Assembly: GCA_025526935.1 (NCBI GenBank)
Contig: JAHLKD010000116.1
Span: 1-64,000, forward strand
Reading direction: 5' to 3'
DNA length: 64,000 nt
Source of the DNA: Cladochytrium replicatum
Taxonomy: Eukaryota > Chytridiomycota > Chytridiomycetes > Cladochytriales > Cladochytriaceae
The notes under the pieces: model-generated
Told to the model about the DNA's origin: nothing
Database searches by the model: none
The model's input: only the letters and a program-made list of their open reading frames with translations
Made by a program: the position numbers and the translations under genes
Part shown: positions 1-64,000 of the stretch, one piece after another
Layout of the letters: every line of letters starts with the position of its first letter
How positions within the stretch are numbered: position 1 is the first letter of the stretch

Positions 1-129
1 TAACTAACCCTAACTAACCCTAACTAACCCTAACTAACCCTAACTAACCCTAACCCTAACTAACCCTAACTAACCCTAACTAACCCTAACTAACCCTAAC
101 TAACCCTAACTAACCCTAACTAACCCTAA
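1..129. repeat. Telomere, 10-nt variant repeat
   Basis: The sequence is a tandem array of TAACTAACCC, i.e. TTAGTTAGGG on the G-rich strand. It is an alternation of TTAG and TTAGGG rather than pure TTAGGG. One shortened unit (plain CCCTAA spacing) occurs near base 50-56. The array starts at base 1 and ends at the junction with 28S rDNA near base 130, so this is the left chromosome end with the C-rich strand shown 5'->3'. Confidence 0.95.
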
Positions 130-592
130 ATCCAGACGGTCGATGTTGCACCTTGCGGTTCACACCAGTTTCACTTTCATTACGCGCAGGGGTTTGACAC
201 CCATACACTCGCATATACGTTAGACTCCTTGGTCCGTGTTTCAAGACGGGTGGTTTGAGACCATTTCGTCAGCATCCTAGACGCGTGGAGATAGCGGGGA
301 TCACACTTCCTTGCTAGCAATCTGCATGCAGTTTGCAAGTAGGTTACGTGAACCCACCAACCCCGTATCGCGCCGCGGCCCTCAGTCCAACAAGGGGTAG
401 AAACCAGAGCTATAACACCCGAAGGCTACCTTCCCTAGTCTTTTTCCCCCTCCTCAAACTGACGCTGACCTGCATCTAGCGAATTGCACCCCTCGTTAGA
501 GAGGCTGAATTCCAGACGCAAGACTGGTTTCAAGCCGTTCCCTTCTGACAATTTCACGTACTGTTTAACTCTCTTTTCAAAGTTCTTTTCAT

Positions 593-626
<34 letters not shown>

Positions 627-950
627 TCACTAGTATTTAGCTTTAGATGGTATTTACCACCCATTTAGGGCTGCAATCCCAAACAACCCGACTCTTAGAA
701 AACGTATCACATAGGAGCAGAGCTGGACCACAGACGGGATTCTCACCCTCTATGATGTACCTTTCCAGGTAACTTGTGCCCAGCCTACCCCCGAAAACGT
801 TTCTATCAACTACAATTCGCCCGTTAGGGAGATTTCAAATTTGAGCTCTTCCCGCTTCACTCGCCGTTACTAGGGGAATCCTTGTTAGTTTCTTTTCCTC
901 GGCTTATTAATATGCTTAAGTTCAGCGGGTCTTCTTGCCTGATTTGAGAC
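130..950 (-). rRNA. 28S (LSU) rRNA, 5' part only, truncated by telomere
   Basis: On the minus strand this reads as the conserved start of nuclear LSU rRNA through the D1/D2 region. The reverse complement holds the universal landmarks: the 'GCATAT(t)AATAAGC(c)GAGGAAAAG' region near 892-915 and 'CCGTCTTGAAACACGGACC' near 231-249. Only about 820 nt of the 5' end remain. The distal end runs straight into telomere repeats at about base 130, so this copy cannot give a full rRNA. Transcription would point toward the telomere. Confidence 0.93.
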
Positions 951-1295
951 CAAGTAGTTTTACGGTCAAAGCATAGAGTCCTAAGGTCGCTAGCGAGTTT
1001 CGCTAGAACACAAAGGTTCACAAGTCTACAATCTGAATCCCCGCATAGGAATGTGCCTATGGCCCCATTAGAACGAGTGCGTTGGTGAGACTAAGAGATA
1101 GAAGGGCAAACCCTCACTAAACGATAGTCTCTGCACAACGTCAAGGCCACAAAGCTCCTTTGACAAGGCAGCGTAGATACTATGTTTAAAGACACTAGCC
1201 TCCAGTAAAAGAAGCTAGAAGTCTCATATCCCTAACACCCCCTCATCCACAAACTCCATAGAGAAGCTTGAGACCAAGGAGGTCAGGACGTTTCC
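951..1295 (-). other. ITS2 spacer
   Basis: This segment lies between the 3' end of 5.8S and the 5' end of 28S and shows no conserved rRNA motif. Its boundaries are set by the neighbouring conserved sequences and are accurate to perhaps 10 nt. Confidence 0.8.
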
Positions 1296-1452
1296 GTTGA
1301 TACTCAAACAGGCATACTTCCTGGGATACCAAGAAGTGCAAGATGCGTTCAAAGATTCGATGATTCGCGGAGATCTGCAATTCACATTACGTATCGCATT
1401 TCGCTGCGTTCTTCATCGTTGCGAGAGCCAAGAGATCCGTTGTCAGAAGTTG
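1296..1452 (-). rRNA. 5.8S rRNA
   Basis: The reverse complement contains the universal 5.8S core: 'GATGAAGAACGCAGCGAAAT', then 'GAATTGCAGA' and 'GAATCATCGAATCTTTGAAC'. It ends with the 'GCCTGTTTGAGTATC' type 3' end. The length is about 157 nt, as usual for fungi. It appears complete, but it belongs to a truncated rDNA unit. Confidence 0.93.
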
Positions 1453-1550
1453 TAATAGATTTGTAAAGCTTTCGCTTATACAGGTTTATTAAACAAGTTG
1501 TGTAACAATAGCAAGAAAAACATAGTATCGGCTAGCCCTCAAGAACTCCC
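1453..1550 (-). other. ITS1 remnant
   Basis: A short stretch upstream of 5.8S is presumably the 3' part of ITS1. No 18S sequence follows. The sequence passes, at an unresolved point between about 1500 and 1615, into the truncated helicase locus. Confidence 0.5.
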
Positions 1551-1616
1551 CGCTGTAAGGCAAAGAGCTCCAGACCATCCCTCCACGCTCGAATGGGGCC
1601 CGCGGGTACACGCTCC

Positions 1617-4600
1617 TTAAGGAACTACATACCTGCCCGGATGACCAGCTATTGCGTTCAGCTTGTTCTTGTGGGCTTTCACTTCACTCCACAGGTAACA
1701 AGGAATCCGTAGCTCTTCCAGTCGCTTTCTGATCTCCGCTGCAACAGCTCGTAGGGGAGATATCAGCACATGCAGAACTGCTGTGTTCAACGCTGCCAGG
1801 ATGGCCGGTACCACGGTCTTTCCAGACCCAGTTGGTGACACCAGTAGAGTATGTTTTTCACTCTTGCAGATGGCCTCTCTGATGGAATCTGATCTGAAGT
1901 GTGCATATCGGTTTCCAGTGAAAGTACGAAGTAGCTCCGTGGCTTGCAGAACAGTATTTGCCCTTGCTGCATCCTCCCCACTCGCTAGGAAATCTTCACA
2001 GAATGTGGCATGGACATTCACCGTCTCCAACACCTCCGACACAGTCAGGGTCCCCAACACAGTCTCCGTCTCTGATACCTTTGCCGTATCTCTTACTGTC
2101 TCAGATACATTGGACCTGTCCCCTGATCGGAGAACTGCCTCTGGAGATGTCACTGCTGGGACCAGTTGCTCGTGTTCCTGATCTGCTATCCCGCAACGTT
2201 GGAACCAGTGCTCACATATCCTCGGCCGCTCTGCTGCAACTACATCCAGAAGCTGAGGGATGCTTGAACCTGTTCGGTTGTAGATTGCCTCTGCTGTGTG
2301 TGACGAATGGCCCTCTCCAAGGTTTGCCATGTCCCCTTTCCTTAGCAACGTGCTTACTTGTGCAGGCATTAGTCGGGAGTCAATCTGGGAAAAGTTGCTC
2401 GCAAATCTACGGTACTCGGCATATGTCACGCGCACCCCAAGAATGCTCTGGAAAGTCTCTATGAGGGTAGTAGACAAATCTGAACATTCCAATGTCCCGT
2501 TCTTTCCCAGGAACAAGGATCGCCTACATTCTTCGGGGAATGTCTTTTTCTGCACCCACTTGAATGTACTGAACAGCAACCTCCGCACTATAAAGATGTG
2601 GAAGATGAGCAGCCTCTCCAGTGACCTTGGAACAAAGCGCGGAACCACTGTCCGCTCCTCCTTTATCTGTTCTGTCTTGCACCGGTAGCTCACCAGCACC
2701 AGACGATCATTCTTATGATAAACAGAGCGAGGAACTGCAGAAGAATTGACTGCATTCTGAGCAACTAGGTCCGTGAGACGAGGCGGGGCTCCACATCCAA
2801 GCAGAACCGCTGCTGCAATCTTCTTGTTCCATTCCAGCAGCTGTCCATGCTGCTGCCAGAGATCATGGTGATCCGTCACTGGCCCAATATTTCTAACCCA
2901 GGATGCCAATATGCCTCCCAAAGCTGGCTGCAGGTGCGTACTGGAGAGAGTTGTGTGTTGCGCCCACTCATTGTCTGACGCTGTCTCACATGTAACATCG
3001 GGAGCATTTTCTATGAGCCACGATAGAGTTAACCATGTCTCTTGATCTGGCTGGAGAGGATAAGCGATCTTCTTCATGAGTAGACTGAGGTCCCTGATTA
3101 AGGTACTGTAGCATGCCCTATGGTGGTCATGTTGAAGTATGTATCCTTCGCCAGCAGGTACGCACATGCCTGGGAGTCAAACTGCATGCGATTGGTGGCA
3201 ATTGTCTGGCTGGCAACCTTTTTGATCCAAGCTAACGTTACCCCGATCCTCCCTGACATTGTGTGCCTATTGAAGCGAGAGGTAAAGTGTCCAATCTGCA
3301 TTAAACGTTCTGGCTCCACACTTCCAGTTACTTTGCAATCCTGCCAAAACCGGTGCAGACCTGTGACATACGCCCATCTGAGTAATGCAGCTCCGGTTCT
3401 GGACACGCTGTTGGCAGGTCTCCAGGCCCCCAGCACATCTCTCGAATCAATCACCCACCAGGTGAAAAGGGGATTGTTGAACACCTTTTCGGGGATGGTT
3501 GATATGACAGTTTCTGCTTGGAAGAGAGACTCTGTAACAGCAAGCAGAGCTGCAAAAAGTTCTTCTTCTGTCTCTGCCGCAGATCCAACAGGGAGAAGAT
3601 GTGTTGGCCCCACCGGACTTTCCTGATCCTCGTCGCCTGACTCACTGGAGCTTTCTTCAGAGTCCACCTCGTCCTCATGATTGGTGTCGCCAGACAGCAG
3701 CTGTGCCACGTCTAGCCCCTGATCCCCTACTGGATCAAACAGTGGTATTCCTGTTGGTTCTTCAGGTCCAGAGTTTCCAACCTTCTGCTTCAACATTCTT
3801 GCAAACTGCTCCAAAGATGCTCCCAATGAGCTGCTGATCTGCACAAAGGGTGTCTCTATAATGCGCTTCCACACCAAGATCGTCAGCCACAGAACACAGG
3901 TCCATGTCTGTGCATAGCGTGAAAGTGTTGCGTCCCGAAGCTGTCGGAATTTCTGCTTCTCGTTGACTTGCTACTCCTGATCAAACCTGGGCTTCATGAT
4001 TTCCTGCCTGACCATGAAGGGCATTCGCATGATCCGTGATTGCAGTGCCTTGTGGTAGGCAACCATAGTCTTCCCCAGCTCCTTGCGGTTGAACCCCAGG
4101 CCAATGTCCTGGTTTTGTTCCCCAACAATATCTTTCCACGTGATGCGCTCGTTGATCTTTTGGCCGCTCCTGTGCCTAGGATCCACATGGTGAAAGTCGC
4201 AACCAAGAATCCAGGGAGGAAGCTCTTCAGATAGCTTCAAGGCAGGGACAGAGGTGAATGCGTCAGCAAGCAGCAACTGCAGGCTTGCCTTCTGCATTTC
4301 AGTGAGCTGCAAGGATGGATCAGGGGAATAGGGTCCCAGAGGAGCCATTTGCACGACCCAGTAACCGTGAAGTCCATAGTACGATAGTACGGCATGACAA
4401 TACTCTGGACTTTGACCTGCTTTGGAGAGGTACCTCTTGCTGCCGGATTGGACTTGCAACAATGCTTTTGAAAGGTAGATAAGGTGCCACACACATAGCC
4501 GCAGCCTCGGCACTGAAAACCATCCTGTACACAGACTCCTGGGATTGGGGTAAATGAGGCAAGCTTGTTGTTGTCTCTGTCTATACGCTCCAGAATGACC

Positions 4601-5297
4601 TTGTTGTTCCACAGCGGTGTAAGCTGGTTAACCACGTTTAGATTCAAAAAGTGCTCTTGAAGCAATCAGGCGGGTGCTCCTGTCGACCTGACTGTGGTAC
4701 TTTTGGACATGGGCCCTGCATGAAGACGCGTCTACGAGAATGCCACAGCTGATACAAACCAGCACACCAAACTCTTCTGCTATGAAGAAATCCAAGGCTA
4801 TGCCTGGAGGATAGGAAATGATAGAGGTGAGATGCTTTCAGCAGTCCTGATGAAGGAAGCTTACGCCTAAGGTTTCCTGTAGCTATGGCGCTCTGAATCA
4901 GAGGGTTGTTCACAGGGTTCTCATTGTGAAGGGGTGCTACACGTACGTTGGCGAGGTCCTCTTCGTAACTGTCATTGTTGAGGCTGTTCTTATCTCTCTT
5001 GACAGTGCCTTGCAGAATGCGAAGAACCATGTCAACCCCTTCTTGGCCAGCAGCCGGGAGGCCCGCAACCTCGAACGCGTCGCGTAGGAACTCCTCTGTA
5101 TGAACTCTAGGATTGGTGCCCAACCCTTCCTTGGCGGGATGGGAAGCTCGACAATGCTTCCTCAAAGCATCTCTCTCCTTGTATTCCCTGTGGTCCTTGC
5201 CAGTGCAAAGCGTGCACACGAGCATGCCATCTTCCCTGGTGATCCACTCCATCCTGGGTTCCTTGATGCGGTTGCTCAGCTGATCTAACATGGACAT
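1617..5297 (-). pseudogene. Telomere-linked RecQ-like helicase with OrsD-type N-terminus, truncated and frame-broken
   Basis: Read from 5297 leftward, coding segments lie in different frames. The first (5297-4644) has a C2H2-like finger (CTLCTGKDHREY...HC). A frame change follows; in the new frame a second C-x2-C finger ('GVLVCISCGILVD', about 4740-4790) appears, and a third ('GFQCRGCGYVCG') near 4510. Paired fingers like these are typical of the OrsD/DUF3505 domain on fungal telomeric helicases. The acidic middle (3877-3098) leads into a segment with 'GHSSHTAEAIYNR' and a Walker A 'SPTGSGKT' plus motif Ia-like 'LISPLRAVAAEI'. The gene stops right after this exon at a GTATGT donor-like site (about 1632), with rDNA beyond, so the DEAH box and the rest of the helicase are absent. 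A 1-nt deletion near 3110 breaks the frame relative to the copy at 15.4 kb. It is probably nonfunctional. Confidence 0.8.
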
Positions 5298-5365
5298 GAT
5301 CGAGATTGGCCCGGCTACTCAAAAAAGATGAGCCCTTTAGTGAGAAAGGTCGAGATTGGGTATGT

Positions 5366-5680
5366 TCACATGTAGTGAGAAGCTCACCAGGGGCAGATTT
5401 AGGAGTGGTTTCAGTGATACCTGGTTGAACAAACTCATTGCAGTCCATTGCAGAAACATCACTGCTGCTAGATTGCATCTAACGGTAGGACCATGAGCGC
5501 CTAGTGTATACTGTACCGTGTGAGAGCATACTTCAGATTGTTGACTAGCTTTGACGAGAGTGGAAGTTGCACTAATAGCAGCGGTAGAAGCTGTGGTATG
5601 GCCGGAGAGGAAGTTGAGATCCACTATCTATAGCAGGAAGACCCTGTGGCCAGGTCTTGCCCTGATAACCCCCGGCGTGG
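5366..5680. repeat. Upstream module repeated at 15.6 kb (direct) and 17.2-17.4 kb (inverted)
   Basis: Bases about 5369-5468 match 15601-15702 in the same orientation with scattered mismatches. Bases about 5478-5680 match 17172-17365 in inverted orientation. This is the 5' flank of the helicase relic and seems to be part of the same subtelomeric repeat unit. The stretch 5681-5906 holds no convincing gene. Confidence 0.75.
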
Positions 5681-5906
5681 CAGAGAAGCTTGTTATCAAG
5701 GTGTATGGTTGGTGGAGATTTTGGACAAACAAATACAAAGAATCAGTTCTCTAAACCAGTAGCATGCTCTAGCCCACGAAATCAAAGGAGTCTCTCCCAA
5801 TAGCATCATCGCCTAACCCATGAAATGAAAAGACTTAGTGAAAAATCCACCTACAAGAGAGATTGAGATAGCACGAATTACAGTTGAAGCAGAATAAATT
5901 GCATCT

Positions 5907-6104
5907 GGAATGTCCGTCCATGGTTAATAAAAATGGGTTGGACGGTCCATCCGCGCCTAATAAAAACGCGTTGGACGGTCCGTCCGTGGCTAATAAAAAC
6001 GCGTTGGACGGTCCGTCCGTGGCTGATAAATTCGAGGTGGACGGTCCGTCCGCATTTAATAAATTCGCGTCGGACGGTCCGTCCGAATGTTATTAACATT
6101 CCGG
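5907..6104. repeat. 33-bp palindromic minisatellite, six units
   Basis: Units start at 5907, 5940, 5973, 6006, 6039 and 6072, exactly 33 bp apart. Each begins with GGACGGTCCGTCC or a variant, an inverted repeat with 6-bp arms around a central T, followed by an AT-rich 20-bp spacer. Because 33 is a multiple of three, several frames stay open through the array, giving false ORFs. A decayed inverted counterpart lies at 17.09-17.17 kb. Confidence 0.9.
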
Positions 6105-6641
6105 CTTGGAATAACTGTTAGAGAACTCCCGGAAGTCTCTGGTCCATCAATTACTTCGTAGTGTGTTGTTAAATTAACTGATATTAGTCTTGTAATTTTC
6201 ATAATCCAACAAATAGATGCCTTTGATACATTGTACGAATATCAATACTAGTTAGATCGTTTACTCCACAGTAAAGATCTAATATATCGACAACGTTGTT
6301 GTTAACCTAGTGACTGGAGTAGCTAAGTCCAGCGTTAGATATTTAACATGAGTTCTTAAAGTGACTGTATCTATTATGTACATATAGCTGATACAGTAGA
6401 TGATAATCAACATAAATGGGATGGAAAATCTGGTTCCACCAAACCCACTAACCAACGCAATTCGTGGATTCGGAGCTCTTGACAAGCGAAAATGATGCTG
6501 CCCACGGTAGTTTCAATCATTCATAGGCCAATGTTTTTAAACATTGACTTTTCACAAGTACAATTGTTAACTTCTTCACTCAAAACACAAAACAAAAAAA
6601 AGCACTCAAAAGGTTTCATGAGAATCAAAACTAACAAATTC
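6105..6641. other. No recognisable gene
   Basis: AT-rich sequence between the minisatellite and the 3' end of the minus-strand membrane glycoprotein gene. It presumably includes that gene's 3' UTR. No motif or repeat was seen. Confidence 0.6.
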
Positions 6642-8969
6642 TTAAACATGAGTCGGAGTAACTACCAAATGCATTTGTGGGGGTATAGGCTTCTTGAACC
6701 AAGAAATGTCCACGACTTCCGGTTGGGTTGTCTTCTGAACAAATTGTAACATCAAAGCTTCGGCAGACTCGACCCACTCATGATAACTTTCTGATGCAGA
6801 GTTGATGGCTTCCGGCGGGTAGATCGGATCACCTTTAGTAAATGAAACATATGCGCTGAGGCCAGAAATTGCTCTCATTTTTCTCCACCCATTCCGTAGC
6901 ATTGGTTGTGCTCCAATCAATATTGCGATGTACGCTCCAAACAGAGGTAGAACAGTGAATGCGATGATCCCTGTCAAGACTGGCCGATCAATGCAGGTCC
7001 AAAGATTTTTGTCATCGACCAAGGTAACGTTGAGTGCAACAGAAGTATCCCGGAATGGTGATATTCCGAGAGATGTTACAAATGAAGAGGCAACGGAACC
7101 ACTTATGAGATCTGCTAGGGCCAGTGTCACCTTTTCAAACTCGTTCGGCATCTCGGAATCGTCCACCAACCCATTTCCATCGGAACCAAGATAGAAGAAT
7201 GAACGCGGGATAATTTGATATAAAAATGAAGCGGATGGTGGTTGATATTGCACGGTTGAAAACGTGTTGGAACTGTAGTCACTCTGATAAATGGGATGAA
7301 AATTCTTCTGCGTACTAAGAACAGCACCGGGCGGCAGCGATGTGATAGGTGGTGCGGAGTCAGTCAAATTCATGTCAAAAAGCGGTACATATTGGAAATA
7401 ATATCCCTCGATCACAGCGTATTGAGTACTCACTCTATACGATAAGTAAGAGGGTACAGCTGTTACAGAATCCCATCGGATATTAGCGTTTGAGCCGCGA
7501 GATAGCTTTCCTTTCTGAATGCCGACGGAAAGACGTGCCGCACATATGAATTGATAAGCTCTTGGATAAAAGCTTGGTAGCGGTGGTACAATTGAATTGA
7601 ATGCTTTTCGTACGATGGTCACAAAGTAGCACGTTCGATAATCATCAAAAAGCAATGGACTGCTGGCTGAACCCGAGAATCGATTACAATCCCTTAGAAC
7701 ATCCATCACTGTTGGGTCAATATTTGCCGATAATGGATAATTGAAAACTAATTTGTTCGTCCGATCGCTGCTGTAAGATCTGTTGAAAACATTAATAAAG
7801 TCGTCACGGGTAAACTTTGGAGTCGGACTTACGTAAAGCTTGAGCTATTGGACATCCATTCGTCGAACTGATTTAAACTCCAATTACCGTTTGAGAGTGT
7901 CGAGTTTCGGTATCGATTCGCTGTAGCTCTAAGAGGTTCGAAGAATTCAGGATCTCCTGCGAACAACAGGAGTTGATCATCGAAATCTTTGGTGACCACC
8001 AGGGTTGGGCGTAGTCCTTGATCTGCCGCAGCGACGCCTGTGTACACACAGCCAGTCTCTGTACGATAGATTGTTTTTTCGACTTCTCCGCTCTGCCAGG
8101 CGTTTGATGTTATTGGAACTCCCGTCACAACGTCTGTAGTTCCCGGTTGGTCCGCTACACGGAACCACGCCAAACCTTGCTTGGATGTGCCTTCGCTGAT
8201 TCGACGTGGCGAACCCAAGCTCATTGAATATTCGCGAATATTGCCATCTTTGCTCTTGAAGGAGGAAAGGTCGTAGTAGTAGTTTAACGGCATGATTTCA
8301 AGCGAACCATGAGTTGTAGAGAGTGTTTGGTTGTCCTGCTCTGACAATTCTGACGGGGAGAACGTAAAGTTGTAACCATGCTCGCAACCAATGAACCAGA
8401 CGGTATCGTTGAATCCATTTACATAAGAGACGTTGGAGAATGCATCGCAACCGTAGAATGTGTAGTTTACAGAGCGGAATCCACTACATCCTGTGAGCGA
8501 ATCACGGCAAAGTCCCTCACTCTGCGACTGCTCTATTGCGCCATTCAATTGCACGGTTCGAGGTGAGGATGAGCATGCTCCGAATTCTGTGAGACCACCA
8601 TCGAAAAGCAGTGAAAGCAAAATCGGGGCGAAGATCGGTCCGGCAATGAGAATGGTCCGTATGATGGTTGCCTTAAAAGCTGGGTCGGCCTCCTTGCGAC
8701 GCGAAAAGAGCTTTGCGAAGTACATTAAAAATGACGACACTGTGGTTGACGATCCGACCACTCGGTTATAAATATCATAGTCTCCTCCGGAACCCTCAAG
8801 CGGCACGGTTTTCAAGATGGCCAGGATGAGCGCCTGTTATGTAAAGTCCGTAAAAGCATCGAAAAGTTTTGATTGGTAAACCCACTCGTTCAGTGACCAA
8901 AGTCAACAGCGTGCCGATTAGGCGCCAGAAGGTGGTGGCATATGCGATTGCGAGCTTGAGAGCCACCAT
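6642..8969 (-). CDS. Membrane glycoprotein of unknown function, paralogue of the 9.1-11.5 kb gene
   Basis: Exons by splice signals and frame: 8969..8886, 8833..7833 and 7779..6642, giving 740 aa. Exon 1 (starting MVALKLAIAYATTFWRL) has a hydrophobic segment. A second lies near residue 75-95 (RTILIAGPIFAPILLSLLF), and a third near the C-terminus (VLTGIIAFTVLPLFGAYIAI). Between them is a long, Asn-glycosylation-rich, Cys-containing ectodomain with many N-x-S/T sites. The same plan, with blocks such as 'KQGLAWFRV...VVTGVPI' against 'GKGLAWYQN...VVGVPV' and 'YRTETGCVYTG' against 'YRSSVGCAWTG', is present in the neighbour, so the two are divergent paralogues. I recognise no known family. A cell-surface or secretory-pathway location is inferred from topology. 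Confidence 0.8.
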
Positions 8970-9127
8970 TTGGAATGGGATTGTTCAGGTGGGGGCACTG
9001 CAAATGTGGAAGTGGTGGTTGATTTAGTGTGTTTGCGGTAAAAAATTTATAAATTCTGGCGGCACGGTCGATGCAGGGATTATTTCTCATCTAATCTTTT
9101 ATTTGGCACAGCACATCCCAATCTAAC
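8970..9127. promoter_or_regulatory. Shared bidirectional promoter region of the paralogous pair
   Basis: Only 158 bp separate the two start codons of the head-to-head glycoprotein genes. An AT-rich, TATA-like stretch (AAAAATTTATAAATTC) lies at about 9041-9056. Co-regulation is inferred from the arrangement alone. Confidence 0.5.
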
Positions 9128-11547
9128 ATGGCGGTCGAGATTCCGTTGAATCTCGCAGTATCCTTACTGGTGTGGCGAGTCTTCGGAACGTTTGCAGCAT
9201 TTGCGGTTGGAAAGGTCGGGTAGTCTCACCCCCTGAAGGGTTCAATACTCACCCTGTTCATTCTTCAACAGATATTGGTTAGCTTTTTGTTTTCTGCTGC
9301 TCCAAAAACAGCCACCGCAGCAGAGTACGATCTTCTCAATAGAATCAGTGGGGGCGACTCGGCCTCTTGGTCCCTCATCAGCTACGCGATTGTGAAACTG
9401 AAAAATGTTGGGCATTCACCTTCGCAACGCGCCCCTCAACAAATGGGCTTTCGATTGGTTTTGATTTGCTTTGCGCTTTTCTCGCCGCTGCTTTGGTCCC
9501 TGCTGTTCGACTTGGGAATTTCGGATTTCTCGACGTGCAAGGGGACTGTTTTCTTAACGCTTTCGCCTTCATTACAGCAGCTTCATTCCGAAGGTTTCTG
9601 TGAGCCACCTCTGAATTGCGATCCTCTCGCTGTAACGGGCGGAAAAGTTGTTCAGTGCCTCAATGTTGTCAACCTCACGTTCGCGAATAGCTGGGTGCTT
9701 GCTTGCAGCGACGACCCGTTTCCCATGTTTGTTCCGGGCCCGACCAACGCAACGGGTCAATTTGCTTCCAGTGGCTCCGCCGAAATCGTACCCTCCGCTG
9801 TGGTCTACAATGGGGTGTACGGAACGTATGGGAATCCCGAAAATATCACTACAAAAGGCAATCGAACCATTCTGGAGATAGCAGCAGGTATTTTGATCGC
9901 AGACATTGAGAGCGGCAAAGTGGGGAAGGGCCTTGCATGGTATCAGAATGGACCGGGAGTTGCAGACACAGTCGTCGGCGTTCCCGTTGACCACCGCAAC
10001 TGGAAAACAAACTCGATTCCCCGCACTGTCTACCGATCCAGTGTCGGATGTGCGTGGACGGGAATCTACTCATCCAGTCTTGGACCATTCACCTTTCTTC
10101 GCCTATTGAAAACCTGGAATGAAACCGCAATGAATTATTCTGGCCCGCCAGAATTCAAAGCGAGCTTGTATAACACAACGGTACGGCTTCGAGAAGACTT
10201 TTTGAAAGCAAAGAACTGGACCCAGGCACCGAACAGTCCACTGTATTATGAAGTCGATAACGAGAGTGACCTGTCTGTTAGCAAAGTGGCGTAAGTGATA
10301 GTGATGGAGGTTCACGATGTGTGATCTCACCTTTCTGACTTCTATTAGGAATGTTGTAGCTCCTCAGATTGTGATAAACAGTTGGGGAATCAGGAACGGA
10401 ACTTCTTCCTTCATCGATGATGCTGCGCTGAAAGCGTGTACTGGTGAAGAAGCCGATGAATTTACGTCGACGAAACTTTGTATCCCGGCCCTACTGCGGA
10501 GAACTGAAATTGGGAGCGCGATTGAGGTCGGTGACGTCCAAATAACCAGGGAATTTCAAGTATGAAGGTGTAGAAAACTGTATGGGTATTCTTTAACCTG
10601 TTCATTAGTACATTTGCTCGTTTAATTTAGCAGTTGGTCGACAGAATGGCATCTTATCTCGAAGCGAAAATGTCACCTATTGGGAGCCAGGGGAATCCAT
10701 TGCCACAAAAGTTGCGTTCCGGAAATTCAACTCTGTCGCCGTGCTTCTCAACACTAGTGATCCAGGGAGCAGACGAAGTTGGGACATAGATTTGATGCAA
10801 AAGTCATTTGAGCTTGCCCTCGTGACAAATGCCAGCGATGTGCATGACTACGCATCCACGCTGAAAGGGGAATATGATACGGATCTACTCTTCCGAACGC
10901 CGACCGCCAAATGGCACGGTTTGATCCAAGCCGATTATTTTTTTTCTACTACCCAGCTCCTTCCTTACTTACCGCCCGGATCTGCGTACCTTGAATACAT
11001 TTTGAGTTCCGCTCTTGGTCGATATACCATCTTTCGTAGCGGGGACTTTGCTGCAGAGTACCAGCAAACATGGTTCAAAGATCAATCCAACGCGACAGAA
11101 GCCCTCGTGAACGTCCTTACGTCGAGCGTTGCTTCCGTCATGGTAAATTCCATCTCGATTGCTCCGTGGCGCGATGACCTGCTAGCTCTTATGGTTGAAG
11201 TCGAGGCTTCCGATGCAACATGCTGGAGGCCGCGTGTGGGACTTGTCGCTCTGGTTATAGTGGCGTCGTTACTCGTCGTGGTGTTAGTTGTCCTTGTGTT
11301 AACTCATTCGAGCGCCAAGGTCAGTCAGAACGACCTTGTGGGGCTGATACCGTACATGGATGCGTTGGCGACAAGGTTCGGTGGAGATAGCGCGAGAGCA
11401 AGATCTTTTTGGGGTTGGTTGGATCAGCACGGGAAGGTTGTTTTGCGTGTTGATGAAGACGGGAAGAACGGGCTTCGGTTGGGAGTAGTGCCCCAGCCAG
11501 TTGGCCAGGTTGCCCCTCCACTGGTAGCAATTCAGAAGTACTCCTGA
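9128..11547 (+). CDS. Membrane glycoprotein of unknown function, divergent paralogue
   Basis: Exons 9128..9214, 9272..10290, 10349..10559 and 10609..11547 join in frame to 751 aa. The first intron uses a weak GTCGGG donor; the others are GTAAGT and GTATGA. The N-terminus (MAVEIPLNLAVSLLVWRVFG) and residues about 75-90 are hydrophobic. A large ectodomain with many N-x-S/T sequons follows. The C-terminal TM segment (VGLVALVIVASLLVVVLVVL) precedes a cytoplasmic tail of about 85 residues. The exon 3/4 junction recreates 'EFQYICSFNLAV', which parallels 'YFQYVPLFDMNL' in the minus-strand partner and supports the splice choice. The function is unknown; the shared fold with its neighbour indicates a local duplication by inversion. 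Confidence 0.8.
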
Positions 11548-13750
<2,203 letters not shown>

Positions 13751-13959
13751 CTCGACACCTTGCTTTCTTCAGTTACGTGTGCTCAATCTCACGTGGTTTG
13801 ATCAGAATAGAATACATTCAGAAAGTCTCGAAAGCATAAAAAGAAGGATGGAAGTCTAAATGGCTGGCCACACATGTCAAAGGGTTTTAGAACGCATACA
13901 TGTCGTGCAAGAGGTCGGCAATCGCAAAGGACGTTAAAAAACAAAACATGAAATTCCGC

Positions 13960-14687
13960 TCAGTAAACCCGGTGTTTTCCAGTCGACTTTCCTGCAACAA
14001 CTTCGACTTTGGCAGGATCGACCTTTTTCAAAGCCGGTGCAGCACTCGCTTCGACGGCAGGAGCGGTTGCTCTGATAAAGTCAGAGAACGAAACACTTCC
14101 GCTTCCACCTGGAGGTGTGACCATTCTTCTCTGGAACAATTTCTTCTTTCTAATTGACTCTAGGGCAACTCCACCATCATCGCCAAGAACAACGCTTGAT
14201 TCGTCTTTGTTCGGGGTTGAAGGGCGACGGACAAGGGGCGATTCGTTACCCCTAAAGGACACGGAGGATCTCAAGGCGGGTGGAGTCACCAACGAGCTTT
14301 GGAAGCTCACATGGCGAAGCGGCTCGATGACTGACGTGTTGAAAATATCGGATGAGGTAGTGCGAGCAACGCGAGGAGGGCTAGGAGCGAGCTGTCCTTG
14401 TCATCAGTCCCAAACAAAAAATGAGACTGAAACCTGTCAGTGGTAGGGTTGAGACAATGTGTCGGACGACGAGGCTCTTCACACTGGGGAACGATCGAAG
14501 AAGAGGTTGCAGCCAAAGGACTGCAAGAAGCAGCAGTGGCTGGGATTGTACGATCAGGAGTTGGAGAGCGTTCGGGGGTCGCATCAAACCCTCCGTCCGA
14601 TGACACAGTCCTGGGGCAACAACCAACACCCACAGGCTCGTTAAGGACGTCCCCCTTCAACATGGAAGCAACATTCGACCCAGACAT
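13960..14687 (-). CDS. Hypothetical Ser/Thr-Pro-rich protein, 224 aa
   Basis: Two exons, 14687..14434 and 14380..13960, join in phase across a 53-nt intron. The junction turns '..NPTTD' into '..SPPRVARTTSSDIF', and the merged frame then runs without a stop to 'GKSTGKHRVY'. The protein is rich in Ser, Thr and Pro, with basic 'SIRKKKLFQRR' and a recurring 'VTPP' (SSLVTPPALR; RMVTPPGGSG) that resembles proline-directed kinase target context. No signal peptide or TM segment is seen, and I recognise no family. It is likely a disordered, possibly nuclear protein (inference). Confidence 0.5.
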
Positions 14688-14814
14688 GTGGGTTTAACGG
14701 CGGGAGGTGACACCATTGCTGAAAAAAGGTGCGCCAGCAGGACGAGAGAAGTGGGTCGGGCCAACGGGTGATCGAGCACGGGCAGGACCAGAAGAGTAGG
14801 CGTGCCTACATTCT

Positions 14815-15594
14815 TCAGGGAATGTCCTTTTCTGCACCTACTTGAATGTACTGAACAGCAACCTCCGCACTATAAAGAGAGGTGGAAGATGAGCAGCCTC
14901 TCCAGTGACCTTGGAACAAAGCGCGGAACCACTGTCCGCTCCTCCTTCATCTGCTCTGTCTTGCACCGGTAGCTCACAAGCACCAGACGATCACTCTTGG
15001 GATAAAGAGAGCGAGGGACTGCACAAGAATTGACCGCATTCTGAGCAACTAGGTCGGTGAGACGAGGCGGGGTCCACATCCAAGCAGAACCGCTGCTGCA
15101 ATCTTCTTGTTCCATTCCAGCAGCTGTCCATGCTGCTGCCAGAGATCATGGTGATCCGTCAGTGGCCCAATATTTCTAACCCAGGATGCCAGTATGCCTC
15201 CCAAAGCTGGCTGCAGGTGCATATTGGAGAGAGTTGTGTGTTGCGCCCACTCATAATCTGACGATGTCTCACATGTAACATCTGGAGCATTTTCTATGAG
15301 CCACGATAGAGTCTCTTGATCTGGCTAGAGAGGACAAGCAATCTTCTTCATGAGTAGATTGAGGTCCCTGATTAAGGTACTGTAAGCATGCCCTATGGTG
15401 GTCATATTGAAGTATGTATCCTTCGACAGCAGGTACGCACATGCCTGGGAGTCAAACTGCATGCGATTGGTGGCAATTATCTGGGTGGCAACCTTTTTGA
15501 TCCAAGCTAACGTTACCCTGATCCTCCCTGACATTGTGTGCTTATTGAAGCGAGAGGTAAAGTGTCCAATCTGCATTAAACGTTCTGGCTCCAA
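14815..15594 (-). pseudogene. Second copy of part of the telomere-linked helicase
   Basis: This stretch aligns at high identity with 2523-3313 of the subtelomeric helicase, in the same orientation. It covers the 'GRIRVTLAWIKKVA...FDSQACAYLL' and 'APPRLTDLVAQNAVNS' regions. Near 15385 it has one extra A compared with about 3110, so that here 'TTIGHAYSTLIRDLNLL' reads through while the telomeric copy is shifted. It lacks the Walker A part and has its own breaks, so it is a relic. Its right end jumps directly to sequence matching 5369-5468, which means about 2.05 kb of the gene (3.31-5.37 kb equivalent) is missing. Confidence 0.85.
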
Positions 15595-15600
15595 TATTTA

Positions 15601-15702
15601 CGTGTAGTGAGAAGCTCACCAGGGGCAGATTTACGAGTGGTTGCAGTGATATCTGGTTGAACAAATTCATCACAGTCCATTGCAGAAACATCACTGCTGC
15701 TG
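15601..15702. repeat. Direct repeat of 5369-5468 (helicase 5' flank)
   Basis: About 102 bp share long identical blocks such as GTGAGAAGCTCACCAGGGGC and CCATTGCAGAAACATCACTG with the first module. It abuts the truncated helicase fragment, marking an internal deletion junction. Confidence 0.85.
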
Positions 15703-17084
15703 ATGCAGGGCGATATCTACCGACGCATAGCCAAAGGTGTCATCTTGTGACTGAGACAATTGCTTATCAACCCAGTCGGTTTGATACACAAATTTCCACC
15801 CTCCTAAAGGACATCTGTGAGCAAGATAAAAGCTCCAAACTTCCACTGTTAGACCAAGATGTGCTAGCCAAATTTGACAAATTTGTGCTTCAGCCTCTAC
15901 AATACCATTATGTGCTAAATGGTACCAGTGGGAAGATTGTGATCTTTGGATGCACTTAATGAATGTGGAGAAGCTGGTACAAAAATAGGAAGAAATTGCT
16001 TTGAGTACTTGCAAGCTCTGCAAATAGGACTCTAAAGAATGTAAAGCATCTTGTCGCTGGAAGGCCAGAACCTGATGTCTACTTCATTCTCCTTTTTTTC
16101 ACTGTGGCATCCAAAAATAGCAAAGCCTGATTGTCTGCAGCAATCTAGTCTGAAATTGACTGCCACGCTACGTCTGGATTTAACACCAAGTCTTGCTGCT
16201 TCTCCAGCAAGCCAAAATTCAATGTCTGCTCCTATATGGGAAGAGGGCCAACCTTCAAAGCAAAGACTCTGACTTGGAGTTGGAGAGGATCTCTTTACCG
16301 CAGTTTATTGGAGACAATGGCAGATTCTTGCGAGAGATCTGAACTGTTTCTGGATGGGGAATCACTGAAGACGAGCTGTACAAGAGGAAGGGGTGGTTTT
16401 CAAAGGTGTGGCAACTGCAGAGGAGAGCTCTCTCTTCCAAACCAAGCTTTAATTTCTTGTGGTCCGAGCGTAGTGCAAGCACTCCAAAGGTGAGACAAGT
16501 AAAGGCCACCCTCGTTGGATGGTCTTAGTGAGGTTCGGCGGGTCCGGGTCAGGTCCGAGTTAGAGCGTCAACCCGAAAAAAACCTGAATGTCGGGTCATG
16601 TATGTCCGGGGACCCGCCAGGTCCCTGCGGGTAGCAGCACCAAACCCATACCCACAGTTATCGAAACTTGTACCCGACCCTGAGTTTGTCTGTTTTGCAT
16701 TTTAACTTGAACAAAAAGAAGGTAAAACAAAATCTCGATTGTGTCTTCTTGGAAGTGTCCGCGTGGACAGAAAGTGCAGCTCACGAGGTCAGTTGTGGAT
16801 AGAAAAGTTTGTTACAAAACCTCGATTGTCATCTGGGAAAGTGTCCACGTGGACAGAAAATACAAATGGCTTTCTTCTATCTTTTCTTATGAGATCAGGT
16901 TTTACACGGGCCTAAAGCTCAACCCGATAGACCCACCCAGATCTGACCCAAAAAGCTTTCCTGAAAACCCGCCTCTCGGATTGGGTACATTTTGTCAATG
17001 GACCCGAACCCTCACACAGATAAAGGCGGGAACACATGGAGTCCTAACAGTCATTCCGATCCAGAATAGTAATAACATTTGCAT
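15703..17084. other. No confident gene
   Basis: This sequence fills the second module between the deletion junction and the inverted repeat. Short open frames exist, but none has recognisable motifs. A GC-rich stretch near 16530-16660 and again near 16900-17010 is low in complexity, with repeated GGGTC/GACCC-type words. It may be decayed transposon sequence. Confidence 0.4.
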
Positions 17085-17365
17085 CGTCCCGCGCGAATTT
17101 ATTAACCACGGATGGACCGTCTGACCCAAATTTATTACCCACAGACAGACTGTCCAACGAGTTTTTATTACGAGCGGATGACCTGACCACAGGGTCTTCT
17201 TCTATTGATAGTGGATCCCAACTCCCTCTCCGTGTCCATACCACAGCTTCCACCACTGCTTTTAGTGCAACTTCCACTGTCATCATAGCTAGTCAACAAG
17301 TTGAAGTATGTTCTCACACGGTACTGTATACACTAGGTGCTCATATTCCTACTGTTAGATGCAAT
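17085..17365. repeat. Inverted copy of the 5.48-6.1 kb module (minisatellite remnant plus flank)
   Basis: Bases 17172-17365 are the reverse complement of about 5680-5478; shared words include CCACAGGGTCTTC, AGTGCAACTTCCACT and TCTCACACGGTAC. Bases 17085-17170 contain two to three decayed 33-bp units in the opposite orientation (AATTTATTAACCACGGATGG, AATTTATTACCCACAGACAG). The second module is therefore rearranged: its helicase part is direct and its satellite part is inverted. Confidence 0.8.
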
Positions 17366-17639
17366 CCATCCAAACAAACATTAAGTCGGCTAGCAACAAG
17401 GTGTCGTATATATGTTTCTCCTTGTCCTTACTATCCCACATGTCAATTAAAGTTAGCGATCGCAATTATTTTTGAATTTGGTAAGCTTACTGGTACGAAA
17501 GCATGACATCAAAGCGTTCACCAGTCGGAAACTGGGTGATCGCAGGTTGGGCCAACTTTTCCTATCCGACGTTTGGAGAGGCACGATTTGTTTTTGGAGG
17601 CGTTAAAGGATTCGCAAGGGTAGTAACCGATCTGACAAT

Positions 17640-17950
17640 CTCAACGTGGGAGCCTTCCAACGAGACCAAAGCAAGCGACTTTCCACCAGCTTAACAACAT
17701 GCTCATCGCTCTCAAGATTCTCGTGATTGTCACCAAATAAAATGAAAAGCGAAAATTTGGCGTCACCGAACTCACGCTCTTTCGTGGAAAATAAGCATTA
17801 GTTTGAATTTCTTCGAACTGCCCCTGAATTCTTACCTCCTTCCGCAAATAAGCAATTGACTTGTCCTCGTAGATTGTCATGATAACCTCGTTACACCTGG
17901 ACACGGATTCTTCTGCTGATGTCATTACCAGAGCACAGGCTCAACCCTTC
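17640..17950 (-). CDS. Possible small hypothetical gene
   Basis: A frame reading 'MTIYEDKSIAYLRKE' ends at a GTAAGA donor near 17837. Using the acceptor AAAGAG near 17785, the frame continues as 'REFGDAKFSLFILFGDNHEN' and on for about 40 residues. The composition looks protein-like, but start and end are unclear and no family is recognised. It could equally be a decayed exon set. It lies 3' of the ABC transporter gene on the same strand. Confidence 0.25.
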
Positions 17951-18146
17951 GGTAGACAACATGGCACTAAGCAGCGAACTGTGCTCCAGCTGACTGGCGT
18001 GAAATTTGCTTTTTATGTTGAAGACAAAAGGCATCCACCAGAATAATATAGGATTGAAAAAAGATATAGAAGCCATCGTAAACCAAAAACAAGAAAGGCA
18101 GGGGTTGGTGTGGGCAAATCAAAAAGGAAAAGTTGCACAAGTTAAG

Positions 18147-21100
18147 TTAAACAACAACTGGTTGAGAACTATTACCACTCTGAACCCGCACTCCATCGGA
18201 ACCTTCCACCACTGCAGCCATGCGCTGCTGTACAACCATACTGTAATATACACCTCTCTTTGCCAAAAGTGTTGTATGGGTGCCTTCCTCCACAACTTTC
18301 CCTTCCCCAAGAACGTATATGCGATCATAGTCCTCGATGGTTGAAAGTCGGTGAGCAATTGCAAGGGTTGTTCTTCCTTCAGACGCTCTCTGCAATGCAG
18401 CTTGGACTTGCCGTTCAGATGCACTATCCAGCGCAGATGTTGCCTCTATTTCAGCAAGATGAAGAAGTTCAGTAATGGTTAGCAGGCCATGAAGTAGTAC
18501 TACCGTCAAGTATCAACATCCTGGGTTTTCTAACAATTGCCCGAGCAATCGCGATTCGCTGCTTTTGACCTCCACTAAGACGACCGCCCATCTCCCCGAC
18601 CATGGTTGCATATCCAGAGGGTAATGTTTCAATAAAGTCGTGGATGTTCGCCAATCGAGCGGCATTTTGGACATCTTCAAATGAAACTTCGTCGCCACAG
18701 CCGTATGCAATGTTGTCTTCAATTGTTCGGTTGAACAAAATCGGTTCTTGGCCAACGACACCAAGTTGAGATCGCATAGAGAAAACATCCCAGTCATGGG
18801 AGTCTGTTCCCCGGAATATCACAGCACCAGAGACGGGGTCGTATAGCCTCTGCACAAGTGCTGCAATTGTAGACTTATGAAATGTCAGAGAGTGAAAGAG
18901 GACAATCCGCTTGGTTCTACTTACTTTGCCACTTCCTGAACCACCCACAAGAGCTACCTTCTCACCGTCTCTTATAACAATATCTACACCCTTTAAAACC
19001 TGAACGTCTGGTCGACTTGGGAATGCAAAGTCGACGCGCTGCAACTGAACCACGACTGCCCTTTCTTGACGATCAACATGGCTGCCAGCCGGGATTGAAG
19101 GTGGCATCGTCTGTTGAACTTGTCCATCGTCTCCAATAATCCTCACCTCGATTTCTACATCTTCCCGTCGTTTCCCTTCGTCAAATCCGTCGTCCTCAAT
19201 GTCAATTGTCGCGCGCCTGTCGATAAGTTCGAAAAGCGCGTTTGCAGAAACTTTCCCTTCCGTGAGATTTCTAGCGGCCGCAGCCAGCGCTCCGGCGGCA
19301 ACAGAAGTCAAAATAACGTTTAAAATGACTGTAGAAATCTGCTTGAATCTCATGATCTCGTTGATGATAAGGTAATAGCAGAACAAGAAAGCTCCGATGT
19401 ATACAACAATCATCAGCGCTAATGGAAAAATAATCTTTAAGTTCTGCTCATGATCCAAAGTAAAAATTGTCTCACATTGAAATGCACCGGTACCAAGAGC
19501 CCGGACGCCAGCACGTTTCTTGCCAATCTGATGCGGAAGTGTCAAGCTCTCTGGTGACATAAAGAATCGATAAATACATCATAGCTCAGCATTAATATAA
19601 ACCCGCACCTGAGTATTTCTGAATGAACGTTTGCTCCTGAGCAAGAATCACGACTGTCTTGATATTTGTCAACACCAACGAAGCCAGCTGTCCGGACTCT
19701 TCATATGCTTTTTTTGCGCTCTCCGTAAATCTTGCAATAGCGCGTGTGTCAGCAAAGAAATCAAAAACTATATTGTCAATGAACTCACCCTTCCAAGCTC
19801 TTCCGCTCGATTAGCGTTGCGATGAAAAGCAACGGCGCCATCCCAAGCATCATGAGGGTCAACTGCCAACCATAGACAAAGGCGATTGTCATGCCAACAA
19901 CACTGGTCACCATCACGGTTAGCATCTGGCCCAAAAGCTGTCCAGCGACACGCTTCACGGCATCTGCGTCTGCTGCAAGTCTTGATGCTAATTCTCCGGC
20001 CGCGTGACGTGGTTCGTCAAAGAAGTACATGTCTTGCCGCACAACACGTCCAAACGCGGCAGCTCGAAGTCGCTCAGTTAAACGAGCACCGTAAATACCG
20101 AAGCCGTACATTTGGAGAGATTTTGCAAAGAAAGCAAGGGCAGAGAGTGGCAAGAAAAGTAGGGAGAGCAGAATGATAGATTGGTATCCTCCGTTCGCGT
20201 CAATATTTGAGTAGCTGCCGATGTTGAAAGCCATTAACGTTGCTTCAAGAGGGACAAGCTGTTGTTGACACAAACAGGATCAGCATGGACGAAAGAAATC
20301 AAAATGGCAATATATACCAATCCATCGGAGAAAGATCCCGCCAACCCGATTACGACAAACTTCCAGTCGAGTTTGGACACTTCCCAGAGCCGCTGCAATG
20401 GAAAGGGCCTTGAACCTAGCCGCTTCGCTTCAGCTTTCCTGATCGCCGCAACCCGCCGTGCTTCTGCGCGCTCTTTCCGCGTCTCTTCGTCCAGCTCTTC
20501 TTCATCGGATTCATCCTCCTCTTCGGTTGGCTCTGACATTGTTGAAGGATCTTTCTTCTCATCAAATTGGACGTTCCTCTTTTTCCAAAAGGCTAAACCA
20601 ACGGAACGCTTCTCTACACCGGCTGCACGCTCATCTTCGCGCATAGCATCTTCACCATAAACAAACCCTTCTTCACGAACGCGAGAATCTTCCCCAACAT
20701 GTTCAGAAACTATTTCAGGAAAATCAGGGTCCTTCTCCTTCGCATCAATCGTTTGTTGTGCTTTCGATTCGTCATCGCCTTCTTCTTCTGTTCCGTTATC
20801 GTCATGTTTTCCACCCGTTTGTGCCTCTACCATCGCCGCGTACGCCCCACCAGCCTGCATCAACTCGTCATGGGTTCCCTTTTCAATCACTCGGCCTGCT
20901 TCCATGACGAAGATCACATCCGCGTTTTGAATGGTTGAGAGCCGGTGTGCAATTACTAATGTAGTCTGAAGCTTCGATAAAGTGTCCAGAGCTCCTTGTA
21001 CCACCCGTTCAGAGCGAGTGTCCAAAGCACTTCAGTACCAATGATTAGTGTGAAGGTTTATATATTTAAGTGTCCATACCTGGTAGCTTCGTCAAGCATC

Positions 21101-23639
21101 AATATTCTTGGCCTTCGAATAATGGCTCTAGCAATAGCAACTCTTTGCTTTTGACCCCTATGAGACAATTTCAATACAATTGTCCTTATGCTTCTCGTCT
21201 CACTTACCCGCTCAAAGCTGTTCCCTTTGCTATGTACGTGTCTAAACCTTCTGGGAAAGTCCGAGCAAACTCCATGGCATTTGCTGCTTTGCAAGCCCAC
21301 TCGATATCTTCGCGAGATGTATCTCCAACCTTCCCGTCTGCATCGGACTCGTTCGCAGCACCATAAGCTACGTTCTCTGCGATTGAGCCATCGAACAATA
21401 CTGGCTCCTGCGAGACAAGCGACATATTGCGACGCAGCCACCTCAAATTCAAATCCTTTACATTGACGCCGTCGAGCAGTACTTCACCATCTGCAGTAGT
21501 AGTTGACGAGAAGATTAACATCAACAAGTGTATGAACGCTCAAGGAACGAACCCATTGTATCGTATAAACGCAATACGAGCTGGCAAATTGTACTCTTTC
21601 CGCTTCCGCTTGTTCCAACGACGGCAGCAGTCTGTCCAGGTTCGACTCGCAAGTTCAGCCCATTCAGAATCTTAACATCGGGACGACTTGGGTAAGAAAA
21701 TGTGACATTGCGCAGCTCAATCCCCCCTTTGAACTCCGGTAGCTTTTGACCTTCCGAGGCAAAAGTGTCCAGCTTCGGGGAGCGAGATATGATGCTGTAA
21801 ATTTTGGAGTGTGCACCGCTCGACTCTGATAAAGACTGAACATATCCAAGAATGTTTCCCAGATACATGACACCTATGAACAGAATGAGCAACAGAAAAG
21901 TTGAGCACAACTAGTACGAACCACTTGATAATTGCAAGAATGTGCTGACCGCATCACCAGCTCGTAGCGAGCCTTGAATAACAAGCAAGCCTCCAACATA
22001 AAAGACAGGCGTCCGCACCGCATAGAAAAAGAATGTGACGATCCCCACACCCCATGAATTGGTTGTGACGATCCTGACTGCCACTCGATATGCGTCTACC
22101 AGCAGATCACTATATCGGCGGTCTTCCTCATCTTGCCCGTTGTTTGACATGACTGTCGTGATTGACCGGAACGCCGCAATAGCAAGGCCACCCGCTTGTG
22201 AATACGCCTGTTGAACTGTGAATGATAGGTCAATTTGTCAATTAGAAGATCAATCCAATGTGTATTCCAACATACTTTTTTCCGAATTTACGCCAACTTG
22301 ATGCCACATCCGGTTCAGTGCAATCGCTGTGGAGTAGAAAGACACACGGTGAGATACCGCTCCAAATACCTCCAAAGAAGTGCACACCTGGAATTGGGAA
22401 ACATCCAAGCAAGACAAGGCAAAGTTGCCAGCTGCTCCAGAAAGCAAAAATAACACCAAGAAGGAAACTTGTAAAATATTGAACCGTATATCCAACTTTC
22501 TCCGCCATGCCATCGTAAAGAATATTCATATCGTTCGAGATTCGAGTGGCCATCTCTCCCGGCGGATTCTGATCAAACCACGCAATCTCTTGCCGGACGA
22601 GGCTGGAAAAGTATTCTTCCCGAATACGCTACACAAACAATTAATGACTAGGTTATAAGTTTATAAATCGAGGAAGAATTACCTTAGTTTGCCGTTCCGC
22701 CGCCATCATCCAGCAGTACGTTTGTAAGTATCCTGCCAGCATGCTTCCAACTGCCATTCCAACAAGTGCATAGACGTAAACGACGAGGTCCATCAGCAGA
22801 TTTCCCTTGTAATTTGGAGCGGTTCTTTCGTATTCTTGGACAAGGTTGACAATATATCCGATGATCAGGTTCAAAATGGCAGGGATAGCACCTTGGGAAA
22901 TGCATGTTAGAATAGCTCTCGGACAAATATAAATGGTCCCGAATGAAGGTTGCACACACAAATCTGTGACCTTACCGTTGATGACGCCTCCGACGGTTCC
23001 AAGGATCATGAGTGTCATTGTCATTCTATCGGCGTCTTTCCAGATCAACCAATATTTCCCCACTGCGCTTTCCTTTTTGGGTGTTCCGACAACATCTTTC
23101 TCCTTCTCAGAAGATCCCTCGGAGCTCTGTTTCTCGAGATCCTCATTATTCCCCACGACGGTTGTAGCGCGACTACTTGGACGGAAGCGATTCAACATTC
23201 TACGGAAAATATTATAGGAAGGACTTTGTTGTGATGGGTCTGGAGAGAGAGGGGAGGTGGGAGAGGTAGCTGTAGCCGGGGCAGCCGTAGCCGGTGGGGC
23301 ATGTGTATGCCTGAAGTCTGCTTGCGAACGCCGAGTTCCGAGTGCCGAAAAATCAAGCTCCCGGAGCGACTTCTTCTTATGAAGGGATGAGGCCGAGTTC
23401 AACGGCGAAGGAGAACGTGGTAGTGGTGAAGAACGAGCTGGAGTGGAAGAAGATGCAGCTGGACGTTCTGCCGGATCAACACGCAAGCGTAGCGACATAT
23501 CTGAGTCAGGAGACAGGAGTTGCTTTTGCGACGAACTCGGAGCGTTTGAAGCGTCAGGGTCCAATAGCTGCTGGTGCACAGCGGTAGGCACCGAATCCGC
23601 CGATTCGCGATCCGAGTCGTTGTTCGGCAGGGCGGCCAT
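18147..23639 (-). CDS. Full-size ABCB/MDR-type ABC transporter (TMD-NBD-TMD-NBD)
   Basis: A multi-exon gene starts at 23639 ([13 protein letters not shown]) with about 190 disordered residues. TMD1 follows (for example '[19 protein letters not shown]', '[20 protein letters not shown]'). NBD1 has Walker A '[14 protein letters not shown]' (about 21610) and an ABC signature rebuilt across an intron as [16 protein letters not shown] with LMLDEAT (about 21120). An acidic/basic linker ([19 protein letters not shown], about 20500) precedes TMD2. NBD2 has 'LVGGSGSGK' at an exon end, signature [14 protein letters not shown], and LILD|EATSALD split by an intron near 18450-18510. The final H-loop is '[14 protein letters not shown]'. 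Roughly a dozen introns, mostly 45-90 nt, fit these breaks. The family exports lipophilic compounds or peptides using ATP; substrate and membrane are not deducible. All key motifs look intact. Confidence 0.88.
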
Positions 23640-23828
23640 CAGCGATTCCCGTCAAGTCGTTCGTCGAAGTCAAAATTCAAATTCAAATTCACCCGTCGTG
23701 TGGCTGTGGGATGGCTCGGAGGGTTCGGAGCAAGGAATCCCACGCTGGAACACTGTGGGAATACTGTGTGTTGTTTGCCTGCTTTGTTCGACCGAACATG
23801 TTTCGCTACTTATTTAAGGTCTATTTAT

Positions 23829-24421
23829 TCATGACTTTTGGTTGTACACGTCCAAGCTCGTGGCAGCCAGATATAAGAAAGCTGCAGTGTAGAAGCCGGA
23901 GTACAAACACCAATTCAAAGTTATCTTGTAGAGCGTAGTAATGAAGGCGATCCCGAAGAACACCGCGTCCGAGGTCAAAAGTGTCCCATAGAATACAGAT
24001 GAAGACAACTGTGCTCCCACACTCGTATTCTGTTTGAGGTGAAACTTTGTTGCAAATATTGTCCCCGTGAACAACATGGCGGAGATCACAACTTCCATGA
24101 CGTAGCTGACGACTTTAATCTCGAATAACCTTTTGCCCTTCACCGAGCATCCCCACATGACGTATATGATCGCATTCGTGCTGTTCAGCAGCATGTACAG
24201 CAGAACGTAGCGAGCTGTAGGATCTAGAAACCGGAGCTGCGAGTAAACTAGCGCTGTGATTGTCTTGCCGAGGAAATATGCTGAAGCCGCGCACAGAAGC
24301 TGTAGCGTGAGTTTGGTGAGAAGTAGCGATGGGCGGACCAGCGTTGAGAGAAAGAGAAGCGAGGTTATTACGACGCATGTGATGAACTGTGCATTGTTGA
24401 GCGATGCCTCGTCCTTTTAAG
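23829..24421 (-). CDS. Multispan membrane protein of unknown function (5' end unresolved)
   Basis: One frame is open from an acceptor-like 'cttaaaag' at about 24421 down to the stop at 23829, about 197 residues. It contains five or more hydrophobic segments, including 'FITCVVITSLLFLSTLV', 'LQLLCAASAYFLGKTITALV', 'YVLLYMLLNSTNAIIYVMWG', 'VVISAMLFTGTIFA' and 'AVFFGIAFITTLYKI'. There is no ATG near the left end of the frame before 'MLLNST', so a short upstream exon is likely. Loops are short, so it could be a partial 7TM-type protein. I recognise no family. It ends about 190 bp from the ABC transporter start, on the same strand. Confidence 0.55.
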
Positions 24422-24939
24422 TGCAGGATCGAGTGAGCAGCAAATCGGACGAGCAAATCGGACCTAACCACCCAACTTCACATGAGGAGAAGGATCAACT
24501 TTGGTGAGGAATATTTCCCCTATCCAAGAGGATCTGATTGGTTGGGCTGTATGTATATTAAAATGTTAAATCTGATAAACATCCATATGGTGAAATTGAT
24601 TAAGTCAATCTGGAAACTCCGGACCAGATCGGTAGAACGAACGGGGCAAGACAAAGAACACTTCTTTCAGGGAAATCAAAACAATAACCAATAGCAAATA
24701 TGTGAAAACATTAGAGAAATGGGGATAATATAAAAAATAATCGAAGATACGTATGAAGAAAAAGCGAGCCGACTGTATCGATCGGCACACGTCGTTCAAC
24801 ACCAGCCATGAGCGCACAATCGCTGAACCATGAAATGTAAATCAGTAAATCAAAAAAAGGGTAATCGAAAGAGTCTTCAACAATGAAAAAAATAAAATAC
24901 AACGTGAATCCAACCACGAGCCCAAAACAAAAGACCTAT

Positions 24940-26464
24940 TCACGGTGCCATGACCCCGTTTGCAATCCCCGTGACCAAGTTGACCGAGTGCTTCCACAGG
25001 TAGTAATTGCTCATCAGGATCAGCGTGGTCGAAAATCTCGCAAACCTGATCAACTGCCGGATCGCCTCGACCACTTGCGCGATAATCTCATTGATGAGTC
25101 TGTTGATCCTGTCAGCCCACTGGGTATACTTTGCAAGCTCCTCCGCCTTCCGTGCATGGGCCGCCCTGATCTCGCTCTCAAACGCCGCGTAGTTTCGCTC
25201 CCACATGGCCTTCGCAACGACTGCCGGCTCAGAGGGGACAAGCTTGTTGATGAAATTCTCCAGCTCGCCAATGGCATTGTTTGCAACACCTTCCACTTCC
25301 CTCAAGATGGCTCGGAGCTGCTTCCTTCCCGTGACCTGCGAAGGATGGTTCCCGCCCTTCCTAACTCGGTCCACAAATTCGATCCACACCGTCGTCGCAG
25401 CCTCCGTCGCCATGTTCGCAACCAATGCTTCGGTCGCACTGACCATATTGTACCTGCTCCCTCCATCCCTGATCTGCGCAAGCAACTCGTTCACAAGTTG
25501 CACGACCATCGTGCCGTCCGCGGGAACGTTTGCAACCGTGAAGGGCTCCAAATTCTCGACCATGGAGTCTGTGAGTGCTTCGCACGCCTGGTCGAACAGC
25601 GCAACGTTGGGACCAATGTTGTAGGGCAGCTTGGCAAACTCAATGTCAAAGCGCTGACGGATGAGGTGACGTACGCGGTTTGTGATCTCGTCGCCGTCCT
25701 CTTCCGAAAGGAGGTCTGAGAGCAGCCGTTGCTCGGGTATCTCGGAATTGATGGTCATGTTTTCGACAAGGACAAGATGACGGGTAATGTCGACAACATC
25801 CGATGACGTAGCGTGTCCCTAAAAATGACATTGTCAGTTTAATCAAGGAATAGTAATAAAAGTAACAACATACCATGTTCACAACTTGCATGACGGTATC
25901 GAGCCCGGCAGTTGTAAAGCAGCCTCTCTCAAACACATACATTCTGCTCGCCAACCTAGCAGCAAGTCCGATCACAAAAGGGATAGCGGTAGAATTGTGG
26001 TTAGCGCCGCCCTCGCAGTCCAAGAAAACAATGTGACCGAGACCCGACGGATGCGGGAAGACCATCAAATCAATTCCGTGCGTGCAAGGAATATTTCCTG
26101 GGGCCGAAAGAAACTTGTAGTCCGAATTTCCTGTGACCATCTCACGCATTTTGCTGGAGGTGTACGATTTTCCCGATCTGCCGAAACCAGTAAATGCGAC
26201 AATGTAGAGCGGAGGCGGCAGCTGCGACAGAATGAGCTCAGCCTCTGTAGAGATTCCGGTTGCGACGTAGCGGATAGCATTCGAGCCGGGGGCGACAGGT
26301 TGAGAGGAGATCTTCACGAGACGTTGAGGCTGAGGGACTTCATCCCAAGACTTTACGGAAGGCTTTTTTCTTGAGCGGGTGAGGAGATTTGAGAAAGTGG
26401 AAGTGACAGAGGAGACAGGCTTGAGCTCTATGGCAGTTGAGGTAGGTGACACGGTTGTTGACAT
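24940..26464 (-). CDS. GB1/RHD3-type large GTPase (guanylate-binding-protein-like)
   Basis: Exons 26464..25874 and 25818..24940 join in phase to 489 aa. The G1/P-loop is 'AFTGFGRSGKSYTSSK' (about residue 95-110), the form GxxRSGKS typical of GB1/RHD3 GTPases (GBPs, atlastins). 'IPCTHGIDL' supplies the switch-I Thr, and 'HIVFLDCEGG' is the DxxG motif. No clear RD/TKxD guanine-specificity motif was found by eye. The C-terminal half is helical (VEAIRQLIRFARFSTTLIL) and may contact membrane near the end. The length is short for a GBP (usually about 590 aa). A further in-frame start exists at 26569; I chose 26464 (MSTTVSPTS) as the first ATG before typical low-complexity sequence. Membrane remodelling is the family role; the role here is unknown. 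Confidence 0.75.
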
Positions 26465-27479
26465 GGCGATCGGCGTGTTTCTGGGGTTGATACTTGGTGA
26501 ACAAGGATGATCAGCACGGCGAGATGGAAGACGAGATTTCAGTGACCAGATAGTACAGGGCGAGGGCAAGTGTGGACAGGCGAAAGTTCGCAGCGCCGAA
26601 GAAGCCGAGAGCCGAGAGTTGAGAGTCGAGAGTTGAGAGTTTTCGGGGGTGAAGAATCTTTGACTGACGTAAATTTGTGAATTTGGGAATTAAATACTAT
26701 TTAGCTCTGGCACGTGAAAATAGGGAGCGTGGGAAGTGGAGCTGCTGCACCTCACCAAACCGTTGATTTCGTGCTTCTCTTTGAGTTTTCTGCCTTTCAA
26801 CATCTTGTCGCCGAAAGTGCGCAACTCGCGTATGCTTCGCAGCTTATCGTGAAGGTGAAGAGTGCATTTTGATAGCAACAAAACTGATACTGAGAATAGA
26901 ATTAGGCTAGTGGTTATAGTTAGACCTGTACTACTCTTCCGGGCCAATACTTTTGGAATTGAATCTCCCTAATATTTTGAAGCAATGTGTGGTGAGGATT
27001 CGCAAATATGATTTCTTCCTTTCCCAACAATACTCACATTACCAGTAGTAGTTATTGTCACCACGCCCCACGAAAACACATCAACAATGCTCAGGTAATT
27101 GCATTCTTCTATTGTCGCAATGTCCACAAGCATCCTATTCTCCTGCACACAGTAGATGCGCTCTGTGTAATAGAGAAACGATTGCAAGTAGTCCAGTGAA
27201 GCGTAAGGAAAAGCAGCAGCAGTCCATCCTTGGAGCAGATTTCCATCCTTGGAGCGATATTAGATCTCAGTCAAATCAGACTTCAACTCCTTGAACATAC
27301 TCTCTCAATAACCAAACCAGGAGTTAGTATACCGGATCTAGTATTGTATTGGATACCAGTTACTGAAATTGGACAGGCGGTAAAATCTGACAGCTGAAAA
27401 CGACGCAACAAGCTTGAAAATTATTCACACAAGCATCAGATGTATCACTACGAGAATCTGTCATTTGAAAGGGTGCTTT
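26465..27479. other. No recognisable gene
   Basis: Promoter side of the GTPase gene. A short direct repeat of GAGAGTTGAGAGTCGAGAGTTGAG type occurs near 26605-26640. Otherwise it is AT-rich, with no supported coding sequence up to the repeat block starting at 27480. Confidence 0.5.
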
Positions 27480-28250
27480 GTTAAAACCCAAGGGCTTCTC
27501 CTAGCAGCACTAGGGTGTTTTTAGCTGTACTGTAGCTAGCACAACAGCTCCAGGTTCCATCTCTTGGCCCAGTTGAATATGGGGTGATGATAAAGCAAAT
27601 TTCCCTTGTTCCACACAAGCGCTCTGTGGCTAATACAAATCAAGGCTGGGATTGCCTAACTAGGAAGACTGTGGTGTGTGAGTGTTTGGTTTGTTCCTCC
27701 TTTTATTTATACCTGTGGTATGTGAGTGTTTGGTTTGCTCCACTGTCTCAAAGAACCAGCCACTCTCACACCCACACCAAATATTCCAACACAGAAATTC
27801 ACACACACTAGGGATAGTGTGGTTAGTTATCCTGGAGGATAGTAGCTTCGGCAATCTCAGTTGGTACAAGTATCTTCCAACCTCCGACATCATGATAGAG
27901 AATATTTTCCACAAATTCCCAAGAGGCCGCAAAGACTCGTTCTTGCTCACTACACTGCTTCAAATCTCCATTGTTTTTTCATTAATTGTTAGATAACACT
28001 GTGCTGGCTCATACTGAGTTTTTCCAGTTCATTCTTTAACAATTTTATCAGGGTATGGGGACCCTCAGTTCCCACACTAGTCCGATAAATCTCTCAAGAA
28101 ACCAGCCACACTTAATACTCCCACACAGAAATTCACACACTAACAATGACAATAAAGAGAATAAAATAGCATGGCTGCCCAAAACATAAGTTAAGCAAAG
28201 GCATTAAAAAACTCTCAAGCCCAAGAGAAAAACCCATTGCATAAAATGAT
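27480..28250 (+). repeat. Older, diverged relative of the 477-bp terminal repeat
   Basis: It begins TGTTAAAACCCAAGGGCTTC and shares about 100 bp with the start of the 28378 repeat (for example TTTAGCTGTACTGTAGCTAGCACAACAGCTCCAGGTTCC). A later part near 28215-28245 (AAAAAACTCTCAAG...AGAGAAAAA) matches the right part of the young repeat. It has its own internal duplications: GTGAGTGTTTGGTTTG occurs twice (27673-27740), and the CTCAAagAACCAGCCAC..CACAGAAATTCACACAC block also occurs twice (27757-27812 and 28088-28142). The right boundary is uncertain. Confidence 0.6.
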
Positions 28251-28377
28251 GGTGAGCCCTCCAAGGATACACAGAATTTAACATGCTTCTTTCCTATGGT
28301 CAAAAGCCTGCTGGCATACCGAATTCCATCAGGGTAGGAAACTTGGTGAGCTCTGCAAAACTCTAAATGTACCACCT

Positions 28378-28854
28378 TGTTAAAAACCAAGGGCTTCTCC
28401 TGGCAGCGGTAGGGCGTCTTTAGCTGTACTGTAGCTAGCACAACAGCTCCAGGTTCCGTCTCTTGGCCCAGTACCTGTTCTCCCAGGTGTGTATATGCCT
28501 AATACTCCGACAGGCTGTACACTACACCCAAGCTGGTCAGGCAACCAGGGAATGCTGTGGTCAAAGACATTGGTCACATCAACTCCTATATTCAAGTGAA
28601 CAGTGCGTGTGGGCATACCTGTGGTCAAAGACATTGGTCACATCAACTCAAAGGACCAAGCCACACCACATTCCCCACTAAATGCCAAGATCACTCCACA
28701 CAGGACCTGCCAAACATGGATATAAATACATGAAATACAAGTCCATAAATAAGAATGAAGAGGGATTGACAAAAAAACTCTCAGGTCAAAGAGAAAAAAG
28801 ACAACCCAAAGGATAACCCATATAGCAAACAGTCTGATATGCTAGTTTTTAACA
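28378..28854 (+). repeat. Left 477-bp terminal direct repeat
   Basis: It contains a TATA-like GGATATAAATACATG near 28715 in plus orientation. It also has an internal direct repeat of about 30 bp (TGTGGTCAAAGACATTGGTC...) at about 28555 and 28620, spaced 65 bp, which would suit a U3-type promoter. It is the same length as the right copy. Confidence 0.8.
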
Positions 28855-30256
28855 GATGCCGCCTCGAAGACGATACACTGGGTCACCGTGTATTGCTCGT
28901 CAAAAAAGACAAAAAAGAAAACATACGATAGAGAAACAGAAGGAATGTGTGTGGAGTTCACAACTAAACTTACACAACCCCCAATCCAATATGACTGACT
29001 TCGAAATTTAGAAAGGACCAAAGGGATAGAGTACTCTGCTCGTACCATTTCAGGCATTCTAGATCAAAGATCAAGGTAGACCACAATGGGCCCATAACAT
29101 ACGAAACCCCAGTGTGGTGGAATCGCAAGCAAAAGCGCAGGTGCAAAGCTAAACAACAATGCAAGTGCAGAAGCGGTGAACGAGACTAACTAGCAACGTT
29201 CTAATGGTAAGTGTCAAGGAACTGAGAGTGCAAGCTGATGAATGCAAAAATCAGGGATCCTCCATGACAAAACCCAAAGACAAAAGAGTGGAAGCTTGTG
29301 CACTAGCAACACCAGCTACGATAGGGGTATATAACACAAAAAATCCAGATTCAACTGGCGCAGGTGGTTTCTTCAAAAGCCGTTGACACATGTTGGTCTG
29401 TAACAGATCGAAAGGAAACCTCTTCATGGTATGCTGTGTCCAGAAACCAAGGTGATGTCTATGTGAAGACAACCGTGGGAAACAAAACGCGTCACGTGCT
29501 GCGCCACATGCCCGAATTTGGTGGAAACTCGTCAACGTGAAGTAGACCCCAATCTCCAAGGCCAGAAAAGTCCAGCAAACTTCATGTATCCGCGTTGCGC
29601 GCGATGCATCCACAGGCAATGGAGGTGCCATCTCAAGAAACAATGGAGTTGTTGAAGGAAAAAAAGTTCATGATGCATGCATACAGACATGTCACCATAA
29701 CTCTGCAGGCAGCCAACGAAACCAAGCGAGCAATACACGAATCGATTCGCAATGCGTAGGCGATGGTTTTGATAGGCACTTGCCGTGGTCCAGCGAGAAC
29801 TGACGGATCAAAGCTGAAAGCTTCGAAATGCTGTAGCTCCATGAATCCTCCGCCAAATGACGCGAGCTGGGCACCAATCAATCCGGCTTGATGAGACGGT
29901 TCTTCTGAGGTACTGTTCGCGACGATCAGACAAGAATTGGCGAAATCAAAAATCGAAGACCTCTGGAGCAGACCAAAGGTAGTGAAGTTGGTCAAAAGGC
30001 TCAGGAGCAAAGATAGCAACATCAGAAAGCGAGGAAAGCGATGGTCTGTCGGAATTCCTCTCAAAAAAGTGTGCCAGAGTCCCCAGAGCAAAAAGAAGGT
30101 TGAAACCACCAGGGATGCTCGAGATACATAAGGAGCAAAACCCGTTCGCGTAGGAGGTGAGAATCGATCCTGAGAATCCTCCGTATCTGTAGTTCCATGT
30201 GTCGGTCCACACCGACTGAGACAAGAAGGTAATAGTTCCTGGATGAAACCACCACC
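28855..30256 (-). other. Internal segment with captured coding-like sequence
   Basis: Read on the minus strand from 30256, one frame stays open for over 100 codons ('LSQSVWTDTWNYRYGGFSG' ... 'LHYLWSAPEVFDF'). A second frame continues with hydrophobic 'FLMLLSLLLSLLTNF' and then 'GLIGAQLASFGGGFMELQHF'. A third segment starts near 29631 (MAPPLPVDASRATRIHEV) after an acceptor-like site. These look like exons of a host membrane protein in mixed frames, i.e. captured or pre-existing gene sequence rather than retroelement proteins. No family was recognised. Confidence 0.4.
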
Positions 30257-30733
30257 TGTTAAAAACCAAGGGCTTCTCCTGGCAGCGGTAGGGCGTCTTT
30301 AGCTGTACTGTAGCTAGCACAACAGCTCCAGGTTCCGTCTCTTGGCCCAGTACCTGTTCTCCCAGGTGTGTATATGCCTAATACTCCGACAGGCTGTACA
30401 CTACACCCAAGCTGGTCAGGCAACCAGGGAATGCTGTGGTCAAAGACATTGGTCACATCAACTCCTATATTCAAGTGAACAGTGCGTGTGGGCATACCTG
30501 TGGTCAAAGACATTGGTCACATCAACTCAAAGGACCAAGCCACACCACATTCCCCACTAAATGCCAAGATCACTCCACACAGGACCTGCCAAACATGGAT
30601 ATAAATACATGAAATACAAGTCCATAAATAAGAATGAAGAGGGATTGACAAAAAAACTCTCAGGTCAAAGAGAAAAAAGACAACCCAAAGGATAACCCAT
30701 ATAGCAAACAGTCTGATATGCTAGTTTTTAACA
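30257..30733 (+). repeat. Right 477-bp terminal direct repeat
   Basis: Base-for-base the same as 28378-28854 on visual comparison, offset by 1879 bp, with no indels. Its left neighbour is ACCACC and its right neighbour is CCTCTTCACC. Confidence 0.8.
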
Positions 30734-31362
30734 CCTCTTCACCCTATCCACCAACAGCATCTTGCTCAGTCTGTGCGGAAGGTTCTCAAGCTCAACAACA
30801 CAATGAGCAGGCAGGATCAGGAGCTCCTGATGGTAGCATTGTACCTTGATTTCTGTTACATCCTATCAAAAAAGAAACCACTGATTGTTAAATGTACACT
30901 GCTATAAAATTACAACATACCAAAATCGACTATGTACTTGAGGGAAACGAGGGTCTGCGGAAATGACTCAAAGTGCTTGACTTTCTCCATGATGACCCAA
31001 CCGTTGACCATGATAGCGGTACTGCTGGTGTTACTTGTAGTTGCGGAGCTTGCCGGTGATGAACCTGCTGCGGCTCCTGCAGCATTGGCGGCTATCAAGG
31101 GATTGACACAAAAGGGTGGAATTGTGGATATGTGAGCTGAGGTGGAAGAGAGAGTAATAAGGCCCTCTCTAAGCCAATAGTTGCTTGATGGAACAAGTCG
31201 CAGGTAAACGAACAAAATGACGAGAATCGATACTCTGTTTGAGGTTCGAAATGGGTGCGTATGGGATGAGAGTTCGATCACATCCCAAGGCGGATTGATC
31301 GGTAACTCAGTCCCGTGCACGAGTCTGCATCCTCTGATTTGACCCTGTACGAAAGCCTTCAA

Positions 31363-32968
31363 CCCTTACAATATTTCCTTCCAAATCCTTGACGAAGTCT
31401 CCAATAAATACAGCAAATCCATGAACACAAACAAGTGGTGTGTGGAATCTGGCATTCATTACTCACTTTCCTGCTTCTTACAATTCAGATATGCATGTTT
31501 GTGTTTCATGGGGGAATCTCTGGAAGTATTTCATGAACTTGGGATTCACAATATCCTTAATACAATTGAACATTCAATAAGCCGTAGATTCTATGAGAGT
31601 TTATATACTTGGCGGACAAGCTTCTCGGGTCTTTAAGATAGAAGATATTCCCAAACCTTGTAACAATCTTCTCTGGCCGTGCTAGTCCCAGATTGCTTTC
31701 AATAAAAATTATTCTGAGCTAGTTATACTGTTTGCCATGGCAATCTGTGTTTTCCAACTCCCATTTCTGCCAAGAACCACCACTGGAAATCAAGGCACTC
31801 ATCCGAGAAAGGAAAACAGTCGTCAAAATCAATAAGGAGCAGAGAAAAGTCTCCTTTGTAGGATAAGGGAAGTAGCAAACCTTTGTCCGCAACAGTCGCT
31901 TTAGATCAGCAAAGTCTTCGTCCATGAAGAAGTCCACCACTGGATAAAATTGGCTAATAGTTATTGCAGAACAGTTACTGTAATACTCTCGCCATTTTGC
32001 TCCCCACTTGCACCTGGAAGATCATCAGGACAGATGCTTGGCTGGATTGATTGAATTGGATATGGAGACTTACGATGAGCTGCCAATTATATTACATTTC
32101 ATTATGGATTCAAAATATCTGTACTACTTACCTGTGTTATCAAATGTGGCGCCCTCATTCCTGTTGACAGTCAAGGAGTGGTCCCTGGGAACTGATAGTT
32201 CAATATCCCTTGCTCAATTCAATAGTTCTCCAAATCTGACGCCCATCTCTTACGCTCTGCTGATTCATATAAACCCTCACGGCAGGTTTGTGTTCCTTCC
32301 CATCACAGTGACGATTGAACCGTGCAGCAGTGGAAATTAGTCAGTCACATTGGTTGCAATAAACAGATCCATTTTCATGATCTAAGATCATCCATGACAT
32401 GTGCCCGCTGCCCATATGGAATGTCGAACCTCAAGCTTACCACCAAATATTTCACATGTTAACACAAATATGAAATATTTGCTTACAGTAACAAGTTTCA
32501 CGTGCACCAGTGCTTGCTACTACGCTGGCATTCCATTCAAGATTTAATGGTGCACATACGTTTTCGTGGCTGTGGCTGATGCATGCCGTTTTCCGCGTGC
32601 AAAAAGCACGGCGAACTGGCGTCTTCACTGCAGCCACCCTCACTTGTTCCCCGCACAATACCCAGCCCAATATTTAGTGTACTACCACCACCACTGCTAA
32701 TGATGGTTATTATTATTGTATGGTGTTTCAATTCAATACAATTCAATAATTCGATTCATCATAGCATCACCAACAGCAAACAGCAGCCATGAGGATCCCA
32801 TTCTTTCACATTCACTTGATTTGGTAACAGTTCCACCACTTGCAAGTGCACATCACACAGTGTTCTGAGCATCAGTATTCATTGTACCAGATCTTCAAAT
32901 TTTCTCCCTCGCCACACCGATCAACCAACTTTCTCGCCGGGACCGCGACGTGGAACTTGAACTGCGAA
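31363..32968. other. No confident gene
   Basis: Short open frames occur on both strands (for example 32008-32340 plus and 31940-31719 minus), but none carries a recognisable motif or coherent exon structure. The last 130 bp are the promoter and 5' UTR side of the aldehyde dehydrogenase gene. Confidence 0.4.
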
Positions 32969-34905
32969 ATGACCGTCAGCCACGAGATCCTGTCGCCCTT
33001 CTCCAACTCTGTTGTCGCCTCAGTGCCAGTCGAGCCTGAATCATCCGCACTCGCAAAGGTCGCAGCGGCCGCTGCCGCTTTCGAGTCTTGGAAATCCACC
33101 ACCGTCGAAACCCGCGTTAACATCATTTCAAAGGCTATCGATGCCTTCCTCGCCGACAAGGATGCCATTGCGAACGAGCTTGCCAACCTGATCGCTAGGT
33201 CTGCTTCGTACAGCCACGTTTCAAACTTTGTTCTGACACTGTCCGTTGCGTGATTAGGCCTCTTACTCACTGCTACAACGAAGTAACCCGCCTACACCGT
33301 TCTTTTCAGTTGGATCCACTTACAAATGCTCTTCTTCAAAGGTCCGCGGTTTCGAAGAGCGTGCTCGGCACATGACATCCATTGCTGCATCCTCCCTCGC
33401 CGACGTCCCCGTCCCCTCTCCTCCCAACACCACCTTCAAGAAATTCATCCGTCGCGTCCCCCTCGGTGTCGTCTTTGTTGTCGCAGCCTGGAACTACCCC
33501 TACCTCGTCGCTGTCAACGCCGTCGTCCCCGCCCTCCTCGCCGGCAACACCGTCCTCCTCAAGCACGCCCCGCAGACCTTCCCGTGCGCTGACCGCTTCG
33601 CTAAAGCCTTTGAAGCCGCGGGGCTGCCCAAAGACGTGTTCCAGGTCCTCCACGTCGACCACCAGGTAGCTGCGAAGGTGATTGATGCGAAGGAGGTTTC
33701 GTTTGTGCAGTTCACGGGTTCCGTGAGGGGTGGTTTGCAGGTCAACAAGGCAGCATCCCACCGTCCCATCGGTGAGTTGATGAGCTTCTATGAAATCTGG
33801 GAGAAAGGCTGATTCGTTTGTTCTCTCTTCAGGTGTGGGCATGGAGCTTGGTGGCAAGGACCCCGCCTATGTCCGTGCGGATGCCGACGTTGCATCTGCA
33901 GCTGAAAACATAGTCGACGGGGCAATGTACAACTCTGGACAGTCTTGCTGCGCTGTCGAACGCGTTTACGTCCACGAGAGCGTCTTTGACGAGTTCATCT
34001 CCAAGGCCGTCAATGTAGTCAAGGTACATATAATAGTATTTTGGGGGTAGTCTTAAAAATCGTCATTCGTTTCACGATAGTTGTACAAACTTGGCGATCC
34101 ATTCGACAAGGCGACCAACCTTGGCCCTGTGATCTCAGTCAGGGCCGCTGAAACCATCCGCGGACAGGTGCTCGAAGCAGGTAATATGGCAGAAAAATAT
34201 TACTGGCTGTGTTGCTTTCTGAATCTGCCTTTCCAAGTCTCTCACGGTGCCGTGCCGTTGGTGGACGAGTCTCTCTTTCCTGAGGCGAAGGTATGTCAAC
34301 CTCTTGTTTCTTTCAATCTGAGGCCTTTTCTAAGCAGCCACCGTTTCATAGCCCGGAAGCGCATTCGTCGCCCCGCAGATCCTGATCAACGTCAACCACG
34401 ACATGAAGCTAATGACCGAAGAGACCTTTGGCCCTGTCGTGGGTGTCATGAAGGTTAGAATGGGAAATCTGGTGATTTAATTTTCCCTCCTAACTCCTTT
34501 TCAACGTCATAGGTTAAAGATGACGATGAGGCGGTAAAGCTGATGAACGACTCCGAGTTTGGATTGACCGCATCGGTGTGGACGCGTGACAACGACGCCG
34601 CTCTCGCCCTCGCTGACCGGTAAGTGACATATGACTGTAACTTTTGCAGGACCACTCTAATACTATTGCTTTGCTGCCAGTCTTGAAGCCGGTACCATCT
34701 TCCAGAACCGATGCGACTACCTGTAAGCCTCCCAAGATTGCCCACTCAAAATCTCTTTTGTGCTGAATTTTTCCATTTTGATTTTAACAGTGACCCTGGA
34801 CTCGCATGGGTTGGAGTCAAGAACTCGGGACGCGGTTGCTCGCTCTCAAAGTACGGATTTGATGCCCTCACTCGACCAAAGTCGTACCATTTGCGACAGG
34901 CATAG
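32969..34905 (+). CDS. Aldehyde dehydrogenase (succinate-semialdehyde dehydrogenase-like), N-terminal junction abnormal
   Basis: ALDH superfamily proteins oxidise aldehydes with NAD(P)+. From 33342 on, the exons splice cleanly. The conserved 'FVVAAWNYPYL' and 'FTGSVRGG' NAD-binding region come first, then catalytic Glu in 'GVGMELGGKDPAYV' and catalytic Cys in 'NSGQSCCAVERVYV'. The later conserved blocks are 'EETFGPVVGVMK' and 'WVGVKNSGRGCSLSKYG'. Introns fall near 33773, 34024, 34181, 34290, 34453, 34621 and 34722. Exon 1 (32969-33198) gives 'LSPFSNSVVASVPVEPES' and ends '..NLIAR'. The family's next block, around 'QMGRP', is missing, and no GT-AG pair I tried joins exon 1 to 'VRGFEERARH' in frame. 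Either a short exon is unrecognised or the gene is damaged there. Confidence 0.75.
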
Positions 34906-35865
34906 ATCAAAAACATAGTAAGCCATTGAATAATGAAGCAGTCGATTTCACAGAAAGCTCACGGCTTACTGTGTAGTTGGCTTGCTTTTCTCGGAAAACG
35001 GACTCTGTTTAGCTTCTTTTTGTATTTTGGTGTTTTCTGCAATGGGCCGGGAAGGCTGTATGGAGTCACCTATTGGTGATAATAGACTTTGTGCTATGTT
35101 TAAAGATAACGCAAAGTTATCGTTAATGGCATGTACTATTGACTGGTGAAAGTGATATGACAGATTGACAAGGAACAGAAATTATGATCCGGTTGGCGAT
35201 GTTGCAACATAATGAATGACTGAAGAGAATATAGACGTTGGATGATTCCTTGAACCGCTAGAGAAGCACAAACACCGTATCCGAGCTTTCATCCAACTCC
35301 TCCTCCAATGGCGAGCCTCTTTCCTGTAGAGCATTTACAAACGTGGCAATGCCCGATCCAGCCGCAGACCTCGCCAGTCTCAGCTCCTTTTTCCGAAACT
35401 GATTAGAAACACTGAATGTAAGACCGAACATCCTACATCCTGTGATCTTGACCCCTCCTCCTTCCTCCGACTCACTCCGCACATGGTCCTTTCCAGTGAA
35501 TCTCTCCACTTTTCTCGATTTCCGTGGTACTGCCACCGCTTGTCTGCGCGTGAACTAATATACATGTTTCGCGCGCTGGGCCCAAACTGTTCTCGCACAG
35601 CCATATCCTTGTTACTTCAGACCTCGCCGATGACATGCGAGATTTGTTGGGAAGTCAGGTGGTGCGGGTTAGCCACTGTGACCTCGCGACCGCGGGCAAG
35701 GCGGTACGGCATGAATGAGCTTGGAGGCCTGCGGGCGGGCGGGGGACGGGGTGGTGGAGTACGTGCCAACGCAGTGTTCCCAATGTTAGTGTGGCTCGGA
35801 TGTGAGCTCTGATTGTTTGTTTGTTGCGTAACAACAGTCCAAGTCGAAGGATTCCACACCATTGG
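34906..35865. other. No confident gene
   Basis: Downstream of the ALDH. Short overlapping frames on both strands near 35258-35600 lack motifs and ATG starts, and I do not support them as genes. Confidence 0.4.
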
Positions 35866-36405
35866 TTAAGTCCTATTGAGCGAGGGAAGCAAGAAACCAG
35901 GCGTAGTGCTCCTTGTGACTTGGCCCACATTCGACAATGACGATGCAGTAGTGTTTAGGGCAAAGTTTGGGTCCCAACTGAAAGATGACGGGCTCTGTGA
36001 CAGAACAGCTCGTGGTGTCATAGGTGTGTTCAAACGCTCTGAAACAGCAATCGGGTCGTTGGAGGCTAATGCTATTCTGGAACTCGAGAACAACACCTGA
36101 AAAACACTGGCGGCGACCATCATCGTGAATACAGGTTGTCGGAGGTGATTGAGCCAGTCGTTGTTGAACAAGTCATTCGCATGGACGTCGTTGACGGAAG
36201 CCTTGGAAGGTGGTCGTGGGAGATTCGGTGGCGAGGGTAGATGTGCGAGGCGAGGTGCTTCCGGGAAACCCTTCATAAAAGCCAAGACCGAGTGGATTCC
36301 AACTGGTCTGAACAACAACATGCTCGGTAGGGCCTTCCGGACGGACTGACGGAGCGATTGTTTGCTGGTAGTGGCAGCGGTATGGGGATGGGCTTGATCC
36401 ATCAT
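35866..36405 (-). CDS. Hypothetical protein, about 179 aa
   Basis: An uninterrupted frame starts at an ATG pair (MMDQAHPHTAATTSKQS), includes one moderately hydrophobic stretch (FTMMVAASVFQVLFSSSRIA) and ends 'GFLLPSLNRT'. It is rich in Ser, Pro and Asn. No family was recognised. It could be a real small membrane-associated protein or chance; the opposite strand has shorter frames. Confidence 0.35.
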   Translation of the reverse strand: MMDQAHPHTAATTSKQSLRQSVRKALPSMLLFRPVGIHSVLAFMKGFPEAPRLAHLPSPPNLPRPPSKASVNDVHANDLFNNDWLNHLRQPVFTMMVAASVFQVLFSSSRIALASNDPIAVSERLNTPMTPRAVLSQSPSSFSWDPNFALNTTASSLSNVGQVTRSTTPGFLLPSLNRT

Positions 36406-36408
36406 CAC

Positions 36409-37075
36409 ACGATTTCGCCCTAGAATGGTGTGGGCCGTGTTGGGCTCAATCGGGATATTTTGATCTTGGCTATCCTGCGATGTCCGCGTAACCGAGAAGG
36501 GCCCTGATCGATGTTCAATAAAAACAGATGATAAACATGTCTCGCTCAGCCAATGTACGGGTCTCCCATGTGAATATCAGATCCTTCACGCACTCTTCTC
36601 GGCCTTGGGAAGTCTTCACATTCATTCCAACATCACTGACTAGCACCTGCACTGTATAAACACGGATTCCCGACTGTATGAATCGAATCGGCCCGAAAAG
36701 GAAAGTGACTTGATATCACGATTTGTCCAGACATAGAAACTGAAATTCAGTTCTAGTAATTCTAATTTTTTTTGTGATCACTGAAACTGCATCTTTATCA
36801 AACTACTGTGATATCCAACCCACTATCAACTATCCCATATACTAATTGTAGAATATTAAACCCTACCCTACCAACCCTACCCACTCTCATCTTGCGTGCC
36901 ACAATTCCAGCGTGTCTTCACTCACCGAACAGTTCTCTTAAAAAAAGCGCTGCCATAGGAATTCTTTGGCTAAGGTGAGTGTGCCTTTATCATGCTGGTC
37001 GTTGTTTCTCTGTCTAACGCTCTTGCCGTCCAGACTAGAACAATAGACTAGATTCTCTCAACCCCTCTCTCGCTA
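36409..37075. other. Intergenic; promoter side of the 37.1-kb gene
   Basis: No coding signal. A pyrimidine-rich run (CCCTACCCTACCAACCCTACCC) lies near 36866-36890 upstream of the next gene. Confidence 0.5.
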
Positions 37076-37912
37076 ATGGCTACAGTATCAAGAACAACCA
37101 CCAGCCCCAGTCCTAGCTCTACCGGTGGTGGCTCTTCTGGGGGCATCTTGGTCCCCGGTGGAGGAAACGGAGGTGCTTCTCCGAGCCCGTCGCCCATCCC
37201 AAGCGTTTTGACTGGCGACACCCGCGGTTGGGTGTGTGACTCGAATGACTCGTGCGGAAAAGGCATTTCTGCAACCACCATCGGAGCCTTGACAGTAATC
37301 GGCGCCATCGCACTCTTAGCAATCGCCGGCACGATGATTTGGGTCCGAATGCGCGCGAAGCGTGATGTGAATGTTGGGCAGGCCCAGAAGCAGCGTCGCG
37401 ACCGGTACACAAAACGGACTTCTAGAACACGGAGCAGGAGTCGAGGACAGGCCTCGCTGCAGAGGATGATGAACAGAGGACAGGACCACGAAATGAAGAA
37501 TGTGTCGTTGGAGGACGGGGCTTTGGAAAAAGGTGGCCACAATGCGGGTGGCGATCCGTTTGGGTACATGAAGCAGTCGCATGCGCCAGAGCAGATGTCT
37601 TTTGCTGCACCTCCCCCTGCTCAGGTCAACATGAAAGCTCAACCCGGCTTCGTTCCCGTCATGATGAACCAGCAACCCTCCCAACAGGGTTTCCAACCCA
37701 TGCCGCCCCAGCCCATGATGATGGCTGGTGTTCAACCTGCCCCACCATACACCATCGTTGGTGCTCCAGGTCCGTTCCCCGGCCAGCAACAACAATTTGG
37801 ACCGCCCCCGCCAGGATTCGTTCAGGGCCCGCCGCCCCCTGGGATGGCTATGCAGGGTGGCCAAATGATGATGCAGCAACAGCCCCCGCAGCATTTCCAC
37901 CCCCACCAGTAG
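37076..37912 (+). CDS. Single-pass membrane protein with Pro/Gln/Met-rich cytoplasmic tail, 278 aa
   Basis: A single-exon frame from ATG 37076. Residues 1-60 are Ser/Thr/Pro/Gly-rich with two Cys (WVCDSNDSCGKG). Residues about 66-88 are a TM segment (TTIGALTVIGAIALLAIAGT), followed by a strongly basic stop-transfer region (MRAKRDVNVGQAQKQRRDR and an RS-rich run). The rest is a low-complexity tail rich in Pro, Gln, Met and Gly (QPMPPQPMMMAG, QQQQFGPPPPG). No N-terminal signal peptide precedes the TM, so a type III (N-out) orientation by the positive-inside rule is inferred. This resembles small fungal stress-sensor or wall-sensor topology, but no family is recognised. Confidence 0.7.
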   Translation: MATVSRTTTSPSPSSTGGGSSGGILVPGGGNGGASPSPSPIPSVLTGDTRGWVCDSNDSCGKGISATTIGALTVIGAIALLAIAGTMIWVRMRAKRDVNVGQAQKQRRDRYTKRTSRTRSRSRGQASLQRMMNRGQDHEMKNVSLEDGALEKGGHNAGGDPFGYMKQSHAPEQMSFAAPPPAQVNMKAQPGFVPVMMNQQPSQQGFQPMPPQPMMMAGVQPAPPYTIVGAPGPFPGQQQQFGPPPPGFVQGPPPPGMAMQGGQMMMQQQPPQHFHPHQ

Positions 37913-39740
37913 GGCGACCCATTTTGTGCTGATTTACGACACGACTTTTTTTGCCTGGACTTACTTTTGGATGGTTTGTGGATAGTCTGTGCGTGATATC
38001 TTCTAGCGCGCTGTACTTTCGTTGGGCTGTTGCTTTATATTTGCTGTGTGGTACCAGACCGTGCCAACCTTTTGTATGTAACGTTTTGCAGCGGCTCTTG
38101 TTTTGGTATTTCCCTCTCGCTGTCGGATTGCTTGCCCTCCCTCCCCCCTTTTTTCCTTCGAGATTCTCCCCATTTTCGCTGCTCTTCTTTCGATGATTCT
38201 TTGATGGATTCGAAATTCATACATGCCTTTGATATCTCAGTCTCGTTACAGTTTGTCCTCGGTTCTTGGTTTGTGCGCTCTGTGACCAGGTGTTCCAAAC
38301 TTGATTGCCAATATGTTCAAGCATTCCGATGATTTATAGAGATTTGCTCAGCTACAGACAGCGGATCGTATCACTGATACCACCGAGAACGGAAGGCGGT
38401 TCCAGTTACCTGCGATCCACATTGTCCACAGCCTGCCTGCCATCCGTTCATCAACTCCTCACAAGCGCATAAACTTGGTATTGCAGGATCGGAGGCACAT
38501 CTGACCTGAATCTCTCAGCAAGCCCGCCGGTTGAGACCGCTGAATCTGGTAGGACAGATCAATGGAGATCACCTTCCTGGGACCTGGAGTCCCAAGCGCT
38601 GGACGAACACCTTTCAACCTCTGATCCCGACATTCACGAAAGCTTTCGCCGTACGAAAATCCTTCCATCGATGTGTCGTTCACCATCCCCCAAGATCCAG
38701 AGAGCTCACTGTGCAATGTAGGCTTTCAAAATGTCAACCCAGTTAGAGCCGCATCATCACATTCCTGCTTCTCCACACGCCTTGACCCTGTCTCCCGCGC
38801 CATCCTCGTCGTATCCATCACCTTAATTTCCCTGCACGCACTCTGCTCGATCCCCAGCGCCGCCCGTCTCGCCGACACCCCCTTCCCGGACCGTGGGAAA
38901 GATGATTATTCGGTTCCATCCTGGTCGGATACAATGTTCTGCTGATGTGTGCGCCCGCGATGCTCTGGAGGGGTCAGAAATAGGCTGACGCACTTTGCGC
39001 GATCTGGGGTCCGTCGTTCTTGGGTTTGTTGGGAGTGTGCATGCTCGGTGGTGCGGGATGGAGATTGTTCCTTGGCGATGGGTGGAGTTAGGACTGGGGG
39101 GGTGCATGGAAGAGAGTTTCGTCAGGGGTCGGTCCTGGATCGGCTATAGAGACATTACGTGATACCTCATCACTTCAGTATCGAGTCATCAACTTAAGAA
39201 CTCAAACCTCACTGTGTTGGTACCAGAAGCAGATGTCTCTTACTTGATATTAGTTTAAAGTTGTAGCATAGGTCTATTCTTTCCAAGAGAGTATTCTCTA
39301 CCACGTTGACCATGCTATATTTTCCCATCCGGACTCTGGACAAAGAGCGTTTATGCCTAGCACGCCCAACGCAACACCACTAAGCCAGCACTACCCAAAA
39401 AAAGCTGTGAAGGATCAAGGTCGCTGAAAGCTTAGACCCAGAATACCAGTTGCAGCAAGGACTGGTGAAAGGCGATGCCCGTCCGCGTCATAATCCTGAT
39501 GATCGCCAGTCTGTTCATCACTGAATCACCACACACAGCCTTCTACAGCCAAAACCTTTCATGGAGTGCAAGTCTCTGACTTATCGTCACCGGTATGCTT
39601 TGGAAGGCGGGGACGCAGGAGACGCACTGCGCGCAACATTGCTGGTGGGTTTTTGTGGGAGGATGTGCATGCTGAAAGCTCATGGATGGAGGCAAGGATA
39701 CTCCGTTACGAGAATTATTTGCTTGTACATATTTGTGTAG
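37913..39740. other. No confident gene
   Basis: 3' UTR of the upstream gene, then low-support frames. A hydrophobic stretch in the frame at 38673-38945 (VSRAILVVSITLISLHALC) could be a remnant signal peptide, but no downstream coding follows. The sequence has GC-rich and T-rich patches. Confidence 0.35.
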
Positions 39741-39749
39741 TCTAGACTG

Positions 39750-40740
39750 ATTTGCTCATGTATCTGTGTGGACGTGTGCGTAATTTTGTGATTGGTAATT
39801 CGACAGCCTTGACGCCCATCGCCACGCAGTGTTCGTGTTTTCCCCATCAGACCAGAACACTGTTTCCGTGGCAATTTTGGTTGTCGTGGCGATCAGCTTG
39901 TCTTTTCTTGTGGAAGCGCAGGAGGAGAACGTCTCGCTGATGTGGTACCACTCATACTGTTGAGGAAACGGCAAGAAAGCTAATTTTCGTACAATGGTAA
40001 GTTTCAGATCTCATCAGATCTTACTGTCAGAGAGTGACCGTGATCTGTACGGATCAGGTGCGACCGGTCCCGAAGAGTGGCCTGGATTGTGTCAGACTGG
40101 AAGGCAGCAGAGCCCGATCAACATTGAGGCGACTTACTTACACAAACACTGGTGCTTTTATTAGCAGATCTGTTGATTGATCTCTCGATTTCAAACTGCT
40201 TTCAAACACACAACAGGCATAAGGCTGAAGGCCACGCTGCCGCCCAACGACGAATCTCATGTGATCAAGAACGGCATTCATTACGACCTGCTCCAGTTCC
40301 ACTTCCACAATCCTTCCGAGCACCGTTTCGAAGGCTTCAACGGCGCACTCGAGGTCCATTTCGTGCACGCATCGCAGGGGGACTTCTCGTCTTCGGGATT
40401 CCCCTCGACCCCAACACAGGAAGCAAGACCCTCACCCGCAACACGCAAAGCATTTACACCGAGTTTACTGACTTCCTCATGGACTCCGAGATCCTTCCAA
40501 GGGAAGAAGGCGACTCGATTGTGCTTGGAGAGCTAAGCGACGCTGAATCAGTCCCCGTGAAGCTCGGAGCTGTTCGGAGGATGTTTGGACCGACCTGGAA
40601 CAAGTTCCATATGTCCAGGGCTCGTTGACCACGCCTCCTTGCACCGAAGGTGTCCGTTGGCATGTTTTCAGGTCGATGGTGTACATTCCAGTCAAGAACT
40701 TGTTTGCGCTGCAGCGTTTAAGTGTCTGCCATAGGCTGCA
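39750..40740 (+). pseudogene. Alpha-carbonic anhydrase pseudogene
   Basis: Alpha-CAs interconvert CO2 and bicarbonate with a His3-Zn site. A signal-peptide-like segment (NTVSVAILVVVAISLSFLVE, about 39860-39920) is followed near 40055 by 'YGSGATGPEEWPGLC' and 'RQQSPINIEATYLH'. After an intron comes 'LLQFHFHNPSEHRFEG' with two zinc His, then 'ALEVHFVHAS' with the third. The frame then breaks near 40380: a missing base before 'LLVFGIPLDPNTG'. It breaks again near 40560-40600 before 'YVQGSLTTPPCTEGVRWHVF'. With two frame breaks between essential blocks it is unlikely to make enzyme, unless these are sequencing errors. Confidence 0.78.
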
Positions 40741-41208
40741 GAAAGCAAGCAAAGTACAAGACTGAATTTCCATGAACAGATCCTCCCCACACCGCTCGTG
40801 ACACGCAGCCGTGGTATGGACGCGTCGATGAACCTGATGCAACATTCAACGTAACCAAATGAGGATTGTGTCCAAAACGAGACACTAAAAAATCAATGGA
40901 TCATCATGTAAAGTTGTGGCCAACAAAATCGACGCCGCACCGCTGCTAGATACAGCAATATAGTGATAACCCTCCAGAGCAACTCTGCCAAAAACATCAA
41001 AACACACTTTATCCCGAAAAGGCAACCCGAGACGCGTTGGCGTGCCCTGCACGCGTGGCAGTGCTGTGCGGGGTGGGTGGTGTGGGCGTGCTGCGATATT
41101 TTCTATACAAACCCTGCTTTCCCCTCTCGACCGCAGTCCTCGTCCCGTGGAATAGACCTCTGTCCTGCCTACTTTTTCCCCCTCCGCTACCCTGCGCTGC
41201 TGCTTTCC

Positions 41209-44200
41209 ATGTCGCCTTCCGCCCTTAATCAGCAGCACTACATCCCCGTCTCGTCTGAGTCGCTCGCCTTTCAGCGTTTCCTCCACACCAATGTTCAAGC
41301 TCAGAGCGTCCCATCTTCACCTGCAACAATCGGAAATCCGCGATCGCATCAGAAATTTCAGATCCCCTCTGGTCCTGCGACCCCTCCTCCGGTTATGCGG
41401 TCCGGCTCGGCACCTGACCCCGATCGAAGGACCGATCCTGCTCGGTCCTTAAACAAATCAACGCTCTCCTCATCGTCGTACGCGTCATCTGCAACTTACC
41501 TTCGCTCTCCGGGTCCAAATAGCGACCCTTTTGCTTTCTCTTATTCAATGGAATCACCTCCTGAGCTCTTACCCCGGAATAATACCTCTGTCTCATCTCC
41601 TGGCACAGATGAATCCAAAAGCGAAGGCTGGTGGGATCTTAGTGAACTTTGGGATCAGAATGAACACGGTGTTTCTCCCAAACGCCCACTTTCGGCGAGC
41701 GCTATCCCAGATCATATTCAGAGTCCTTTAGCGCGACTCAATAGTACAACTGCCCAACATGGTGACTCTCCTGGTGCATTGTCTACCACCTCTGGTGGGA
41801 GCTCTACAACTCTTCGCTCATCCTACTCGACAAGTCTTCCAAGAGCGTTTTATGGATCTCCTGAGAGGACGGCATCGCCACAAGTTAGGCGACCGAGATC
41901 ATTCAGTCAGGAGGCCAATGGAAGCTCGTACGAGGATCATTCAACTGTGGTTCCCCCGCTACCTGAACTACCAACGGTAAATTAATACACTCGCCGCCTT
42001 TGTCATCGGTCACTGATACTTTCCTCTCACCCTAGCAACACTTGCGATCTGCTTTGAAAAAACCAAACCCAACGCCTGCATCAGTACAGCCCCAGCTGGA
42101 AACCGAGGCTATCAATATCCAGCAGTTCCTCTCCACTATGGAAGCAGATGTAAGGAAAGGTTCCTCTGCTCCGGCATTATATCAGGCGACTCGATCGGCC
42201 GAGAACCTGAACCAAAGTACTGACCAAATGGACACACCTTCCCGAACTCAGAGGCGTGACCCTGTGCCTCCTGTTCAGCCATTGGCTTCACGTACTCAAC
42301 AAGCTTCCTCGAAAACCGACATAAACTTATCACGTTCCCGGTCGTATGACGTCCTTCCATCGGCCTTCCCTCCGCTTTCAAAAGCCGGCTCAACTTCCAA
42401 CCTTCCAGAGCTTGCAGCGCACAACCGAGCGACTAACCAGCCTCTTCGATCCGCACTCAAGCGTCCCCGTCCACCACCGAAATTGAAACCACGTTCTGCT
42501 AGAGCTGTCGGTGACGATGAAGAATCGTCAGGTGAATCAGATGACGATCGCAAAACACTCAAAGAATTTTTGCTTGAGTCCGAATGGTACCTTGAACAAC
42601 GCGAGCGCATAGAGGATCACATTTCGGGCTCGACGAGTAGCACGAGCTCATCTGGAACTTCAGAGTCAGATGTGTACGGACGTCGTCGCCTTGGTTACAG
42701 TCCCAGGAGCCGGAAAGGCGGGAAGAAAGTCACCTTTGCAGCCGTGATCGAGGACATTGACGGAGAGCGAACTACAACTATTGGATTGGGTGCCCTCAAA
42801 CTTGTTTCCCGAATCGTTGGTGTACGCGGCTTGCGCCGGAAGAGACGCGGACGAAAGGACTACGATCGTGCCGTACTGAGTGAGAATCCGATGTATACGG
42901 AGTATGTGCCTACCAGAGGCAATTACTATTCTCCAACCAATAGCGATGAGCACTTGAGCATGAACGATATTCGTAGAGGGGACGGCGTTGTTGTTCCCGA
43001 TGCTTTGAGTTTAAGGGATGCTCTTACGTTGATCAATGAGCGGGATGACGGCGGCGCTGGGCTATGGAGGGCGATTCGCCAAGCCGTTGTGGAGGAGGAC
43101 CCAGTTGAGCGTGAGCGGTTCGAAGTCCCAATGAAAGCAGCAGAAGGGAAGATTACGGAAATAGAAGACGAGAAAAAGGGAGTCGAAGCCGCCCGAAACG
43201 GATTCACCGTACCACCAATGGATACAGTCACGGATGATGTTCAGCTGTTGAAAAATGCTGCACGAGAAAAGATTGTTGAAAGTTTGGAAATCTCCAAGCA
43301 AGTTGCCATGGATCGCACAGTGAAAACCGTGGAGGTTTCGAAGGCACAGCTTCCGGAGAGGGTGCGAGCAGGTTTAGAGATTGCAAAAGAGGCTGCTGCG
43401 GCCGCCGCCGCTGCCGCAGCTGGCACTAAATCAGAGAAGGCAGTGGAAGAGATTATCGATAACGGCGAGGTCGATGATGGTGATGTTGAAGAGGATGATG
43501 ACGATTTCGATGCCGAAGAAGCTTTGGACGTGCTTTCGCGCCACCTAGTGCTTCACAGACACCAGCACCCTACAGCCGACGGGCTAGATCCACGATCTGA
43601 ACTAGTTCTAACCCGCAGTGATGGCTCAATTGTGCCGCTGCATCGTCGGGTGTCTATCCGCTCACCTAGGGGTCATCGTCACCATATTGATGTGTGCACA
43701 CTGTGCGAGCAACCGCTCCAGCTCCCTCAGGTTTCAACCCGTTTATTGACCTCGAGACCCTCTCGCGACCTGCTCAGCCCTCGCGATCTTGTGAGCCCGA
43801 CAGGAACCAACTATTCCATCTCGAGTTTTACGACGGACGGAGATGCCGTGCTTCCGAGCCGTAAGCAGCGACATAAGAGGTCTGATACACCCGCAAGTGT
43901 AGCTCCAAGTGTAGATGAGTCAATTTCAATGTGGAGCAGCCGGCGTGGATCCGATGATTCTTCAGTGCTTGTTATCTTATCTTCTTCGCATAAGTATCGA
44001 CCGTCAGCAGACCCTCTTGCGAGGCAAGTGACTAAGAATGGGAGTGTTGAGAAAATGCGTGCTCGACAGCTTGAAGCGCGGAGTATGAGTCCGAGTCGAG
44101 GCGAAGAGTATGGAGTTGCTGAACTGGACGCGATGGGGAGTAGATTGTTTGGGATGAGCAAGGAAGGGGGCAGTCGAAATCGTGATCGGGTTGGGATTCC

Positions 44201-44291
44201 TTGGGACGATCAAGATGCGTTTGGCGTGCGTGTTGGGGACCTGCGCGGCGGTAGTGTTGGCGGGTCGAGGAACAAATCTAACCTACATTAG
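41209..44291 (+). CDS. Large disordered protein with PP1-docking-like motif, 1007 aa
   Basis: Exons 41209..41976 and 42036..44291 join in phase (..PELPT|QHLRSALKK..). Most of the protein is Ser/Pro/Arg-rich and predicted disordered. 'GGKKVTFAAVIEDID' near residue 485 fits the RVxF consensus for protein phosphatase 1 docking. It is preceded by a short ordered acidic segment 'KTLKEFLLESEWYLEQRERI'. 'LRSALKK/RP' occurs twice. A helical region (VVEEDPVERERF onward, then an Ala run) and a very acidic patch (DDGDVEEDDDDFDAEEAL) lead to a small 'HIDVCTLCEQPLQLP' Cys pair. I recognise no family; a phosphatase-regulatory or scaffold role is only a suggestion from the motif. Confidence 0.75.
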
Positions 44292-44890
44292 TTTGCGGTG
44301 TATATCTTGTAAGTTTTTTGTGGTTTCTTGTATTTCTTAACACCCATCCCCCTCATCTTTTGGCTGTCGCAACATATGTATCTTTTTAGCTTTTTTGCCG
44401 TTGACCGGTCGAGCCAATACCCTTTTTCCTTCTTTTCTACCAGAGGTTGCACACTCCTGTTCGTGCCTTCTTTCTCCTTTTCCCTTTTCTATTCCTCATC
44501 GTCGAAAGCTTTATTTTTTATGAAAGCCAAACATTTGTGAAAGTATTGTTGATAGTTGTAGTTTTGGCAGGTGACTGCGAACCGCTCGTTTCCTTCTCAT
44601 TTAAGATGTTTGTGTGGGTGGTTTGCTAGTGCCATTCTATCTTGTATTTGAAATCCCAAGGCTGTAGCAGCGGGAATGTCGGAACATCGAGACAGAAAGC
44701 ATCATTGATTGCGAGAGAGGTTGGGTCAGTTCATATTATTCTATGACAAGTGAATAATGAATGTGCTTGGATGGTGTGATGACCGTGTGCATTCACAACG
44801 CACCGACATCCTCCGCGTGCTACGTCTACGTGCGACGTGTCACAATCCGATCTCGCATGCTCGTTAAAATCAAAAATCTCCTTTCCTGAA

Positions 44891-46290
44891 ATGCTCACCG
44901 CCAATTCGCACATGCTTGCCATCGCACGCTCTTCTTTCCTGGCTGCCGCTCTGCCCTCTGCTGCTCGCTCTTCTCTCCTGCTTCCCCCACTTTCTCGATC
45001 CTTCCACCTCTCTACCAATGTGCTCAACCAGCAGCAAGGTTGGCCATCAACTGGCTACGGCCGTTCAAGTGGCTATCCCCCGCAGCGAAGCCGTGCGCTG
45101 CCCGTAAATACCGTGGTCAAGTTTGTGCCACAGCAAGAAGCATGGATCGTGGAGCGCATGGGACGGTAAAGTGGAAGTAGGTGGAGTAATGTAATTGTTG
45201 GTGTTCATACGAGCTTTTGAATGCGGACAGGTTTCAAAGAATACTTGAACCAGGTTTGGCAATCCTGGTACCTTTCCTGGATCGGGTCAAGTACGTCAAA
45301 AGCCTGAAGGAACAGGCGGTCGAAATTGGACACCAGGTAACGCGATTCACTCTCAATATCATGCTAGCCGCTTAATTTTCATAATTTTAGGCAGCTATAA
45401 CCCAAGACAATGTAACTATCCTCCTGGACGGCGTACTCTACTACCGAATCACAGACCCATACAAAGCATCCTACGGAATCGAAGACTGCAACTTTGCCAT
45501 CGCGCAGCTCGCACAGACGACCATGCGCGCCGAGATCGGTCGGCTCACCCTCGACCGTACCCTCGCAGAACGCACGCAGCTGAACCACTTCATCGTCGAA
45601 AGCATCAACGTCGCCGCGGCGGATTGGGGCCTCAAATGCCTCCGGTACGAGATCAGGGATATTCACCCCCCGGAGAACGTTGTTGCTGCGATGCACCAGC
45701 AGGTTTCGGCGGACAGGAAGAAGCGCGCAGAGATTTTGGACAGTGAGGGAACACGGTAGGCGATGTGAAAAGCTATTGAAATATAACCAATGGAAAGGGG
45801 ACTGACGAAGGATTGTAATTGCAGGCAAGCGGCTATCAACGTTGCAGAGGGTCAGAAGCAAGCCGTGATCTTGCAATCCGAGGCTGAGCGAGAGAACGCA
45901 ATCAACCGCGCATCAGGTAATGCGTCGGGATCATCCCTAAAAAATATTTCATGATTTCCAACCACTTGTCCACAAGGTGAAGCAACCGCGACAAAGCTCC
46001 GGGCCGAAGCGTCCGCGGAAGCTATCAGCCGCGTCGCACTTGCCTTGCGCGAGCACGCCGCCGAGGGTTCCGACGCGGTGTCTCTCTCCATCGCAGAAAA
46101 ATACGTCGCGGCATTCGAAAAGCTTGCAAAGGAGAGCACGACAGTGATTGTGCCCGGAAACCCGACGGACGTGGGCGGGATGGTCGCGCAGGTCATGGGC
46201 ACCTTTGATGCGATCAAGGCGGATAAGAGGAAAGGGAGAAGTGTGATGCAGGGGTCGTTTACTGAGAGTGCGAGTGTGCGATCACAATAA
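44891..46290 (+). CDS. Stomatin-like protein 2 (mitochondrial SPFH protein)
   Basis: Exons 44891..45165, 45231..45336, 45391..45755, 45825..45916 and 45977..46290 give 383 aa in frame. The N-terminus (MLTANSHMLAIARSSFLAAA) is an amphipathic, Arg/Ser-rich mitochondrial presequence. 'VVKFVPQQEAWIVERMGRF' opens the SPFH/prohibitin-like domain. Next come 'AITQDNVTILLDGVLYYRI' and 'AQTTMRAEIGRLTLDRTLAER', then the coiled 'SADRKKRAEILDSEGTRQAA' and 'GEATATKLRAEASAEAISRV'. SLP-2 forms inner-membrane ring scaffolds that bind cardiolipin and control proteases. The ATG at 44891 was chosen because it opens the presequence. The length matches the family (about 350-380 aa). It looks intact. Confidence 0.9.
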
Positions 46291-46549
46291 TCGTGGAAAT
46301 GGCAGTTCATTGTGGATAATATACACGGACAATGATGATGAAGAGAGCCGCGGATTGAGCGGAGCACACATTGCAATAATTTGCACAAGTTCTATCATAC
46401 AGGGTTCCTCATCACCGCAACTCCTTCTTCGACCTCCCGCTTGAAGCTTCTGCAGCCTTCTGCTCCGCCGCCGCAGGTTTGTATCCAAGTGCCCAGCCCA
46501 CCCACGACTTTGCAAACTGCTCGTCACTACCAAGGTACTATTTAAACCT

Positions 46550-46870
46550 TCTCTCCCAATGCTTCCAAAAAGGCGACTCGTTTCAACTCACGCTGCCTTT
46601 CGCTTCTCCTCCTCTGTGCACTTGCATCGCTGGTCTTTGGGAACTCCCCGCAGAGCAGACTCGATGTGCATTCCGCATCTGATGCGAGAAAGAATGAGTG
46701 GTGGATGGAAAAACCAGTTTTGCGGGCCAAAGTGGACGTACCCTGACCAGGTGGGCTTGTGGCAAATAGAGCAAGTAACTTTATAGCTTGTGAGATCATC
46801 AGCATGGAAGCCCAAGTGCGGCAGACAACCGCATTCCAGCTTACCACATAGTTAGAAACCAGCTGAAGTG
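46550..46870 (-). pseudogene. Cys-rich 'TCSIC..PTWSGY' fragment, copy A (longest)
   Basis: The minus-strand frame reads 'SYKVTCSICHKPTWSGYVHF', then 'WFFHPPLILSRIRCGMH' and 'ESALRGVPKDQRCKC'. It has three Cys pairs plus His, suggesting a small zinc-binding domain. It is preceded by a GTAAGC...ACAAG intron-like stretch after 'TATGTG', as in copy B at 56.8 kb. No start or complete gene can be built. This is a member of a local dispersed family; no known family was recognised. Confidence 0.5.
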
Positions 46871-47529
46871 GAGTGGGCAGTCGGCGAGCACCAGCGACCT
46901 TTTAACACGGCCAGTGCGCAAGTTGATTTGAAATCCGAAGAGGTTTGGATTTCAAATGCGAGACGATTCCACAGAAGTAAAATTATTACCTCACCACTCC
47001 TTTATCTTTGCTTTTCTTTCCATTCGTTCTGAAAGCGCGAACCTGCAAAGCGTCTGCATGAGTCCGCTCAGTTGAGGATAGATCTGGTCAACTTCCACCA
47101 TATTGAGTTTCAGTGCATCCATAGCGTAAAGAATATCTACGGGGATGACAAATAACTAAAAGAGTGGCTATTTCCTGTGTAAGTTTTGGCAACATTTCTC
47201 TTGGAAACTGTCGGTGTGTCTGCAGCAGTTGGTTCGACAGTAGCCGGAAAGCCAATTTCTACTAGCCGTGGAATGGAAGCCGCACCTCTTATCCTATCCG
47301 CAACGGCTTGCAATGCTCCCCAACCCGGCGCACCCTGTACTCTTGTATATATCGCTCAACATCCAGAACTTCGTCTCGAAGCAAATTCAATGCCGTTTTG
47401 AACCGCCCGATCAGTTTATTGCATGCTGGGGGGGAACCAAATCAGCAAAGGCAAATTGATTTGGCCCAAAATCAAGCATTACAAAAAGACAAATATGACG
47501 TACACTTGAGCAGTAATCGCATCTCGCGC
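46871..47529. other. No confident gene
   Basis: A mixture of short frames with no motifs lies between the Cys-rich fragment and the channel-like fragment. Confidence 0.4.
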
Positions 47530-47802
47530 ATGTGCTCTCGAGATGCTCCGTAGCCACGATGCTGTACAACTCTGCCCGTGTTTTCGTAATTTTCTCTCTT
47601 CTTGTTTGCTGGTTCGGGCTGACTACGTGCGGCTGTTCAAGATCATCAGGGTTGCGAAGGGGCTCCAGTACTTCCATAGGCAGGAGAGGCGGCTCCATGC
47701 GTCGTTCTCGGGACAGATCATAAAGTTTTTAACGTGCTTGACACTGATTACGCACACCATGACTTACTGCTGGTTCGCCTCGGATACAACAGCGGATTGA
47801 TC
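47530..47802 (+). pseudogene. Fragment resembling a voltage-gated/cyclic-nucleotide channel S4-S5
   Basis: In one frame 'ADYVRLFKIIRVAKGLQYF' has the spaced Arg/Lys pattern of a voltage-sensing S4 helix. It is followed by 'RLHASFSGQIIKFLTCLTLI' and 'THTMTYCWFAS', similar to the S5 'LI(A)HWxxCxW' stretch of EAG/CNG-type channels. The frame ends at 47802 before any pore sequence, and no upstream S1-S3 frame was found. It is a likely relic. The assignment rests on pattern only. Confidence 0.35.
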
Positions 47803-48249
47803 AATGGCATCAGTTGATCCGGTTTTTACAGTGCCGATAGAGTCGATTCGCCCTGCAGCTGCCCTGCCGTGTTCTCCGCAACAAAAATATCCCCGTCCTG
47901 TGAAATGCCTTCTTCCTACCGAACCACAATTGATTAACATAAGAATCTCCACAAGCCCCAAAATTCTGATATCCTTCATCTCCGGTTCAGAAATCGCTGG
48001 ACATTCCCGCCTCGATCCCGAGCGCCGGTGAACCACCACTAGTCTTCCCCGCTGGACCAGACCCGACGCCGACGGGTTCACCTCCAACCTCCAAAGCATC
48101 TCCACCGACCAACACCGTCTCCGACTCTTCTGAATTCTGCACGTTACGAAGCTCTGTGATTGCGATTTTCGGCTGATCAGGATCGATCTTCTTTACTGAA
48201 GCTACGCAGACGACCCAATTAAGTGTGCAATATTTGGGGGAATCTGTGA
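47803..48249. other. No confident gene
   Basis: Open frames on the minus strand here are shadows without motifs. The 5' end of the Fanzor-like relic is somewhere to the right. Confidence 0.4.
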
Positions 48250-50770
48250 TGTTGATCAGTTCTATTCTAGGATATGGGATCCATCAAAGACATGATCAGC
48301 AAGCAGGAGCTGATTTTCAAGAGGCTCAGGATGTTGGCAGAAGCTGATACAGACCTCAGTAATGGAACTGCAGCTCTTCACAGAATGGATCCTATTGAGT
48401 CAGGATTATTTCAACTGGGAGGTAGGATTATGTTTTTTTGAGGGTCATGGAGACCATTCTAACCAAAAGAAGTAGATAACTTTGTTGAAGACAGAGCAGC
48501 GTCTCTCTCTGGAAGAGATCATATGTCCCTTCAAATGGAGTTGGATTCGCCTCCTCAGTCTGATGTTCTGTCTGAATCTCATCTTTGCATGTTAATGAAA
48601 GTCGTATATCACAGCAAATCGCCAAGAACAATAATTCTGTTGGATTCAGGATTGCAACACAGAATTATTCTCAAATTCAGAATGATCCGAAAGATGTCAG
48701 GGAGTGGGAACGATTAGGTTCAGTTGGCTAGAAATAACGGGTATACAAAATGAATCTGCTGATCTGTTTGGGAGGAATCAAGCTGTCCAAACACCACCCA
48801 ACCTCTCAAATTCTCTGCCAGTCAAAATCCAAGCTCAAAAACACATCAGCAGTCACTGCTTTTGAGAATGAGAATTGGAACAAGTTGACACACCACCCCA
48901 ACGAGCCGTTTTTGCTGGATCAGGAGCTGAACAGCTTCAAGGGCAAGAGGAAGAGAGGAATCATCCAAGAAGGCGGCGACAACGAGGAAAATTACAGTTT
49001 GTACATGCCATTAAACTTTTCATTGTCAGAGGTCTCATCTCTGTGCCTTCTCACCTCCGCAACAACTCCTAGATGATGCTGAACTTGGTAAGTCTCATTC
49101 ATTTCTTCACCTCTACATCCAATTAAAGTAAGCATTCCTAAATAGCTGAGGTCCAAACATATTCCCAGCTACTCTCTTGATCCAAGACCACAATTGCTCC
49201 ATCTCCTGCAACAAGACAGGCCACAATACAACCCGAAGCAAGAAGTGCTCTAACTACATCGGCATCGGCAAAATTTCAAACTCTAATCTCCGGGGACCAA
49301 GTGAATATTTGGAACACATGGACTTGGGCAAGAACAACCCTGCAGGTGAGCAATAATATGACATCAATTTGGGATATTAGGCAGTGCTAATTCAAACTCT
49401 CCCAGAGGGGTGAAGTGGCGACAAGAATGACAGTGAGAGAGGTGAGAGACTCCAAGAATGTTCAGTGCATCTAGATTCTCACTTCCCTTGATATATTCAT
49501 TTACAGACATTGAAACCAGAACACTGCCGCTCAACACATGCACCATGACAGCCCAACGACAACATCAAGTTTGCCCACCAAAGCTAAAGCTCTGTCCCAT
49601 TTTGAGCTTTACGCTGAAAAGCTTTGCTATCGACGGAAGAGCTAATTGGGCTATACATGAGCTAACAAGAAGCAGCAACCCGAGAACGATGACCTCCCAA
49701 CAATCTAAGGAATGGACTCAGCTGAATTGTACGAGCCATGGGTCAACCGTGTGTTCCACAAGATTGCACTTCCTAATGCCAATGCACTTGATTCGGTTTC
49801 AATTCATTGGAGAAAGCCAAGATCAAGGACTCGTCTCCTCACCATCCAGATTATGTGCCTTGGGAAAAAGTGAAGAAGCATTTTGCTTATCCAGACGTAT
49901 TGGAATGATTTGTGTGCCAAATACACTGAAACACTCTTTCTGTTGCAGAGAGACTTCCAACCCACCAACTTTGTGCTTGGTGCTGATCCTGGAAAAGAGG
50001 ACATCAGATTTACCAGCTCCTAGTCCAGGACACCTGTTCTGCTCCAAAGGTATATTTCCGGTACAGCTTCACCCAGTACCATCAGCGTGCAAATATCAAC
50101 TCAGCGAGAAAGTGGCAGGAATGGCAGCTGGCAGAGAACCTGATGGTGTGGCGAGCCCAGTGCTCACATCCTTCGCTGGTCACCACAGACCTGCAGCAAG
50201 TTGACGCGGGCATTTGTTGGTTTGTGCAATACATTGAGGCAATGCTTGCACACTACACCACCTTGAACAATCACGCGGAATGGTGCTGGTGAGTCTACCG
50301 GTCAAAGCAGTGAGAAGTGGAGCGAGCGTGCAAGTTCATTGCCACCCTGGGTGGGAGGCGGGACAACTAGTGGGACTCCAAGATCGATCTGGTCATTGCC
50401 TCAGGAGGTGCACCAGTCAACCAGTTCCAACGCATCTCCGGCAGTTCAGGCCCACAGAAGCGCATCAAGGCACGACTGGAATTGCGTGTACAGCTTATCT
50501 GTGAAATGGCCAAACCGTAGACCTCGTCAGGGTCCTTTTTTGCAGGGCCTCACCAGTTGCCCAAGCTTGTCTGCCCATGTCTTTGCTTCAAGTCTGGTTG
50601 CCATTGAACCTCCCGGACTGCAAGGATCGAAGACGATGGTACTCAGACGACTGTTGTGGTGATCCATGCTACCACCGACCATGGAAGCTGGACTGCCCTG
50701 ACTCGGTCAAACAGAGATGTGTGTACCCATGAATATCCAACTGATTTTCATGTACTCCAAGCAGCACAGG
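48250..50770 (+). pseudogene. Decayed Fanzor (eukaryotic TnpB-like, OMEGA-type nuclease) gene
   Basis: Pieces in mixed frames follow the Fanzor order. A possible N-terminal segment is 'GKLQFVHAIKLFIVRGLISV' (about 48992-49050). The RuvC-I-like 'NFVLGADPGKEDIRF' (about 49967-50010) follows an intron acceptor (CTGTTGCAG). Next come 'RYSFTQYHQRANINSARKW' (about 50060) and 'PSLVTTDLQQVDAGICWFVQ', then 'WCW*VYRSKQ*EVERACKF' and 'DSKIDLVIASGGAPVNQF'. 'KARLELRVQLICEMAKP*TS' (about 50470-50525) corresponds to the glutamate/zinc-knuckle region, and an Asp-containing terminal block ends near 50745. At least four in-frame stops (about 50290, 50310, 50370, 50518) and several shifts make it nonfunctional. 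Fanzors are RNA-guided DNA nucleases carried by transposons. No clear element ends were found. Recognition is from remembered family patterns. Confidence 0.6.
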
Positions 50771-50870
50771 GGGGATCGGCCGTGGATGTTCAAGGTGATG
50801 TTCGTCTAATGTTCTTATTTTCTGTTTGCTGCGAAAGTCCCCAATTCTGGTGATCCGTCCAGCAACACAC

Positions 50871-51501
50871 ATTATAATGTATTTTACGTACGATAGAGAA
50901 ATCCCTAATATAGCGGGCTATTATTAAGAATTCGGGTTGTCAATACATATACTACATTAAATGATATCATATCTTGAACATATACTATATTTTCATCATA
51001 ATTATTAAGGGTTCACAGTGCGGTTGCAGCGGTAATAGTCGTGGTGATCCCCTAAGTTAGTTAATTTTCTTAGGGCTCAAGAGATCAAAGATTCCAAGTA
51101 TAATTTTATACTGTAACCAGACATCCTGCAAATTTTCAATATTGGTGATCTCAGGCCAGTATCTTTGCGTACACTTAATTTTACTCAACAGTCGGCCATT
51201 CAACAAGACGCCAAACTTTCCCCATACCAGAATAACTAACTATTTAGTATGAATATCAGAACATGACTAAAGGACACGTACAATTAAAACAAGAAAAGAT
51301 CAAGAGATCCGAAGGTAAAAACCAAAAGGAGTCATACCGCAGTCACAATTGCTCAAAGAAATCATTTTCGAATCAAATGTCAAAATCAAATAACGAACAA
51401 ATAAATCCATACAAAGTTCATGAGCAGTGATTTCACCAAATGGCTTTGTCGTGCAAATCATCACCAGTCCACCAGTCACTCCGCTGATTGAATCGACTTG
51501 A
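50871..51501. other. AT-rich intergenic, promoter side of the tandem repeat-protein genes
   Basis: An AT-rich block (about 50870-51280) contains several ATATACTA/TATTATTAAG words and no coding. It separates the Fanzor relic from intact genes. Confidence 0.5.
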
Positions 51502-52887
51502 ATGGGTCGCTCGTCTCTCCCACTCGAACTGGTCGACAGAATCCTGCTTTGCCTTTCGCAAGCAGGCGAGCCCACGCTTGCATACAGAGCCGCTGCAAAT
51601 TTCCGCCGTACGTACGTCCAGCTACAACTTATAACCATCGCATACTCTATCGAGCAAGCCTGTGAGGATGGAGACCTCGAATCTCTCAACCTGCTATTCA
51701 AGCTCTCACCAAAACCTGATCTGGGCTACAGTCGCATTATGACCTCAATCAACAGTGCCAGCGCCAACGGCCACGCCCACATTCTCTCATGGTGGCTCAA
51801 AAGTGGTCGGAGATTGCATTTCTCGACGGACGCAATTGACAAAGCAAGTGCCAACGGCCACGTCCATGTTCTTTCCTGGTGGCTCAAAAGTGGCCTCGCA
51901 ATGCATTACTCCGAAGAAGCGATCCACCTTGCATGCCAGAACGGCCAGATCGGTGTATTGGACTGGTGGAAGCAGAGCGGCCTGCCGTTCAAATACACAT
52001 CCTTCGCCATCGAAGACGCAAGTGACCGAAACAACGTAGCTGTTCTCGAGTGGTGGAGAACCAGCGGGCTAGAGCTAAAGTATACCGAGAAAGCCATTGA
52101 GTTTGCGTCGGGAAAAGGGAATTTGGAAGTGCTGGATTGGTGGATGGGGAGCAAACTCGAGCTTCGCTACACCAAAGAACCGCTGACGACTGCAAGTCAA
52201 TGTGGTCATGTCGGTGTGCTCGAGTGGTGGCGGAAGAGCGGGCTTGAGCTCAAGTACGAAGAAAGAGCGATGGATCGTGCGACCACGAAGAGCCAACTTT
52301 CTGCTCTTGACTGGTGGAAGTCCAGCGGTCTGGAGCTGCGGTACAGCACAGATGGGATCGACATGGCAAGCGAAGAGGGGAATGTTGACGCACTGGAGTG
52401 GTGGAGGAACAGTGGGTTAGAGTTACTGTACACCTCCAGCGCGATCTCCATCCCGAGCCATTTGTCCAAACTCGACGTTCTCGATTGGTGGAAGAACAGC
52501 GGGCTGCCGTTCGAATACTCCGTCGAGATCATGGACAGGGAGAGCATGCATGGGAACGTGGTGGTCTTGGAGTGGTGGAGGACGAGTGGTTTGGAGCTGA
52601 AGTACACATCGTATTCGATCAATCTGGCAAGCGCACACAGGAAACTGCAGGTCTTGGAATGGTGGAAGAACAGCGGGCTTGAGCTAAAGTACACCGAGCT
52701 GGCGATGAACCATGCTAGCCAATGCGGAGACTTGGATATGCTGAAGTGGTGGAAGAACAGTGGGCTGGAGCTGAAGTACACTGCCGCTGCTTTGGACTTC
52801 CGGAGCAAGACGGACAGCAAGGCTGTGTTGGATTGGTGGCACACATCCGGGCTTGCCTTTCCAGCAACTTTGAGATCCATTCATTGA
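51502..52887 (+). CDS. F-box-like/ankyrin-like repeat protein, 461 aa (tandem copy 1)
   Basis: A single-exon gene. The N-terminus 'LPLELVDRILLCLSQAGEP' is F-box-like. From residue about 85 it has 13 repeats of about 33-34 aa, each built on AI-x2-AS-x3-GHVxVLxWWxxSGLELxYT. The helix-turn-helix spacing is ankyrin-like, but with an invariant WW pair in place of the usual ankyrin core. Such proteins are abundant in chytrids (recalled knowledge). With an F-box it could act as a substrate adaptor for SCF ubiquitin ligases (inference). Codon use is even and the frame intact. Its paralogue starts 172 bp downstream on the same strand. Confidence 0.8.
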   Translation: MGRSSLPLELVDRILLCLSQAGEPTLAYRAAANFRRTYVQLQLITIAYSIEQACEDGDLESLNLLFKLSPKPDLGYSRIMTSINSASANGHAHILSWWLKSGRRLHFSTDAIDKASANGHVHVLSWWLKSGLAMHYSEEAIHLACQNGQIGVLDWWKQSGLPFKYTSFAIEDASDRNNVAVLEWWRTSGLELKYTEKAIEFASGKGNLEVLDWWMGSKLELRYTKEPLTTASQCGHVGVLEWWRKSGLELKYEERAMDRATTKSQLSALDWWKSSGLELRYSTDGIDMASEEGNVDALEWWRNSGLELLYTSSAISIPSHLSKLDVLDWWKNSGLPFEYSVEIMDRESMHGNVVVLEWWRTSGLELKYTSYSINLASAHRKLQVLEWWKNSGLELKYTELAMNHASQCGDLDMLKWWKNSGLELKYTAAALDFRSKTDSKAVLDWWHTSGLAFPATLRSIH

Positions 52888-53059
52888 TGCCGAGTTTTCA
52901 GATCTCTTGCGCTGATCGATGTTTTCTGCATCTTAACTGTGTTTTATCTGTTGGCTTCCCTGTGTCGCTGGGCAGTCACTGCTATTTTCTTAAAAACGCC
53001 AGCTGTGCCAGCCACGTGTGACGCGACGAGGACTTCTTCCCCAAAACCAATAAAACACA

Positions 53060-54349
53060 ATGTCTCTGCCGCTGGAGCTCGTCGACCGCATCCTGCTGTT
53101 CGTCGCGAAGCTGGGAGAGCCCCGAAAGGCGTACTTGACTGCCGCACACTTACGCCGGAATCACATCCAAGTCAAACTCGTAGCAAGCCTGACAACTGTC
53201 AAAGTTGCCAGCGCTGGCGGCTATCTTCATTCCCTCGGCTTGTTATTCCACGTTTCATCGCCAACACCGCCGTACGATCATTCCGCAATCGACGCTGCAA
53301 GTGCCAACGGTCATGTCAATATATTATCGCGGTGGATGAATAGCGGCTTCGAGCTTATGTACACAGTTGGCGCAATGGATGAAGCGAGCCAAAATGGCCA
53401 CGTCGACGTTCTGGAGTGGTGGAGAACAAGCGGGCTAGGGCTTCGATACACCGCTGCCGCCATCGATCAAGCTAGTGTTCTGGGGCGTCTGGATGTTCTG
53501 GACTGGTGGCGATCCAGTGGGCTGCACTTAATGTACACCGATAAATCCGTTGAAATTCCATCCGAGAACGGCGATGTCGAAGTTCTCGAATGGTGGAAGC
53601 AGAGCCAGCTCGAACTTTTCTATGGCACCAGGGCGATCAACAATGCGAGCCAGTATGGGCTCATCGACGTACTTCAGTGGTGGTGCACGAGCGGCCTTGA
53701 ACTCAAGTACGACGAAAAGGCTATGGATAGCGCAACCAGGCTTGGCTACCTCGACGTTCTCGACTGGTGGAAGTCGAGCGGGATCGAACTTAAGTACAGC
53801 TGTGATGCCATGGATAAAGCAAGTGCGGACGGGAACATTCCCGCACTAGAGTGGTGGCGTAACAGCGGCCTGCAGTGCGAATACACCAGTAAAGCAATTA
53901 TCGCCCCGAGCTACGCGTCTGTGCAGCTCAACGTGCTCGAATGGTGGAGGACCAGTGGGTTACCGCTTGATTATCCCGAGTCAATTCTAGATAACACCAG
54001 CATGGCGGGAAATGTCGACGTTCTCGAGTGGTGGAAACGAAGCGGGTTGGAGATGAAATACACCGAGGATGCGATCAACCTGGCGAGCGCACACAGAAAG
54101 ATTGCAGTACTGGAGTGGTGGAGGAAGAGCGGGCTGGAGTTGAAGTACACAGAGGCCGCCATGAATAAAGCGAGCCAGAACGGGCACTTGGACGTCCTGC
54201 AGTGGTGGAAGCGGAGTGGTCTGGAGTTGAAGTATACTGAGTCTGCTCTGAAGGATCTGAAGGTCAGGGACTCAAAGAGCACGAGCAATTCAGAGTGGTG
54301 GTGGCGAAAGTCGGGTTTACCACTTCCCCAGTCCCCTGCTGTGGTCTGA
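53060..54349 (+). CDS. F-box-like/ankyrin-like repeat protein, 429 aa (tandem copy 2)
   Basis: A single-exon tandem duplicate of the preceding gene. It shares the N-terminal 'SLPLELVDRILLFVAKLGEP' and carries 12 repeats of the WW type (for example 'VLEWWRTSGLGLRYTAAAID', 'VLDWWKSSGIELKYSCDAMD'). The last repeat is imperfect, with three Trp (SEWWWRKSGLPLP). Repeats 6-11 correspond in order to those of copy 1, including unusual ones ('SIPSHLSKLDVLDWW' against 'IAPSYASVQLNVLEWW'). Duplication was therefore of the whole gene, followed by divergence of the binding surface. Confidence 0.8.
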   Translation: MSLPLELVDRILLFVAKLGEPRKAYLTAAHLRRNHIQVKLVASLTTVKVASAGGYLHSLGLLFHVSSPTPPYDHSAIDAASANGHVNILSRWMNSGFELMYTVGAMDEASQNGHVDVLEWWRTSGLGLRYTAAAIDQASVLGRLDVLDWWRSSGLHLMYTDKSVEIPSENGDVEVLEWWKQSQLELFYGTRAINNASQYGLIDVLQWWCTSGLELKYDEKAMDSATRLGYLDVLDWWKSSGIELKYSCDAMDKASADGNIPALEWWRNSGLQCEYTSKAIIAPSYASVQLNVLEWWRTSGLPLDYPESILDNTSMAGNVDVLEWWKRSGLEMKYTEDAINLASAHRKIAVLEWWRKSGLELKYTEAAMNKASQNGHLDVLQWWKRSGLELKYTESALKDLKVRDSKSTSNSEWWWRKSGLPLPQSPAVV

Positions 54350-55031
54350 TCTTTCTCCCCTTTTTGTTGAAGAACAGAGAATGCACAATATCCGCTTTAG
54401 TTTAACATTATTAATAACTTCTAATCTGGCGATAACCGTGGATTATTTCCGGATTAGCCCATGACAAGGGTGACCAGCTTCAAGAATGCAGAAAACGTTA
54501 AGCAGATGGTTCTGGAGGCAACATTGGAGTCGTGAGCGTGGGGTCGCACATACACCCTCCAATGTATACCCGTTAGAATGAAGGGCGAGTCTGGGGATGA
54601 GAATTGTCAAAGCCGTACTAATGAACCATCGATAACCTATTCAATCGAATATCAGAAACTGAAGGTTTAATCATTGACTGACTTGAGCAGGTTGCTTTAC
54701 ACCAGCTGAACAACTTGAAATTTGGATAAAAGGAAATCACTAGAGTTCTAAATGCGCCGGTCGACTCACTCATCAAGTAGTGCAATGCAAAAATTGCAAT
54801 CGCTGAATGCAAGCTGGAATCCTAGTGAGGTGAAGGTGAACATGTGATCCTAAAGGTCTTTCTCTATTCGATGTAGTTGTCAAGGATGCTGATTGGTGAT
54901 CGCAATTCCTTGTCCGGTTATGATCATTCTGTTCCATTTTTACATGAACTTAACAGCCAGCAACCAAATCACCATGGATAAACAGAATCATTCCATTTCT
55001 GTATCCACTAAACACGCGGACGAGGATCTTC
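54350..55031. other. Intergenic, no gene seen
   Basis: 3' flank of the repeat-protein gene and 5' flank of the receptor-like gene. No motif was seen. Confidence 0.5.
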
Positions 55032-56004
55032 ATGACCGAATCAGAGCAATATACCTTCTATCTTGCTTATGCATTCTTCAACCTTGTCCTCCAAGCTGGG
55101 CTGTTTCTTTTCTTCTATCGCGGTGCTTTAAATGCGCTGAAGAGGGGAAAGCGTTCTATGAATCTAGTTCTCAAAGTAGAGCTGATTGTCTGCGCGATCT
55201 CTCTAGCCTCCATCGTTTTCTGGGGAGGACGACTTATTCCCGTGTTTGATGACTTCAGCTGCACCCTCTTCCATGGCTTCATCATGGTCTTGATCGAGAT
55301 TCAGTCGAGTTGCTACACGTATGTGCAGATCCTTCGATTCATGGTCACGTTAGGATACAACAAGCTCTATTTGGACATCTGCACAATTCTCGTTGCCATC
55401 GTTTCGATCTGCCTAGGTGCATATTTCCAGCACGGGATGGCAAAAGACGACCACACTTGACTACCAGCACACATACTACACACTCGGCACCGCCGCCTTC
55501 CGAATCCTCATCGAAATCGTGATCCTCTCGGTGTTCTTCCTCCACCAACAGCGCATCCGAGAAATGTTGAAGCGGGACGCCTCAGCTGGTGGCGATAACC
55601 GTGTACAGTTTGTTATGCGTGTGCTCGCTGTACTCCTGGTCATCTGTGCGCTGTGGATCTTTGCGTTCTCGGTTATAAACATGATGCCAGGAAACACACT
55701 TCTCCGCGTCATAATATCCAACTTTCATTTCACTGTGATCCTATTTTGTGTTGGGCTTCCTCGGTGGATGATCCGTATGCGAAGCACATCGACGAGTCGC
55801 GGCACAACGGAAGCTAAACTGAACAGCTCGACTGCTGGGGGTCACTTTTCCGAAAGCGGGCGAAGATTATCTAACTTTGCCTCTGAAAGGCTTTCACGAG
55901 CTTCAAAGACGCAGATGGATACCGAAAAGTCCACCGGACCTGAGGAAAACATTGGTGTTGTGGGGGTAGGGCCTAATGTTCGTCTTCCTACACACATCCG
56001 TTGA
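55032..56004 (+). pseudogene. Seven-TM receptor-like gene with one frameshift
   Basis: From ATG 55032 the first frame encodes four hydrophobic helices ('LAYAFFNLVLQAGLFLFFY', 'KVELIVCAISLASIVFWGG', 'FHGFIMVLIEIQSSCYTYV', 'ICTILVAIVSICLGAYF'). It stops at 55460 ('AKDDHT*'). The neighbouring frame, overlapping at the same place, continues 'TLDYQHTYYTLGTAAF' with three more helices ('ILIEIVILSVFFLHQQ', 'VLAVLLVICALWIFAFSVI', 'ISNFHFTVILFCVGLP') and a Ser-rich tail of about 90 residues. Seven helices in total fit a GPCR-like receptor. No GT-AG intron lies at the switch, so a 1-nt loss near 55450 is the simplest reading; it could be a recent pseudogene or a base-call error. Confidence 0.6.
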
Positions 56005-56151
56005 CAGGATGAAAACCTCGAGAAGGAATTTTCAATAAGTTCACCGGAACTGAGGAAAACATTGGTGTTGTGGGGGTAGGGCCTAATGTTCGTCTTCCTA
56101 CACACGTCCGTTGACAGGATGATAACCTCGAGAAGGATTTCTCAATATTTG
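55932..56151. repeat. 110-bp tandem duplication across the receptor gene's 3' end
   Basis: Two adjacent copies with period 110 bp share GAGGAAAACATTGGTGTTGT and the following TGGGGGTAGGGCCTAATG, then the stop codon region and CCTCGAGAAGGA. The first copy encodes the last about 23 codons and stop; the second is in the 3' flank. A few substitutions separate them. Confidence 0.9.
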
Positions 56152-56689
56152 AGATTTTTCCTGGTTTCTTTGCTCCCGCTTCAACGGTCGGATAGAAATC
56201 CCTTCGATTTGTTGGGTTAGCTAGCATAATGTTTGAATCCACTTGAATATACTTCGTGCATCGTTTTGAGTAAGGCGTACTATATGTGCTACCCCACATT
56301 TGTAAAAATGCCGGCTCAATCGGATAGCACAAACGGAAAGTTGACAACGTGGTGATAGTTGGATCATGGGGAAGAAGCAATACGTTACAAAAGCACATCT
56401 CGGGTAGATAAGTTGCAATGTTCCTTGGTATTCCAACCATAAAACATCTCATTCTCCACCGAGGAGTTCAAAGGTAGGCTAATTTCTTATGACGCAGCAT
56501 ATTAACTTTTGGCAAGATCAGAGGTTCTTTGTCGCAGAATTGTCCTTCTTCAGTGTTGCGCCGGCGCTTATATGACCAAAAGTGAGATATTAAGCCAAGG
56601 ATGGACATACTCAACTCGCTGTTTTGTATCAGGAAAACATTTACACAGTTGATCCTTTGGGACACCTTGTTGCACATACAGCATCTAAG
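56152..56689. other. No confident gene
   Basis: Minus-strand frames near 56221-56450 lack motifs. Confidence 0.4.
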
Positions 56690-57013
56690 TTGCAAACATG
56701 CACTTTCAGAGAATTGAATCAACGAGCTTTGTGCACATACCCTGTCCAGGTGTGTTTGTTGCAGATGGTGCAAGTGACCTTGTAGCTAGAAGGCTTTCGT
56801 GAAACGGATCGAATATTCTGCTCAGTTTACCACATAATTGGAAGAATGAGTGCTGAGTGGGGTATCCAAGTCAGGTAGGATTAAGAGCACATTTGAAGAA
56901 TGAACGGATTCACCCCGAGTTGGCTCGCTGAATGGGAGCAGCCATGAAAAGTGATTTTGATGATGACCGCTGCGCACATGCGCACTTCGAAACCAAATCA
57001 ACGACAGAATCAA
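56690..57013 (-). pseudogene. Cys-rich 'TCTIC..HTWTGY' fragment, copy B
   Basis: A minus-strand segment ending '..HSSNYV' (about 56827) is followed by an intron-like GTAAACTG...TTCTAG. Then comes an exon 'SYKVTCTICNKHTWTGYVHK', which stops three residues later. The exon/intron layout matches copy A at 46.8 kb, so these are copies of one gene and not chance. It is truncated compared with copy A. Confidence 0.5.
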
Positions 57014-57179
57014 CTGCTGTGCGAAGGCTTAAGGTCAGGCCAAGCGATCGAGCCGTTTAATGTTGGAACATAGAGTCATCCAGCGAAATGCTTGACGGAG
57101 AGACGAAACAGCTGATTAGCAGATTGAAGGGAGCTCATTGGTGAGGGAACAAACCACGATTGATCTGAAGTGGTAAAAT

Positions 57180-57948
57180 GGATCCAAAAGCGCAAACACG
57201 ACAGTCACCGCTGTTCTACACAGAGCTTATCGGTCTGATCGAGACAGAGATACCACACCAAGAAACACGGAGAAGTGCAACGACATGGATCTCGCCTTCT
57301 TGCGATGCGTGGAATTAGTGCATCTCAAGCGCGGCATTGAAACCATCAAAGCGATGTTCCGAGGGGTTGTGGAGGTGGAACTGGATCAGGTAGTATCGGA
57401 CTCCGTTCTTGATCACATGGGAAGGATCATTCGGCGGGTTTGTTCCTCTCAGCGTAGTTCCTGCCGAATTTGTATGTCATGAGTGTCATGTTGCTCGTGT
57501 GCGAGATGCTTCCACTACATGCCTGTGTTGGTGTAGGTGACGTTATACACAAGTTCGGACCAAAGACGAAGGGCTGGGTTCCCAACAAGATCGAGTCTCC
57601 CACAATGTTGATCGGACTCTGTTGCTTGCCCGTGCTACATAGAAGGGCCGCTCATCAGGGCCAGTCGCACCTGTGCCAACATTAGCATTTCAGTCCAACT
57701 TTGGTGCAGAGAGTCTGCATGGTCTTTTCACCTTTATCCACAGTATACGGAAATGGCCTTTCGTCGCTCTTCCCATGAAACACAGTTAGAACCATGCTAG
57801 CACGATAGCTTATTTCGTCCGCTCGAACGAGCGTGAGTGCACTGGTGGCCACTGCAATGAACACAGCGAGTAAATAGTTCGTGATCTTGCACCGCGGAAA
57901 AAGGTGAGGAAGGGGAAGCTTAAATAAAAGAACAGATGGGAATGCCAA
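57180..57948 (-). pseudogene. Second alpha-carbonic anhydrase pseudogene
   Basis: The minus-strand N-terminus has a hydrophobic signal-like segment (ITNYLLAVFIAVATSALTLV). Further on come 'GTGATGPDERPF', 'STGKQQSPINIVGDSILLG' and, after an in-frame stop, 'NDPSHVIKNGVRYYLIQFHL'. 'HNP-EHRFDGFNAALEMH' follows, with one residue of the zinc-site HNPSEH block disturbed by a frameshift and a stop right after the third His. The later 'SLTTPPC' block is absent. It is clearly related to the 40-kb copy ('NDESHVIKNGIHYDLLQFHF') but decayed further, in the opposite orientation. Confidence 0.72.
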
Positions 57949-58559
57949 TTTTGGAACAAGATCAGCGTATGAAAGAATGGCACTCGCGATGGTGGTGCAT
58001 TGTATTACATGTCATTTATTGTGCTGATCAATGAAGTTCGTTGAAACTAGATGGAACACTTTGCTTCGTCCCAAAAGACTGCCATTATCGAGAAACTCGA
58101 AAACTGCAAAGGTCAAGATTTCTTACAGAAATTTCAAGCAAACACGTTTTCCGTTGTTCATGAGAGATTCCCAGACAGTATGCAGCGGCCTTCCAGGTAA
58201 AGCCACAAAGGCAAATAGTGGGCACCTCTTTCAAGAGTATGTTGACCATTCGTTCGGAGATATAATGTATTGATGCGGTAATTTAAGATACATATCAAGG
58301 CATTCACACAAAGATCAAGGTTTCTTAGCGCCTTCGCCCGGTTTGGATGCACCAACGTGAGAGATCCTTCAGATCGGGCAGCAAGGAGAAGATGAGTCAA
58401 GAGCAGATTATGATACATTGACTGACTTTATCGCTTTATCAAAGATGCGGGCCATATCGAAAGCGCTTTGCGTGACGTTCCGAAGGACCAGCGCTGCACT
58501 TACAACGCCGAAACGCAACAAGCAGCTTCGCTTCGTATGTAAAATTCTTTATTTAATAA
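57949..58559. other. No confident gene
   Basis: Short frames on both strands (58031-58273 plus; 58418-58158 minus) without motifs. Confidence 0.4.
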
Positions 58560-58731
58560 AAGTCGTGGAAAAGCGCTTGGCGAACCCGGACCAGGTGGGT
58601 GTGTTGCAGATCGTGCAAGTGACTTTATGGCCAACAGAAAAACGGTTCGTTAGATGGTGATGATAATTTTCAAGCTTATAGGGGTAGAGATTATCTATAT
58701 GGTAGAGTAACCATACACATGAAGGATACAC
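58560..58731 (-). pseudogene. Cys-rich 'TCTIC..PTWSG' fragment, copy C
   Basis: The minus-strand exon reads 'GHKVTCTICNTPTWSGFAKR' and runs out after about 10 more residues. It is the shortest of the three copies. The common nucleotide core is ACCAGGTGGGTGTGTTGCAG with GTGCAAGTGACTTTATGG. Confidence 0.5.
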
Positions 58732-58917
58732 ATGCTAATTTATTTATGTTAACTACTATCTCTTAGTATCTTGGTCTTTCTAATAAAATTGTACATGCTA
58801 TAGATAAACGTAACATGATAGATCAGTAAAGCTCAAACTAATTATCCAAATCGGGCTGTATGAACCACCACCACCACCCACCACCGCCTGGTAAACATTT
58901 ACTCTCTGAACAAATCA

Positions 58918-60224
58918 TCACTCCACCCCACTCGTCACCACAACAGATCCCCGTCCATTGTTCTTCATCCCCTCCCGTATCCTCCCCGCAATTCGAAGAA
59001 TCGACTCCTTCGTTGGCCCCGGCACTCCTTCCAGCGGATACTCGACCTTCAAGCTCTCCCACTACGCAAACAGCAAACAGAATATGAAGCGGAAATGTTC
59101 AACCACTGTGATGATTTGATCTACCTTGTGCTTGCCGAGCGTGTGGTACGGCAGAAGCTCGATCCGGGAAAGCGTTGGCGAGGCTGAGCACTGTTGCACC
59201 AGTCGTTCGACATCTGCGTCGCTGTCGGTGTATCCCGGTAGAACCTTGGAAGACGAATGAGTACTCAAGATAGTTTGATACATATGGCTGTGCCCAAAGG
59301 ATTCGACATGTGAGCAGGACCACCCTAGCTTTTTCTTTCTGCGTTCCTGCGGTGCCAAAGGCATTCGTCATGTGCGCAGGATCAGGGTATACTAGCTTTC
59401 TTTTTCGCCTCTCATAGTCAGACTCACCACGTAACGACACCACCACTCGATCTTTCGACCCTCGAGCTCCTTGATAAACTCCTCGACCCGCTTCAACCCC
59501 ATCGTCCTCGTGACCTTTCTGTACGTGTCCTCATCCGTCCCCTTGATGCAGAGCAAAACAAGGTCTGTATACGGCAGCACTGTGTCCCAAGCACGCTTTG
59601 TGGCCTGCCCAGTCGTCTCGACGCACGTGTGGAGGTTCAGGTGCCGTTTTGCGGCTCTGAGGATAGACGCGGTAAAGTTGTACTGCACGAAGGGATCGCC
59701 GCCCGACACGGTGATTCCGCCGCCTTTGTAGGAGTGCTCATAGTACGGGGTATAATGCGACGCTTTCTCGATAAGAGTTTGTACAGACTTTTTCAATGGA
59801 GGGAGAATGTGGTGTCAGTGTGGAGTGGATGAGTCATTCTGGCGCATACCATCTTTGTGCCGTTCTTGATGTCCCAAGTGTCGGGGTTCTCGCAGTAGAG
59901 ACAGCGTGCCTTGCATCTGCAATTCACCAAATAAAGTGAGATGACACCGCTATGAGTTGATGTTACACAAATGACATACCCCGACAAAAAGATCAGAAAA
60001 CGATTTCCGGGTCCCTCAAGAGCAGCGAGCGACTCTATTGAGTGGACGTATCCGACCTGGCTGAGGTAGTCTCTGTCGTCCTCGTCTGGCGTTGGTGGAT
60101 CTACCGAGGAGTGGTGCGAGTGCGGGTGTTCCGCCACCAAGTCCTCCAGATCCATTAGTCTGTGGTGAGCACAGTAAGTGTGAGCCGGCATTGGCATTGC
60201 TTGTTGCGATAGCGACGCAGCCAT
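58918..60224 (-). CDS. pflA: Pyruvate formate-lyase activating enzyme (radical SAM)
   Basis: PFL-AE uses a 4Fe-4S cluster and S-adenosylmethionine to place the glycyl radical on PFL. From MAASLSQQAMPMPAHTY (60224), exon 1 ends 'RFLIFLSG'. The next exon restores 'GCKARCLYCENPDTWD', the C-x3-C-x2-C cluster motif. A short exon ends 'IKNGTKM'. A long exon (about 59785-59425) has 'YEHSYKGGGITVSGGDPFVQ' (SAM-binding GGE-like region) and 'LHTCVETTGQ'. Later exons carry 'VLPGYTDSDADVERLVQQC' and 'IELLPYHTLGKHK'. The last (from about 59062) starts 'WESLKVEYPLEGVPGPT' and stops at 58918. The coding part is slightly longer than bacterial PflA (246 aa) because of about 60 N-terminal residues. It is divergent from PFL. 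Confidence 0.9.
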
Positions 60225-60496
60225 GGTAAGGATGAACAATTCCAACCAATATGTGTCGAAGCAGTGTCCCCGTCCACCTGCTATTTATGGAAGGTGACGC
60301 GTCGGTGATTCACACCACATGCCAGCTCAGTGTGACTGTGTCCTGCTTTAAATACCCGGTTCGAAAACAAAAGAATGGCCGATCACAGGTGCTTGCTCTC
60401 CCTCTCCACGGATCTGAACTGCTCAACTGCTTTGCTGTTCTCAGCTCAACTCGCTCTTAGTTGTTTATACCAATCTCGTTTTCATATTCGGTAGGA
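60225..60496. promoter_or_regulatory. Shared promoter region of the PFL/PFL-activase pair
   Basis: 272 bp separate the two start codons. TATA-like words CTTTAAATACC (about 60346-60357) toward PFL and CTATTTATGG (about 60281-60290) lie within it. Coordinate expression of enzyme and activase is inferred. Confidence 0.55.
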
Positions 60497-63077
60497 ATGG
60501 CACCGTCAACAATTACACCGTCCCTTCCTATTTCTGTGGCAAACCAAAAGGCCCCTGCTACGTCCCTTCCCTTCGACAACGCCAAAACCTCCACGCTTCC
60601 TTCCGTCTCGACCATCAATGTGCACGCGTGGATCCAGCAGAAATATACCCCTTACACCGGCGACCACTCCTTCCTGGCCCCGGCGACGCAACGCACCCTC
60701 GCAGTCTGGAAACGATGTGAAGAATTGCTGAAGCGGGAGCTTGCGACCGAGGGATGTCTGGACGTGGACGCAAAGACTCCTTCCACCATCACGTCCCATC
60801 CTCCTGGTATGTACACTAATCAATTCCGCATATTTGACATTTCTGATCTCATTATCGTCTGTGTGATCCTTGCAGGTTTCATCGACAAGGACAACGAAGT
60901 CATTTTCGGTCTCCAGACCGACGCTCCTCTGAAGCGTGCGATCAAACCCAAGGGCGGATACAACATGGTGAAGGCCGCATTGCATGCCCACAACCACGAG
61001 ACCGACCCTTTGGTCGAGGAAATCTACACCAACCACCGTAAAACCCACAACGACGCCGTCTTTGATATTTATACACCCGAGATGCGCGCTGCGAGGTCGA
61101 ACCACATCATTACCGGTTTGCCTGTAAGAATCCTCAAAGAAAAAAGGTCCTTGGATCTGGTTCCGAAACTTGACCGTTTTCCTACTAGGACGGCTACGGT
61201 CGTGGACGTATCATCGGCGACTATCGCCGCGTCGCGCTCTACGGCACCGACGCCCTGATTGCCGCCAAACAAGCCGACAAGCTCGCTCTCGGCAGCCACA
61301 TGACCGAATCCGTCATGCGCGTGCGCGAAGAGGTGTCCGAGCAGATCCGCGCGCTCAGAGCGCTGCAGACCATGGCGCGCTCGTACGGCTTTGACATCTC
61401 CACGCCCGCCACGAACGCGCGCGAGGCGTGCCAGTGGACGTACTTTGCGTACCTTGCGGCGGTGAAGGAGCAGGACGGCGCAGCGATGTCGTTGGGTCGC
61501 GTCGATGCGTTCCTGGACGTGTACTTTGAGAAGGATATTGCGGCGGGGGCGTTGACAGAGATCGAGGCTCAGGAAATCATCGACCAGTTTGTGATCAAGC
61601 TGAGGCTGGTAAGACACCTGAGGACCAAGGAGTACGACGAGCTGTTCGCAGGTGATCCGACCTGGTATGTTCGACGGTGGGTGATGAAAATGACTCGAGA
61701 GTTCACCTTTTCTTGGTGCTTTTTGAAAGGGTTACGGCGGTGTTGGGTGGTATTGGTCTGGACGGTCGTCCGTTGGTGACCAAGACCAGCATGCGTTTCT
61801 TGCACACCTTATACAACCTCGGCCCCGCTCCCGAGCCCAATATGACTGTGCTCTACGACCCAAACCTCCCCAAAGCCTTCAGGGTAAGATATTTCACCGT
61901 TTCTGAGTTTTGATTTTGATCTCACGCGCTCCATCAGGACTACGTATCCAAAGTCTCGATCGACACCAGCAGCATCCAAATGGAATCCGACGCTCTCATG
62001 CGCCAGCACTTTGGCGACGACTACGCCATCGCCTGCTGCGTTTCCGCCATGCGGGTCGGCAAAGACCAGCAATACTTTGGCGCGCGCTGCAACCTCGCCA
62101 AACTCATGCTCTACGTCCTCAACCGCGGCCGCGACGAGATCACCGGCAAGCAAGTCGCGCCGGACTTTGGCCCTGTCCCCGACGGCCCGATCGATTTCGA
62201 CTGGTTCTACAAAACCTTTGACAAGGCCATGGACTGGCTCGCAGACCTGTACGTCAACACCATGAACGCAATCCACTACTCGCACGACAAGTACTGCTAC
62301 GAAGCCCTCCAGATGTCCCTCCACGACACCGAAGTCCGTCGTCTCATGGCATTCGGCATCGCCGGCCTCTCCATCGTCGCAGACTCGCTCTCAGCCATCA
62401 AGTACGCCTGCGTCACACCCATCCGCGATCCCAAAACCGGTCTCACGACTTGGTTCGATATCCAAGGCAACTTCCCCAAATACGGCAACGACGACGACCG
62501 CGTCGACGTTTTCGCAGCTGAGACACCGAGAGCGTTTTGGGAGAAACTCCGCAAGACTCCCGCGTACAGGGACGCAGTGCACACGCTCTCGGTGCTCACG
62601 ATCACGTCCAACGTTGTCTACGGCCACGCGACTGGTGCGACGCCCGACGGACGCGCGAAAGGCGAGGCGTTTGCGCCTGGGGCGAACCCCATGCACGGTC
62701 GTGACGGCGAAATGGGCGCACTGGGCTCGCTTAACTCGGTCGCCAAAGTGCCGTACTACCCATGCTGCATGGACGGCGTCTCGAACACGTTCTCGATCGT
62801 GCCCAGCGCGCTCGGAAAAACGGACCCTGAGCGGGTGGAGAATCTCGTGGGGTTGCTCGATGGGTACTTTTCGAGGAGGAACGATGTGGAGGATAGCGGC
62901 GGGTTCCATCTGAACGTCAATGTGATGCGGAGGGAGACACTAGTGGAGGCCATGGAGCATCCGGAAAAGTATCCTAGTCTGACGATCCGGGTCAGCGGTT
63001 ACGCAGTGCACTTTGCGAGGTTGACGAGAGCGCAACAGATGGAGGTCATTGCGAGGACGTTCCATGGGAGCATGTGA
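60497..63077 (+). CDS. pflB: Pyruvate formate-lyase (formate C-acetyltransferase)
   Basis: Exons 60497..60806, 60876..61123, 61189..61664, 61730..61883 and 61938..63077 join in frame to 775 aa, close to the bacterial 760. PFL converts pyruvate and CoA to acetyl-CoA and formate without oxygen. The tandem catalytic cysteines are in '[15 protein letters not shown]'. The glycyl-radical site is in '[18 protein letters not shown]' near the C-terminus. '[21 protein letters not shown]', '[19 protein letters not shown]' and '[15 protein letters not shown]' match the family core. The absence of a clear organelle presequence suggests a cytosolic enzyme. The radical makes it oxygen-sensitive, implying anaerobic or microaerobic phases. 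Presence in fungi is limited to certain chytrid-related lineages (recalled). Confidence 0.93.
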
Positions 63078-63196
63078 GGGTTCCTGTGGTGTTCCGGAGG
63101 ACGGTGCGAGGTTGACGAGAGCGCAACAGATGGAGGTCATTGGGAGGACGTTCCATGGGAGCATGTGAGGGTTTCTGTGGTGTTGCGGAGGACGGG
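63015..63196. repeat. 91-bp tandem duplication of the PFL gene's 3' end
   Basis: Two adjacent copies of GCGAGGTTGACGAGAGCGCA...TCCATGGGAGCATGTGAGGG with period 91 bp. The first encodes the last about 20 codons and stop; the second is in the 3' UTR, with few mismatches (for example GCGAGG to GGGAGG). Confidence 0.92.
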
Positions 63197-63560
63197 AACT
63201 GATAGGCAGTGGTCAGATTATGTCATTGTTTTGAGAATGTGATAAGGTGCCCCTCATCTTTTTATTTTTGTATTTTATCAATTCCAAACTGGAGTTAACT
63301 AATAAACACAACGTTCATGTTGATTCATCGAGATATCTCGTCACCTAAGATTGACTGAAATAAACTCGTGGATATTTAACGAATAAATTCAGGGAGTTTT
63401 CATAATTGTCAGAACAAAAGGCTTGCATTCGTAAGCACATCAGAGGGCTACACTGCTTTTAATGATCTTAACTGTTGTTTAATGATCGTTTCTCTAGTCT
63501 AAAAAACTTAAGACTATTGTTTTGAAAAGGAAAGTTCACCTGATATATTAATGCCTCGGA
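63197..63560. other. AT-rich intergenic
   Basis: Convergent 3' ends of PFL (plus) and the Cys-rich gene (minus). No coding signal. Confidence 0.5.
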
Positions 63561-63910
63561 TTACGGCCAATTTGACATATTCTCACAAATGGCATTAAAA
63601 CATAGTTGACTTTGATAGTCGTCTCCAAGTGGCTCCGTCTCTTCTTGAAGCTTAATGGGACTTGGATTCATTTCACCAAAATGAACAGTCCCTAATTTCT
63701 GGTAAGTGAACTTTGTGGTACAGTCACACATGGTTACACCAGACCTATCTGTGCAGCCCAAATGTGCTGTATCCGGTGTCTGGTTAGGCTGGACAGTCAA
63801 GCATTGGCACGTCTGTTCTTCAAAATATTGTCCGGTCAATGGTAATCTGTTGTAAAGAGGGTCGGTGTAACCAGGTGTGACTGTAGTATCAATTGTGTTG
63901 TGGGAGTTCT
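63561..63910 (-). CDS. Terminal exon of a Cys-rich, probably secreted protein (partial)
   Basis: After an acceptor (GTGTGCCTTTCAG, about 63911) the exon reads 'NSHNTIDTTVTPGYTDPLYN' and continues to 'AICENMSNWP' and TAA at 63561. Six to seven Cys are spaced in pairs (EQTCQCLTV, MCDCTTKF, SQLCFNAIC), with no hydrophobic segment. The upstream exons lie beyond the window edge. The extracellular assignment is inferred from the Cys pattern only. Confidence 0.5.
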
Positions 63911-64000
63911 GAAAGGCACACAAAGGAAGGGAGTTAACCTGAGAAATAGGTGATCAAGCAATGTCTTGTAATATAGCAAGTAATGTTCGCGATACGGAGG

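Follow-up and report, generated by a model that had tools for sequence, protein, structure and literature searches.

A pseudogenised copy of a probable Fanzor1-bearing transposable element family in the chytrid Cladochytrium replicatum

The question raised by this locus is whether the broken reading frames found on its forward strand are the relic of a Fanzor RNA-guided nuclease gene, as claimed in the initial annotation, and, if so, what kind of element carried that gene. Intact Fanzors are described as RNA-guided DNA endonucleases (PMC10432273), and they have been reported to be carried by transposable elements (PMC3627910). The window (the whole stretch of 64,000 nucleotides that was analysed, i.e., C116:1-64000) was compared with the Cladochytrium replicatum assembly, embedding 50.5 Mb in 198 contigs. 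On the basis of sequence comparison, the feature is very probably a pseudogene left by a family of Fanzor1-bearing transposable elements that seems to be extinct. The family is new, although its kind (a Fanzor-bearing element) is already known; no literature linking Fanzor with Cladochytrium, or Cladochytrium replicatum with a transposable element, was found in the library searched.

The window copy and its relatives in the genome

The search of the genome with positions 48200-50850 as the query disclosed 81 matching pieces, including the query itself, the others sharing 70-92% DNA identity with it (most of them 75-86%). When the model of a sister gene was used instead, at least 110 protein-level pieces were retrieved (93 out of 158 candidates were scored, so that these counts are lower bounds). 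The 3'-terminal segment of the family is located at 45 places of the genome: its last 183 bases gave 43 matches at 40 places, even though not every match reaches the last base, and the last 85 bases added five further places (C130, C120, C28:183536, C1:1114815, and C37). A bacterial contamination carrying TnpB was rejected, since the copies are located on many fungal contigs, harbor an intron, and figure in the annotation of C. replicatum. On contig C28, two 3' segments face opposite ways (194286 and 198097) and were read as two separate copies.

The genome self-search places the window copy at 48212..50880 of the forward strand. The right edge, at about 50878, corresponds to the 3' end of the family, while the left edge is the position where the similarity to locus L011 begins and is not necessarily the true 5' end of the element. 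The interval previously assigned to the feature (48250..50770) is to be extended on both sides, since the copy runs from about 48212 to about 50878. The protein pieces quoted for it are all located on the forward strand and follow one another in the order that had been given, with frames shifting and stops intervening. Since the same stretch recurs across the genome, these pieces exceed chance.

Compared with its sisters, the window copy has lost about 0.9-1 kb at 49480..49481, a deletion junction whose adjoining positions lie 0.9-1 kb apart in L007/L032, L008/L033, and L009. On the forward strand, the comparison with sister copies reveals a GT..AG intron-like segment at 49897..49948, directly before the RuvC-I region, whose motif GADPGK (with the DPG fingerprint) can be read in the letters at 49979..49996. 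A pseudo-coding piece aligned with sister copies follows at 49987..50289 and contains QDTCSAPKVYFRYSFTQYHQRANINSARKW...HAEWCW, as well as RYSFTQYHQRANINSARKW and PSLVTTDL. The copy also reads VYRSKQ*EVERACK, then WDSKIDLVIASG at 50371, and then LICEMAKP*TSSG. The second pseudo-coding piece (50371..50520, forward strand) extends as far as the RuvC-II region, with a Lys codon at 50512-50514 in place of the catalytic Glu of the sisters and a TAG at 50518. Where the window copy has its LICEM region, the sister copies read ETAEAYTSSGCFRC. In the sisters, the catalytic Glu is located six residues before the CxxC; in the window copy it has been replaced by Lys, within KP*TS, and the Glu of LICEM, previously proposed as the catalytic residue, is therefore the wrong one. 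The zinc-ribbon and RuvC-III region (50521..50740, forward strand) is eroded: the first CxxC is gone, and a remnant of NRD is left at about 50710. The end of the gene and the 3'-terminal segment of the family occupy 50740..50878 of the same strand, the sister copies typically closing with ...GATCCGTCCAGCAACTCACATTATAATAATA. Two TGA and two TAG were counted inside 50020-50541.

None of the candidates scored in the genome is a full-length intact copy, and the intact sisters anticipated by the initial annotation did not turn up among them. The longest stop-free protein match spans 245 residues, within an open frame of 284 (C35), to be compared with the 623 residues of the read-through of one long copy.

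Identity of the ancestral gene

The window copy is too eroded to prove its identity by itself, so that it is the sister copies that settle the matter. Neither the single pieces of the window copy nor its NCBI gene model gave any Pfam family; the scan of single pieces from the window copy and three sister loci yielded just one weak, unrelated match, and that of seven NCBI gene models gave no result. A six-frame search of the whole genome with PF07282 (the TnpB/Fanzor zinc ribbon) also found nothing at E≤0.001. PF07282 was the top Pfam match in all of the nine unjoined sister frames scanned, belonging to nine copies and taken from 17 stop-bounded frames which had themselves been picked by the motif W[NK]RD[VML]C. 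The frame of L030 reached 32.0 bits (E=1.4e-7), above the curated cut-off of 26.3, and the other eight frames remained under it. In the C-terminal rows obtained by joining frames, the same family was found in 11 out of 12 (best 5e-7), with no other Pfam family listed. The guided_TnpB family (NF040570) gave weak matches, far under its cut-off, in 5/12 joined rows (best 0.016) and in 7/9 frames (best 0.026).

According to PMC10711439, Fanzors are marked by DPG at RuvC-I and by a RuvC-II Glu moved to six residues before the first CxxC, and Fanzor1 by the TDG motif of the WED domain. All these fingerprints are present in copies of the family. In L030, one uninterrupted frame reads E-x6-CxxC-x58-CxxC-x5-RD, including TSSWCFRC...CPGC-x5-RD; in one frame of L034, the RuvC-I Asp is located 178 residues before TS; and the TDG motif, as RIITDG[VM]S, is found in four distinct copies (L034, L023, L003, and L017/L029). 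The motifs were also counted anywhere in the frames of 33 loci, including the window copy, and of 330 shuffles preserving base composition only. C..C.{5}RD was found in 15/33 loci and 5/330 shuffles, W[NK]RD in 20/33 and 2/330, DPG[KR], searched in all three frames, in 12/33 and 18/330, and TDG[VM]S in 3/33 and 1/330, while E.{6}C..C occurred in 10/33 loci and 38/330 shuffles, only about 2.6 times the shuffle rate.

The superfamily motif given in PMC3627910 for TnpB and Fanzor, D-X(125,275)-[TS][TS]XX-C4 zinc finger-X(5,50)-RD, is found across copies, one half coming from L034 and the other from L030, no single unbroken frame having all of it. The pattern given in PMC10711439 for the search of Fanzor-like TnpB proteins is narrower (120-160 residues from DPG to Glu and 12-18 between the CxxC pairs), and the spacings of the family fall outside it, with 173 residues from DPG to Glu in L034 and 58 between the CxxC pairs in L030; both long spacings fall within the broader definition of 2013 as set out in PMC3627910. 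The copies show that the ancestral gene of the family possessed the zinc ribbon of TnpB and Fanzor proteins, together with most of the RuvC fingerprint of Fanzors. The family resembles Fanzor1 (SPu-1/SpuFz1 of Spizellomyces punctatus and GtFz1 of Guillardia theta) in its DPG, TDG, Glu-x6-CxxC, PF07282-type C4 ribbon, and CxxC-x5-RD, and in the location of the gene within a repeated element, and it shares a chytrid host with SPu-1. Unlike these Fanzor1 systems, the family has no intact full-length copy among those found, 58 residues separate its two CxxC, its sequence match to other Fanzors is confined to the C-terminal region, and a guide RNA is not detectable.

The searches against the PDB gave a less uniform picture. 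One read-through of L004 had the Fanzor1 of G. theta as its best match (E=0.0013), while another join of the same copy met it at E=0.26. The matching segment of G. theta Fanzor1 scored 18.3 bits against the 24-copy profile (24 loci offered, 24 passed), whereas 5000 shuffles reached at most 11.4; its choice, however, had been guided by its match to L004, which is itself one of the 24 copies of the profile. The read-throughs of L031, L034, and the N-terminal half of L032, the profiles A1 and A2, and the frame of L030 gave no Fanzor match in the PDB; a further profile, A3, was composed of 30 stop-free pieces from a longer list. The support of the PDB for a Fanzor is not robust.

Some of these searches raise the alternative that the gene is not a Fanzor at all, its product being an unrelated zinc-binding protein, for instance one with an Ada-like zinc domain, and the motifs having arisen by chance. 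The zinc domain of E. coli Ada is in fact the top PDB match of both the C-terminal profile A4 (0.0052), which consists of the 12 more complete rows of the 24 copies, and the frame of L030 (E=0.1), and the Fanzor1 of G. theta comes tenth with A4 (1.5), which also lists LaTranC, a TnpB derivative, at 0.2 over the same RuvC-III stretch. This match stops in the linker ahead of the second CxxC and of RuvC-III, whereas the RuvC-I, TDG, and RuvC-III motifs follow the Fanzor order; Pfam gives no Ada family, and no family outscores PF07282 on the unjoined frames, which, together with the joined rows, makes this explanation very improbable. The relic of a Fanzor gene proposed for this locus is therefore upheld at the level of the family, by PF07282 in the frames and joined rows and by the fingerprints in the sisters.

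Protein searches covering 5.8 billion proteins revealed no homologue outside C. replicatum; the ten NCBI proteins matched in one search were all C. replicatum entries named "hypothetical protein BJ742DRAFT_...". The viral contigs searched contained no relative of the family. An AlphaFold model of 195 residues was of low confidence (pLDDT 61.4, pTM 0.35) and without strands, and its comparison by Foldseek gave no match at E≤0.001.

Ends, intron and route of spread

The 3' ends of 22 loci were compared with that of the window copy; one of them (L018) gave no match. In most of the aligned copies the 3' end is sharp and terminates in ATTATAATAATA, two copies (L037 and L020) stopping short of it. 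The 5' starts, agreed by several references, are scattered along the element, and two alternative 5' regions exist upstream of about position 3260 of contig C27. The first one was retrieved from C27, C32, C89, C17, and C56, the 600 most upstream bases known matching six places; the second one is shared by six loci (the window copy, L011, L034, L032, L028, and L029). The suggestion that the ends of the element could be defined by comparing copies thus held for the 3' end and not for the 5' one.

The GT..AG segment is kept in all of the 14 loci spanning it; out of the 28 loci compared, nine were matched in part and five not at all. In sister copies, the excision of this intron-like segment joins the frames into THFQPTHFVLGADPGK, the frame being broken otherwise, and the NCBI gene model P0010 reads ...ACPETHFQPTHFVLGADPGK, that is, it is spliced at the same intron. 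The retention of the intron favours a route of spread through DNA. Families of Fanzor1 that are 5'-truncated and intron-bearing are described in Chlamydomonas by Bao and Jurka (PMC3627910), who explain them by the one-ended transposition of Helitrons. The common 3' end, the scattered 5' starts, and the kept intron are likewise best fitted by a one-ended spread as DNA, and a Helitron2-like rolling-circle transposition is the route preferred here over the cut-and-paste and LINE ones, with roughly an even chance of being right.

The genome contains one partial and degenerate match of Helitron_like_N, which suggests that Helitrons were once present in C. replicatum; its locus shows no credible similarity to the family, and nothing was found when the Herpes_Helicase family was searched against the genome. 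The terminal 66-67 nucleotides, folded as DNA in six copies, gave z values from +0.4 to -2.0, corresponding to a weak hairpin. The link of the family with Helitrons is accordingly a putative one, drawn from the pattern of its copies. In this pattern, the family is similar to CRe-1, CRe-2, and CRe-3, the Fanzor1-bearing non-autonomous Helitrons of Chlamydomonas described in PMC3627910, since it shares with them 3'-anchored, 5'-truncated copies and an intron-bearing gene. It differs from them in that no Helitron is shown to share its ends and a flanking duplication is clear in at most one out of 14 copies, and from CRe-1 in being older, the copies of CRe-1 being about 98% identical to their consensus (PMC3627910). 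Fewer flanking duplications in older families are suggested by Bao and Jurka in the same paper (PMC3627910). In Cyanidioschyzon, the Fanzor1 family CMe-1A is likewise old and multi-copy, with no inverted repeats found and an open classification (PMC3627910); some copies of CMe-1A retain an intact gene, whereas none was found here.

The 5'-truncated pattern might also be the outcome of a different process, in which the Fanzor1 gene was moved in trans by a LINE, target-primed reverse transcription leaving 5' truncation, 5' inversion, and a short A+T-rich tail. The shared terminus ATTATAATAATA, combined with the scattered starts, would be in agreement with it, and so would the numerous long open frames of the genome that match RVT_1 (150 out of 469 candidates were scored). 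Moreover, one copy (L023) is laid out like a LINE 5' inversion, being inverted from 5471 to 5207 and then forward from 5469 to 6363, and L030 is flanked by a 13-base repeat with one mismatch (12/13 bases). Against this stands the frame-breaking intron of the 14 spanning copies, which a spliced RNA would lose. L023 is also the sole inversion of its kind in 28 loci (26 distinct copies); other inverted pieces are found in L006/L037, which represent one copy. Flanking repeats stand out just in L030 among 14 copies; on the left, its repeat lies three bases away from the edge, on the right it overlaps the A+T-rich tail, and its score equals the maximum (10.5, with a mean of 5.8) obtained from 182 mismatched pairs used as a control. 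Twelve further copies inspected by eye disclosed no clear flanking repeat. Only 24 places were matched by the last 85 bp of the element, 20 of which are known copies (19 from the 183-base search and one, on C37, from the self-search); as this search missed known copies, it is weak evidence against an abundant LINE sharing the tail. On the whole, a movement by a LINE appears unlikely; it would be a novel route for a Fanzor1 gene, the carriers named for Fanzors in the literature consulted being DNA transposons.

Another route through DNA would be that of a cut-and-paste element with terminal inverted repeats, resembling SPu-1, whose 5' parts were deleted later. According to PMC3627910, SPu-1, which comes from the chytrid Spizellomyces and was the first Fanzor1 element, belongs to such a type, and the 5' end of the family was not defined by the comparison of copies. 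Nevertheless, the 3'-terminal 87 bp of the family were seen on both strands in none of the loci examined, few of which reach a true 5' end, and deletion alone does not readily explain why the 3' segment occupies 45 places when the two 5' regions occupy six each. This explanation is therefore unlikely, and the one-ended, Helitron2-like spread is retained as the preferred one.

Decay of the copies and fate of the family

The divergence among copies was analysed on the reference L034 and 23 of the 27 loci offered, after a filter of 250-900 bases. Over the 276 pairs of these 24 copies, the divergence at the first, second, and third codon positions is 0.150, 0.152, and 0.155, respectively; being equal at the three positions, it points to decay without visible selection. 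The copies deviate from the column majority by 5.8-13.6%. Transitions affect 286 out of 1619 CpG (17.7%), compared with 3.1-5.2% in the other contexts of the same copies. The copies have thus decayed neutrally with a strong loss of CpG, a bias that suggests methylation. CpA-directed repeat-induced point mutation, known from Neurospora, was rejected as the cause, as the excess of transitions sits at CpG.

At the window copy, NCBI carries a 417-residue model, BJ742DRAFT_745195 (P0005, "hypothetical protein"), whose pieces match by eye the frames of the copy, and it could be asked whether this is a functional, domesticated protein. The model leaves out RuvC-II as well as the greater part of the zinc ribbon, the catalytic Glu is replaced by Lys, the first pair of zinc-binding Cys is gone, and the copies of the family diverge equally over the three codon positions, so that domestication is extremely improbable. 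Most likely, the window copy does nothing now.

The possibility that the 3' segment preserves an omega-RNA, as had also been proposed, received no signal. The last 140 bases are alike among copies, but any terminus held in common would show this. RNAalifold, run on 23 sequences, predicted ten pairs, none of which (0/10) has changes on both sides; five out of five copies folded no better than shuffles; and Rfam gave, over 47500-52000, a single match, outside the element and far under its cut-off. Because the copies have decayed neutrally, these tests have little power, and an ancestral guide RNA is neither supported nor excluded.

The history that may be proposed for the family is that its ancestral Fanzor1 would have worked as an RNA-guided DNA endonuclease and that the element may have multiplied as DNA from one end, leaving the 5'-truncated copies that decayed neutrally with the loss of CpG.

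The locus brings to light a Fanzor1 family, apparently extinct, in a member of the chytrid order Cladochytriales. The family was recognised through the comparison of broken copies, while a six-frame PF07282 search of the genome misses it. Judging from this case, a family of Fanzors may multiply to dozens of copies before becoming extinct, and one-ended transposition may be the way in which its carrier moves.

Variants and rearrangements of the Fanzor family

In the alignment of the 3' terminal segment of the Fanzor family (A5), two variants of this segment can be recognized, GATGTTCTTGTTT--TCTG and GATTTTTTGGTTCCATCTG, suggesting that the family comprises at least two subfamilies. At locus L023 (1200-2401), the 5' piece of a sister copy is inverted, and it meets the forward part at one and the same position of the element, a layout corresponding to that of a LINE twin-priming inversion. 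At locus L031 (161-3330), about 3.2 kb of foreign sequence, apparently a nested insertion, splits a Fanzor copy on contig C9. In the NCBI gene model P0011 (contig C60), a JAB/MPN domain is fused to a piece of a Fanzor relic; this fusion is most likely an annotation artefact, the repeat adjoining a copy of a host gene.

Other features of the window

Directly downstream of the Fanzor relic lies an ankyrin-repeat reading frame (approximately 51502-52350). Two near-perfect tandem duplications are located at positions 55927-56147 (unit length 110 bases) and 63014-63195 (unit length 91 bases). The window begins where the contig begins, and its first 129 positions (1-129) are occupied by a tandem array of TAACTAACCC (13.3 copies) that looks like a telomere repeat.

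Base decay and reverse transcriptases in the genome

The copies of the Fanzor family exhibit a strong CpG decay (17.7% vs. 3.1-5.2%) over a 585-base stretch aligned to positions 3885-4469 of the reference locus L034, which suggests that repeats in C. replicatum carry cytosine methylation. Matches to the reverse transcriptase family RVT_1 are numerous and located on many contigs of the genome; among the 150 scored out of 469 candidates, open frames reach 1622 residues, and lengths of 1163 or 1109 are common to many of them. These observations suggest that LINE-like families have recently been active in the C. replicatum genome.
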